NCBI GenBank assembly: GCA_019155205.2
Contig: JAHNZQ020003147.1
Span: forward strand, 1,044,682-1,108,681
DNA length: 64,000 bases
Source of the DNA: Gracilaria vermiculophylla
Lineage: Eukaryota > Rhodophyta > Florideophyceae > Gracilariales > Gracilariaceae
Direction: 5' to 3'
Each line of letters starts with the position of its first letter. The stretch's first letter is position 1. Under the pieces are notes generated by a model. The model saw only the letters and a program-made list of their open reading frames with translations, did no database searches and was not told where the DNA came from. Positions 1 through 64,000 of the stretch are shown one piece after another. The position numbers were made by a program, and so were the translations under genes.

Positions 1-194
1 CGCCTTCAGAAGCATGGTCCGCCCAGTGAACCTCCCCCTTCGCTTGGTGTTTGCAGATCCCCTTTAAGAATTCCCGCGGCTCGCGATAGAGGATACCGGA
101 GATCACCTTTAGGAACACGTGCCTTTGAAGTCAACGAAACCTCCTAACGGACGTTGTGCTTTACTACCTCGGGAGGAGCCCTGACAGTACCACA
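1..194 (+). repeat. Element A 5' LTR, 3' portion
   Basis: This segment is the last 194 bp of a roughly 555-bp LTR and aligns with 9968-10162. It ends in GTACCACA, giving the usual CA end. The 5' part lies outside the window. Confidence 0.92.
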
Positions 195-196
195 AC

Positions 197-214
197 TGGT
201 CTCCTGACTTAGAA
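197..214 (+). promoter_or_regulatory. Candidate primer binding site, element A
   Basis: Two bases after the LTR end the sequence starts TGGTCTCC, and the same start follows the 5' LTR end of element B on the minus strand (about 18552-18569). A TGG start matches the complement of a tRNA CCA end. I could not name the tRNA. Confidence 0.4.
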
Positions 215-350
215 GGTCACAGTTCCTAAAGGACTCGCAAAAGTCGCAGCAGAACCGCGCTTCTAGTTTGCAACAACTACACCCCAATAGTGAAATTCTT
301 CCTTTAGATGATTTGGAAGTGGAAGAAAATCACCCCAGATCTACTCCACT

Positions 351-2624
351 ATGGACCCCTCAAAACATCTAATGGAAACCACCCTACAGGATCCTCAAAC
401 AACCGACACTGTCGGGGGAAGCAGATCGCACAGCGCTTCCCAGGAGATGACCGCCACACTGGAGGACCCTGAAAGTCTCCTTCGGAATCCTGGCTCCTCT
501 GTGCAGCGTTTCAGGAATCAGCTTAGGAGACTGTATGATCGGAGACAAGCGGAAACCCCCGCGACACCTCTGGAGAACGCCAATGTGGAGGTTGAAGAAC
601 CGCACACGGCATCGCAGCCGCCATCCCAGGTGCTGCAGGGACGAAAACACCCAAAGGCTAACTCCCTCCTGGAGTCGCTGCCCCCGCGCCTTACGGATTG
701 ACTCTCACGAGAGCTGGTCGAACGAATACCTGCAGGTGTTGAAGCCCACTTTGAAGCCCGCCGCCACGCCTTTGTGGAGGACATTGCAACGGAGAGCGAT
801 CACCGTGCTGTGGATGCTTTGCTGGATTCTGACCCCTTCCTTGAGGTGATCTCAGATGTTATCCGTGCGGAGGCTCGCTCACAATCCGCACAGCTGCTCC
901 CCGCAGCGGCGTTTCAAAGTTATTCTTCCGTACAGGAGAGGTTCCCTCTATCAACACCTAAGGTGACCCCGGGCAGAGAAGGACATGATACTGCCATCCC
1001 TCACGCCAGAGGAGAAGAGGATACTGCGGAAGGGAAACGGGACCACCTCAGGAATCTTGCTATGCACCGTCTGGTTCTCACGCCCGGCGAAGGAGGACAG
1101 AGTACCGGTCGCGAAGCAATTCACCTAAGAAGGGAAGAACAGGATACTCCTCGGGTGGATCGTGATAACGGGGATATTGTCAGGTACCCAGGCCACCTCA
1201 AGAAAAGATGCCGAAAGAAACGGAGGGAGGAAAGAAGAAAGCGAGAAACCGTTTCGGAGAGAAGCGCAGACTCCGAATCCGTGAACAGCTCCAGTTTGGA
1301 GGACAGTACGCTTCCCAAAGAGAAGAGCAGAAGGGTCAGGAATGTCGTCCCGCTTAACGACTTCTTCGCCAAAGTGGTGGATTATGACACCTACAGGTTG
1401 AATAATCGCTCCACTCTTTACAACGCATCGGTCGCTAAACGACTCACGAAGATCCAGCGCCGCATGGATATTCAAATTGAGAAGCACTACTTCTCAGGCG
1501 AAGACCCCATCTCGGTGTTGAATGTTCTCACGCGCTTCCGTTCAGCGTGTAACACCAATGGTGTCCATGCAGGTGCCGCCGTATGATGCTGTCAGTTCTA
1601 CCTCACAGGCCAAACCCACTCGCTGGTACAGCCGCGCGTCAGGGGGAAGAGCACCATTTTGGACGATCCTGGAACGGAGATCTTGACGACGTACCCGGAG
1701 GTAGTCAACTTCCTCCTTAAAAGGTATGCCACGGACGAGGTGATAGCCGATTCTGATGCTGAAGTCACCTCCAATAGGCTGAACACAGGAATGATGGAGA
1801 CAAAGCTCTCATAGAAGCTGTGGACGAAGGCCCTACGGTGTGGGAACGTGTACTCCGAAAGGCGGTTGAAGTCGTTCTTTGTCGAGGGCCTCCTTCCCTC
1901 GATATGCGCGAGGGTGTGTTATCACCTTACAACGCACCCAAAGACCACCTATACGGAGCCAGCACGTTTCGCGGAGTCCTATGGAGATACCTGCTGCGCC
2001 ACTTGCCGCAGCCATACTCCACTTTCGGACAAAGCGGCGGCCTCAAGGACCCGTCGCGCATCTGCCATGATATTGGGCTCCAGCACCTCGGAGGAGGTCG
2101 ACGAGCTCACGCTCATAGGAGAGCAAGAGGCCCTTGCCCTCACATACGCCTCATCTCAGGGAGCACCATCCAGGACGAGGACATCCTCGTCTTCCACCTC
2201 GTACGCTTCGACGGGATCCTACAGGACCGTCCGGTTTGCGAACCCTCGAGGCAACCCATCGCCTTGTAGTATTTGCTTGTCTCGAGAGCCCGTACATTGT
2301 ACGACTCTCACCTTGGCAATGAGGGCCGCCATCCTGTAGGAAAGAGAGAAAAACTTCCAGGACCTGAAGGACACACCATCGGAGAGCGAAAGTTATCGAA
2401 CCGCTTATCGCGACATCCGCTCCCCTCAAGGAAACTACGGTTACCGTGCTTCTCTGGGAGTGCAGCCTTTCCCACTGTCTTTTGCACCCGCAACGAAGGT
2501 GCCCGTATGTAAACCGGTTGCACCTCAAGGGAACACGTCGCATTTTAATGCACAACCGCAGAAGCCGTCCCCGACTGGAACTCAGCCCCTCTCCAACCAG
2601 GAAAACCCTCAGAGCTACCCGTAG
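351..2624 (+). pseudogene. gag: Gag polyprotein, element A (broken)
   Basis: Gag starts at ATG 351, and element B has the matching start (MDPSxxxMET, minus strand at 18417). The protein would have about 757 residues. It has a Ser/Pro-rich N-terminus, a lysine/arginine-rich stretch around 1200-1250 followed by an acidic serine-rich run, then the capsid-like part: KRLTKIQRRMDIQ, LTRFRSACN, EILTTYPEVVNFLLKRYA. Near the end is a CxxCLSRE...HC segment that resembles a zinc knuckle without the standard CCHC spacing. Breaks seen: stop at 699-701, stop near 1584, stop near 1812, and stop near 2337, all in one frame. The final TAG at 2622-2624 is shared with copies B, E and G and is taken as the true gag end. 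Overlaps pol at the frameshift site. Confidence 0.85.
2603..2609 (+). promoter_or_regulatory. Conserved -1 frameshift heptamer at gag-pol junction (element A)
   Basis: The heptamer A AAC CCT fits the X XXY YYZ pattern in the gag frame. It lies exactly 12 nt before the gag TAG (2622-2624). The pol frame, one base back, is open from here into the protease. The same heptamer, spacing and frame relation occur in B, E and G. The YYY part is CCC, which is unusual for eukaryotic slippery sites. Confidence 0.6.
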
Positions 2625-3667
2625 AAGCTCCGCGTGGCTCTTTACCATCGAGCCTCAACTCTGCGGAGGTCGCCTTTAGGAAACGGGGAGAGGCCGTCTG
2701 CTCCGTCGATGCAGAATCGGCGTGCCCCCCAATCCCCTTGGACCCATTCGACACCTTTGAGGATTCTGTTTGCACGCTCCGCCGTGGGAATTACAAGGTA
2801 TTCGCCTCTATAGGATGTTCCCCGCTCACCTCCACTACGGTGGGCGCTATCCTCGATACCGGAGCCGGCCCCAATCTGGTGATTGCCGACGTGCTCCAGC
2901 GGTTTGCTCTTGGCTCCTTGAGGACTGGCAAGCTCCCTACGGTGCGCGATGCGTCGCGTCGAGCCTTGAACATCCTCGGCACAATCCCCTTGTACCTCCG
3001 GTTGGGCTCCTTACATGTGAAAGTGTGGTTCCTCGTGGCGACCAATTTGGCCGCACAATGCATATTGGGCACTTTCTTTGTGGATCGGTATGTACGTCCA
3101 ATCTACCTACGCCTGCGGAAGGTGACGTTTCACGACGCCGCCCCTGTCGGTATCGTGTACGCATCTCCAAGACCGGACGCCAACGCGCATCACGTGGGTA
3201 ACCTTCCAAAGGAGACGCAGTCGAATAAGCTCCGAGTGGTGAAGAGCATCGAAATACCCGCGAGGAGTCAGGCCTAAGTCTGGGTGCAGACCTCTGCATA
3301 TGGCCTATCATTTCTAGAATGGATTCCACACCTGACGACGAAGCAGCACTCCATGATGGCGAGCGGTGTTATGGAGATAATACCGAACATTCCCTTCAGG
3401 GTCGTGGTCGCTAACCTCAAGGAGTCGCCGTTACTGCTCCAGAAAGGAATTGTCGTCGGACTGGCACTACCCTCCCCTGCAAAACTGACTCATCTTCCTC
3501 GTGCGGAAGATTTTGCGCACTGCGATACAATCGTCACCATGGAGGGTGAAGCGACTTCACCGGCTCCAGAGGAAGAGAATCCTGCACTGTGGCAGGAGAA
3601 GCTCCAAATTGGCGAGGATTTTGAAGGGTATTGCCATAGGATAGTGGAGATGCTATCCGTCTCTTAG
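2607..3667 (+). pseudogene. pol: Aspartic protease and linker region of pol, element A
   Basis: In the -1 frame after the heptamer, the reading frame runs openly into a retroviral-type aspartic protease. The active site is LDTGAGPNLV at about 2855-2884, and a hydrophobic stretch follows (VKVWFLVATNLAAQCILGTFF). A stop at 3275-3277 is followed in the same frame by a linker containing LTTKQHSMM and IPFRVVVANL, which is shared with elements B, E, G and H. The frame ends at 3665-3667 just before the RT part, which continues in another frame. Protease would cut Gag and Pol in the particle. The active-site triplet is intact in this copy. It is altered in H (HTRAG). Confidence 0.85.
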
Positions 3668-3672
3668 CACAT

Positions 3673-5110
3673 GTGGTCTGGTGGCCTGATCATGTCAGCC
3701 TGGCCAAGCACAAAATCCAACTCACACCGGATGCAAAACCGGTACATCAACTCCCGAGGACGACCGGACCCAATGCGCGCGATTTCGAAGGCGATGAGGT
3801 CCACTGGATGCTGAGGAAGGGGGTTATCGAGCCTTCCAATTTCGAATGGGCCTCTTCGGTGGTGTTTGTCAAGAAGAAAGATGGCTCCTTAAGGTTCTAT
3901 GTTGACTACACACGCCTCAACGAGGTGTCGGTACGCGATTCGTACCCGATACCCCTTATGGATGAATGTATCTACTCCTTAGGCGATGCGTCCGTTTTCT
4001 CCACGCTGGATGCCAACAGCAGCTACTGGCAGATCGAGATGGACGACTCCGATAAGGATAAGACAACGTTCAACTCGCACTGTGAGATCATCAGATTCCT
4101 AAGGATGCCATTTGGATTGAAGAATGCACCCGCTACGTTCCAACGAGCAGTGGACATAATCAATGCAAAGGTGAAGTATCAGTACGCCTTGGTGTATATC
4201 GATGACGTCATCATATACTCCCGCAGCGTGGAGGAGTACTTTTTCCATGTGAAGCACGTGATCCAACTCCTAAAGGATTCTGGACTCACCTTGAAGCTGG
4301 AGAAATGTTTCTTTTTCAAGTCGTCGGTGAACTACCTGGGGCATGTTGTGCTTCCAAGCCGCCTACAGGCTTCTTGGAGAGATCCGGACGCCATCAAGGA
4401 GGCTCACCCTCCCACGAACCAGACAGAGCTCCGCTCCTTCCTAGGATTTTGTAACGTCTTTCGGAGGTTTGTACCGAATTTTTCCCGTATAGCGGTGCCA
4501 TTGAATCGCCTCTTAAAGAAGGACAGGCCGACGCAATTGGGAATCTTTACCGGTGAAAATTTTGAAGCCTTTAACACCCTGAAGAGGAGACTAATAGAAC
4601 CACCGATCTTGGTACTCCCAAAGTGGCACGGCCGAACGGTGTTGGACGCTGACGCCTGTAAATACCAGGTCGGATGTGACCTCCTACAGGAAAAACCGCA
4701 AGGTGGACTTCAACCCATCGGATACTGGAGTCACAGCCTCAAACCTACTGAGCGGAACTACTCCACATCGGAGCGCGAATGTCTTGCCATCGTATGGACG
4801 GTTCTGCTCTTACGCCCGTACTTCGAAGGCACGCGTTTCACCCTGAGGACAGACCATGCACCACTGAAGTGGATACTGTCCTTGACGGATGCTTCCGGTC
4901 CCCTGGAAAGGTGAAGGTTACCCCTCCAGGAGTTTGAGTTTGACATCCTCCACCGTCCTGGCATAAAACACCAGGCAGCGGATGCGCTCTCGAGCATCTC
5001 CACCGAGGGCAAAGATAAAACACCTTTGGAGGACAACATCCCGTGTCTGGTCATCCAAGACGCCGACGGAAAAGAAAGATCCAATGGAGAATGTTTGGAA
5101 TGCTGTAAAT
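3673..5110 (+). pseudogene. pol: Reverse transcriptase and RNase H, element A
   Basis: The open stretch 3673-4914 holds a complete Ty3/gypsy reverse transcriptase and most of RNase H. RT landmarks are VVFVKKKDGSLRF, YPIPLMDECIYSLGDA, FSTLDANSSYWQIEMD, RMPFGLKNAPATFQRA and the catalytic LVYIDDVIIYSRS at about 4185-4223. RNase H starts with TVLDADACKYQVGC, then NYSTSERECLAIVW and LRTDHAPLKWILSL, so the metal-binding acids are present. A stop at 4912-4914 (GAAAGGTGA) cuts RNase H; in another copy the same spot reads on as ERWRL. The C-terminal part (EFDILHRPGIKHQAADALS) follows in the same register. This is the second-best RT in the window after element G. Confidence 0.93.
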
Positions 5111-6450
5111 CTGTAGGAAAGTCTAGTGGACTCCCTGAAGTGATGGCTCTTGTTGAGGAGGAGAAAGAAGTTCTCCCCATTACCGTAGTGTAGTTTCTGA
5201 AACAACGGAGTGCGTATGCGTACTGCAAGGAGTGTCTCGCCACTGTGGGGAGTTTGACATCTTCATTCGATGTTGTCGGAGGTGGCGTGCTCGTACGCCG
5301 CGCCTCTCTGGATGGAGCTCTTCAAAAGGTCGTCCCGACGAAGCTGCGGGTGAGATTGTTGTACATCTCGAACTATCCTCGCCCCGCCGGGCATCCCGGT
5401 GGATCCCGGATGTATTTTACCATGTGGAGGGAGTTCTAATGGCCAAAAATGGCTAATGACGCCTTCCAAACGGGGGCGGGTTGCTATTCTTGCGCCGCCA
5501 CCAGGGGGAATATACGGAAACACCGGACGCCGCTCACGCTGTTCCCACCTTCAGGACCATTGGAGCTTGTGGCCATGAACATCTTGGGTCCTCTCCCCAT
5601 GACGAAGCGAGGGCACCGATTTATCTTCGTGATCACGGATCGTTTCTCCAATATCACGCGTGCCATACCCCTAGGAGCATCCCTGCACCAGTGATTCTCG
5701 ACGCCTTTCTGGAGCATTGGGTTTACCCCTATGGGATACCGTTGTACCTTCTCACGGACCATGGCCCGCAGTTCGCAGCGAAGCTCTTCAGCGCCGTCTC
5801 TGGAATGCTGGGGATGAAACAGTTGTTTACAACTACGTATCACCCCCAGACCAACGAACAGTCAGAGAGGTTCAACAAGACCATCGCCTCGAGGCTGAAG
5901 CACTACGTCGCGGACCACCAAAAGGATTGGGACGAATATTTGGGTCCCCTCACGTATGCATACAACCTGCAGGTGTACCGCTCCACGGGTACCGCTACTT
6001 TCAATCTGGTGCTCTCGCCCATCCCATCAATTGCCGTCATTGCGGCACGCGCTACGGCATACCCCGCGGATGGGCCACAGGCGCCAACAGCGGCGCAAGC
6101 CAAACGCTCCATCCTAAGGCGGTATGAGAACGCACTCTCCCTCGCAAAGGAGAGGCTCAACGCCTCGCAGTGGAGATATAAGCAGGACTTCGACCAGAAC
6201 GTGATGGAAGGCCCTCACCTAAAGGAAGGCGACGAGGTTTTTCTCGACAAACCCGGGGAAACATTCGACGAACCGCCGAACGTCACGCGCAAGTTAGCGC
6301 CGACCACCTCAGGGCCCTACAAAGTCCTGGCCACCTATGGGGATACTGTCGCCATTGAGGTAAACGGGCTCCGAGACGTCGTCTCCCATGATAGGGTAAC
6401 GAAAATCCTAACGCCCGGCCTCTCAGGAATTCCCGTTACCCCACCTCAGG
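5110..6450 (+). pseudogene. pol: Integrase, element A
   Basis: The N-terminal zinc-binding part includes YPRPAGHPGG...FQTGAGCYSCAATRG around 5365-5510. The DDE core follows: LVAMNILGPLPMTKRG (the first Asp appears as Asn), LLTDHGPQFAAKLFS for the second Asp, and TNEQSERFNKT for the Glu, near 5850-5880. A stop and a one-base shift around 5690 split the core into two frames. The C-terminal part has LNASQWRYKQDFD, LKEGDEVFLDKP and RKLAPTTSGPYKV, the GPY/F-type module of chromoviruses. It would insert the cDNA. The Asp-to-Asn change and the frameshift make it inactive. Confidence 0.9.
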
Positions 6451-6539
6451 GACAACGCGCGGAAAATCCTCATCCGACCACTTCAGGCGCGACGACACCA
6501 CGGGATACTGGGAACCTCATCACCGCTCTCGGTGACCCA

Positions 6540-6761
6540 TCACCGGAGGCTGCCGATGGCATCCTGACCCCTGACGGTGACATCCTCTTCGCAGCGGACC
6601 ATATCTTCTCCCATCGACAAACCCCTGCGGTTATACTGTACCGCGTCCGCTGGCATGGGTACACCTCGAAGGACGACACGGAAGAACCTCCGTAACATAT
6701 CTCGAAGAACGTCCTTAGGCGATAACACGCCAATCTGGTGCGGAAAAGCCTCTCCACATGG
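6540..6761 (+). pseudogene. pol: Chromodomain at the Pol C-terminus, element A
   Basis: The segment reads DGDILFAADHIFSHRQ, ILYRVRWHGYTSKDDTEEPP, then a stop, and then HANLVRKSLST. The RVRWxGY...DDT.EP pattern is a chromodomain (type II-like at the end of integrase), which in chromoviruses binds modified histone tails and directs insertion. In G and H the protein stops where A has a tryptophan codon at 6759-6761, so the frame in A runs on to 6974 by stop loss. Confidence 0.82.
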
Positions 6762-7003
6762 GCGCTTCCGTTTAGAAAAGGGGGAGGGGGTCCCCAACCG
6801 GAGTTCTTTTTCGCCTCCGCAGTCTATCCCCTACCTGGAGTTATCTTTTTCGCCTCCAGGATGCCGTTGCTCGCTTTCCGCATGCTCCCACGGCGGCGCT
6901 TTGTGTCGTTGAGCACGCGGGCACGGCCTATTCATATTGGAATTACCGTTCATGGAGTTTCTGCTCTATCCTAAGGATTTTTTCTTTGCCCGGGCTCTAT
7001 CAC

Positions 7004-9077
7004 CTATAGGTCATCAAATTGCGTGGAGTGCTCTGCTTCGATGCGCGGTTTCGCTGTGAGGGCTTGGATATCGAAGAACTCCGACAGGGTTTTCTTAAGG
7101 ACCGCCATCGAGGCTCGGTCTGCCCGGGCCTTGTGGAGCTCTACGGCCCAGGCATGCGCCTCGCGCAGAGCCTCCACAGGAGAAGCCGGAGCAGGACGGC
7201 CTGTCATCGGGCCCGCCTGCACCAAATCCTGGAAGGCAGCCTCCAGTGCCCTATAGGAGACTACTCCCGACGGTGCACCCGATGCGGCCACTTCCGTTGA
7301 CGGCGAAACAACCGCCACGGAAGGAGCCGTTTACGGCGGACCAGCTGGGACAGGGGCTCCCCGACGGGATTCCACAGGCTCCGCAGTGGAGGTCGGCAAA
7401 GCCAAGGACGGAGTCGGTGACGCCGGAGGTGACGGCGGTGCGTGAACTGGAACGATTCGCAGGCGAGGCCGGGGAACAGGCGCAGGGACGCTCCGCCCTC
7501 GGAGTTGCACCACTGGAGCCAAAAGTACCGGGACGGGAGCAATCTCGTTCTCTTCCACAGCAGAAACGGCGGCTACCACTGCGGGAGAACTTGGCACTGC
7601 GGCGGGCCGCGGAGATATCACCTCAGGAGGTGCACTCATATCCTGGGACGGAGCCGGTAACCGATGGGACGTATCATACACCAGGCTTTCCATCAAGGGG
7701 TCGTACTCGGGTATTCTGAGCCGTGGCACCTGAGGAAACCGAGAAGGCGCCAGACGGGGAAAGGAAGGGTATGCTCGCCCGTCATCATCTCTATTCGGAC
7801 TCCTCACAATGGGGTGGAACTTGTCCTCGCCGTAGTCGTATCACTGGAAACCCGGCGTGTCATTTCACGCCACCTGGAGGTTGTAATCCAACATCATCTC
7901 CCCCTCGGACTCACTCCATGCGGTGCCCTTAACCAGGTTTTGGATGCCAGAGGAGCGCAACACCCGGATAATGAGCGCCCACAAGGGGAGCAAACGTCCG
8001 GCGGTCGGCTGATATGACGAGTCCCAGTAGAGGCGGCCGTCGCGGCATCGAGCATAAAAGGTTACTCCTTCGTCCTCTGCTTGGTGATACGCCATCAGGG
8101 TGCCGACCGCGAACTCCGTTGAGGCGACCAACATGACAAACCGCCCTAGGGAGTCATGCAGATCCAGGACCTCGGAGGTGTGATACGCGAAGGTCATGGG
8201 CATTGCCACGCAAAGGTGCAGAGATACCCAGTGGTCCCTCCAGGAGTCATTCACCTTGAGGTAGTACGTCTGACGCTGCCCGGAAGGCATTTCATGTAAT
8301 TACGAGTTATGCCAACCATAGAACTACCCGAAAGGGGTGCGTACTCGAGTCTCGTCCGCAAGGAGCGTCCCCCATCGATTCCGATTAAGCCAGTAGAGAC
8401 GATCGTATGGGGGATCGAAGGGCAACACCGCGAGGGCAGAGCGCCCGTCGGCAATGCTTCCGGGTCGCCCCGCTCTCTGGTGCACGCTCACCCTGTGGAG
8501 CAGTACCTTGAGTCGCGTCTGGATCTCGTGTTCCTCAGCGCACCTCAGATATGGACTGTCGCAGTGTCCCACCGTGGTTGGAGCGTTTTCATCGTGCACC
8601 GGAGTGTGGAGCCAGTGAGAGCGATAGGCACCCACCCGCTTCCGCTTCTTGTCGTTTTATCGCAACCTCCGGTACGGCGCGGAATCGCATCGCCTGACGG
8701 TATGGGCCGAAGTGGTGAATGTAATCCTCCACGTGGCACGGGAGGCTTACTCGCTTGTCGTGGAACGGAACGAAGACCTGCGTGGCGCTATGATCGAAAT
8801 ACTCTCCTGGACGGAACGGGGCACCGGTCGAGGTGTGGTAAACCTCAGGATTCGAAGAAGACGTAGGCGCCGGAGTCGGAGAAGACATATAGAAGGTGTA
8901 GGAAGCTGGATGGATGGCGACGGAACGCGTGGTAGCACCTGAAGAGAGAGATTTGACACCACCCGGGGAACGATCCGCGGTTATATGCGCCACAAAGGAA
9001 GGAGCCGCGTCAAGCCGCCATCGTGGAATTCGAGGAGAAGCCGGGCGACAGGAATCAGGCGAGGTATGAGGCACCAT
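7004..9077 (-). pseudogene. Antisense gene (aORF), element A: full-length form, unknown function
   Basis: An opposite-strand gene lies between the pol end and the 3' LTR. ATG is at 9077 and the TAG at 7004-7006, about 691 codons. One frameshift occurs near 8640, and in-frame stops at about 8324, 8303, 7865 and 7331 break it. The N-terminus is Ser/Pro-rich (PTPAPTSSSN). The central region contains HWLHTPVHDENAPTT, ALAVLPFDPPYDRLYW, MPSGQRQTYYLKVNDSW and FAYHTSEVLDLHDSLGRF. A Pro/Ala-rich linker with VEENEIAPVP follows, then a helical C-terminus (ALEAAFQDLVQA, PVEALREAHAWAVEL) ending in DDL. No signal peptide, membrane segment or known catalytic motif is evident. Homologues sit at the same place in B, C, G and H. 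I do not recognise the family. An antisense RNA from it would converge with pol, 242 bp stop to stop. Confidence 0.8.
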
Positions 9078-9593
9078 AACGAGGCGCGCATTTATATCCA
9101 GTGAAGGACGACGGGGACGCAGACGAGGGGATTATGAGACTTGCATCTTCAAGGAGAAGGGATGAACGGACGCGGTGATGTGGGTGTTTCCTGAAGGAGA
9201 ATCCTCGATGGAATCGGAACGGTAAGCGCCTCAAGGGAGTCAGTGTCTACTCTGGGCTGACCAACGCTCTGGCCGCGGAGTTTGCGCGACTACACCGCGG
9301 ACGACGAACTTGAATGCATGGGAGCTCACGCCGCCAACTGGAGCGGTTTCACAGAAAGGATACGCCGATAAGGAGGAGATGCAGCCCAGTCAAGGAGGAG
9401 CGAGGCCCGCAAACACCACAGGGGATGAAACTCAAGCTCGCGGCAATGCGCCGCGCAGGAATATGAAGAAATGGAGGAACGCGCGAAGGAGAGCATGTGT
9501 CAATCGCAAGAAGCTGCGCTTGCAGCAACACCCATAGGAGCCACCTCGCGGATCAAGGAATCGGAAGATGCACCTCGAAGACGTGGTCCAATT
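9078..9593. other. aORF leader and 3' untranslated part of element A
   Basis: This stretch lies between the aORF start and the polypurine tract. It aligns with the corresponding stretches of G (49241-49750), B (10796-11340) and I (48703-48862). I see no conserved reading frame. It probably carries the start region of the antisense transcript. Confidence 0.5.
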
Positions 9594-9607
9594 TAGGAAA
9601 AAGGGTA
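9594..9607 (+). promoter_or_regulatory. Polypurine tract, element A
   Basis: TAGGAAAAAGGGTA directly precedes the 3' LTR start. Related purine runs precede the LTR in B (10783-10795), I (48703-48715) and G (49226-49240), each read on the minus strand. It would prime plus-strand DNA synthesis. Confidence 0.75.
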
Positions 9608-10162
9608 TGTAGTACAGTGGCTTCTAAGGGAAAAAACGGTGGTGTGGCCTTATGGCATAATATTCCTAAGGAGGGCTCGTATTTTACTAGCTGGGCCACG
9701 TGGTGCATAATCCTGCCCGCGTGCGCTACTGTATCCTTGAGGAACAGTAGAGTTATTATTTATTTTAGTTCATTTATGCAGGTAATTACTACAGTAGTGA
9801 GACCTGCCGAGGCGGGCTCCCGCCTAGATCCTTAATCTGCCGGTTGAGCTCCACCTCTGGGGAGGTAAAGACAAGCATCCTTGAGTCTTCATCTACTTTT
9901 TCGCTTGGAGACTCTCGTCGATCAACTCAGGTCTCTAAGCCGCCAATCCCCAGGTCTCATCATAGCAGCGCCTGTAAAAGCATGGTCCGCCCAGTGAACC
10001 TCCCCCTTCGCTTGGTGTTTGCGGATCCCCTTTAAGAATTCCACCGGCTCGCGACAGCGGATACCAGTGACCAACTTTAGGAACACGCACCTTTAGAGTC
10101 AACAAAAACTTCTAACGGACGTTGTGCTTTACTACCCCAAGAGGAGAGCTGACAGTATCTCA
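9608..10162 (+). repeat. Element A 3' LTR (555 bp)
   Basis: The LTR begins TGTAGTACAGTGG and ends TATCTCA. It matches the start-of-window LTR and the A-family LTRs at 10233, 39107, 46335, 48149, 48863 and 56941. It contains a CACGTG palindrome (9697-9702), a stem GCAGGT...ACCTGC (9778-9807) with an inner ACTACAGTAGT, and a T-rich downstream part. Confidence 0.92.
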
Positions 10163-10232
10163 GATCTTTAGAGATAAAACGTGCGGCTTCATTTTACTTA
10201 AAACCGACGTGGCTTGCGGAACAAAGGCACCG

Positions 10233-10782
10233 TGGTACCGTCAGTTTTCTTTTTCAGGTGGTAGTGCATAACGTCCGTTAGACGTTTTTGCTGACTCCAA
10301 AGGCGCAAGTTTCTAAATTTGGTTCCCGGCAATTGCTGTCATTAGACGGGTGATTTTTGAATGGGGATCCGCATAGACGAAACGGAGGAGGAGGCTCACC
10401 GGGCGGACAATGCTCCTACAGGGGCTGCTACTGGGCGACTTGGGGATCAGTGGCATAGAAACCTAAGGATGTGCGACGAGAGTCTTCAACCCAAGAATAG
10501 ACGTAAACGCAAGTGTGCTCGGTTTACTTCCCCAGAGGTTAAGCTCGACCGGCAGGGTAAGTACCACACCGGGGGCCTGCCTCTGCAGGTCTTACTACTG
10601 TAGTAATAACCTGTACCAGCTAAATAAAACAAATCCAAATTCTACCTTCCCTCAAGGGTACTGTAGCGCATGTAGGCCGAACTACACATCGCGTGGCTCA
10701 GTTGATAAAATACGAGCCCTTCTTAGGAATATCCAGTCGTTCATCCACATGACAATATAACCTTAGGATCCATTTTACTACG
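10233..10782 (-). repeat. Element B 3' LTR (about 550 bp)
   Basis: In minus orientation it starts at 10782 with the TGTAGTA-like end (here CGTAGTA) and ends at 10233 with GGTACCA. The stem with inner palindrome is at 10585-10614. It is followed on the minus-strand 5' side by the purine tract at 10783-10795. Confidence 0.88.
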
Positions 10783-11340
10783 TACCCCTCTTTCTGAACT
10801 GCTCCACGTGCCCAAGGTGCGTTGTTTCACATATGAATCCAGAAGTGGCTCTTAATGGTGTGGACGCCATAACGGTCTCCCCAATATGAGACAAACCCCG
10901 CCTTCTGTGAAGCTTTGCTGAACTCTCTAGCCTTGGTGCAGCGGACCGGCCGCCGGTTCGCGTATCTCATTCGAGGCAATTTTGGGTTACTGACGCCCCT
11001 GGCCCAAACACACTTTCTCCTTTTCGGTGCCCACCCACTGGTGCTACAGCTCCAGTTGGTGCTTATCTCTTCCGCGCCCCCGAGTGTCGTCCGTACGGCG
11101 TCGGCGTTTTGCGTTCGCGGTTGGGGCGCGGGCCGGTTCGGTTTGTTCGCCGGTTTCTTCCCGTGGTACGGTGTAGCCGTCCCTCACAGCGCCAGACGCT
11201 CCAACTCCCTCTAAGATCCCATTCGGGAAGCAATCGATCCGTCGTGTCCGTTCGTGCATCCCCATGGGAGGTGTCCCAACTCATAATCCTCTCTCCTGCG
11301 CAACCCTCGGTTTCCCCTGGATACGAACTCGATTCTTACC

Positions 11341-11786
11341 ACGGTTCTCATTTCTTGAGTGTCTCTTATTCATCAAATGCCACGGCTGCGTGTCCCTGAT
11401 TATGACCCGATGGTGGGATGCCTGGCGATCCATACACGACATCCGTGACCGGCTCCGTTCCAGGACGTGGCTGCGCTCTTCGAGGTGGTGCAATTGTCAC
11501 TTTGTGCGAACGCCCGGGCGGGTCGTCCTCTGTGACTCTTGATACCTCCTTTCAGGAGTTCTTGCACGCGTGTCTGGTGACGGGTCGCTCTGTGCCTGCC
11601 TCTCCTGTAAAGACCCTGTGCGAGGCTCTTAACGGGGTTCTTGGACTGCACAGGGCACGGACAGCGGACAGACCGAGCCTCGATGGCTGCCATCACGGAG
11701 AGCCTGAAGGAATTCATTGAGAGCCAAGTTCTCACAGCAAGTGCTCGCCTGGATGCGGAGTATGAAATGCAGTTGAGTGACCTGTA
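11341..11786 (+). pseudogene. Antisense gene (aORF), element B: central region deleted
   Basis: The start codon position matches A and G but reads ACG here. After about 30 bp the sequence jumps to the linker region (MPRLRVPDYDPMV), so about 400 codons of the central region are missing. The C-terminus is well kept: FQEFLHACLVTGRS, ASPVKTLCEAL, and the final LSDL followed by TAG at 11784-11786. The breakpoint differs from that in G, so the two deletions are independent. The aORF stop is 275 bp from the pol stop (12062-12064), facing it. Confidence 0.68.
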
Positions 11787-12061
11787 GGCGTGAGGAGATA
11801 CTCCGGCTGTGGTCGCTGGTCTACGGTAGCGTCGGAGTAAAATATCCTTGAATTGGAGCAGAACCTCCCTGGACGGTAATTGTAATACGAATGGGGCGTG
11901 CCCGAACTCCTAATGGCACAAAGTGCCGACGCGGAAGCGTCCGACAAACGAGAAACGGCGGCTTAGGGGCCAAAATGAGAACTCCTGGTGAGAAAGAGAT
12001 AGCGGAAAACGAAAAACAACTTCGGTGTGGGGCCCCTTTCCCCTTTCCTAAACGGAAGCGC

Positions 12062-15000
12062 CTATGTGGAGATGCGTTTCCGCTCCAGTATGGCGTGATA
12101 CCCCTTGATGAAATTCTCCGGGATGTGTCCCAGAGGGTCTTCTGTGTCAGTCTTTGAGGTGGATTCGTATCAGTGGACGCGGTGCAGTATTCCTGCAGGG
12201 GTTTGTCGGTGAGAGGCGATATGGTCCACCACATACAGGATATCACCTTGAGGGATCATGACGGCGTCTTAAGCTTCCATCAATTGTTTTCCGAAACGTG
12301 TAATGGGATTTTCGAGTATTCATCGGTGTCATCGCTTCTGAGGTTGTCGGAGTAAAACGTTCCGTGCGTGGCTCCTGAGGTGGGTTGCGGGGCGTACCTG
12401 AAGTGTTGGGCGTCGGGACTGTTGTCAACCTATCCCGGGGGAAGACGTCTCGAAGCCCGTTCACTGCAGGGGCAACAGTTTGTTTCCAGTAGTCCAGGAC
12501 TTTTTAAGGCACTGGGGTGTACGGCGCTAACTTGCCCGTGACTTACAGTCGTTTGTCGGACATCTCCACAGGTTTGTCGAGGAATACCTCGTCGCCTTTC
12601 TTCATGTGATGGCCTTCTTTCACCTTCCAGTCAAAATCCCGTTTTTATTTCCTCCGCGAGGCGCTGAATCTCTCCTTTGCGAGAGACAGTGCATCCTCAT
12701 AGTGCCTTAGAATGGAGCACTTTCATTTATCCGCTGTTGGTGCCTGTGGCCCATCCGCCGGATGTGCCGTGGCGCATGCCACAATGACGGCACTAGGTGG
12801 GATGCACGATAGCACTATCTTGAAAGGAGCGGTCCCCGTGGAGCAGTGCATCTATAGGGAAAATGCATATGTGAGCGGGCCCAGGTATGCGTCCCAATCC
12901 TTCTGGTGATCCGCGACGTGGTGTTTCTACCTTGAGGTGATGGTTTCGTTAGACCTCTCCGCCTGTCCGTTGGTCTGGGGGTGACATGCAACGGAAAACA
13001 ACTGTTTCACCTACAACATTCCGGAGATGGTGCTCAATAGCTTCGCCGCGAGCTAGGGTCGGTCGTTCGTAAGGAGACACAACGGAATCCCATAATATTA
13101 AACCCAATTCTCTAGAACGTTGTCAGCAATTTCTGCTGCAGTGGTGCTCTAGAGGTAAATGGCGTGCATGATCTTCGAGAACCGATTGTTCATCACGAAG
13201 GTAAATTGGTATCCTCTCTCCGACTTGGGGAGAAGGACCAAAATTGTAATGGTCATGAACGGCAATGATCCTAAAGGCAGGAATAGGGTCAGCGGCGTCC
13301 GATGTATGCGGGTGAATACCCTAGCGGCCGCGCACGAGTGGCAATTTGCCACCGTTTGGAAGGCGTAATTAGCCATGTTCGACCAATAGAGCTCTCTCCT
13401 CATGGTGAAATACATGCGCGACCCACCGGGGTGCCCGGCAAGCCAAGGGTAGCGCTAGAGGTACTGCATTCACCCTCTTAAACTCTTCCGGGATCACGTT
13501 TTGGAGAGCACCGTCCAAAGGAGCGCTTCGTAGAAGAACGCCGTCTCGGTCGCCATCGAATGACGATGTAAGACCCCCCACGGCGGCGAGGCATTCCTTG
13601 CAGTATACATCCATACTCTGCTCCTTCAGGATCTCCGCTATTGTGATTGAGAGAACTTCGTTCTCCTCTTTGACAAGGGCCATCATCTCAGAGAGCCAAC
13701 TAAATTTGCCTCCAGGTTCACAGTATTCCAAAACGTTTCCTTCGGTTCCTTCTTTCTTATCGGCATCCTCGATGACTAGAAAAGGAATTGTGTCTTCCAA
13801 AGGTGTTTTGTGTTCTTCTTCTGTACAGATTCGAGACAGTGCATCCGCTACCTGGCGATTTAGACCATAACGGTGGATGATGGCAAATTCGAACTCCAGA
13901 AAGCGTAGTCTCCAGCTCTTCAGGCAACCGAAAGCATTCGTCAAGGACAGTATCTGCTTCAATGCTGCGTGATCCGTCCTTAAGGTGAAACGCTTGCCTT
14001 ACAAGGACAGGCATGAATGCAACACCGCCCATACGATGGCAAGACATTCGCGCTCCGGGGTGGATTCCATCTTCAGGTTGTTCCAGTAGGAGGGCACATC
14101 CGATCTGATATTTATAGGCGTCTGTGTCCAGCACTATCCACCCGTTCCGCTTTATGAGAACCAAGGTAGATGGCTCTTCTTGTGTCCTCTTCAAGGTGTT
14201 GAACGCTTAGAACTCCTTGTCCGTCAGAATATCCGATTGTGTCGGCATGTCGCTCTCCAAGAGGGGATTTAACGGCGCCGCTAATCGGGAGAAATTCGGA
14301 ACATACTTGCGAAAGACATCGCATAGCCCAAGGATGAAGCGGAGCTCCGTTTAATTTGTGGAAGGGTGAGCTTTCTTGATGGCGATGTAAGTATTTGTGG
14401 AAACCTGGAGGTGGCCCGGGAGCATAACATGCATCAGATAATCTACGAAGAACTTGAAAACGAAACACTTCTACAGCTTCAGGATGAGTTTTGCATCCTT
14501 CGGAAGTTGGAGAACGTGCTTTACCTACATAAAGTGCACCTCCACGCCGCGAAAGTATATAATGACATCACCAATATTCATCAGAGCGTTCTTCTACTTC
14601 ATTTTCGACTGAATTATGTCCATCGCTCGTTGAAGGGTAGCGGGTGCATTCTTCAATCCCAATGGCATCCTTACGATTCTGAAAATTCTACAGTGGGAGG
14701 TGAACTATGTCGTATCCTTTTCAGATACATCTATTTCAATTTTCCGGTAAATAGGATTTGTATTTAGTGTGGAGAAAAGGGACGCATCACTCAAGGAGTG
14801 GGTACATATATATATAAGAGGTATCGTGTACAATTCGCATACATTCACCTCGTTAAGGCGTCTATAGTCAATGCAGAACCTCAACGGGCCGTCTTTCTTC
14901 TTCACCAACAGCACTGAGGAGGCCTATTCGGAAGTAGAGGGCTAGATGAAGCCCTTGTACAGCATCCAATGGACCTCATCGCTTTGAAAATAACGCGCAT

Positions 15001-16170
15001 GAGGTCCGGCCTTCCTCGTAAGCTGGGGTACCGGTTTTGCATCAGGCGTGAGCTAGATCCGGGGCTTGGCCAGACTGACCTGACCCAGGCTACCAGACCA
15101 TATCCTCAAAGTCGGATAGCATCTCCACTATCTTATGGCAATACTCTTCGAAACAATCGCCAATTCGGAGCTTCTCCTGCCAAGTGGCAGGTTTCGCTTC
15201 CTCTGGAGTCACCGATACCGCTTTGGGTTCTATGGTAGTGATAGAATCGTGAGTATCCAATCCATTCTTCTGCAGAATGTGAGCCAGTCCTGCAGGAGCT
15301 AGTAATGCCAATCTGAAGACAGACCTTTTCTGGAGCCGTAACGGCGCCTCCTGCAGGTTGGCAAGCACGACCCTGAAGGGAATGTTCAGCACTATCTCCC
15401 TATCGTTGCTCTCCCTCATGGAGTGCTGCTTCGTCGTCAGATGTGGACTCCCTTGTGGGAATGAAAGGCCAGGTGCTGAGGTCTGCACCCAAACGTCGGC
15501 CTCACTCCTCGCTGGTATTTAGATACTCTTCACCATCGGGAACTTATTCAACTGCGTCTTTTACAGAAGATCACCCATATGACGCGCATTTTAGTCCGGC
15601 GTCCGAGACGTGAACAAGATACCGACAGTGGCGGCGTTCGGAACAGTACCTTCCGCAGGAGTTGGTGTATTGCACGTAAATACGGGTCCACAAAGGAAGT
15701 GCCCAATATGCATTGCGCTGCCAAGTTGGCTGCCACGAGGAACGACGACACCTTCACCTGTAAGGAGCCCAACCGTCGATGCAAAGTTAATGCTCCGCAA
15801 ATTTTCAATGCTCGACGCGACACGTCACGCACCGTAGGTAGCTTGACAGTTTTCAAGGAGCCGAGAGACGGCCGCGAAAGCAAAACAGCGTGCACCAGGT
15901 TCGGCCAGGTCCGGTGTCGAGGATAGCGCGCACCGTTATGGAGGCGAGTGGGGAGCATTCCATGGAGGCTATTACTTTGTAGTTCTCACGCCGAAGCGTA
16001 GAAACAGATTCATCAAAGGCGTCGAATGGGTTCAAATGGATTCAGGGGCCGGCCGATTCTGCGTCGACAGTGCAGACGGCTTCTCCCGCTTTCCTAAGGG
16101 CGACCTTTGTGGGGCCGAGGCTCGAGAGTAAGCAGCCACGTCAAGCCTCTACGCGTTACCATGAGGGTTT
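12062..16170 (-). pseudogene. pol: Pol polyprotein, element B (heavily degraded)
   Basis: Fragments in several minus-strand frames follow the order of element A. The protease has ILDTGPG near 15905-15930. The linker has LTTKQHSM at about 15428-15452. RT has VKKKDGPLRFCIDYRRLNEV near 14855-14910 and lacks a clean YIDD. The RNase H end is LEFEFAIIHRYG with RQVADALSRI (about 13820-13910). Integrase has the cysteine module FQTVANCHSCAAAR near 13320-13370 and weak core motifs. The C-terminal chromodomain is scarcely readable (12060-12250). The end of the frame matches the TAG used in G and H. Confidence 0.85.
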
Positions 16171-18417
16171 TCCTGATTGGAGGGGATCTACGTTCCAGTA
16201 GAGGACGACGTCTGCGGTTTTGCATCGGTATGCAACGTGTTCCCCCGAGGTGCAGCCGGTCTTGGTAATGGCCCGTACGCTGGCTGCCCACGTGCCAGTG
16301 GGACAGGCTGCACTTCAACTGGAATGCGGTAAACGTAGTTTCCTTGAGGGGAGCTGATATCATGATACGCGCTTCGACAACTTCCACTCTCTGCTAGTTT
16401 GTCCTTCAGGTCCTGGAAGTTCTTCTCCCTTTCCTGCAGGAGAGCGACCCTCATTCCCGGGGTGAGAGTATTTTAGCGTACTGGCTCTCGAGACAAGCAA
16501 AATCCTGCAAAGGGGGGCGTAGCCTCGAGGGTTTGCGAATCTGATACTTCTGTAAGATCCTGCCAAGGCGCACGAGGTAGGAGACGGGGGTGTCATCGTT
16601 TCAGACGGTGCTCCATAAGAAGAGGAGTATGTGAAAGCAAGTACCTCTTGCTCTCCCTCGAGCGTGAGCTCGTCGAACTACCTGAAGTGCTGAGATCCAA
16701 CGTCAGGACGGATGCCCGAAGGTTCCTTAAGGCCGTCGGTTTGTGCGAAAGTGTAGCCTGGCTGCAAGGAGCGGCACGGTGTGTATCCCAATATGATTCC
16801 GCGTAACGTGTTCGTGTCTTATAGGTGGTCTTTGAGTGCCTTTTTAAGTTATTACGCAACTCGGAGCGGATCAAGGGGAGGAGACCCTCTTCAAACAATT
16901 ACTTCAGCTGCCGTTCGGAATACACGTTCCCACACTGTGAGGCCTTCTTTCAGAGCTTCCCTGAGACCTCCGTCTCTATCATTACCGAATTTTGTGGATA
17001 GGAAGGGAGCTTCAGCATCGGCCATCCCCTCTTCCGTTGCGTATCTTTTCAGGAGTAAATTCGCCACTTCCGGCTACGTCGTCAAGATCTCCGTTCCAGG
17101 GTCATCCACAATGGAGCTCTCCTCCGTAAGGCGTGTATGCATCAGAGAGTGCGTTTGACCTGTGAGATAAAACTGAGAGCAACAGACAGCGGCAATGTAA
17201 CTGACACCATACGAATCACATGCCGCACGGAAGCGTGTTAGATAATTTAACACCGAGATGTGGTCTTCGCCTGAGAAGGAGTGCTTCTTCAATTCTATAT
17301 CAATGCGGCGCTGGATATTTGTGAGTCGTTTAGTGACCGACGTCTCGTAAGAAATAGAGCGATCATTCAACCGATAGGTGTCATAATCCACCACTTTTGG
17401 GAAGAGGTCGTTAAGCGGGAAGACCTTCCTGAGCCGTTTGCAATTTTTCTTTGGAGGTATACTGTCCTCCGAACTGGAGCTGTTTCAGGATTCGGAGTTT
17501 GAAATTTTGTCTGAATCGATGCCTCGCTTTCTGGCTTTCTCCCTCCGTTTCTTTTGATGTCTTTTTTGAAGGTTCTCTGGGAGCCTGACGACACCCCCGC
17601 CGTTGCGATTCACCCAAGGAGTATCCCGTCTTTCTCTCATTGGATGAAACAGTTTACGACCGGCATCTTGCCCTTCTCCGTTGGGCGAGAGGTCCAAACG
17701 GGTCATGGCAATATTCGTGAGGTGGTCCCGTTTTGCTACGGTAGTGCCCTTTCCTCCTCAGGCGGAGGGAGCGATAGTATCCTGTCCTTCTCTGCCCAGG
17801 GTCATCTTAGGTGTTGATAGAGGGATCCACTCCTGTATAAAAAAATGACTTTGATGGGCCGCTGCTGGGACCAGCTGCGCGGTGTAGAAACGAAACTCCG
17901 CACGGATAGAGTCTGAGGTCACCTCTAAAAAGGGGTCCGAATCCAGCAATGAAAACATGGCACGGTGAGCACTTTCCATTGCAATTAACTCCACAAGGGC
18001 GTAACTACGACCTCAGAAATGTGCTTCAACACCTGCAGATATTCTTTCGACCAGCTCTTGTAAGAGCCAGTCCGTAAGGCGCGGGGTCAGTGAGTCCAAG
18101 AGGGAGTAAGGCACCTTGTGGTCCCGTTCCTGCAGCTCCTGAGGTGGCGGCGGCGATGCTGTGTGCAGTTCTTTAACCTGCACGTCGGCGTTCTCCAGAA
18201 GTATAGCGGAGGATTCCGATTACTTCCGATCACGCACTCTCCGAAGGCCATTACGGAAACGCTCCACAGAGGAGCCAGGATTCATAAGAATATTTTCAGG
18301 GTCCTCCAGTCTGACGGCCGTATCCTGGGTAGCGCTGAGCGTGCTGCGCCCACCGACGGAGTCCGTTGCCTGGAGGTCCTGTGAGGAGGTTTCCATTGAG
18401 AGTTCTGAGGGGTCCAT
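16149..18417 (-). pseudogene. gag: Gag polyprotein, element B (broken)
   Basis: The start is ATG at 18417 (MDPSELSMETSS) and the stop TAG at 16149-16151, about 756 codons, nearly the same length as A. Recognised parts are NPGSSVERFRNGLRR, the basic stretch near 17540-17560, KRLTNIQRRIDIELKK and VLNYLTRFRAACDSYG (about 17235-17310), EILTTYPEVANLLLKRYA near 17050-17090, and the CxxC segment near 16490-16520. Stops and shifts interrupt it at several points. Confidence 0.83.
16164..16170 (-). promoter_or_regulatory. Conserved -1 frameshift heptamer (element B)
   Basis: On the minus strand this reads A AAC CCT, 12 nt before the gag TAG (16149-16151), as in A, E and G. Confidence 0.58.
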
Positions 18418-18571
18418 ATAGGAGTAGGTCGAGGGTGAATCCCTTCCACTACCGATTTCTCGTAAAAAAGAAATCCACTGTCGGGCTCCGATTGTTGAAA
18501 ACTAAGAACGCTGTTCTGTCATAACTATTGCGACTTCTACAGGAACTGATTTTCTACGTCGGGAGACCAGT

Positions 18572-18645
18572 TGTGGTACCGTCAGTTCGCTCTACGAGGT
18601 GGTACTGCACAACGTCCGTTAGGAGTTTTTGTTGACTTCAAAGGA
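18572..18645 (-). repeat. Element B 5' LTR remnant
   Basis: Only the last 74 bp of the LTR remain (GGTACCGTCAG... to GTTGACTTCAAAGG, plus-strand reading). The leader next to it, about 18418-18571, has the same TGGTCTCC start as in A. Confidence 0.82.
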
Positions 18646-18849
18646 GCCAATCACGCGCAAGAGCGTGTGAATAGTGGGACGCACTTGTTCGTATTCAAGG
18701 AGTTCTTCAGCAGCGGGAAGGATAAAACTCGCGATTAGCTCTCACTCGGGGCGGATGGCTCCCTTCCGGGTCTGACCTGCGACAGATACTGGGTGTGAAT
18801 CGCCGTTGGCGAGAAATAGTACCACCTGTCACGCGACATCGTCGTACAA

Positions 18850-20019
18850 GTGACTCCTCTCTCACATGAGGTCTCACCGGCCGATGATGTTTCTGTTTCG
18901 ATATCCGGCCATTTCATCACCACGGCCTCTCAGACTTTGGGGCCTCATAACCTCATTCGGGGACTTTCGGACCTTCCGAAACTTACGGGCGTCCCGGCTC
19001 CGCGGAGTCGCCAGCTCGTGCTGACCCGTCCATGTTTCCATGACGTGTATCCACGCCTAACGGCGGCAGCGCACCCACAGGTTGCCACTCCGTATAAGGG
19101 GGGGAAGCCGGCCACCCAATCGAAGATCCAAAGTCCTTGCTATCGTGAAAGAACCCCGTTGTTGCGCCACCCCCCGGTCGTGGGAACAGAGCCGGAAACC
19201 CGAAAGACGAAACGTCTAGGGCCGCCATTGCGGACGACCCCACCGAGAGATCTTTGGAATCGGAGAGCGCACCCTCATGGCTGCAAATGCTCCCCCTGGA
19301 GGCGGATGGCGAGCGAGCCCGTCTCATGGACCCGATTCGGCCTCAGCAAAGTGTTGACCACGACGAAGCCACGGCACAACCCGCTGCGCAGTCTCAAACC
19401 GCACCGCAGAACGTCTCGTCTGAAAGACCGGCCGCACCCGAGCCAAAGCCCTCATCAAAACGCTGGGAGACTCTTGCGGAAGACCAAGAAGGCAAAAAAA
19501 ACCGAGCAAACGGTTTCCTGCAATACTCTTCTGAGGCATATGTGGCCCAACAAAAGGAATTACAACGCTGCAGACGTGATACTACTGCCACAGGGCCAGA
19601 AAGTGTACATAAAAGATTACGTTCTTGACCGAGTTGTTGGACAAGAAATGAATCCCCAGGGGAGTGTCAGGTACCGAGTCTGTTGATACGGATATGATTC
19701 GATCTGGGATACGCTAGAGACGATCGAGCATCTAACCGGTTCGGCGGTTTTACAGTATCACCGCAAGGCGGGAGTCTCTCTGCGAGAGACATTGGATTGG
19801 GCCCAAGTGGGAAAGGAAACCACGAGAACGGAAGGAGCTCCACCCAACTGTGAAGTACGGATATTGTCAGTGGAACATGATCCTATCCCCCATATCTCTT
19901 TCGCCCCTTTAACCATCATGGTTTTTTTAACCAGCTCGCTGGCTTCATCCCACAATGCGAGCCGCCTTGAGCACGGTTTTTTCATCGATGATGGCAAAGT
20001 TTCAGACATGTGCTGGTGA
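18850..20019 (+). pseudogene. pol: Pol C-terminal part with chromodomain, fragment C
   Basis: One frame with one stop (TGA at 19684-19686). The part before about 19550 is Pro/Ser/Lys-rich and not recognisable. From about 19600 it reads VYIKDYVLDRVVGQE, GSVRYRVC, stop, YGYDSIWDTLETIEHL and QYHRKAG, which is a chromodomain. The stop stands exactly where the conserved Trp of the RWxGY motif is expected, so TGG to TGA is the likely change. The frame goes on about 80 residues past the chromodomain to a TGA-terminated end at 20019. The upstream integrase core is missing from this fragment. Confidence 0.72.
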
Positions 20020-20162
20020 CTAACGTTCGAAGCGCGCTTCGCGCAAGGGCAAAGAACAAGTGCAAGCAAAGAAGGCCTCAAGTCATTTTACTGCAAGACG
20101 CAAGTCGTGCGCATTCTCGTTGCTATTCTATCCGGCGAAGCTCTCATGACGCTTAGTGGTTA

Positions 20163-22103
20163 CTACTGCCTTTTTAATGACCGGGTACTCCCCCAGAGGC
20201 GGTTTACATGTGCCTCCTGTATAGCAGCCACATCACCCGAAATCTCGCTAGGGCAAAGCCCGACCTCTCGGAGGAATTGGGCGATGACATCGCTTTGAGG
20301 CAACGAGTCAGCAAAGTACGCGGAGGAACCAGTATCTCCCGTCATGGAGGGCAGAGTCGCCCGGATCGCCGCGCGCAAGGGAGGAAGCGGAGTAATGTCC
20401 TTAGGATCATCCGCTAGAGCGGCAGGGCTTCCGTCGCGCAGGGTGTCTTCCTCCATGGAGGTGTACTTCTGCACAACAGGCGCTACGTCTTCCGTATCGA
20501 TGGATTCATCTGGCTCCGGAATAACATCGTCGACCGCCGCAGCGGGTTCGTGATGGGCGTAGGGCCATCCACCGCAAAATGCAGTGAAGCCGTCGGCGTC
20601 AACATAGCCACAAAGGTGGTCAGCCGGGATCCTCCGGGGCCCATTGTAATAGGTCTCTGCCTCAGTGCGGCTGATCTTCGTGTACTCTCACGGATCGAAA
20701 TACACGAAATCGCCCGCGTCCACGGTGGTGGACCCGAAACCGAGACCGGATCCGCGTTGCGGCTCGCTCCGCTGCGAGTTCTGTCGCAGTATTTTGTCCC
20801 GACGGACTTGGTCGATGTACATGAGCAGCTCCAGCATCTCTTTATGGTTTGTTTCACCCCCTTGGGGGAATTTTCATGTCCAAGGTACGTATGGATCTCC
20901 GCAAGCGCGGTAGGGAAAACCACAGACAGTATTAGTCGTACGCCTCAGCAAGGATATAAGCCACAGTGCAGACCGCCAAATCCATGACGATGACGGACCA
21001 GTTTGAAAAAAGGGATTCTTCACCCAGGTGAAGCCCATATACGTCAGGACCGGGGAGAACACGACGAATCAACCCCAACATGGCTCGACAGGGGCCCACC
21101 AATATGAATATAGAATTGGGACATACCACAACCTGCAGTAACGCGGCGCGATGCACTCGATCTTCGTGTTCTGATACGGTACGAAGAAGCCGCTTCGGGC
21201 TGTTCAATGCCGCTTTTCGCAAATGAAATTCTGTATGAAGAGGGACCGGCTCTGCTGGCAGGGATACCAAAATTCGACTCGTATGATAGGCCGCGTCCAG
21301 CACAATGTCTCTTGGCGTACTCGTACCCAGCCGCGCCACTCGGCGACTTCCAGTTGGAGAAGAATACCGCAATACCCGACTTCGCCGCAATTGCGGTAGA
21401 ATAGGACGTCGAAGGACACACGGTTCCCCATCGGTGTCTCAAACGGTGCCCATAACTACCGTGGATGCACAATATGGGTCAGGGCGCTATGGGCCCTTTA
21501 CAAGGATTCTCCGCGACGGCGGTTGATGGCATAAGACCGAATCGCTACGCCGTTGCGCCAGTCGTAATACATGGTCACCACTCCGATACTTTCTCCAGGT
21601 AGGTCGCCCAAGTTCTCGCTGTACGCAGCAGTCAATGGCTCGTCGCGGACAGCGTTCAGATGGAACCACGGAGCGTGACTGAGCATCAAGGTTTCTTGCC
21701 AAGTTCTCGGGTCTGCCGCCTTGAAGGCGTCGTAAGTCGGCCGGGGCTGTACGGGCGCTTGCCCGCGGAATACGGCACCAAATGGCCGGTGAGGCATGGC
21801 CGGGTTTCCTACATCGGGCGACTCCGAGGTAGAAGTATTCGCACGCGCGACTGTTGCATCTTCAGGTCCCACGTCGGGTGCTTTCTATCATGGCGGAGTG
21901 CGGCTACACTGCAGGATTAGAACCGAGGAGAAGCCAGTCACAACTTCGGCGCGGTATTTTGGAGTGCGTTCGGACATTGTGCGTTCGTTGGAGATGGTAG
22001 CCAAAGTAGTCGCAGAAGATTCTCAAGCAGCGCGTGTTGGCCGTCGAGACGGAGTTCCGGAAGCCGGCGAGTCAGGCATGCTCTTGTTGCCACTTTCCGA
22101 CAT
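20163..22103 (-). pseudogene. Antisense gene (aORF), fragment C: diverged homologue
   Basis: ATG at 22103, TAG at 20163-20165, about 647 codons. The two outer parts share one frame and the middle (about 21390-20932) lies in another, so two compensating shifts and several stops break it. Similarity to the A copy is visible by eye: PWFHLNAVRDEPLT against HWLHTPVHDENAPT, and AYHTSRIL...GLIRRVL against AYHTSEVL...ALIIRVL, 79 and 77 residues apart. The later part is acidic and proline-rich (VIPEPDESIDTEDVAPVV), then helical (DVIAQFLREVGL, AAIQEAHVNRL). The length, place and orientation match the A-family gene. The homology is an eye alignment and needs a profile test. Confidence 0.55.
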
Positions 22104-25008
22104 GGCTCTTCTTTGTCGAGGTGCGCGCCTTATCTTGAGGGGGGAACATGAAGTGCAATACTCTCTAGTGAGGCTTTTCTTGGCACTTTGCCGGTTCACC
22201 GGATTCCGTCTAGGTCGTCTATATGAAAAAGATTAACGTCGCGGGCATAAATCACGTCCGTTTGTACGGTGGACTCCGGAGTGCCCGACCCGGCGCGTGT
22301 CGCACGACGTGGCAGGCGCGCTGGATCGCCTCCCAGTGCGCGCGTGGCAGCCGCGCACGTCCCGCTGGCTACAGTATGGGTGCTGGGTGGTACCTGCTTT
22401 GCACGGCTAATGTAGTACTTTCGATATTTAGTTCTTTAGTTGTTCGGCCATTTTGGCGTAAGCGCCACAGTATTTAGCGCGATGGCTCTCCGGCCGTCGC
22501 CCCAAGTAAACTGCACAAAGCTGGATCTTTGGCCCAAAACTTGCCGCCCACGTGGGTAACTCTCTCAACCTTGCACATGTACGCGGTGGACTACGCAAGT
22601 CAACCGCCCGTGACGCCGATATCCACTGTCTGTACTATTCATTCCTTTTTTCATGTTCGCCCTCATACGGCGTGAGCCCCACCGGACCTCAGGATTATAC
22701 TTTCGCGGACTACGTCTGCCACCCGCTCGACGTGGCTTGCCCGAAACCCACGCGACCCAATAAAGTAACCGGCCGCACCTAGATAGCCCAAAATATTACA
22801 AGGGAATCTCACCGAACTTACGGAAACTGTCTCAATCACAGGATTTGCCGGATCCCCAGTTTCTCCATTTCTTCTCCTCCTGCACCCGTGGCGACGGCTC
22901 GCCCGCGGAGTTACGCCCAGCTCGTGTGCCTCGCCCGAGAAAGGCTCTGCCTCGTAACCATCTCGAGAGACGAAGGTTCCGAACGTCGTTCGTGGTACTT
23001 TTCCGTTTTGGGGTATTGCACGACACGAAGTGAACCACAACGGGTACGATAATAATCTGACCATACTTTTTTACGCTTTTATTGTCCCGAATTTTAGATA
23101 GAAGAAGTTGTTAAGAGAACGCAAGCTCTTCGCGATACAACCTGCTCGTTTTCGAGCTCGTGTGCGCCGGACTATGCAACGATGTGGTATTCACCAGACT
23201 ATGACCTCTCATATGCTTCGTTTTGTTTATAGCACAACCGATTATTTCTGTGGCCGTCTTTTGGACCATGACATTAATAGTCGGGGTCACTGACAGTCTT
23301 AAAAAAAAACTGTAAACTCTATATTCAGCCCCATCGTATGTATATTTACATGAAAAATTTAACGGAGCGCAACCGGCTCGACACGCAGGCGGTGTTTACT
23401 TGCGCATCAATGTTATTAAAGGTTACGCCTACCTGTTCGGGTGGGGATCAGAACTCAATGTACGCCAAATTAAAGAGAAAAAAATCGTAATAGAAATGGA
23501 AAGAAGCTAGGAAGGTTTTAGGAAGGGATCTTGGACTATAAGAAATTTTAATTGAATATGTCTTGGATTTAAATCTTTCTCGCTCACGTCAGAGTCGGTA
23601 TTTAATGGTGTTTTGTACAGAATCAATTATTCTTGTGCAACATTAAAAACTTTAATTTAAAACTCGGCTGTAACAATTTGGGACTTCGAAATTTTCGGGT
23701 GGGGTCACTTGAGTCTTATAGAATTTCTTCGGGTTTTCAGTTTAGTTAATAGGGGAGACCCAAAAATTTGGTAGTTTTTCGGCGGGTTTTTTTTTCAGTT
23801 TTGAACGTTTTTTCGAACAGGCGCATTAAGTTCTGTTTAAAATAGAATTTTTATAAATTTTGGGCCCTTGCGGACATGTCGGGTTCTGAAAGTAGGGTAA
23901 GTCGACTGGCTGATGGGGATGCTGGAGATGGGTTGGCCTGCATGGGTGCATCCTGGACTAACTGCTCGCGAAGTGCTTCGCGTGGAATTATTTTTTAATT
24001 GATAGCTTCGTACAAAATTAAGAAAGGGTTTTTGTTGACAAAAATATTATTTTTACCTTTGGCGCGAAGCGAAGCGAATGCGAAGCGGCGACAAAGTCTA
24101 TATGCTAACGAACGTAGAGAGCTGGCACCAAGTAGGAAGAAGAACAGTGCAGCAGCGTGTGTCTGCCACAGCCGCGCAGACTAGTTTCCAACATTGTTTT
24201 TCGAAGCACTATTTTCGGAATGAAGGCAAATTTGTGACAAATCCACTAAGAACTCGTTTGCATGCCTATCGTACAATACTGTACTACAATATAAAGAACG
24301 TCAACGATATTTCCCTGTAGAGTACTGTGTACAATGAATCCCTCGTTGCCCAGGGATAGCAGTCTATCCCACTACCCCTTTATCCCTTCACTTTCCTGCC
24401 GAACAAAAATTCACCCACTTCTCAAGCATGAAGCCGCAGTAACGGTTCTTAAATCTGGTAGAATGTTTAGGTGGGGAGCACCACGAAGAAAAATACCATG
24501 TCAATCTGTTTTCTTTCAGGTCAGATTTGAACCAACCCGATATCTTGCAAAGCCCAAGACATTCTAGAAGATAATTCGAATGCGCCTTTACGAAGGATTA
24601 CGCCAGTTGCAGCCATACTACCCTGTTGGACAGGATTCAACGACTTTTTGGCGTTGCAATCGTATTTGTCCGGCCTCGCAAATCTTTTTTCAGCGATAAG
24701 AATGCTAATGTTTATCAGAGTGTGTCATTTCTTGAGTCAAGTGTTGAATTGCACTGAATTATTCTTGCTCCAATATTTAGATATTGAGCCCTTTATGGAA
24801 CGCACTCTCTTGCCCTTCCTTTACATTCTAACCCCCTGACTTCCCAAAATGGAAAAAATATAAAGCTGCGAAGGAGAGTGAAGAGTACAACATCGCCATG
24901 CTGTTGTTAGTGTGATTTTACTGTGAGGCTCTAACATCACTGAAATCATTCCAATGAATGCGACGAAATCATGACGCATCCGTCCGAAAAATGACGACCG
25001 AAAGGGAA
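22104..25008. other. Unassigned stretch between fragment C and assembly gap
   Basis: The first kilobase or so is GC-balanced and probably holds the 3' end of fragment C. I could not find a second copy to define an LTR. From about 23060 the composition turns AT-rich, with long A and T runs and only short open frames. A GCGAAGC-type short repeat lies near 24060-24090. No gene, RNA or transposon end is supported. Confidence 0.5.
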
Positions 25009-25108
25009 NNNNNNNNNNNNNNNNNNNNNNNNNNNNNNNNNNNNNNNNNNNNNNNNNNNNNNNNNNNNNNNNNNNNNNNNNNNNNNNNNNNNNNNNNNNN
25101 NNNNNNNN
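25009..25108. other. Assembly gap of 100 N
   Basis: Exactly 100 N, a standard scaffold placeholder. It removes the C-terminal end of the adjacent Tc1/mariner gene. Confidence 0.99.
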
Positions 25109-26040
25109 TTAATTTGGTTAAAATCTGGTGCGCGCGCCGGTAATTCTAGAACAGATACTTCAGACTCCTGTAACCAATTTTTGATTAAAGATGAAGTGTG
25201 TACAGGCGCAGTATCCTGTTGAAAAAAGAAAATTTCTTCATGAAAACATAAACCAAGCGGTAGAAAATAACTTTATAGAACTTCTTGATATTTTTACGCA
25301 CTCATGTTTGTTTCAATGAAGGCAATTTCCGTCAAACCTTTTTTAGAAATACCTGCCCAAACCATTACAGAGCCTCCACCTGAATGCCTGGTATACAATT
25401 CATGACGTTGTGTACGAAGATCGTGCCAATAAAATTTACTGCAATCTGGTCCGTCCAAATTGAACTTTATTTCATCAGTAAGAATAATATTTTCCCATTT
25501 TTTTCTCCAGTAGGCTTTTCCAGCACACCTGACAATCCTTTTGGGCTTGTGATGGTCTTGGAGAAAGAAAGTGTTTTTCGTTTTTTTATATTTTAATTAA
25601 TTTGTGCTGTTTATCTGCCTCCACATATTTGATTTAGAAACGTTGAGATTAAGATTAATTCTAATTGTTTTGCACGATACTTTTCATTTGCACAGCTCCC
25701 TTTTTAATACATCTCTTATCTACTCGGATGAGCTTCTGTGGGCGTCTAGAAGATGATTTTAAGCACTATAGAGTCGGGTTTTATAGAAAAGTAGCAATTG
25801 TGACCCTAGAACGCTTTAATGTTTTAGCGATAGCACTGTAGGAATGTTTCTTGGCGTTTAACTTAACGATTTAAAGCTGTTCATGCTTGAAAAGTGGCGG
25901 GCGTCGAGCCACTTTTATTATAAAGAAGACGGTGTACATATCTTTTTGAAACGATTCTACATAGACTATGTGCAAAATCTAGTCTAGAGTACAGTTTTGG
26001 CGCACTTTTGAGGGGTAATATGTTTTTGCAACGCACTGTA
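25109..26040 (-). pseudogene. Tc1/mariner transposase remnant
   Basis: On the minus strand the frame gives RPSQAQKDCQVCWKS, then ILTDEIKFNLDGPD (first catalytic Asp), FYWHDLRTQRHELYTR, GGGSVMVWAGISKKGL, and QQDTAPVHTSSLIKNWL (second catalytic Asp), typical of a DD34E Tc1-like DDE enzyme. The third acid would fall in or next to the N gap. Stops interrupt the N-terminal helix-turn-helix part (about 25600-25880). The element's 5' end is probably the ACGCACTGTA at 26031-26040, which resembles Tc1 terminal repeats. Confidence 0.85.
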
Positions 26041-26153
26041 TTATGCAATGCGTTTTGCAGCACAAAGCGATTGCTTCAGGAAAACAAATAAAGACAAGTG
26101 AACACTAGACTTTCTCGTCTTGCCTCTTTCCCAGACCTAGCCGCGATTGCTAA

Positions 26154-26174
26154 GGCCCTTTCTACACATGGACA
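26154..26174 (+). repeat. Harbinger left terminal inverted repeat
   Basis: GGCCCTTTCTACACATGGAC starts right after TAA at 26151-26153. It matches the right end with two mismatches over 21 bp. Confidence 0.92.
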
Positions 26175-26560
26175 GGACACGGTGCATTCTGTCTAAAATA
26201 CCCTTGATCCTGGGGATTCTTTATTTCTTAGGACATCTGTTGTCATGTCCAAAATACCCAGCATTTTGGGGTCGCTTCGAAGTGACTCCAACATAAAACT
26301 CAAGCTTTGCAACGGCTTTCATCACCACACACATGGATTCTGAACGCCGTATATGCTTTGCCGCAGCAGTTGTCGCTGTACTTGCGACTCAAGGAGACAA
26401 CTCTTATATTACCACAGTTCTAAGCTTGCTTTCTTTGCACTCTGCTCCTGTTGTGATCCTCGCATTTTGGGATGAACGCCGTGGAACACTCTGAAGGGTA
26501 TAGTCTCGACGCAGAAACTCTTTAACCCGTTTCTTCGACTTTGCAGGCAAAAGAGATTTC

Positions 26561-27538
26561 ATGGGCTGCGCGTCCTGGAAAAGTCTTTTCCAAATCACGT
26601 ATCCCTTACTTCAACAATTGTCGCAAGGACTATGGGCCATCATAGAGGCAAGCGATTCAAAGTTTCGTAAAGCTCTGCCAGGAGAGATCAAAGTAGCAGC
26701 TTATCTGCTGTGCGCTGGCGGAGTTACATGTGAGAAGGCTGCAACACACCTCAGAATAGGCGCGAGCACAGTATCTGCAAGCGTGAAGACAATGACGAAG
26801 GCTGTAACTCAAAAGTACAAAGACGCTGTGCGCTTCCTAACAGAAGAGCAAGAAGTTGCTCGTGCAATGAATGGATTTGAAATGCTGAACGGTGTACTCT
26901 ACTGCGTCAGCGTCACTGATGGAACTCGTATCAAATGGACATGCTGCCCTGAAGAACAATACTATGAATACCGATGCTACAAAGGGTATCCAAGTGTAGT
27001 ACTGTTAGCGGGGGTAACCGCCAATGGGAGGTTTATTTACGTCGATATTGGAAAGCCCTGGGTTCTTGGTGACTCTACAGTACTCGACCAATCTACATTA
27101 AAGAAGAATATTTATAATGGAACATGTATTGGGGACGACATACCAGACTTGGTTATCGCAACCATCGCTGTTCGTCCTTACGTAATTGGAGATGGCGCTT
27201 TCCAGCTCACCAAACATATGATGAAGAGCTGTACCGAACGTGAGAAAAACGCGAACCCGGTATTGCGGACGTGGGCTAAAGTGGCAAGAACGACGATGAA
27301 GCCAGTAAAATGCGCATTCAGAATGCTTAAACACCGCTTCTGTGTCCTGAAAGATGGAATTCGACTGCAACATGAGGACGACATCGTTATATTTATATTC
27401 GCATGCATGGTTCTACATAACTGGAGCATTGACAATGGCAACGACCGGGAGTTTTATTTAACACCTTACGAAGACGAAGATCAAGATCTTGTTGTCACTG
27501 CACAGACGACTGCAGGAAAGAGACAAAGGGATGCATGA
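26561..27538 (+). CDS. PIF/Harbinger transposase (DDE_Tnp_4 type), one catalytic acid changed
   Basis: An open frame of 325 codons from ATG 26561. The family cuts and pastes TIR elements with a DDE nuclease. Seen here: an N-terminal helical part, an HTH-like GGVTCEKAATHLRIGASTVS, first Asp in VSVTDGTRIKW, KGYPSVVLLAGV, DSTVLDQS, second Asp in VIGDGAFQLT, then PVKCAFRMLKHRF. Relatives have Glu in the VECAFG-type motif, and here it is Lys (codon AAA), with Gly to Arg two residues on. If that alignment is right the enzyme is catalytically dead although open. The frame is open about 18 codons further upstream; an earlier ATG at 26332 opens a short frame that could be a first exon. The stop is 5 bp from the stop of the convergent partner gene. 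Confidence 0.85.
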   Translation: MGCASWKSLFQITYPLLQQLSQGLWAIIEASDSKFRKALPGEIKVAAYLLCAGGVTCEKAATHLRIGASTVSASVKTMTKAVTQKYKDAVRFLTEEQEVARAMNGFEMLNGVLYCVSVTDGTRIKWTCCPEEQYYEYRCYKGYPSVVLLAGVTANGRFIYVDIGKPWVLGDSTVLDQSTLKKNIYNGTCIGDDIPDLVIATIAVRPYVIGDGAFQLTKHMMKSCTEREKNANPVLRTWAKVARTTMKPVKCAFRMLKHRFCVLKDGIRLQHEDDIVIFIFACMVLHNWSIDNGNDREFYLTPYEDEDQDLVVTAQTTAGKRQRDA

Positions 27539-27543
27539 TTAAA

Positions 27544-28125
27544 CTACATAACCACCAGCTGTAGTGCAGAGTAGCATGCATCAGAACATACCAAATAAAC
27601 GTTCCGAAATTGCCCTAGTCTTCTCGTGTTCTTCGGGTTTTTTTGAATCTCTGATATCAAAGTCTCAGTTGCCTGTTCTTTCGTTTTTATGAGTTCGGAC
27701 AGTAATGAATCTCGAGAGAGCTTCACGCGCTTACGAGTGCTCGATGCTGGTAATTCCGGGGCACTAGCACCATCATCCGATGAATATTGCGCTTGTGGAT
27801 CGTAGCGCGCCTTTCTATTCTCCATCTCGTGCATCTGGTCGAAACACTCCGGCGTATTGAAAAGACTTTCGTCATCACCATCCCTGCCAGACTGCATGAG
27901 TTTGGCCATGAATGCAGAGTATTCCTGCTTTATGCGAGTGAACTTTTTTTGCCAACCTCTAGCTGTTCTTTTGATGCCACGGCTGCTTTCAGCGAGCTTC
28001 ACGGCGTCGGTAAAGACATGCTTTAGGCTTTTCTTTTGTTGCTTTCCATCACCATAGCTAGCTTGCTTCATCATGGAAAACAAAAGATTAACTGTGTCAT
28101 TGTCATAGGTCGGTTTGATTAGCAC
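27544..28125 (-). CDS. Harbinger partner protein (Myb/SANT-like DNA-binding type)
   Basis: About 194 codons convergent with the transposase, the usual companion in Harbinger elements. It binds the element ends and helps bring the transposase into the nucleus. Visible: TYDNDTVNLLFSMMKQ, ARGWQKKFTRIKQEYSAF (helical, tryptophan-containing trihelix-like part), an acidic middle, a basic STRKRVKLSRD stretch and a C-terminal helix. No ATG opens the frame: the first codon given is GTG, and the frame stays open to about 28270 (Ser/Thr/Pro/Gln-rich), so the true start may be on an upstream exon or was lost. Confidence 0.72.
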   Translation of the reverse strand: MLIKPTYDNDTVNLLFSMMKQASYGDGKQQKKSLKHVFTDAVKLAESSRGIKRTARGWQKKFTRIKQEYSAFMAKLMQSGRDGDDESLFNTPECFDQMHEMENRKARYDPQAQYSSDDGASAPELPASSTRKRVKLSRDSLLSELIKTKEQATETLISEIQKNPKNTRRLGQFRNVYLVCSDACYSALQLVVM

Positions 28126-28469
28126 ACTGTTGGATGGTGTCTGGCTTTGTTGGCTTCCTGGCTGTGATTTTTTGCAGCCTGGTGAAGTGTTTTTTGTTAA
28201 GCCAGTAGTTTGTGCACTCAGTGCAATGGGTGGGGCTTCAGATGCCGTGGCAATAGCTGCAAGCGTGGGGTCTTGTCATGAGGTGTTTTTAGTGGCTGCA
28301 GCAGAGCTCAGATGAGGTTCGGGTACGAAGAACAACTTCTGGTACTGCGAGATGAACGAACGAACGAACAGTTCTGCCTGGATCTACGTTGGCGGGAGAT
28401 GTGTATTCGACCAAAAAATGTCTTTTGGACACATTGGCGCCAAATCGTGTCCATCGGGCAGCTTTTCCT

Positions 28470-28490
28470 TGTCCATATGTAGAAACGGCC
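28470..28490 (-). repeat. Harbinger right terminal inverted repeat
   Basis: The complement of this end reads GGCCGTTTCTACATATGGAC. It is followed by TAA at 28491-28493, the second copy of the target site. Confidence 0.92.
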
Positions 28491-28493
28491 TAA

Positions 28494-29049
28494 GGTCTTG
28501 TAAACTTTTACTTGGGGAATGAGACGATTTCGCCCCAGATGCGAGGAGCCAGGAAGGCGCGTTGTGCCCTGTAGAGAGCATGCGCAAAATAAAAGAATGC
28601 AGCAACCGGTGTGTGTTGAAACCGCTCCTTGTTCCAAAAAATCACAAGTTTTGAAACTGTAAGCGCGGCGCGAACGCACAGCAACTTAGGTGGATCGCGG
28701 TACCACGGTCCGTGATTTCCAGGTTATTTATGGCTTCTACGTCACGCGCGCTGCTCGTTTGACTGGCTTTCACTTCTGTAGGCGTCGGTGGGGCTCTGAA
28801 AATAGCGATTGAGAAGGGTAGGTAGTTAGACCATACAGGCGTTTTCGCGTTCGACTGCCTGAACTCAGAGATGGTGACATCAAAAGCGTAGAGATTGCGT
28901 AAATGTTAGCCACAAGCAAGAAACGAAGACAAAATTCAGCTGCACGCGGACAAACATCTACGAAAAAATAATAGCACGGCCAAATACGGCAAGATTAATA
29001 TAAGAAACAAAGGCGCATTTAGAGAAGTGAAAGACAGAGAGCAATCGCA
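28494..29049. other. Unassigned stretch after the Harbinger element
   Basis: About 550 bp with no supported gene. Open frames are short and not protein-like. Confidence 0.4.
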
Positions 29050-30889
29050 TACAAAGTCTGTTTCATAAGTCTAGGACACCTGGCATTGTGATGCAAATCA
29101 TCGTTTTTAGTACTGTAGTGCTACCAGAATCAGTTTTCAAACCACTTCAAGTTTAAAAACCGTTTTAAAAATCATAGGACATTTCACTTTTAAACTTCAT
29201 TTTGCCTTCTTCAGTGGTTTATTTTCGCTTTTGTGTACTAAATGATACTAATCCAGCACTTTTAAATTGCGTTTCTTTAACGTCCCATACTTAAAATATT
29301 CATAGTTTTTGCGTTATTTCCAATACTTTTGCTTTCATCCAAACCTGTTCAGATTGGCCTAAAATGTCCATAAAGCATTCTAACGAGTACATCTTATTCA
29401 TTCGTAAAGGGGTTTAAGTGAACTTACCGAGTAAGTAACTGCGTGGAATTAGATAATAGCAAGCGAAGTAGGTTTTTTATTGCTATAGACTACTAAAAGG
29501 CGGCGCTATCTTAATGAAAAACCAGTTTACATTTCTGATAAGATATGTAAAATTTTATAAAACATTGTGTGAAAGCAATTGCATCCCTTTTTGAGTCAAA
29601 AATTCTTACTGAAAAGGCTTTATATGTAGTTATTTTCATAGAGAGTCCAGTGTATTGCATAATGTAAGGTCTAATAGAACTTTTAAATGTTCAAATTTTG
29701 TTTGATCTTTTTTTCTTATTAAAGAAATATGTAATACGCTGTTCTTCATCTCCATCATAGGTTTACTCAATTTAAAATCCACTCTTTTCGCAGCTGTCTT
29801 TTTTCACAGTGCTCATTGCACATGTGGTATAACCAAAGCGGCTAAAAAACCAAAGGGTGTTCGTGTGGACGCGTGGCTAGGGAGCGCGCGGTGGGCTCAA
29901 CCTAGAAGGTGGGAAAAGGAAACCTGAGAGGTACGCGGTAGCACAACCACTGGGGGTGCGAGATAGCGGGCGCGCGGAATGCACCTATATTGGTAGTGAT
30001 AGAATGCAACGCACGGGCGCTAGTAGAACCGCAAGGTAATGGACGAGCCGTAATGGTCGACTGTAGAAACCAAAACGGGGCTAGAGTTGTCCAAGAGGTG
30101 CTTACCTTTACTCTGGTGACGGGGATGGTTCGCACAGTGAGCATATCCACTCGGCGAGGCCCCCGGGCCAACGCAGCCGGACGAGCCACGTGGCCAGGGG
30201 GAGGTGCATCTGAGGTGCCCCCCCGGCACTCTACAGTAAATTCTAAAATTGATCTAGCAATTAAGATTACCTCTAGGTCGCCCACGTGGCTGTTCTCCAT
30301 GCGAACCGTACCCACTACCCTTGGTACCAAATACTAGAATTACCTCACGTTCACTATACTACAGCACACTTTGGCTCCCTGGTTTGTTTATTTGCAGCTT
30401 CCAAATAGAAATAATGTTCATTTTTATAAACCGAATGAATTTTGAAGCGTTTTTTATTTCTATTTTATTCACTTTTTGTAAACTTATAGTTCTTTTCATG
30501 GGTTTTCTAGTGCAAAATACATTTTCAGGATAACATTCTTGCAAAACATTATCCATATTGTTACAGCTGAACATTATTAAGCTATCAATAACACTTTATG
30601 TTTATATTACAGTGTATATTTAAGAAAATGATATAAAAATTAGAACAAAAGGTATGGATGTAAGCTACCAATTGAAGTGCTGTGTTATAAGCTTTTAATG
30701 TAGAATTTTCAATGTATTTTTGAGGAAAGAAAACAACGTGTTGTGGAAATAATCACGCTCGAGTTCGAAATGTCCTATACTTTTGAAACGCGTTTTTGAG
30801 GGTTTTAACGAAGGGGAGTGGCTACAGTAGGCAGAAATCTATATTTTCGCGCGCGTTTGCACTGTCCAATACTTTTGAAACGCACTGTA
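29050..30889. mobile_element. Non-coding Tc1/mariner-like element, split by a solo LTR
   Basis: The left end (TACAAAGTCTGTTTCATAAG) and the complement of the right end (TACAGTGCGTTTCAAAAGTA) share most positions, and both run into (T)GGACA. The interior is AT-rich without coding signal, so this looks like a non-autonomous or decayed copy. A 542-bp LTR with its 5-bp duplication interrupts it. Confidence 0.5.
29823..30364. repeat. Solo LTR (542 bp) of an otherwise unseen retroelement, with GCACA duplication
   Basis: TGTGGTATAACC at the left and CACTATACTACA at the right give TG...CA ends with a short inverted repeat. GCACA flanks both sides (29818-29822 and 30365-30369), a 5-bp target duplication. 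It is far more GC-rich than the DNA around it and holds a CCACGTGG palindrome (30187-30194). Related ends occur in a 60-bp insertion at 39767-39826. A small TIR transposon with a 5-bp duplication cannot be excluded. Confidence 0.7.
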
Positions 30890-31262
30890 TATATGGTAAA
30901 AAAACCGCACAGAAAAATGGTAAATGCTTTGACCAAACCATGTTAACTAACAATGTTTTGTTGAGAAATACCCCTGCAAGCGTTTGCTTTGACGCTGTTA
31001 ATTGGTGTTTTGCCGTCGTTGTATAGATGTCAATAAAAAGGCATAAGGTTTGAAAGCGATTTTAGCTGGAGCACCTCGACTGGGATACCATGCTCATTAG
31101 TCGCACTAACAAAAAAGCGGGCGTGCCCTCCAAAGTCTCAAGAAAGAACAGAACATAGGTTTTCTTGGCACATGAGGTCGCGAAGCGACGCGAATTGTTT
31201 GGGGACCTGAACAGAAGCAGAGAGTTGAGTGTCAATGGCGTGATGTACTTAGACTATGACGC
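30890..31262. other. Unassigned stretch before element D
   Basis: No gene or repeat end is supported in these 370 bp. Confidence 0.4.
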
Positions 31263-31555
31263 TGTGTGGTACCGTCACTGTACTTGCGGTACCGTCAGCG
31301 TAGATATTTTCTACGCCACCGCGCAATTGTATAAAACTTGTCCAGAGAAGGGCCAGTGTTGCAAGCTTTAGTCAATTTGTCAACCAGTGGCACACCGATG
31401 CCCCCCGTCTCCCAGTAGGATCGAACTCACCGAATCGCCCACCACTTGCCAGCTCTCCACGCTTCTCGTAAACTTCATTGAACTACCGCTGTTTTGTTTT
31501 CGTCTCGCCAAACCCAAAGTCCGAACCCGCACCCGTTCAATCCCGGGAGGCCACA
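31263..31555 (+). repeat. Element D 5' LTR
   Basis: Aligns along its length with 36418-36703. The exact start is uncertain by a few bases because the two copies differ by indels there. Confidence 0.82.
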
Positions 31556-31638
31556 GTGAGCACTACTCTGCACCCGAGCGCATAAAACAAGCAAAGTCGG
31601 TGGGATATGCGAAACCGTCGGAACTCCCGAAGGTCACA

Positions 31639-32523
31639 ATGGAAACTACATCTTCATCCTCCATGTCTATGCGCACTAGCCGAGGTATCACTGGTACAGC
31701 GAAAGTGGATAAAGTCAGTATGGCTACAGTGCAGCCTTTTCTGGCCCGTCTGGAAGCTAAGTTTATCCGCATATTCTTGCGCGCATATGATGCGTACTGC
31801 CACGAGCTCAAGTTGCGTGCAACATAGCTGGTTCAAGAGGCGTCCATGAATCTTGAGCCAATTCGTCTGGGGGGTCTCGTGTACTGTGTGGACTTCGAAC
31901 AACTCGAGTCCGCCGTGGACCTTGGGATGATATACCACTGCGTGGACATTGCGGACCTTTCGTATAACAAGCTACGCGCCTTCCTCGAAAAGGAGGCCAT
32001 CGACTCGGCAACTGCCGTAACCAAGTCGGACTTAAACGCCATGGTTCTCAAACACGTGCGCAAGGACATGAGTGTCAAGTCCGCTACCGATCGGATGAAG
32101 TTGCTCTCCATCGATTACAAGTCACTACTGCGTCAACCCGGAATGGCGTGGGTTGCCAAAACCAACCAAAAGGCAGACGTGCGTTACAATCTGTCGGTCG
32201 TCAAGCCGGCCCAACTCAAGACCAGACTTGATCAAGACATCTCGTTCTCAAAAAAGCATCTGAAGGAGGACCGAAAGTCTTTTCTTAAGCATGCCCTGGA
32301 CCTTTTACAAGCTCTTGAGAAACTCGACAACAGGAATACCCGTGCCCGTCAGTCTGAAGCGAGAGGCGGGAGCACAAACACCGTCTCAAAGACAAAGCCG
32401 GAGAATAAGCCAGCATCAAAGACCTTAAAAAACCGTAGAATTTACAAGCCTTCGCCATCGTCATGTCCGATGAAGGCTTTCAAAGGCAAGAACCAAATGC
32501 ATTGGGTCAATGTCTGCGAATAA
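31639..32523 (+). pseudogene. gag: Gag-like protein, element D
   Basis: From ATG 31639 (METTSSSS) the frame has one stop (TAG 31825-31827) and goes on to TAA at 32521-32523, about 294 codons. Visible segments are FLARLEAKFIRIFLRAYDAY, IRLGGLVYCVDFEQLES and KSATDRMKLLSIDYKSLL, followed by a basic tail rich in Lys, Ser and Asn. The segments agree with gag of the oomycete-type lineage in general shape. The C-terminal half ends without a recognisable zinc knuckle; KPSPSSCPMKAFKGKNQMHW may be its remainder. It would form the particle core. Confidence 0.65.
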
Positions 32524-32688
32524 GCATCCGCAAAAGAAAATAAAGACTTCAAATACAAACTGGGCGCAGCGGGGGCACGTGATGTTCCGGTACGTTGGAC
32601 TAGAAGTCAAGCCTCCTCGGGCGGTGACGCAGCCTAATCTGAATTCAGAAGCGTCGGTTGGCTTCTACAAGACAAGTAAAAGACCAAC

Positions 32689-35600
32689 ATGGGCGACAAA
32701 TCACCGTCATGCATCATGACCGTATCGGACACCAAGGTCAGCCTCGACGTAAGCCGCAGTTGCAACGACGACAGCGACGAGAACATGGTGTCGACGATTT
32801 TAGCCGAACGGGCGGCACTCATAGGCATCGGAAAGATTACAGTCATCGACACTATCAGCGTTAAAGTTGGCCCGACCAAGGAGAACGAGAAGCCGAGACG
32901 GTACACATTCTCACGAGCGTGGTGTGTGCCACCAAAGGTCATGCACCTCCACGCTGATCGCCTCGCGCTAAAGAATATACGCTTTCATGTGGCGGACGAC
33001 GCATTGGCTTGTGATAACTTGCTGATCAGCCGTCCGGTCTTGCTCCAACTCCGTGTGGACACACGTACCCTGCTTGAGGATCGCGTGGCGGCTCTCCACG
33101 GGAATGACTGCAGCCCAGAATCACTCCCAGCGGTCAAACGTGGACACGTTAGACGCAGTATGGGCGCATGACTCAACGGAGTCACCAACTACCAAGAGAA
33201 AAGCCCGCCTGCAGTCAATTTCGACCGCCAAAAGGTCAACTACTTTCCCACTCGCGCAGAAGTCAATCCGTTACCGGACCCATCCATGCTGGACTCTATC
33301 GACTGGGATCATCATGAGGACATTATGGCCGCCGTGCACGACTTACGCAGAGCCGCCTTCGAAAATAGTCTTGCGGAGGAAAAGCGTCCGCGCCTCGCCA
33401 GACTGTTGAAAGGGCATGTGGACATCTTCCGAATTTCATTCTCCTCAGCACCGCCCATGTGCCTTCTGCCATTAAACATCGAGCTCACCCGTGATGCAAA
33501 GCCCGTAGAAGGTCCGTCTCCGGAGGTACTCCGAGAAGCAACGAGACTTCCCAGCCACGTTCGTCAACAATCTCGTCTGTCACGGCCTTGCGTACCCAAA
33601 ATCGACATCCAAGTGGGCTTGCGCATCACTTCTCGGGCCCATGCCGGGGGCGAAGTTTGGTTTCACGTGCAATATTTGCTCGGTGAAATTATGCACCATA
33701 AAGCACCACTTTCCGATGCCGAACCTCGAACACGAGCTGACCAAAGTGAGCCGGTCGAAATACTTCGCATACTTCGACTTGTCACACAGCTACAGGCAGC
33801 TGGAAATCGACTAGAGTCTCAAGAGAGTCACTCGTCCATATCGCCGGATGAGATCTTCACTCCGACATGTGTCCTACACGGAACGACGAACGCCGTCACC
33901 CACCTGCAGTCATCCACCCCCAGCATCATCTCCGACGATTTGAAGCCTTTCAGCCTTTTTTGGCTGGATGACGTACTTCCACATGCGCCGACAGTGGAAA
34001 AACTTCTCAAATCTATCCAGTCGTTCTTCACCCTCTGTGTAGAATAAAATTTCAAACTGCACCTAGGCAATTATACGCTCCTCGCCACGGTAATCGGCTG
34101 GTACGGTCGCTTTATGTCGTCCGAAAACATTCGCTACGACCCGCGACGGTTGAAAGGCCTGCTTACGGTGGAGCCGCCGACCTCCGCCTCGCAACTGCAG
34201 CAGTTCGTCTGTGCCCTGTATTGGGTCAAGCAGGGTATTCCAAACTTCACAAACCTTGTTTTTCCGCTGCACGAAATCATGGAACGCGTTTACAACCATG
34301 TGGACAAGCGCACCGAGCGGCAAGTCAGCCGAGTCAATCTCTTCAATCTGGGATGGGGTCAGAACGAACTGAGCGCATTCGGAGCCTGTTAACACGCCCT
34401 TGCCCATCAGATCACTCTCGCACATCGCAAAGTAAACGAACGTTTGTGCGTATACACCGACGATTATGACACGGCCTGGTCCGGGATGGTTACACAAGTC
34501 CCACGCATTGATGTCCCCAAGGGTAACGCCGGGTAGAACCCTTCGCTGCTCGTGTTCCTCTTAGGTCGCTTCGATGCGACTCAACTTTGATGATCAGTCT
34601 TGGAGAAAAACGCCTACGCTGTGTTGACCACTTCGGACCGTATGATTTGGATCGTTGCCACTCCCGATGGTTTCGATCTTTAAACCGACCTTAACAACCT
34701 TATCTTCTCTTCCATCCTCTTTCCGTCGTCCCTGACATATCAGCCACCTCCATGCACAAAGTACTACGATGGGCCGTGCGTCTCAGCATGTACCGCTACA
34801 TATGCGTCCACATCAACGGCGGCGCAAACGTCTAGGCAGACCTCTAGTCCTACTGGACGACCCAGCCCAACACTGTCAGCCAAATTGTGCACGTGCCTGA
34901 GCTTCCATAGTCGTCCGCCGTGGACGTTGAGTGGACGTTTAGCTCTTTAATTGCCAAAACCCAGCAATATCATGATTTCATTCGTCCTAAAGTATTTTAA
35001 CTCTCCGACCATGTCTGGACTTACAAAGATACCGATCCTGTTTGGATCCGCGACGACGCTGCGGATCTGCAACTCCGTCCGTGTGTCATCACCCACTCTG
35101 GTCCTTCCCGTCATCGCGGACGTAACGCCACCGCGGAGTTAACGTCTCAGTCCTTTTACTAGTCAACCCTGCTCGCGGATTTCCGCGCCTTCGTCCGGCC
35201 TGCATTCACTGTCCATCGACAGTTGAAGGGGACAAGATACCACGCCCGTTCGGTCCGGTCGTCCATGGAACCAAGCCCAATGATCTCCTTTAGTTCGACT
35301 ATTTATTTCTTGGACTTGGTTAGACTGGGACCAAGTATATCCTCATGCTCCGAGGCGACATTTTGGACTGTAAGTGATTCTTCGCCTTACGAAAACACCA
35401 ACGCCAAAAACGCAGCTTCCGCAATCATCTACTGGTGCGATTTCTTCGGTCTCCCCTATGGCCTGACGTCAAACTGGCGCACACAATCCAAGACCGGAGT
35501 CATTTGTTTGGTCTGTCTGTAAGCGCCTCTAGGTGCCGCACCATTTTAAGCGGCCCTACTGCCCCTGAAGCAACGGGGCAATTGAGCGACTCGGAAAAGA

Positions 35601-36399
35601 GTTAGTTCTCATGGCTCGGGAGGTCTTGTCGGAATGGAAAATGCGGACCAAGAAATGGCACAACCTCCTGCCAATCTTTGCTTCGGTCTTGAAAAATTCC
35701 CAGACCCGGTCGCGCGGCAGTATTTGTCCCATCACCGTCTTTCTAGGACGCCAGGAGACACCACCAATCAACATCTATCTCCGCTCCTCTACGGGAAAGC
35801 CAGTACCTCTTACCGATACGCAGAATGAGCGCAAGTGAAATGTTGAAAACCTCATCAAGTCCTCTGCTGAGCTTCACCCCCTCGTACAGTCCAGACTGGT
35901 CAAAAATCGCGAGCAATGTCGACCATCTGCGTTACGTGGCAAGTTCCCTAATTTCGAACAGGAAGCTTTAGTACCCGTCGCACCTGACGAGCACGGCGCT
36001 GGCGATAAGCTGCTGCTTCGCTGGCGTGATCCCCATCGGGTCACTAAAGCGCTCAATGACTTTGTGTACCAAGTCGAAGACTTATGCACAGGCCATCTGG
36101 ACGAGATACACGCGACACGTCCGTAATTTTACCGCGTCAACGTGGTAGACGAGCGCGTGATTATGTATTACGTGTTGCAATCCGAGCTGGGCATGCCCGT
36201 TGCCCGGCTCATGGGTTTTTAAGACGGCCCTGACGGACTTCATATCATTGTCCGATGAAAGGGCCTTGACAAATCTGAGAGCACCGTCGAGCCTCTCCTC
36301 AATGTCTTTGAAGACGTCCCTTCTACGGTCAAGCCCTTGCTGCAGCGCAAAGATATGCTGGCCACCCTGGTCGCGAAGGCTCGAGCTGGTCTTCGTCTT
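32689..36399 (+). pseudogene. pol: Pol polyprotein, element D (protease to chromodomain-like tail, degraded)
   Basis: Fragments in changing frames: a protease-linker part 32689-33168; RT from about 33290 with IDIELTRDAKPVEG-like LNIELTRDAKPVEG, TPTCVLHGTTNAVTHLQS, LFWLDDVLPHAPTVEKLL (catalytic WLDD near 33955-33972), then NIRYDPRRLKGLL and LQQFVCALYWVKQGIPNF (34120-34250). RNase H starts at about 34442. LTTSDRMIWIVATPDGFDL follows in integrase-facing sequence. Integrase parts are scattered (34950-35850). The tail HATRP...FYRVNVVDERV and KGLDKSESTVEPLLNVFEDV (36050-36340) resembles the chromodomain-like end of these elements. Heavily damaged by stops and shifts. Confidence 0.8.
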
Positions 36400-36417
36400 T
36401 GAAAGAGGTGAGTGGGG

Positions 36418-36703
36418 TGTTGTCACTGTATGTGCGGTACCGTCGGCATAGATATTTTCTACGCCGCTGCGCAATAGTAGACACCTTGTCGAGAGATAGG
36501 CCAGTGTTGTAGGTCAAATTCTATATGTCGACCACTGGCGCCTCGATGCCCCCCATCTCCCGGTAGCATCGAAGTTCCCCGATCGCCCACCACGAACCGG
36601 CTCACCGCGCTTTTCGTAAAATTCATTGAAACACCGCCGTTTTGATTTCGTCTCGCCAAGCCCAAAGTCCAAACGCACAACCGTCCAACTCCGGGCGCCC
36701 ACA
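36418..36703 (+). repeat. Element D 3' LTR
   Basis: Partner of 31263-31555. A purine-rich run (GAAAGAGGTGAGTGGGG, 36401-36417) stands just before it and is a fitting polypurine tract. Confidence 0.82.
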
Positions 36704-36930
36704 CTCTTCTATCTGTGGTTCGATGTGTGTGCGTGGGCTGCAAGAAAGAAGGTACGGTGGCCGTTACCGCGACGAGCAAAATTGGGACTGGCATCCCATT
36801 GTGTTCTTTTCTTTGCAGACTCTGGGCTTGCCAACGCACCTACAGCGCAGCATATATGTAAGGAAGATATCCAATACCATGCAGTGATAGATTCAATAAC
36901 AGAATCGCTTTTTGTGTTCTTACCATGCAA
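36704..36930. other. Junction stretch between element D and copia remnant
   Basis: No gene supported. It may include the 3' end of the copia-like element on the minus strand. Confidence 0.3.
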
Positions 36931-39100
36931 TGCTTGACGTCTAGGCTACAATAATGTATATCGATTGAACAATTCTGAAGATGCAATGGGCATCACAATT
37001 TCTGGGAGTCGAGGTCGGGTCTTATACATTAAGCGATTTGAAATGCGTGACAGACGAATGTTCATATACTTGACGCTGTATTTGTGTCTGCAGGGAACTA
37101 TTGCCATTTCTGTCGCGTCTAAGGCGCACGCGACATGAAAAGAAGACGTAGTTTTGCGTACAGCCAGACAATTTAGAGAGTATTCTGAAGTTTAGCAAGC
37201 TGTGCATGGTGGACACCATAGCATTAAATGATTGAGCACCTCGAAGCCTTGGGAGGGGATTTTGGGGAGCGCATCCGCTGGGTTCTATCAACCACGGACA
37301 CATTAAAAATAATTAATCTACTTCGAAAATGTCATGTAGGCGCGTGACGGTAGGTCACCGGAGATAGGCTCCTTGTGCCCATAGCTATTAGATGGTGCCG
37401 TAGAGCTTTTAGTAATAGACAAACAGGGTAGAACTTGGGCGTTTTGCAGCCTCCATAGGAAGTGCAAAAGGTTCTTATCCATGTGGGTTGAAAGATCTGC
37501 AGATGAAGTCGAAAATATTTGGGCACCGATAGAGAGGAAAGGTACTTGATTCTGCTTCGCGCTTTGCCAGTCGACCATATGACAGACATTCTAATCTTTT
37601 GCATTATAGGAAAGGGCACAAAAAACATCTGTCTGGCCATACGAGGTTGTGCCGGAAGCGGCATTTCAGAAACACAGCACACGGAGCCTTGCAGACTCCA
37701 TTGGTAGCGTAACAGCAGAAGCCAGGAAGAAGAAGCTTGGCTTCAACGAATTAATATGAATAACAGCTTTGTTATGCTGCCGGATGTAATAGATCTCTAG
37801 GTAAAAAACAGGCTGCTCCATTTTCCTTACAATCGACGAGGCTTGCAGAAGAATCCCATAGTCTATTAAATTGAGCTTTCACCTGAAGCTTTGGTATATT
37901 TTCTGCTCTACTGAGGTACAACTCTGTTCGTTCCGCCTTCTTTCAAAATGGGAAAAGGTGATCGGATCGAATGTGGAAATAAATTCTTCTATAATGAAAT
38001 GGACATTATTCTCTTCAAGGAAGCCAATGAAAAGTGTTTTGAAGACAGTTTCTTTATTAGAAGTCATGCGGCTCACTTCACACTTTGCAGAGATTGCATC
38101 TGCGAATGCTTGGAGGCTTTCGTGAAAGCCTGTGAGCAGTACATCATCTACTATTTTGGCTATGATGAGCCTTAGCTCGCCCACATACCATTAAGAAGAG
38201 ATTTCGGGAACACCCAGAACGGCTTGAAATAGTTGCTTAAGGAGGCACATGTCGACGCGCAAATCCCATTACCTGCTCAATCTCACAAGGCTATCGGCTG
38301 GGGTGGGGAACTTCCTGAACTCGAATTTAATTTCGGTCCAGCCTCGTGCGTGGTGCACTTCAATGTCCCGCGTGAGTTGTTCGGCTTGAACCTAAGCCAA
38401 ATTCTGGACTATGTAGGCAATGGGGAGAAAAAACAGGGGAACGAAGGCCAGCAGTAGCCGTGGGGGTTGGAACTGTATTGTAGAGGAATTGAAACTTTGC
38501 GATTTTTTGTCTCCGTTATTATTCTAGGGCGAAACGAAGCGGCACATAGATGTCATCGAGTCACTCTTATAATCATATTATTAAGAAAATGACGTAGGGA
38601 GTGAAGATGGGATTGGCGCTGCGATGGAGATACTTGTGGAAGAGCGGCTTGTAGGCCTTGCGGTTTCGTTAGTGCTTGTGCTCGGTAAATGGCACAGTGT
38701 CAAATATCTGATCCAAAAATTTCATAATGTCTTGTTTTGCTGATGGAAGGAACCTCGCATCGTCAACAACTTTGTGAGGAGTTTGGCCGTAGTTCCCAAT
38801 GTTGTCGGAGGTATTGTTAACGGGCCAAACAGACTGACTCTTAGAGACGTAGAATCCGCCTAGCGAGTGAGCTCACCAATCGTAAAAGTCAGAAAGTTCC
38901 CGTTCATTAGAAACCGCTGTAAAGGGCTCATCAGTAAATCTCACAAAAGGGATTCTCTCCAAAAAGCCGGAGAGGGTAGTGGTGCCTACGTTTAAAACAG
39001 CATCGTTTTCTTCGAACTCAAGCCATCCGAGTTGGATGCGCTCAAACTTGCGAAGCAGTTCATATGGAAACATGAATTGCATATCATCCTACAGAATGGT
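36930..39100 (-). pseudogene. pol: Ty1/copia-like RT-RNase H remnant
   Basis: Minus-strand fragments in 5'-to-3' order: ERIPFVRFTDEPFTAVSNER (39000-38890) of unknown role; an RT part with LRLIIAKIVDDVLLTGFHES (catalytic VDD near 38130-38150) and FADAISAKCEVSRM; then an RNase H part with LPMESARLRAVC, SGTTSYGQTDVF, HMVDWQSAKQNQVPF and LSIGAQIFSTSSADL (37700-37490). The VDD box and the W-SAKQ-V-SS-GAE-type RNase H are features of copia-related elements. Many stops. No LTRs found. Element E is inserted at, or joined to, its upstream side. Confidence 0.7.
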
Positions 39101-39106
39101 ACACGA

Positions 39107-39660
39107 TGTAGTAAAGTAAATCCCAAGGTGTTATTGTGGTGTCGCTTTACGACGGGATATTCCTAATGAGAGCTCGTACATTATTAACGGAGCCACGTGG
39201 TGTATAACTAGGCCCACGTGCGCTACAATACCCTTCAGGAACGGTAGAATTTAGATTAACTTTGGTTGATTGTTGCAGGTAATTACTACAGTAGCAACAC
39301 CTGCCGAGTCGGGCTCCCGGCTTGATACTTATTCTGCCCGTCGAGTTCCACCTCTGGAGAAGTAAAGGCAAGCACCCTTGAGTGTTCATCTACTTTTCTG
39401 GTTGGAAACTCTCATCGATTATCCTCAGATCTTTAAGCCGCCGATCTCTAGGTCGCCGCATAGCAGCACCTGATGGAGCATTGTCCGCCCAGTAAACCTC
39501 CTCCTCCGCTTGTTTTTTGCGGATTATCTTTAAGAATTCCCTCGGCTTGCGAGAGCGAATAACGAAGACGACCATTTGGAACACGCACCTTTGGAGTCAA
39601 GAAAAACTCCTAATGGACGTTATGCTCTACAATCCCGAAAGAAAAACTAACAGTACCACA
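39107..39660 (+). repeat. Element E 5' LTR (554 bp)
   Basis: Starts TGTAGTAAAG and ends AGTACCACA. Two CACGTG palindromes are at about 39193 and 39215, and the conserved stem is at 39275-39304. Confidence 0.9.
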
Positions 39661-39766
39661 CTATCTCTCCTATGGGGCGTTTCAGGAATCGCCTTAGGAG
39701 ATTGTGCGATCGGAGGCAAGCAGAATCCCCTGCGACACCTCTGAAAATCATCGATGCAGAGGTGGA

Positions 39767-39826
39767 TGTGGTATAAACAAAGTGGCTACAAACAAAAAGG
39801 TGTTTGTGTACACTCACTATACCACA
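39767..39826. repeat. 60-bp miniature insertion with TGTGGTATA/TATACCACA ends
   Basis: Absent from gag of A, B and G. Its first 40 or so bases match the start of the solo LTR at 29823 with few changes, and its last 15 match the end of that LTR. It is therefore an internally deleted relative. Flanks are GTGGA and GTTGA, so no perfect target duplication. Confidence 0.72.
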
Positions 39827-41815
39827 GTTGAAGAACCGCACACGGCATTGCAGTCGCCACCTCAGGAGCTGTTGAGAAGGGAACCCCGGGATGCTATCTC
39901 TCGTCTGGAGTCCCTGGTTCCGCGCCTGACGGGTATTATCTCACAAGAGTTGGTAGAAATAATTCCTGCAGGCATTAAGGCGCGATTCCGAGCACGCTGC
40001 AACGCCCTTGTGGAGGAAATCGCAACGAGAAGTGCTAACCGCGCTGTGAGTTCCTTGCTGGATTTGGGCCCCTTTCAAGAGGTGATCTCGGATGTTATCC
40101 GTGCGAAGGTTTGTTTCCAAACCACGAAAATGCTCCCCGCAGAGGCGTTTGAAATACATTCTTCTGTACAGGAGATGATCCCTCTATTCATACTGAAGGG
40201 GATGCCGGCCAGAGAAGGACAGGATACTGCAACCATTTACACCAGAGGAGGAAAGGATGCTGCCGTAAGCAAATGGGAACACCTCAAGAATACTGCTATG
40301 AACTGTCTGGACCTCGCGATTTACGGAAGAGGACAGGACACCGGTCGTGAAGTACTTCACCGTAGGAGATATAGGCAGGATACGCCCCAAGTAAATCACG
40401 ATAGCGGGGGTATCGTCAAGCACCCAGAAAACCAAAACGATAGACGCCAAAAGAAACGGAGGGAGAAAGGCAGAAAGCGAGACATCGATTCGGAGAGAAG
40501 CTCAGAATCTGAATCCGTAAACAGCTCCAGCTCGGAGGACAGTATACCTCCAAAGCAGAAAAGCAGAAGGGCCAGCAAGGTCGTCCCGTTTGAAGACCTC
40601 TTCGCCAAAGTGGTGGATTAAGACACCTAAAGGTTGAATGATCGCTCCACTCTTTACGACGCGTCTGTCACTTAACGGCTCACGAAGATCCAGCGCCGCA
40701 TGTATATTCAAATGAAGCCGTACTCCGTTTCAGGCGAAGACCCCATCTCGGTGTTGAATTATCTCACACGCTTTCGTTCAGAGTATAACCTCAATGGTGT
40801 CCATGAAGCTGCCGCCATATGGTGCTTTCAGTTCTACCTCACAGGTCAAGCGCACTCGCTGGTGCAGCCGCGCCTTACGGGAGAGATCACAATTGTGGAT
40901 GATCCTGAAAAAGAGATCTTGACGACGTACCCGAAGGGTGTGAATTTCCTCCAAGAAAGGTATGCAACGGGCGAGGGGATTGCCGATGCTGACGATGAAA
41001 TCACCTCCTCTAGGAAAATTAATGGAAAGACTGAAACGAAGTTCATACAGAAGCTACGGACGAAGGCTTTACAGTGTGGGAACGTGTACTCCGAAATGCG
41101 CTTGAAGGCTTTGTTTGTCGAGGGACTCCTTCCCTCACTTGGTAACGCACCCGAAGACCACCTATACGGATTTGGAATGCTTTTCGGAATTGAATAGAGA
41201 TAGCCATCATGCTGCTAAAGGCAGCCACGCTCCACTTTCGGGCAGACGAACAGCCTCCAGGAACTGCTGGACATACGCTCTGACGATGGACTGCATAACC
41301 TCACGAAAGGCCGACGAGCTCACGATCGAGAGAGAGCAAGAGGCCCTTGCTCTATTATACGTCTCATCTCAAGGAGCACCGTCTCGGACAAGGATACCCT
41401 CGTCTCCTACCTCGTACGCCTCGGTAGGATCTTACAGAAATGCCCGGTTCGCGAACCCTTGGGGCTGCCCACCGCCTTGCAAGATTTGCTTTTCTCGAGA
41501 GCCATTACAATGTACTACTCTCACTCCGGCAATGAGGGCCGCTGTCTGGCAGGAACAGGAGAAGAACTTTCGGGACCTGAATGACACACCAACGAAGAGC
41601 GGAAGTTATCGAGCCACGAATCACGATATCCGCTCGCCTCAAGTAAACTACTATTACTGCACTCTAGTTAGCGTGCAGCCTGCTGCACCGGCCCTTGCGC
41701 AGTCAGCACAGGGGCCGGCATCCAAACCAGTTGCATCATCGGGGAACACTTCACATCCTGATTTGAAACCGCAGCAGCCATCCCCTCCTGGAATTCAGCT
41801 CCCCTCCAACCCGCA

Positions 41816-41822
41816 AAACCCT
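41816..41822 (+). promoter_or_regulatory. Conserved -1 frameshift heptamer (element E)
   Basis: A AAC CCT in the gag frame, 12 nt before the gag TAG. Pol homology continues in the -1 frame with one stop near 41854. Confidence 0.58.
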
Positions 41823-44800
41823 CAGAGCCACGCGTAGAGACTCCGTGGGGCTCCTGAATATCGAGCCTCGGCCCCACGGAGGTTGCCTTTAAGAAAAGGG
41901 GAGAAGCGGTCTGCAACTTCGACGCAAAATCGGCGGGCCCCCCAATCTCTTTAGGTCGATTTGACACCTTTGCAGAATCTGTGCACAAGCTCCGCCCCAG
42001 AAGTGCAAGGTGCTTGTCCTTGACACCGGAGCTGGTCCCAATCTGGTGCACGCTGACTTGCTCCCGCGGCCTGCTCTCGGCGCCCTGCGCACTTTCAAGC
42101 TCCCTACGGTGCAAGACGCGTCGCATCGAGCATTGGAAATCCTTCGAGCATTTCCATTGTATCACGGGCTGGGCTTCTCACAGGTGAAGTTGTGGTTCCT
42201 CATGGCAACCAAGTTGGCAGCACATTGCATATTCGGCACTTTCTTTGTAGATCGCTATATATATGCAATCTACCGACGCCTGCGGAAGGTGACGTTTCAC
42301 GACGCCACCCTCGTAGGTATCGTATCCGCATTTTCGGGACCGGACGCCAAAGCGCATCAAATAAGTAGTCTTCCAAATAAAATTCATTCGAACAAGCTTG
42401 GGGAGGTGAAGAGTATCGAAGTATCCGTGAGGAGTCACGCCAAAGTATTGGGACGGACCCCTGCACCTGGATTTTCATTCCTACAAGGCAGTCCGAAACT
42501 GACGACGAAACAGCACTCCTTGGTGGCAAACGGCACTATGGAAATAGTGCCAAATATTCTATTCAGGGTTGTGCTCGCTAATATGAAGGAGTCGCCTTGA
42601 CGGCTCCAAAAAGGAACTGTCGTCAGATTGGCACTACCTGCCCCTGCAGTACTAGCTCATCTGCCTCGTGCAGAAGACCTCGCGGAGCGCGATGAAATCA
42701 CCACCATGGAGGCAGAGACGGCATAGAAGACTCCAGAGAAAGAGAAGCCTGCTATCTGCCAGGAGAAGCTCCAAATGGGCTAGGATTTCGAAGAATACCG
42801 CCATAGGATGGTGGAGATGCTATCCGCCTTTGAAGGCATGTGATATGGTCATCTGTGGCAGGTTAGCCTCGACAAGCACCGGATCCGGCTCACACCTGAT
42901 GCGAAACCAGTACACCAACTCCCGAGGAGGGCCGGGCCCCATGCGGGCGATTTCGAACGCGATGAGGTCCAACGGATGCTGAATAAGGGCGTTTTGGAGC
43001 GCTCAAATTCCAAATGGGTCTCCTCGGTGGTGTTTTTGAAGAAAAAAGATGGCTGCTTGAGGTTTTACATTGACTATAGACGCCTCAACGAGGTGCCGGT
43101 AAGCGATTGGTACCCGACACCCCGTATTGATAAATTTATCAACTCCTTGGGTGATGCACCCGTTTTCCCTACCCTGGATGCCAACAGCGGCTACTGAAGG
43201 ATTGGGATGGACGACTCCGATATGGATAAGACAACGTTCACCTCGCACTAGGGAATTTTCAAATTCCTAAGGATGCCATTCGGATTGAGGAATGCACCCG
43301 CTACGTTCCAACGAGCGGTGGACATAGTCCAATTGAAAATGAAGTGGACGTACGCTTTGATGAATATTGATGATGTCAGTATATACTCCCGCAGTGTTCA
43401 AGAGCACTATATGCTTGAAAAGCACGGACTTCAACTTCTGAATGATGCTTGGTTCACCCTGAAGCTCGAGAAGTGTTTCTTTTTCAAGTGCTCGTTGGAT
43501 TACCTGTAACAAGTTGTGCTCCCGGGCCGTGTACAGATTTCCACAAAACTCTAGAAGCCATGAAGGAAGCTCACTATCCCATAAACTAGACGAAGCCACG
43601 CTCTTTTCTGGGGTTATAGAATGTCTTTCGGAGATTCGTACCGAATTTCTCTCGCAATGGATCGACGTTAAATCGCCTCTTGCAAAAACAAAGCTGACGA
43701 AATTGTTATCCTAACGCATGAACAGTTTAAAGCGTTTAACAATTTTAAAAGGAGACTAATACAGCCACCGATCTTCGTACTCCCAAAGCAGCACGGCCAA
43801 ATCGTACTAAACACATACGCCTGTAAAATGCAGGTCGGAATTGCCCTCCTAAAGGAATACCAAGAAGGTGGATTTCAACCAATAGACTACTGTATACAGA
43901 CGTCTGCAAATACTAGGTCGGATGTGCTCTTCTCCAGGAACAAAATGAAGGTGGACTTCAACCTATAGGATACAGAAGTCGCAGCCTTCCACCTACGTAA
44001 CGGAAATATTCCACCGCGGAGCGCGAATGTCTCGCCATCGTATGGGCGGTGTTGCTTTTAAGCCCGTACCTGAAAGACGCGCATTTCACTTCAAGGACGA
44101 ACTCGGCACCATTAAAGTGGATACTGTCCTTTACTCATGCTTCCATTCGCTTGGAAAGGTGGAGGCTACGCCTCCTTGAGTTCGAATTTGACATTTTCCA
44201 CCGTCCTGGCATAAAGAACCACGTAGTGGACGCGCTGTCACGAATCTCCATCGAAGAAGAAGACAATACACCATTGGAAGATACACTTCCGTGTCTGGTC
44301 ATCCAGGACGTTTACAGAAAAAAAAGGATCCAATGGAGAATGCTTGGAAGGCTGTGAACGGGGAGGTAGGTTTAATGGGCTCCCTGAGGTGATAACCGTT
44401 GATGAACAGGAGAGAGAAGTTCTCCACATCACCACAACGAAGTTCCTGACGGAGCAGAGTACGGATGCGTACTGCAAGGAGTGCCTCGACACTGTGGGGA
44501 GTCTAACATCGTCATTCGATGTCGACTGGGACGGCGTACTTGTGCGCCGCACTCCTCTGGATGGAGCTCTCCAAAAGGTGGTCCTAACGACACTACGGGA
44601 GAGCATGCTGTATCTCTCGCACTATCCTGGCTTCGCCGGGCATCCCGTTGGATCGCACATGTATTTCACCATGAGTAGGGAGTTCTATTGGCCAAACACG
44701 GCTAATGACGCCTTCCAAACGGTAGCAGATTGCCACTAATGTGCCGCCGCTAGGAAAAATATCCGTAGACACCGGACACCGCGCCCCCTGTTTTCGTCTT

Positions 44801-45440
44801 CGGGACCGTCGGAGTTTTTTGCCAGGGACATTAAGGGCCCTCTCTTCAAGACGGAGCGAAGGTATCGATTCTTTCTCGTGATCTCCGACCGGTTCTCGGA
44901 GAACACACTCGCCATTCCCCTCCGGAGCACCACTGCAGCAGTAATTGCCGACACCTTATGGAGCACTGGGTTTACCCATATGGGATACCGTTGTGTCTCC
45001 TTACAGAAAGCGGACTCCAGTTCGCGGCGAATCTATACATCACGATCTCCGGATTGCTGGGGATGAAGCGGTTGTTTCCGACTGCCTATCAAGCCCATCC
45101 CAACGAACAGGGGGAGAGATTTAACAGGAGCATCGCCTCCAGCTAGAAGTAATACGTCAGGGACCGCCAGACGGACTGGGTCGCATACGTCGGCCCGCTC
45201 ATCTATGCATACAACCTGCTTGGGACCCGCTCCACGGCGACCATTCCTTTCAATCTGGTGCTCTCGCTCACCACGTTTAGTGCAGTTATTTCGGCACGCA
45301 TAACAGCGCACCGGGCGGATGGACCACAGGTACCACCAGCGATGCAAGCAGAACGCTTCATCTTAAGACGGTATGAGGACGCACACTCACTTGCAAAGGA
45401 GAGACTCAACGCCTCGCAGAGGAGAAATTAACAGAAATTC
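41823..45440 (+). pseudogene. pol: Pol, element E (protease to integrase, broken)
   Basis: Protease LVLDTGAGPNLVHADLL at about 42013-42060; linker LTTKQHSLVANGTMEIVPN; RT with SVVFLKKKDGCLRFYIDYRR, PFGLRNAPATFQRAVDI and ALMNIDDVSIYSRS (YIDD changed to NIDD, 43360-43390); a local duplication of RNase H sequence near 43800-43960 (the Gln-Val-Gly segment appears twice, as CKMQVGIALL and CKYxVGCALLQ); integrase with HYPGFAGHPVG, LKTERRYRFFLVISDRFSEN and NEQGERFNRSIAS. It stops at the LTR junction. Several stops and shifts. Confidence 0.83.
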
Positions 45441-45541
45441 GACCGGAGACCACTTTTAGGAATACAAACCTATTGAGTCAACAAAAACTCCTAACGGATG
45501 TTTTGCGCTACTACCTCGAAAAGAGAACTGACGGTACAACA
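45440..45541 (+). repeat. Element E 3' LTR stub
   Basis: Matches the last 100 bp of the A-family LTR (CACTTTTAGGAATAC...GACGGTACAACA). Confidence 0.82.
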
Positions 45542-46329
45542 CCGGACACCAAACTGACGCGATTCTAGATCAGAAACAGTGATTTAGTCTGCATTTGGAG
45601 CACAGCCAGAGAATGCGTGCATCTGGCTGACAGTGGGACTTCCTGGTTCTGCATCAATGCTGCTGCAACTTTTCGAGAATATTTTGACGGAGAATGTCTG
45701 TCTTCTGGTCCTGAGATGTCTTCGTTTTCCATAGGGTTTGGTGTGGGATGTTTTTCGTCGGATACGGGCGTAACTGTCTGAGTTCATCATTTTTCGGAGT
45801 ACCCGAACACGATAAAGTGCGGCATGCCGATAACCATGTCACGTTTAAGTGGTATTCGCATAAGTTTGGAAGGGACGAGGGCGCTTTGGGCTCCATTTTG
45901 ACAGTGACTTTCGCGAGACCTTAAATGTCTACCATTACTTGCCCTCCACCGTCTGGGATGCTCCCGGACTTGGCTTCGACGGTTACTTCGTGTTTCTCAA
46001 CAACTCGCGGTTGAAATAAACTATGAGGAAGCTCCAGAGTCCACCATTGCCCATCCCTCGATAATATCTAGAAGGATAAGAGTGTACAGTAGCTCTTTAG
46101 CGTCGTGCGGGACATGAAGAAAGATTTCATAGCTGTGTCTTTCTCAGATTTGTGGTCTAGAATATCTGCATTTAGCTGCGCTTTGGGGTCAAATTCATCA
46201 TAGCTCATCAGGGAGCGTTGCTCTCTGTGAGCTAATGTCTGCCGCTCTCGTTCTTTAGATTATTCAGCCGGTTTTAGGCAGCTTTCCTCTTGAAGGTTGG
46301 CGGCAGACATTAAGAAATCAACAAGAGCT
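45542..46329 (-). pseudogene. Gag end and protease remnant of another gypsy lineage
   Basis: On the minus strand there is a coherent coding stretch. RERQTLAHREQRSLMSYDEF belongs to the gag side. After a frame change come LHVPHDAKELLYTLILLD and AMVDSGASS (protease active site at 46027-46044), then ALVPSKLMRIPLKRDMVIGM and PHFIVFGYS. DSGA followed about 70 residues later by a DMVIGMPH-like flap region fits a retroviral-type aspartic protease. It is not A-family and is too broken for a finer call. Confidence 0.6.
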
Positions 46330-46334
46330 CAGTA

Positions 46335-46888
46335 TTTTGGTACTTTCAGCCCTCCTCTTGAGGTAGTAAAGCACATCGTCCGTTAGGAGTTTTTGTTGAC
46401 TCCAAATGTGCGTGTTCCTATAGGTGGTCTTCAGTATCCGCTATTGCGAGCCGGGGGAATTCTTAAAGAGGATCCGCAAACACAAAGCGTAGGGGGACGT
46501 TCACTGGGCGGACAATGCTCCTACAGGCGCTGCTATGATGCCACCTGGGGATCAGCGGCTTAGAAACCTGAGTTGATGGACAAGAGACTCCAACCGGAAA
46601 AGTAGATGAAGACTCAATGGTGCTTGTCTTTACTTCCCCAGAGGTGGAGCTCAACCGACATATTAAGTATCAAGCCGGAAGCCCGCCTCGGCAGGTCTCG
46701 CTACTGTACTAATTACCTGCATATATTAACTAAAATAAATAATAATTCTACCGTTCCTCCAGAATTCTGTAGCGCACGTGGGTGGGATTATGCACCACGT
46801 GGCCCAGCTAATAAAATACGAGCTCTCCTTAGGAATATTATGCCATAAGGCCAAACCACACTATATCCTTAGGAGCTACTATACTACA
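46335..46888 (-). repeat. A-family solo LTR with AGTAT duplication
   Basis: A full 554-bp LTR in minus orientation without internal sequence on either side. AGTAT stands on both flanks (46330-46334 and 46889-46893), the 5-bp duplication of an insertion later reduced to one LTR by recombination. Stem at 46691-46720. It sits in the other gypsy remnant. Confidence 0.92.
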
Positions 46889-46893
46889 AGTAT

Positions 46894-47290
46894 TTTCTTC
46901 ACAGTTTGTGGGGCAGAGAGTGGTTAAGGGTGTGGTAACTGAAAAAAGAGAGGAGGCCAATGATGAAGATGCCTATCTTAATACCGGCGTAGAGATTGTC
47001 GGTTACGTTTGAACAGCGATTTAAATATCTTTAAATGACTGCACAGAGAATGTTTTTTCAAAGGCAGGAAAAGATCCTCTTGAAGAATGCTCTACCAAGA
47101 AAAGGCTTGTTTTCGAGCAGGGATGGGGATGTTTCCCCAACTAGCTTTCCTACAAATTGGAAAGTGACAAATACGAAGGACAGAAACAATTTAGGGTGAA
47201 GGTGAGCCAGTATCTGCCATCACAACTGAAAACTTCTTGACAGTTTTATACAGAAGCTCTTACACATTTTTTATGAGATACAATATTCAA
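46894..47290. other. Stretch between solo LTR and RT remnant
   Basis: The last part (about 47050-47290) may be the N-terminal side of the following RT remnant. No firm gene. Confidence 0.35.
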
Positions 47291-47990
47291 TTTCTAAGTT
47301 GCTAGGCGCCCCATCGGTTGTACTGAGATCAAGCTCAATGGCACAACCCAATATGCCTGTAGACCTTCATTTGATCTACTTGGCAACTGTTAAGGTCATT
47401 TGGAAAATACCTCAAGTCGATTCCGAAATCATGACTTGGCAGGTGGCTAGATATTCACCATTTTGCATTCATAACAGGATCCTGACCCATCTTTAATGAT
47501 CCTGATTCATATGGTAATTGTGGATTAATTAGCCCTATTACAGTATATTTGTCACAAATAGTACTCATGGGCTTGATGAATACAGCATCACACTTTCAAT
47601 GATGATTGAAAGCGGATTATGCAGAGCTGCGTGGCAATTTCAAGTTAAAGATCGGCGACTTTATGATACACGCAGGGAATGAATCAAAGCTACTCGGAAT
47701 AATTGAAGGAATTCTTCATGTATGCTTAGCGATTGGGCTTTATCTCTCAGTCAAGAAGAGCTTATTTTTCAAGAAAGATAAGAAGTCGCGTGGGATACCA
47801 GTAATCAATTCGAATAATCACCGAAGTGAGCCTAGCATTTTGGGATTGTCGAATACATTGATGGGCACAACTTCACAGCAGAACTCTGCTAGTTTAAACA
47901 CTACGTTAAGCATATGTCTCAGTGTATTTTAGATTCTAAAAAGTTGCTCAATTGGCTAATAGAGGTGCTAGAAGATTTATAAAAGGTTTC
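47290..47990 (+). pseudogene. pol: Gypsy reverse transcriptase remnant (oomycete-type wording)
   Basis: Fragments: ATVKVIWKIPQVDSEIM, VLMGLMNTASHFQ (about 47560-47600), YAELRGNFKLKIGDFMIHAG with NESKLLGIIEGILHVCLAIG and LYLSVKKSLFFKKDKKS (47612-47785), and EPSILGLSNTLMGTTSQ. These follow the order of an RT palm-to-thumb region. The catalytic DD is reduced to GD. This may be the same lineage as the protease remnant at 45.5-46.3 kb, but it lies on the other strand. Confidence 0.6.
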
Positions 47991-48148
47991 CTCCAAGCGA
48001 AAGAAGAAATAAATCGAACGAGTACAGTTGACAAGATTTTGATTGGCCGAACATCACGAAGATTTCAAGATACTTCTAAAGCGGCAAAGACACGGACAAT
48101 AATTGTAATATCATAAGCTTGAGAACATCATATGTACAATAAAGGAAG

Positions 48149-48702
48149 TGTGGTACATTCCGATCTTCTTTCGAGGTGGTAGCGCATAACGTCCGTGAAG
48201 AGTTTTTGCGGACTCCGAGAGCGCAAGTTCTTAAACGTGGTCTGCGGTAATCACGGTCATAGGCCGGCATAATACTCGGAGAAATTCCGCTAGTACCAAG
48301 CGGTGAAGGTGGTTTACTGGGCTGGCAATGCTCTTACAGGCGCTGCTATGAGGCAACCTGGAGATCGGCGGCTTGGAAACCTGAAGGCGTTCGACAAGAC
48401 TCTCCAAACGAAAATAGTAGAGAAAGACTCAAGAGTGCTTGGTTTACTTCCCCCAGAGATCACGCTTGCCCTGCAGTGTAAGTACCGTGCCGGGAGCCCA
48501 CCTGGAGAGCTTTCGGTATTGTAATAATACCTGCAGCAGTTAACAAAACAAATTTAAATTCTAAAAATTCTTAGGACTACTATAGCACAAGTGGGCCGAG
48601 TAATGCACCACGCGGGTCATTTAATAAAATACAAAACCTCCTTAGGTATTTCCCGTCGTAAAGCCACACGAAAATATCACCTCAGGATCCACTGTAACTT
48701 AT
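48149..48702 (-). repeat. Element I 3' LTR (about 554 bp)
   Basis: Starts (minus strand) near 48702 and ends TGTGGTAC (plus reading) at 48149. More diverged from the other LTRs than they are from each other, so probably older. Confidence 0.82.
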
Positions 48703-48862
48703 ACCCCCTTTCCTAAACTGCACCACGTCCCCTATGCGCATCTTTCCATAGCTCGGTCCTTAAACTGCTGCTGACGGTATTGATGTCAGAGCGGTCTCCG
48801 GCGACGTGAAAAAAGCTCTTCTCCAGAAAATTTTCCGTATTTCCCGTTCCCGCGTGGCGTAC
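48149..48862 (-). mobile_element. Element I: 3' LTR plus 160 bp of adjoining internal sequence
   Basis: A complete A-family LTR (48149-48702, minus) followed by the purine tract and the start of the aORF leader (48703-48862), matching G and B. At about 48863 it changes abruptly into the LTR of G. Everything else of element I is gone. Confidence 0.8.
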
Positions 48863-49225
48863 CGACAGGCGGTGCTATGATGCGACTTGGGGATCGGTGG
48901 CTTAGAAACCTTAGAATGATCGACGAGGGTCTCCAACCGGAAAAGTAGATGAAGACTCAAGGGTGCTTGTATTTCCTACCACAGAGGTGGAGCTCGACCG
49001 GCAGATTAAGTATCAAGCCGCGAGCCCGCCCCGGCAGGTCTCACTACTGTAGTAAATACCCACACAAATTATCTAAAAAAAAGTTTACCGTCCCTTAAGA
49101 ATACTGTAGCGCGCGCGGGCCGAATTATGCGTCACGTGGCTCAGTAAATGAAATATGAGCCCTCCGTTAAAAAATCACGCCATAAAGCCACATTATCATA
49201 TTTCCTCAGGAGCCACTATACTACA
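48863..49225 (-). repeat. Element G 3' LTR, partial
   Basis: Holds the TGTAGTA start at 49225 and about 360 bp of the LTR. The R/U5 end is cut off at the junction with element I. Confidence 0.83.
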
Positions 49226-49750
49226 AACCCCCTTTCCCAAATTGCACAACGTCCTCGAGGTGTATCTTCCAATACTTCGATCCCTGGGTGGCTCCCATCG
49301 GTGTTGATGCAAGCCTGGCCTCCGGTGATGTGACACATTCTCTCCTTCCGGCGTTCCTTCATACTTCATTACTGCGGCGGGGCGTACCAACACGGGCTCG
49401 TGTTTCATCCCTTGCTGTGTTTGCAGGCCCTGGCCCTCCTTGACCCAGCCGCGTCTCCTATTTCTTGGCGTAGCCCGTCGGTGCTGCCGCGCCAGTCGGC
49501 GGCGTGTGCTTCCGCGCCCTCGAGCGTCTCGTGCGCGGCGCAGGCGTTCGACCTCTGCGGCCGGAGCAGGAGTCAGTGCGGACTGTTTGCTGACTCCCTC
49601 AAGGCACCCGACGCTCCGATTAATTCGAGGATTCCCCTGTCAAGGACACCCGTTTCATCGCGTCCGCTGGTTCAGTCTCCGTGCATCATCTCATACTCTT
49701 CTCGTCTGCGCCCCTGTTGGCCTCCGCTAGATATGAACTTGCGCCCCGCC

Positions 49751-50615
49751 ATGGTGCTCTATACCTCGCCTTTCTCCGTCCGTTCGTCTTCTCCGCGCAT
49801 TCCATGATGACGTCTCGACGCGGCTCCTTCTCCGGTAGGGCCTATAACCATGAGCCGCTCCCCAAGTGGCGTCAGATCCCTCACCACAGGTGCTACAGCT
49901 CCGACTCCCCGACTATGAACCCTTGGTGGAGAGCCTGGCGACTCGCGCGCCCTGTCGGTTACCGGCTCCGTCCCAGGATATGGGTGCGCCCCCTGAGGTT
50001 ATGACGCCGCGCCCCGCCGCAATTCCGGGTGCTCCCGCAGTGGTAGCCGCCGTGTCTCCTATGAAGGAGAACGAGATTGCTTCCGTCCCCGTAACTTCGG
50101 CCGCGGAGGTGCAACCCCGACTGCGGCCCGTCCTTGCGCTTGTTCTTCAGCCTCGCCTGCGGAGCGCTCTAGTTTCCGCATTGGCGTCACCTTCGATGTC
50201 ACCGACTCCGTTCTTGGCTCTGCTGACCTCCACGGCGGAGTTAACGAAGTCCCGTCGGGATGCCGCTGTCCCAGCTGGTCCGCCATCCGCGTCTCTTTCC
50301 GTGGTGGTTGTTGCTTCGTCAACGGAGGTGGCCGCTTTGGGTGCACCATCGGGCGGGTTATTCTCTGGGTCTCTGGGGGCTGCCTTCCAGGATTTGGTGC
50401 AATTGTGCCTGGTGACGGGCTTTCCTGCTGCGGTTTCTCCTGTATAGGCTCTGCTCGAGGCACGTGCCTGGATCTCAGAACTCCACAAGGGCCGCGCGGA
50501 CCAAGCCTCGATGGCGGCCATCATCGAAAGCTTGTCGGAGTTCTTCGAGAGCCAAGCGCTTACGGCAAAAGCTCGCCTCGAAGCGAAGTATACGGCAGGA
50601 TTTGGTGACCTGTAG
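49751..50615 (+). pseudogene. Antisense gene (aORF), element G: central region deleted at CAGGTGC repeats
   Basis: ATG 49751 (MVLYTSPFSVRSSSPRIP) aligns with the A start. After two TGA codons the N-terminal part continues (RLDAAPSPVGPITM, SGVRSLTTGATAP). At CAGGTGCTAC (about 49883) it jumps to the linker PDYEPLVESL, skipping what in A is about 1.2 kb. From there the frame is open to a TAG near 50445 and, after it, to the shared end: SASLSVVVVASSTEV, LGAAFQDLVQLCLVTG, ISELHKGRADQASM, FGDL, TAG at 50613-50615. The jump joins CAG|GTGC on both sides, so it could be a repeat-mediated deletion or look like splicing. Stop-to-stop distance to pol is 269 bp. Confidence 0.75.
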
Positions 50616-50884
50616 GTAAACGATCCCTGGCAATAAGAGTCAGTTCCCGGTAGCAGCAGAATATAATACGCCTAAGTTGGAGCAGAAGCTCTCTGAAAGG
50701 TAGTTGAAATATGAATGGGCCGTTGCCGCGTGCTCAAGGACACGAAGTGCCGCCGCGAGAGCGTGCGAAAGGCGGGCAACGGCGTCCTGGAGGCGAAAAA
50801 GAAAACTTCAGGTGGGGTATAAATGGCGGAGATGAAAAACAACTCCGGTTGGGGCCCCCCTTCCATTTTCCTAAACGGAAGCGC

Positions 50885-53800
50885 CTATGCGGAGAGTCGC
50901 TTCCGCAGCAGATTGGCGTCGCATCTTCTAATGAAGTTCCCTAGGATGTGTTCCGGAGGTTCGTCCGTGTCGTTCGATAAGGTATACTCGTACCAGCGGA
51001 CGTGGTACAGTGTTCCTGTGGGGGTTTGTCGGTGGGAGACGATATGGTCCATCGCGTAAAGGATATCACCTACAGGGGTCATGATGACATCTAGAGCCTC
51101 CAGCAATGGTTCGCCAACAGGGTTGATGCGGTTTCCGGTATCCGACGCTGTCGTCACTTCTAAGTTGGTCGAATAAGGAAGTTCCGCGCGTGGTCCCTGA
51201 GGTCGGGTGGCGGGCTTTCCAGGAAAGCTTGGCGTCGGGACTTTCGTCAACCTATCACGGTAGACGAAGTCTTGGAGCCCATCTAGCTCAATGGCGGCGG
51301 TGTCCCTATTGGTGGCCACGAATTTGTAAGGCCCTGAGGTGGTCGGCGCTAACTTGCGCGTGACGTCCGGCGGTTCGTTGGATGTTTCCTCAGGTTTGTC
51401 GAGGAAAACCTCGTCGCTTTCCTTCAGGTGATGGCCTTCTTTCACCCTCCGGTCAAAATCCTGTTCATGTCTCCTTGGAAAGGCGTTGAGTTTCTCCTTT
51501 ACCAGGGAGAGTGCGTCCCCATACCGCCTTAAGATGGAGCGTTTTGCTTGCCCCACTGTTGGTACCTGTGGCTTACCCGCTGGTTGCGCCGTGGCGCGTG
51601 CCGCAATGACGGCACTAGGCGGAATGCACGAGAGCACGAGATTGAAAGGAGTGCTCCCCGTAGAGCGGTGCACCTGCAGGTTTTATACATACGTGAGCGG
51701 GCCCACATATGCGTCCCAATCCTCCTGGTGGTCTGCCACTCAGTGCTTCAGCCTCCAGGCGATGGCCTTGTGGAACTTCTCCGCTTTTCTGTTGGTCTGG
51801 GGGTGATAGGCAGTTGTAAACAACTGTTTCATCCCTAGCGTTCCGGAAATGGCACTGAAGAGCTTCGCCACGATCTGGGCGCCATTTTCCGTGAGGAAGT
51901 GCAACGGTATCCTAAATGGGTAAGAACAGTGCTCCAGCAAGGCGTCGGCAATAACCGCTGCAGAAGTGCTCTGGAGTGGGATGGCGCACGTGATCTTCGA
52001 ATAACGATCAGTGATCACGAGGATAAATCGGTACCCTCGCTCCGTCCTGGAGTGAGCGCTCAAAATCTCCATTGCTACGAACTCAAAACGTCCTGGAGGC
52101 GAGAACAGAGTGAGTGGCGTCCAGTGTTTCCGTATATTTCCCCTTGCGGCAGCGCGAGAATAGCACTCTGCCACCGTTTGGAAGGCTCCATTGGCCATGT
52201 TCGGCCAATAGAACCATTTCCGCATGGTGAAATACATACGAGATCCACCGGGGTTCCCTGCGAGGCGAAGATAGTGCGAGAGATACAGCACTCTCGTCGG
52301 AAATGTCTTAGGGACCACCGTTTGGAGAGCTTCATGTGAAGGAGCGCGGCGCATAAGTACGCCGTCCCGGTCCACATCGAATGACGATGTCAGACTCCCC
52401 ACAGTGGCGAGGCACTCCTTGCAGAACGAATCAGTGCTCTGCTCTTTCAGAAACACCGCGATAGTTATGGGGAGAACTTCTTTCTTGTCCTCAACAAGGG
52501 CCATCACCTCAAAGAGCCGACTGTACTTGTCTCCAATTTTACAGCATTCCAATTATTCTCCATCGAATCTTTCTTTCCTGTGGGCGTCATGGATGCCAAG
52601 ACACGGAATAGTATACTGCAAAGGCGTTTTGGCCTCGCCCTTGGTCGAGAAATGCATGCGCGCGTCCGCTGCATGTTGTTGTACTCCAGGACAGTGGAAG
52701 ATGTCAAACTCGAACTCCAGATGGCGTAGCCTCCACCTTTCGACGCGGCCGGGAGCATCCGTCAAAGACAGTATCCACTTCAATGGCGCGTGGTCCTTCC
52801 GCAAGGTAAAACTCGCGCCTACCAGGTATGGGCGTTAAAGCAACACCGCCCAGACGATGGCGAGATATTTGCGCTCCGGGGTGGAATAATTCTGTTCAGT
52901 AGGTGTGAGTCTGCAATTTTAATACCCAATGGGTTGAAGGCCACCTTCAGGTGTTCCTGTAGGAGGACACATCCGACCAGGTATTTACAGGCGTCAGTTT
53001 TCAACACCATTCGGCTGTGCCGCTTCGGAAGCACAAAAATCGGTGGCTCTATTAGTCTCCTTTTCCAAGTTTGAAAGGCTTCATACTCTTCGTCCATCAA
53101 GATAGCCCATTGCCTCGGCTTTTCCTTCTCCAAAAAGGCCACTTAACGGCGCTGCGATACGGAAGAAAATCGGGACAAACCTCTGGAAGACATTACACAA
53201 CCACAGGAAGGAGTGGAGCTCCGTCTGGTTTGTGGGAGCGTGGGCTTCCTTGATGGTGCCCTGAGTTTCTGTGGAAACCTGTAGGCAGCCCGGGAGCACC
53301 ACGTGCCCCAAACAATCCATCGGAGACTTGAAAATGAAACGTTTCTCCAACTTCTGGGTGAGTCCAGCATCCTTTGAGAGTTGGAGCACGTGTTTCACAT
53401 ACATGAAGTGCTCCTCCTTGCTACGGGAATATATGATGACGTCATCGATATACACCAAGGCGTACTGCCACTTCACCTTTGACAAGATAATGTCCTCCGC
53501 TCGTTGGAATGTAGCGTGTGCATTCTTCAATCCAGATGGCATCCTTAGGAATCTGAAGATCCCACAGTGCGAGGTGAACGTTGTCTTATCCTTATCAGAG
53601 TCGTCCATCGCAATCTGCCAGTAGCCGCTGTTGGTATCCAGCATGGAGAAAACGGACGCATCGCCTAGAGAGTCGATACATTCATCCATACGGGGTATCG
53701 GGTACAAATCGCGTACCGTCACCTCGTTGAGGCGCCTGTAGTCAATACAGAAACCTAAGAAGCCATCTTTCTTCTTGATAAACACCACCGGTGAGGCCCA

Positions 53801-55044
53801 TTTGGAATTGGAAGGCTCTGAAACGCCGTTCTCCAGCATCGGGTGGACCTCATCGCGTTCAAAATTGTGCGCATGGGGTCCGGCTCTCCTCGAGTGTTGA
53901 TGTACCGGTTTGGCATTAGGTGTCAGCTGCATCCTGTGCTTGGCCAGACTAACCTGACCCAAGCGACTAGACCACATGTCTCTAAAGGTGGAAAGCATTT
54001 CCACTATCCTATGGCAATACTTTTCGAAATCTTCACCAACTTGGAGCTTCTCCTGCCAGGTGGCAGGATTGTCCTCCTCTGGAGCCGTTAAAGTCGTTCC
54101 AGCCTCTATGATGGCGATTGTATGGCGTTCCAATAGGTCTTGCACACGAGAAAGTTGAGCCAGCCTTGCAGAGGAGGGTAGTACCAATCTAACGAGTGTT
54201 CCCTTCTGGAGCCGTAACGGCGACTCGTGCAGATTGGCGAGCACGAACCAGAAGGGAATTTTCGGTAATATTTCCACAATTACGTTCGCCATCATGGAGT
54301 GCTGCTTCGTCGCCAGGTGAGGAATCCCTTGTAGAAATGAAAGGCCAGATGCAGGGGTCTGCACCAAAACATTGGCATGACTCCTCGCGGGTATTACAAC
54401 GCTCCTCACCAACCGGAGCTTATTCGGCTGCGTCTCCTTTGGAATATCAACCACCAGAAGCGCGTTGGCGTCCGGTCCTGGAAATGCGCACACGATACCT
54501 ACAGGGGCGGCGTCGTGAAACGTCACATTCCGCAAGCGTGGGTAGATTGCACGTGCATACCGATCCACAAAGGAAGTGCTCAATATGCATTTTGCGGTCA
54601 AGTTGGTCGCCACCAGGAACCACACCTTCACCTGTAAAGAGCCGAGCCGGAAATAGAAGGGTATCGCTCAGAGGATGTTTAATGCAAGACGCGACGCATC
54701 GCGCACCGTAGGGAGCATGCAAGTCCTCAAAGAGCTGAGACCAAACCACGAGAGCACGTTGGCGTGCACCAGATTGGGACAGCTCCGGTATCGAGGATAG
54801 CGCGCACAGTGGTGGAGGCGAGCGGCGGATATCCGATAGAGGCGAACTCTTTGTAATTCTCAGGGCGGAGCGTGCAAACAGAATCCTCAAAGGCGTCGAA
54901 TGGGTCCACCGGGATTGGTGGGCCCGCCGATTCTGCGTCGACGGAGCAGACGGCATTTCCCTCTTTCCGAAAGGCGACCTCCGTGGAGCTGAGGCTCGAT
55001 GGTAAGGAGCCATGCGGAGCCTCTAGGCATAGCTCTGAGGGTTT
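50885..55044 (-). pseudogene. pol: Pol, element G (best preserved copy)
   Basis: In the -1 frame after the gag heptamer the frame is open through the protease AILDTGAVP (about 54770-54800). After a shift, 54631-53081 is open for 516 codons. It covers the linker (LATKQHSMMANVIVEI) and the whole RT: VVFIKKKDGFLGF, YPIPRMDECIDSLGDA, SGYWQIAMDDSDKDKTTF, RMPSGLKNAHATFQRA and LVYIDDVIIYSRS. RNase H has LKTDACKYLVGCVLLQ and KDHAPLKWIL. Integrase follows at 52552-51740, with one zinc cysteine changed (CYSR), the first Asp as Glu (MEILSAH) and the second as Glu (LTENGAQ). The last frame, 51673-50885, has LKESDEVFLDKP and the chromodomain LYHVRWYEYTLSNDTDEPPE, ending NLLRKRLSA and TAG. Confidence 0.9.
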
Positions 55045-56940
55045 TCCGGGTTGGAGGGGGGCTGAGTCCCAGTTTGGAACGGCTGCTGCGGTTGTGCATC
55101 GATATGAGACGTGTCCCCTTGAGGTGCAACCAGTTTAGATACCGGCAATTGCGTTGCTGGTGCGAATGGCAGTGGAACAAGCTGTACTCTCATTTGGGCG
55201 TGGCAACCGTGGTTTCTTGAAGAGAAACGGATATCACGATACGCGTTTTGGTAACTTTCACTCTCCGTTGGTGTTTCTTTCAGGTCCTGGAAGCTCTCTT
55301 CTTGTTCCTGCAGGATGGCGGGCCTCATCGCCGTGGTGAGATTCGTGCACAGTACCGGCTCTCAAGACAAGCAAATCCTGCAAGGCGGTGGGTAGCCTCG
55401 AGGATTCGCAAATCGAACACTCTCGTTAGATCCTGCCGAGGCGTACGAGGTGGAAGACGAGGGTGTCCTCGTCCTAGACGGTGCTCCTGAGATGAGGCGT
55501 ATGTGAGGGCAAGGGCCTCTTGCTCTGCCACGAGCGTGAGATTGTCGACATCCTCTGAGGTGCTGGAGTCTAACGTCAGGGCGGATGCCCGACGGTTTTT
55601 TGAGGCCGTCGGTTTGTCCGAAAGTGGAGCGTGGCTGCGACGGGCAGGACGGTGGGTATCCTCGTAGGAGTCAGCAAAACGCGACAGCTGCGTATAGGTG
55701 GTCTTTGTGTGCGTTTTCTGGTGATTATGCACACTGGCACGGATCGCGGGAAGGAGTTCTTCGACAAACAACGACTTCAACCGCCGTTTGGAGTACACGC
55801 TCCCACACCGTAGGGCCTTCGTCCACTGCTTCTGTGAGATTTCCATCTTGGTCATTCCCGTGTTTTGCCTACAGGAAGTGACTTTAGCGTCAGCATCTGC
55901 TATCAACTCGTCCATTGCGTACCTTTTCAGGAGAAAATTCGCCACCCCGGGGTATGTCGTCAAGATCTCCGTTCCAGGATCATCCACAATTTTGCTCTTC
56001 TCCGTAAGGTGTGGCTGCATCAGCGAGTTCCCTTGACCTGCGAAGTGGAACTAAAAGCACCATATGGCGGCACCTGCATGGACACGATTGGCAATACACG
56101 CCGAACAGAAGCGTGTTAGAAAACTCAACACCGAGCTGGGGTCTTCACTTAGAAAGCAGTGCTTCTTCATTTGAATATTCATGCGGCGTTGGATCTTTGT
56201 AAGTCGTTTGGCGAACAACGCCTTGTAAAGGGTGCAGCTATCATTCAACCTGTAGGTGGCATAATCCACCTCTTCGGCGAAGAGGTCCTTAAACAGAACG
56301 ACCTTCCGAACCCTTCTGCTTTTCTCTTTGGGAGGTATACTGTCCTCCGAGCTGGCGCTGTTTACGGATTCGAAGCCTGAGCTTCTCTCCGAAGCGGTGT
56401 CTCGCTTTCTTCTACAATCCCTCCGTTTCTTTCGATTTCTTTCCTTTAGGTGGTCTGGATAACTGACAGTACCCCCGTTTTGTCGATCCAATCGAAGAGT
56501 ATCCTGTCCTTCTCTCCCTGGGTGAATTCCTTTGGGACCGGTATTGTGTCCTCCGCCGCAAAGCGTCAGGTCCAGACGATGAATAGCAAGATTCTTGAGG
56601 TGGTCCTGTTTCTCAACAGCAGTAGTTTTTCTTCCTCTGGCTTAGGGGGTGGCAGTATCCAGTCCTTCTCTGCCCGGGGTCACCTTAGGTGTTGATACAG
56701 GGAACCTCTCCTGTACCAAAAACTAACTTTGAAACGCCGCTGCGGGGAGCTGTTGTGCGGTTTGGGAGCGAACCGTCGCACGGATAACATCTAAGATCAC
56801 CTCGAGAAAGGGATCGGAATCCAGCAAAGCATATACAGCACTGTGAGCGCTCTCCATTGCGATTTACTCCACAAGGGCGTGGCGACGCGCTCCGAAATGG
56901 GCTTCAAAACCTGTAGGGGTTCTTTCGACCAGCTCTTGTT
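55023..56940 (-). pseudogene. gag: Gag, element G (N-terminus missing)
   Basis: Gag from about residue 115 on to the shared TAG at 55023-55025. Recognised: the basic run RNRKKRRDCRRKRD, KRLTKIQRRMNIQMKK, VLSFLTRFCSACIAN, EILTTYPGVANFLLKRYA, KRRLKSLFVEELLPAI, and the SASSxxH segments before the end. One shift near 55500 moves the C-terminal third (LPPRTPRQDLTRV) to another frame. The start is lost at the junction with the H LTR. Confidence 0.84.
55038..55044 (-). promoter_or_regulatory. Conserved -1 frameshift heptamer (element G)
   Basis: A AAC CCT on the minus strand, 12 nt before the gag TAG. Here the pol frame is open from the heptamer to the protease, the clearest case of the four. Confidence 0.62.
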
Positions 56941-57157
56941 AAGCCCGGAGCCCGCCTCGGCAGGTCCCACTACTGTAATAATTACCCGCACAGATTAACT
57001 AAAATAAATATAAATTCTGCCGTCCCTTAAAAGTACTGTAGCGCGCGCGGGCCAAGTTGTGCACCACGTGGATCTGTTAATAAAATACGAGCCGTCTTTA
57101 GAAATATCACGCCATAAAGCCACACCAGCATATTTCCTTAGGAGCCACCGTACTACA
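56941..57157 (-). repeat. Element H 3' LTR, partial (U3 side)
   Basis: About 217 bp from the TGTAGTA start (57157) to the region of the stem. It contains CACGTGG near 57065. It is cut at 56941 against gag of G. Confidence 0.83.
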
Positions 57158-58909
57158 ACAGGCAAGTCAGTCTCCCGTGACCCGTTGAAGACTGCATCTA
57201 CCATTTTGGACCGCACCTTCACGCGTTGAGGCTCCGCGCCGTATTGGAGATCGCGTGGAACGAAAATAAGCGAAACTGGATGGAAGACGGTTGCGCTCAC
57301 TGGCTCCAAACTCCTGGGCACGGTGAAAATGCTCCGATCATTAAAGAGCACTGCAACACTCTTTCCCTCAGGTGTAATGCAATGCGCGAGATTCAGACTG
57401 GACTCCAAGTACTCCTGCACCAAGAAACCTCACATTAGCGAGTGCGAAAGCCCAGAATCATTGCAGATGAACGCTTCGATCTTGCAGTGCTGCCCTTCGA
57501 TCCCCCTTACGGTCACCTCTATTGGCCCAATCGTAATCGATGACGGTCGCACCTTGCAAATGAGACTCGAGGGCGGAACGCCTTCGGATACTTCTACGGA
57601 TGGCACAACACGGAATTAAATGATATGCCTTCCGGGCAACGTCTGCAGTGCTACCTCAAGGTGAATGACTCCTTAAAGAACTGTTGGGTCTCCCCGCACC
57701 ACTGCGTGGCGACTCCCATCAGGTTCGCGTATCATACCTCAGAGATTCTAGATCCACACGACTCCTTAGAACGTTCCACCATGTTGATCGCCTCGACGGA
57801 GTTCGCAGTCGGCGCCCTTACGATTTATCTCCAGGCCATAAACGACGGCGTCACTTCCCATTCCAGGTGCGGCGGTGGTCGCCTCTACTGCGATTTTTCG
57901 TATCAGCCAACCGCCCGACGTTTGCTCACCTTGTCAGTGCCAAGTTTCGGGATTCTTTGCTCCCCATGAATTCAGATTCTTGTCAAGAGCACCGCGTGGA
58001 GCGAATTCGAGGCCAATGTGCTGTCCGATTACAACCTACAGCTGGCGTGGAACGATACGCCAGGGTTTCTCTAGTACGACTTTGGCGAAGATAAAATCCA
58101 TCTCATTGTGACGAGCTCTAATGGAGAAGATGACAGGCAAACCTGCCCTGATTTTCTCCACAATGCCACTTCTAGGGTCCCACAGGTGGCACGGGTCCGT
58201 GTCCGCAATTATGATATCATGGTGGAGAGTCCAAGATCCGCACATCTCTTCCGTTACCAGTTCCGTCGCAGGACGTGGCTCCGCCCCCTGAGGTCGTGAC
58301 GCAGCCTCCAACATCGATGCCAGATCCTTCCACAGTGGTGGCCGATGTGACTCCAATGGAAGAGGACGAGATTACTCCCGTCCCGGCTGCTTCGGCCCCA
58401 CTGGTGCGACCGCATCTGCAGAGCATCTCGGGTCCAGTTTGTCAGCCTTGCCTGAGAAGCCTACCCGTTCTTATGCCGCCGGCACCTCCGGATTCGACCG
58501 CTCTATCCTTGGCCCCGCCAATCTCTAAGGCAGTGCCTAGAGAATCCACTCGGGAGCCCACTGTCCCAGCCGGCCCGCCGTATGCAACTCCTGCTGTGGC
58601 GTTTTTTGACACGTGGACTGCGAGTGCCGCTTCTGGCGTACCGTCGGGCGGGTTATCCTCTGTGGCTCTTCAAACTGCCTTCCAGGAGTTGGTGCAGGCT
58701 TGTCTGTTAACGGAACGTACTGCTTCTACTTCTCTTGTACAGGGTCTGCACGAGACTCAAAACGAGATCCCAGAGCTTCACTAGGCCCAGGCGGACCCAG
58801 ATCCGATGGCTACCATCAAGGAGAGCATGGCAGATTTCCTTGACAGCCAATCACTAACAGCGAAGGCTCACCAGAAGCCGACTACGTGACACGGTTTAGT
58901 GACCTGTAG
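57158..58909 (+). pseudogene. Antisense gene (aORF), element H: N-terminus deleted, central region kept
   Basis: Homology starts at the codons for DKRVSLPCHVEDYIHHFG in A and goes to the shared end (TAG 58907-58909). The central region is mostly in one frame: HWLQTPGHGENAP, LAVLPFDPPYGHLYWPNRNR, GYFYGWHNTELNDMPSGQ, CYLKVNDSLKNCWVSPHHC, RFAYHTSEILDPHDSLER, then the linker DPSTVVADVTPMEEDEITPV and the C-terminal ALQTAFQELVQACLLTERT, ATIKESMADFLDSQSLTAKA. Stops near 57436, 57538, 57967 and 58072, and shifts near 58260 and 58780. At the codon near 58072 it has TAG where A has TGA; both are one step from Trp TGG. Stop-to-stop distance to pol is 265 bp. Confidence 0.78.
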
Positions 58910-59174
58910 GCGTAAAGAACCCGGCGACAGAATGTATCCCACGTTAGAGCAGAATAAAACACCTTTGAGGTAGAGCAGCGGCTTCCGAATGGGTGATTGC
59001 AGTACTTGTTGGCCGTGGCCGAGCGCCTAGCGACAAGAGTTGCCACAGCAAAAGCGGACGACAAGCAGGCATCGACAGCCATGATGCTTAAAATAGAAGT
59101 ACAGGTGAGGAGATAGCGGAGAACGAAAAACAACCCCGTCTAGGGGCCCTTTCCTCTTTATTAGGCGGAAACGC

Positions 59175-62100
59175 CTATGCGTAAATGTGTTTCCGCTCCA
59201 GATTGGCGTGATATCTACTGGAGAAATTGTCGGGAATGTGCTCCGAGGATTCCCCCGTGTCATCCTTCGAGGTGTATCTGTACCATCGTAAGCGGTAGAA
59301 TAGTCCTGCAGGGGTCCGTTGGTGAGAGATATTTTGATCCACCGCATAATGAATATCACCTTAAGTGTTCATCATGGCGTCTGTGGCTTCCATCGATGGC
59401 TCCCCGAGAGTTGTGATGGGATTTTCGATATCCATTGGTGTCGTCGCTTCTGAGGTAGATGGAGCAAAAATTTCCGCATATGGCTCACGAGGTGGGGTGG
59501 CGGACGTTCCTGAAAGGCTGAGAGCTGGGATTTTCGTCACCCGCTCAGGGAAGACAACGTCTCGCAGGCCATTTACCTTGATGGCGACAGTGTCCCTCTA
59601 GGTTCTAATCACTTTGTAAGGCCCTGAGGTGTTGGGCGCTAGCTTGCGCGTGACGTCCGGGATTTCATCAGACGTCTCCTTAGGTTTGTGGAGGAAGTCC
59701 TCGTCGCCTTCCTTCAGGTAAGGGCCATATTTCAACTTACGGTCAAATTCCAGTTTTAATCTCCTCTGCGAGGCGTTGAGGCTCTTCTTCATGAAACAGA
59801 GGGCGTCCTCATAGCGCCTTCAAATGGAGCGCTATGTATGAGCCGCTGTTAGTGCCTGTGACCCATCTGCCAGGTGCACTGTGGCGCATGCCGTGAAAAC
59901 GGCCCTACGTGGGATGCGCAAGAGCACGAGGTGGAAAGAAGCGTTTTTCAGGGAGTGGTGCACCTGCAGGATGTATGCATATGTGAGCGGGCACAAGTAT
60001 GAGTCCCTATGTTTCTGGTGCTTCACGACGTAGTGTTTCAAACTTGAGGCGAGGGTTTTGTTAAACCTCTCCGCCTGTTCAATGGTCTGGGGGTAATAAG
60101 CAGTGGTAAAGAACTGCTTCATCCCCAGCTCTCCGGAGATGGCACTGAATACCTTCGCCACGAACTGTGGTCAGTTGTCCATAAGTAGATACAACGGCAT
60201 GCCATGTAGAGAAATCCAATTCTCCAGAAAGGCGTCCACAATTAATGCTGCTTTGGTGCTCTGTAGTGGAATAAAGCGCTTGAAGTTTTAGAATCGGTCG
60301 GTGATCGTGAGGATAAAACGGTATCCTTTCTCCGACTCGGGGAGAGGCAAGAAAATATTCATGGCCACGAACTGCAAATATCCTGAAGGCGGGAACAGGG
60401 TGAGTGGAGTCCGGTGTTTGCTGATATTTTCCCGAGTGGCGGTGCATCAATGGTAATCCAAAACCGTTTAAAAGGCGTCATTAGCCATGTGCGACCAATA
60501 AAACTCCCTCATCATGGTGAAATTTATGTGCAATCAACCGAGGTGCCCGGCAAGACGAAGATAGTGCGAGAGAAAGAGCCCGCTCGCCCGCATGATTGTC
60601 AGAATCACCTTCTGGAGAGTAACCTCCAGAAGAGCACGGCGTACAATAACGCCGTCTCGGTCGACATCGATTGACGATCTTAGACTCCCCACGGTCGCCA
60701 GCCAATCCTTGCAGCACGTATCCATACTTTGCTCTTTCAGGAACTGTGCCACGGAAATGGGGAGAAACTTTTTATCCTCCTTTACGGGGGCCATCACCTC
60801 TGAGAGTCTACTAAACATGCCTTTACGTTCACAGCATTCCGAGCATTCTCCTTCGGATCCTTCTTCTCCGTCGGCGTCCTCGAGGACTAGACACGGGATA
60901 GTGTCCTCCACAGTTGTGCTATCTCCCTCCCTGGTAGAAATAAGTGACAGATCGTCCCCTGCCTAGTGTTTTATGCCAGAGCGGTGGATCACGTCAAACA
61001 AGTACTCCAGGAGGCGTGGTCTCCATCTTTTCAGGCGATTGGAAACATACGTCAAGGACAGTATCCACTTCAAGGGTGCAGAGTCTGTCGTCAAGGAGAA
61101 ACGAGCGCCTTGCAGGTATGGGGGAAAAAGCAACACCGCCCATACGATGGCGAGACATTCGCGCTCCGAAGGAGAATAATTTCGTTCCGTCGGTAAATGG
61201 CTGCGACTCCAGTGTCCCATAGGTTGAAGTCCACCTTCAGGTGGTTCCTGTGGGAGGGCACATCCGATATGATATTTATAGGCGTCTCTATTCAGCATAG
61301 TCCGCCCGTTCCGATTTCTGTGAACCAACATCGGTGGCTCTACCAGTCTCTTATTCAAGTTGTTGATGGCTTGGAACTCTTTGTCTGTCAGGTTGGCCAG
61401 TTGCGTCGGCTTGTCTTTCTCCAGGAGGCACTTAAACGGCGGCGCAGTACGGGAGAAATCCGGAACAAACCTTCGAAAGATATTACACAACCCCAGGAAG
61501 GGGCGCAGCTGCATCTGATTTGTGAGAGGTTAAGCTTCCTTCATGGCGACCTGGGCTTTTGTGGAAACCTGAAAGCGGCCCGGAACCACAACATGCACCA
61601 GGTCATCAATCGAGGACATGAACAAAAAACACTTCTCCAGCTTGAGGGTGACTCCAGCATCATTCAGAAGTTGAAGCACGTGCTTTACAAGCATAAAGTG
61701 CTCCTCCACCCTGCGAGAGTACATAATGAAATCATCAATATTCACAAGAGCCTACGTCCACTTCACTTTCCCTAAGACTATGTCAACCGCTCGTTGGAAC
61801 GTAGCGGGTGCATTCTTCAATCCAAATGGCATCCTTAGGAATCTGGAAATTCTACAGTGCGAGGTGAACATTATCTTATCCTTATGGAAATCCTCGTTTT
61901 CAATTTGCCAGTAGATACTATCGGATCCCAGAATGGAGAAAACGGACGCATCACCTAAGAATTCAATACATTCATCTATACTGGGTATCGGGTACCAATC
62001 GCGTACTGTCACATCGTTGAGGCGTCTATGGTCAATGCAGAACCTCAAGAAGCTATCTTTTTTCTTCGCTATTACCACCAGGGAGGCACATACGCAATTC

Positions 62101-63150
62101 GAGGGCTCGAAAACGCCCTTTTCCCAAATTCGATGGACCTCATCGCGTTCGAAATCAAGCGCATGAGGCCCGGCTCTCCTCTGGAGTCGGTATACGGCTT
62201 TCGCTTCAGGTGTGAGCTGAATCTGGAGCATTGCCTGGCTCAACTGTGCAAAGATACTAGCTTACATCTCCTCAAAAGCGGATGGCATCTTCACTATCCT
62301 ATTGCGATAATCTTCGAAATCTTTGCCAATATGGAGCTTCTCCCGCCAAGTGGCAGGCTTCTCTTCTTCTGGAGTCGTCAATGCCGTATCGGCTCTCGTG
62401 GTGGGGACTGCATCGCTCTTAGCAAGGTCTTCCATATGCGGAAGATGAGACAGTATTGCAGGGGCGGGTAGTGCCAATCTGACTACAGATCTTTTATGAA
62501 GCCGTAAAGGCGACTACTTCAGGTTAGCAAGAACGACCCTGAACGGGAAAGTTGGGAATACATCCATAATTCCATTCGCCATCATAGAGTTCTACTTAGT
62601 CATTAGATGTGGATTTCTCTGTAGGAATGAAAGGCCGGGTGCAGAGGTCTGCACCCAAACTTCAGCCGACTCCTCGCTGGTATTTCGATACTCTTCACCA
62701 CCAGGAGCTTATTAAACTTCGTTTCCTTTGGAAAGTCCCCCACTTGACGCGCGTTAGCGTCCGGTCCTGGAGATGCGAACAAGATACCTACAGGAGCGGC
62801 ATCGTGAAATGCCATCTTCCGCATGGGTGGGTATATTGCACGTACATACCGATCCACAAGGTAAGTGCCCAGAATGCATAGCGCTGCCAGTATGGTCGCC
62901 ACGAAAATCCAAATTTTCACCTGTAAGGAGCCTGACCAGAGATACAAAAGTAGTGCGCCGAGGATTTTCAATGCTAGACGCAACGCGTCTCATACCGTAG
63001 GGAGTTTGTCAGTCCTCAAGGAACCGAGGGCAAAACGCGGTAACACGTCGTTGTGCCCCAGATTGGAGCCAGCTCTGGTATGGAAGATAGCGCATACCGT
63101 TGTGGAGGCGAGTGAAAAACATACTATAGAGGCGAACACCTTATACGTCT
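59175..63150 (-). pseudogene. pol: Pol, element H (broken)
   Basis: Protease active site altered to IFHTRAGSNL (about 63055-63085). Then VKIWIFVATILAALCILGTY, the linker, RT with FLRFCIDHRRLNDVTVRDWY, DASVFSILGSDSIYWQIE, RMPFGLKNAPATFQRAVDI and MNIDDFIMYSRRVEEH (61700-61745; Asp pair kept). RNase H has TMLNRDAYKYHIGCALPQE and LTTDSAPLKWILSL. Integrase: HYLRLAGHLG, a broken core with GERIPFYPHDHRP, and QLTTVRGEGIQC for the second Asp region. The chromodomain has LFYRLRWYRYTSKDDTGE and ends HANLERKHIYA with TAG at 59175-59177. Several shifts. Confidence 0.85.
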
Positions 63151-63599
63151 CCTATAGTTTTTCTCATACCCAGTTTTGTAATCGTACGGGAGACGATTTG
63201 TGGTTCTTTTTATATGCAACTGCATATTACATGTTTTTGAAAGTCTGTATACCCGTGAAGCCACCGATGAAAGCCTGGCTGACTGAACACTTTGCTAACG
63301 ATATATGGATTGACGAAAACCACAAAAGACATCTCACTCAAGGGAACAAACTGCAATACGCACTCAATAACATGCACAAAAACGTTCAATCGCTATTGAG
63401 TATGAGCCAGACAGGAAGTATAAAGCGCTTCAGCGTTAAGACCAACAGAAGTGAGATAATTGTGAAATTACGCAAACACCAGTTCGTAACGATTTCACAA
63501 TTTCTTCACTAAAAAGCTGTGAGCTAAATTATCTCACGTGAAACCAGTCACAAGAGCTTACGCACTTCACAGAACTTCACAACTCAGGCTGCCGAGAAC
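63151..63599. other. Stretch between element H and the final gene
   Basis: Outside the A-family homology. A plus-strand open frame here, to 63510, has no recognisable content beyond about 100 residues (KAWLTEHFANDIWIDENHK). It may be 5' flank of the gene starting at 63600. Confidence 0.35.
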
Positions 63600-64000
63600 A
63601 TGGCTGGTCCATCCTCACCATCTCACCACACCAAACGGTACTCTCGCCGTCGCTTGAAGCGGTGGAAAGAAACCACAGCACAGCTCATAAGAATACGCAG
63701 CATGCCCTACCCACCTCGGTCAATCTACCTACAGGCATCCTATGATCAGTATAAAAGATATCTCAACAACTATACACAGATCGTACGACGAACATCCTTA
63801 ATTTCTACCTCATCATTTAAGGATGTGTTTGAGCAGATGTCTGATCAAACTTGCTTACAACATTTCAGGGTTCTGAAAGAGCATGTTGTAAAACTTTCCA
63901 ACATTGTTTGCGCTACTGAAGAATACGTTACATCTCGAAACCGATATAGTACTTCTTGCATTCTTACTACATGCGTAATTTTAAGCCGCCTTGCAACTCC
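63600..64000 (+). CDS. N-terminal part of a DDE_Tnp_4/Harbinger-like transposase, runs off the window
   Basis: ATG 63600 opens a frame without stop to the window end (133 codons). The N-terminus is basic (HHTKRYSRRRLKRWKE). Later come FKDVFEQMSDQTCLQHFRVL, VKLSNIVCATEEYVTSRNRY and CILTTCVILSRLATP. In many protist and fungal Harbinger-like transposases a short helical domain of the type F-RF-...L-LPS...LLVLLRRLAYP precedes the DDE core, and this matches in order and spacing. The catalytic part would lie beyond the window, so a domesticated gene is also possible. Confidence 0.55.
   Translation, partial: MAGPSSPSHHTKRYSRRRLKRWKETTAQLIRIRSMPYPPRSIYLQASYDQYKRYLNNYTQIVRRTSLISTSSFKDVFEQMSDQTCLQHFRVLKEHVVKLSNIVCATEEYVTSRNRYSTSCILTTCVILSRLAT

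What the first reader, a model, noticed from the sequence alone, without database searches (positions are those of the whole stretch)
7004..9077. A conserved opposite-strand gene of about 690 codons between pol and the 3' LTR of a Ty3/gypsy family
Seen: four A-family copies (A, B, G, H) keep a minus-to-element gene at the same place, with the same final Asp-Leu-TAG and the same linker and helical C-terminus. The A copy is readable from ATG to stop with one frameshift and a few stops. Known: antisense extra ORFs occur in plant Tat-lineage gypsy elements such as Grande, and HTLV-1 has HBZ. I do not recognise this protein as any of those. Inference: an accessory protein and a natural antisense RNA over the pol 3' end are part of this element's life cycle.
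Basis: partly seen in the sequence, partly recalled or inferred. Interest (0 to 1): 0.9.

Follow-up and report, generated by a model that had tools for sequence, protein, structure and literature searches.

The report
Backward gene in algal jumping element
A family of LTR retrotransposons in what is probably a red alga carries a real extra gene of about 690 codons, read from the opposite strand, whose protein was kept by natural selection and matched no known protein family in the libraries searched.

Summary
Confirmed: window 7004-9077 (minus) is a decayed copy of a real protein-coding gene lying antisense between pol and the 3' LTR of a Ty3/gypsy element. In this 44.8-Mb genome at least 150 scored places match each half of it. 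Intact copies exist: L035 and L059 read 690 codons from ATG to TAG without stop or gap. Over 38 copies, singleton changes are flat across codon positions (546/529/525), while changes shared by four or more copies pile up at third positions (93/73/229). The replacement/silent ratio of shared changes is 0.23 of the singleton ratio in this frame, 0.09 in codons 70-414. LTR controls give 0.71-1.04, the pol tail 0.30. Full-length relatives about 30% identical exist in public assemblies (P0001, P0003), both with RKRPR near the C-terminus. No Pfam, PDB, NCBIfam or PHROG family fits; plant TRP28 is not met. The layout is known (Grande, RIRE2, Retand, Boty); this protein family and its probable red-algal host were not in the papers I saw. 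Best guess: a nuclear accessory protein. The gene is well supported; function is inference; antisense transcription is untested.

The parts
7004..9077 (-). Antisense ORF (aORF) of the A copy, decayed: one frameshift near 8650 and five internal stops; intact relatives elsewhere have 690 codons
   Evidence: selection tests
7835..8870 (-). Most constrained part of the aORF product (about codons 70-414), conserved to P0001 and P0003
   Evidence: ratio 0.09 (95% interval 0.06-0.13); alignment
7004..7628 (-). Pro/Ala/Val/Ser-rich, fast-evolving linker (about codons 484-628) and helical C-terminus (about 629-690) ending Asp-Leu-TAG
   Evidence: composition; ratios 0.65 and 0.54 with intervals reaching above 1; helices 633-650 and 654-686, block pLDDT up to 88
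3673..6695 (+). pol of the same element: reverse transcriptase, RNase H, integrase, chromodomain-like tail
   Evidence: Pfam (several of the A-copy integrase and chromo matches are below Pfam's cut-off)
9606..10157 (+). 3' LTR (ends approximate), preceded by a short purine run
   Evidence: self-comparison; sequence
6774..6790 (+). Internal polypurine tract just after pol; possible second or ancestral priming tract
11362..11787 (+). B copy: scraps of the aORF with the same end
49751..50615 (+). G copy: aORF with its middle (about codons 49-437) missing
57151..58909 (+). H copy: aORF from about codon 105 to the end, frameshifted and with stops

Best explanation
The feature is a genuine accessory gene of a Ty3/gypsy retrotransposon with a chromodomain-like pol tail, encoded on the strand opposite gag-pol between pol and the 3' LTR. 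SHOWN: it sits at one place in the copies examined, some copies are open over the full 690 codons, and its product was under purifying selection while the element was multiplying. Constraint is strongest on codons 70-414, weaker on the N-terminus, and hard to see in the Pro/Ala-rich linker and tail. The product belongs to a protein family with full-length members elsewhere. INFERRED: it is translated from a separate antisense transcript started in the roughly 530-base stretch between the gene and the 3' LTR or inside that LTR. Its product probably acts in the nucleus on the element's own expression, RNA or preintegration complex, as proposed for Grande GENE23 and by analogy with retroviral accessory proteins. 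The C-terminal helices may serve for self-association on a flexible linker, and the relatives' RKRPR motif may be a nuclear-import signal.
For: Codon test on 38 copies: singletons 546/529/525 by codon position, shared (4 or more copies) 93/73/229, p about 1.7e-19. Relative replacement/silent ratio 0.23 (0.18-0.30) overall, 0.09 (0.06-0.13) in codons 70-414. Same result in the 30 copies chosen by DNA alone, at thresholds 3, 4 and 6 (0.36, 0.25, 0.13). Tree-based counts: internal branches 171/139/444, terminal 1457/1317/1695. Controls: pol tail 0.30 in its own frame (25 sequences), LTR 0.71-1.04 (29), spacer 6710-7003 0.75-1.26 (27). Stops 6.5 per 1000 codons against 31.8 in the mirror frame that shares third positions, which fixes the strand. 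Intact copies L035 and L059. A start codon at codon 1 or six codons upstream in 30 of 30 copies. Relatives P0001 (674 aa, E 8.5e-64 to the profile) and P0003 (652 aa) align through most of the protein, both with RKRPR near the C-terminus. Nuclear localisation and an own promoter of Grande gene23 are reported in PMC7264820 (passages seen).
Against: No RNA data. The window's family lacks the RKRPR motif and a script found no plain basic cluster in L035, so a nuclear site is not shown here. The protein is near neutral in charge. In codons 484-690 the aORF frame (0.61) is barely below the other frames (0.68-0.83), and only the stop deficit marks it there; in 30 copies shared changes in the linker are flat over codon positions (15/14/16). 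Terminal branches also show some third-position excess, few tree nodes are well supported (10 of 35 at 0.9 or more), and internal branches make up only 0.19 of 3.19 tree length. No known domain. The fold model is poor (mean pLDDT 41.4). The genomic context of P0001 and P0003 could not be read, so it is unknown whether they sit antisense in a retrotransposon.
Confidence: 0.6

Rival explanations
1. The gene is a real selected gene, but its product works outside the nucleus, for example as a structural, capsid-associated or envelope-like protein carried in the particle.
For: Conserved aromatic-rich region (codons 70-414: 22 His, 12 Trp, 19 Tyr), near-neutral charge, and one hydrophobic stretch at residues 313-331.
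Against: Only 4 windows above 1.6 on the hydropathy scale; a signal peptide was not tested. Retroviral env genes lie in sense orientation (established knowledge). RKRPR in P0001 and P0003 suggests the nucleus.
Confidence: 0.2
2. Selection keeps an antisense regulatory RNA, and the open frame is a by-product.
For: Antisense transcripts with possible regulatory roles are discussed for LTR elements in PMC7264820 (passages seen).
Against: RNA function does not predict third-position excess, a stop deficit in one frame and protein relatives about 30% identical.
Confidence: 0.03
3. The gene is a fairly recent capture of a host gene riding along with one burst of copies.
For: No relatives in viral contigs; the relatives found have no known retroelement context.
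Against: Third-position excess on the element's internal branches. P0001 gave 66 matches from 66 scored of 531 candidates in the own genome; 31 of them overlap the 40 places, and none stood out as a closer host gene, though the other 35 were not traced and most candidates were not scored.
Confidence: 0.12
4. A plus-strand frame opposite the gene is the coding one, and the minus frame is its shadow.
For: The mirror frame shares third positions and has a ratio of 0.32. Sense ORFs of 289 and 349 codons are open opposite the gene in L030 and L035, and one sense frame is poor in stops (7.2 per 1000) from the pol end across the gene's last third.
Against: The mirror frame has 31.8 stops per 1000 codons and is open in 0 of 38 copies; the aORF frame has 6.5 and a lower ratio. 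The stop-poor sense frame shows flat shared changes (37/37/43) and a ratio of 0.73, no lower than other frames there. Protein relatives match the minus frame.
Confidence: 0.01

Closest known systems
Antisense additional ORFs between pol and the 3' LTR (aORF-3R): Grande gene23, RIRE2, Retand, PvRetro13 (plants) and Boty brtn (fungi)
   Same: Same place, same opposite orientation, kept in many copies, unknown function, no known relatives outside elements (PMC7264820, passages and one section seen).
   Different: Probable red-algal host; a chromodomain-like pol tail, whereas Retand is described as non-chromovirus (PMC11963269, abstract and passages seen); no match to TRP28; selection shown here by codon tests. 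Direct sequence comparison with Grande, RIRE2, PvRetro13 or Boty proteins was not possible with the collections at hand.
TRP28 (Transposase_28, PF04195) proteins of Retand elements
   Different: No PF04195 match in L035, P0001 or P0003, and none above cut-off in the whole genome (best E 0.38).
HTLV-1 HBZ
   Same: Antisense gene near the 3' LTR.
   Different: HBZ belongs to a retrovirus (recalled; also mentioned in PMC11963269, passages seen). No direct comparison was made.

Membership tests
aORF-3R of LTR retrotransposons | ORF between pol and the 3' LTR | tested here: met
   LTR side aligned in 30 of 30 copies and pol side in 26-28 of 30 by bin; Pfam pol domains upstream
aORF-3R of LTR retrotransposons | Opposite orientation to gag-pol | tested here: met
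   Stops and codon test in six frames; pol frame on the other strand
aORF-3R of LTR retrotransposons | Present in many copies, not a one-off transduction | tested here: met
   150 and 151 matches from 150 scored candidates for each half
aORF-3R of LTR retrotransposons | Transcribed antisense (Grande: from an own promoter) | not testable with these tools
   No RNA reads available
TRP28 (PF04195) antisense proteins | PF04195 domain | tested here: not met
   a relationship too remote for profiles is not excluded
Ty3/gypsy chromoviruses | Reverse transcriptase-RNase H-integrase order | tested here: met
   A copy: RT and RNase H above cut-off, integrase core below it; G copy: RT and integrase above cut-off
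Ty3/gypsy chromoviruses | Chromodomain at the integrase C-terminus | tested here: inconclusive
   Best PF00385 match E 1.1e-4, 22.5 bits, under the curated cut-off of 25.1 (L030); no match in L035's tail ORF
Retroviral envelope | Sense orientation | tested here: not met
   Antisense
Retroviral envelope | Transmembrane anchor and signal peptide | tested here: inconclusive
   One moderate hydrophobic stretch, maximum 1.92 at residue 313; signal peptide not tested

The most novel reading that the evidence does not exclude
Algal Ty3/gypsy elements evolved a complex-retrovirus-like layout: a conserved antisense gene for a new protein family with nuclear-import motifs in some members, possibly joined by a second, small arginine-rich ORF between it and the 3' LTR, together controlling expression of the element across host species.
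Probability: 0.2. Interest if true: 0.8.

Novelty: new variant of a known kind. Interest (0 to 1): 0.6.

Why it matters
Antisense ORFs in gypsy elements have been described in plants and fungi without a known function (PMC7264820, passages seen). Here many dead copies give an internal control (singletons look neutral, shared changes are filtered), and the protein proves selected, with a defined core, in a probable red-algal host for which the listings showed me no such report. P0001 and P0003 give independent members for structural and cell work, which makes the old question of what antisense retrotransposon genes do directly testable.

Tried and rejected
Known domains: Pfam, PHROGs, NCBIfam and PDB sequence searches gave nothing convincing (weak hits all with E above 0.1, the DnaA hits of P0002 apart). 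The E_Pc_C match of the N-terminal piece (E 0.055) is below its cut-off and is dropped. A search with L035 alone found no relative; the profile was needed.

TRP28: sought in the whole own genome, best E 0.38; rejected as a profile match.

Mutation oddity: singletons showed no transition excess (570:1030). I take this as an effect of repeated hits, because pairwise differences are 6875 transitions to 3779 transversions.

Antisense promoter TATA: a TATA-like string before the ATG in L035 is not general.

Fold: the full-length model is poor (mean pLDDT 41.4, pTM 0.28), so no fold search was run. A second job on the core with P0001 and P0003 was never accepted because the queue was full.

P0002 joins a bacterial DnaA N-terminus to the C-terminal half of P0001; I take it as an assembly chimera and left it out. 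P0004 looks frameshifted in part and was used only as a row of A4, which was not folded.

Other collections: viral contigs, bacterial and archaeal genomes and phages held no relative. Passages of PMC12477816 had nothing on this question.

Codon test with the frameshifted A copy as reference gives two partial signals, 0.35 and 0.47, as expected of a split frame.

Full report
What was checked. The window lies in an unnamed 44.8-Mb genome of 27 contigs. The host has light-harvesting genes (10 matches). Of three such loci fetched I compared two with the PDB; both match chains of entries 7y5e and 9kc5 best. I recall 7y5e as the red alga Porphyridium, so a red alga is the likely host, but this rests on two genes and recall.

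The observation. The A copy reads on the minus strand from 9077 to 7004 with one frameshift and five internal stops. B, G and H share the final Asp-Leu-TAG, but B and G are remnants and H lacks the first hundred codons. Outside the window the DNA search scored 40 of 558 candidates: A itself and 39 other places at 83-88% identity over most of the gene. Protein searches of the two halves scored 150 of 568 and 150 of 549 candidates and listed 150 and 151 matches, so these counts are lower bounds. L035 holds an intact ORF of 690 codons; L059 likewise runs from ATG to TAG without gap or stop; L048 and L060 are stop-free over the part they have. Of the 66 places matched by P0001, 8 have no stop inside the matched stretch.

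Selection. In 38 aligned copies, changes seen in one copy only are spread evenly over codon positions, as expected of dead copies; changes shared by four or more copies are concentrated at third positions. Measured against the singletons, the replacement/silent ratio of shared changes is 0.23 in the gene's frame, 0.32 in the mirror frame that shares third positions, and 1.07-1.46 in the other four. Stop density decides the strand: 6.5 per 1000 codons against 31.8 in the mirror frame. By region the ratio is 0.43 (codons 1-69), 0.09 (70-414), 0.30 (415-483), 0.65 (484-628) and 0.54 (629-690), the last two with intervals that reach above 1. The 30 copies picked by DNA alone agree, and so do branch counts, with the caveats that terminal branches also have some third-position excess and that few nodes are well supported. 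Controls behave: pol tail 0.30, LTR 0.71-1.04, spacer 6710-7003 0.75-1.26. Weaker points: in a short pol stretch the pol frame reached only 0.73 with few shared changes, the linker of the aORF shows no third-position excess in 30 copies, and the spacer 9081-9604 gave 0.47-0.49 in two frames, discussed below.

The protein. A core rich in His, Trp and Tyr (70-414), a Pro/Ala-rich linker and C-terminal helices. A profile of natural stop-free pieces found P0001 (674 aa, E 8.5e-64), and P0001 found P0003 (652 aa, 50% identical to P0001) plus two flawed records. L035 and P0001 are 31% identical over 607 positions; L035 and P0003 30%. P0001 and P0003 carry RKRPR near the end; L035 has no such end. 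No library names the family.

How it may work. The arrangement is that of aORF-3R genes, for which nuclear localisation and an own promoter (Grande) are reported (PMC7264820, passages seen). Together with the basic motif of the relatives this favours a nuclear accessory protein, transcribed antisense from the region next to the 3' LTR. Every step after 'selected protein' is inference.

Known or new. The layout is known in plants and fungi (PMC7264820); Retand elements carry TRP28 there (PMC11963269, passages seen), which is absent here. Paper searches listed no report that I recognised of an antisense gene in red-algal gypsy elements; I saw listings only, apart from passages of three papers and one section, and the library holds open-licence papers only, so this is weak. 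I call it a new variant of a known kind.

A possible second gene. Between the aORF and the 3' LTR (about 9133-9469) one codon phase looks constrained (p 0.0017-0.0083, before allowing for dozens of frame tests). The sense frame there has an ATG in 24 of 30 copies and a stop in 17 of 30, and by eye is arginine-rich, but 8 and 7 of 30 copies have stops at two inner places. The antisense frame with the same third positions has fewer stops (6.3 against 16.8 per 1000) but no common ATG before the aORF start. This is a lead only.

Noticed in passing
window about 9133-9469 (+): Possible small arginine-rich sense ORF between the aORF and the 3' LTR: one codon phase weakly constrained, start in 24 and stop in 17 of 30 copies, inner stops in 8 and 7 of 30.
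   Followed up: partly
window 6774-6790 (+): A polypurine tract directly after pol, far from the 3' LTR: all purine in 18 of 27 covered copies and with at most one pyrimidine in 26 of 27. It may be a second plus-strand primer or a relic from before the aORF segment was gained.
   Followed up: partly
L035 2871-3920 (-) and the same sense frame in other copies: A stop-poor sense frame (7.2 per 1000 codons) runs from the pol end over the last third of the aORF, with no sign of constraint in shared changes.
   Followed up: partly
window 26561-28125: A PIF/Harbinger-like transposase (DDE_Tnp_4) beside an opposite-strand ORF with a weak Myb/SANT-like match.
   Followed up: no
aORF copies L009-L038, L043, L047, L048, L054, L055, L058-L060: Very few indels for the divergence: 20 gaps against 10,654 substitutions relative to L035 in 37 copies, though the copies were picked by score, which favours gap-free ones.
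   Followed up: no
P0002: A public predicted protein joins a bacterial DnaA N-terminus to the C-terminal half of P0001, probably an assembly chimera.
   Followed up: no
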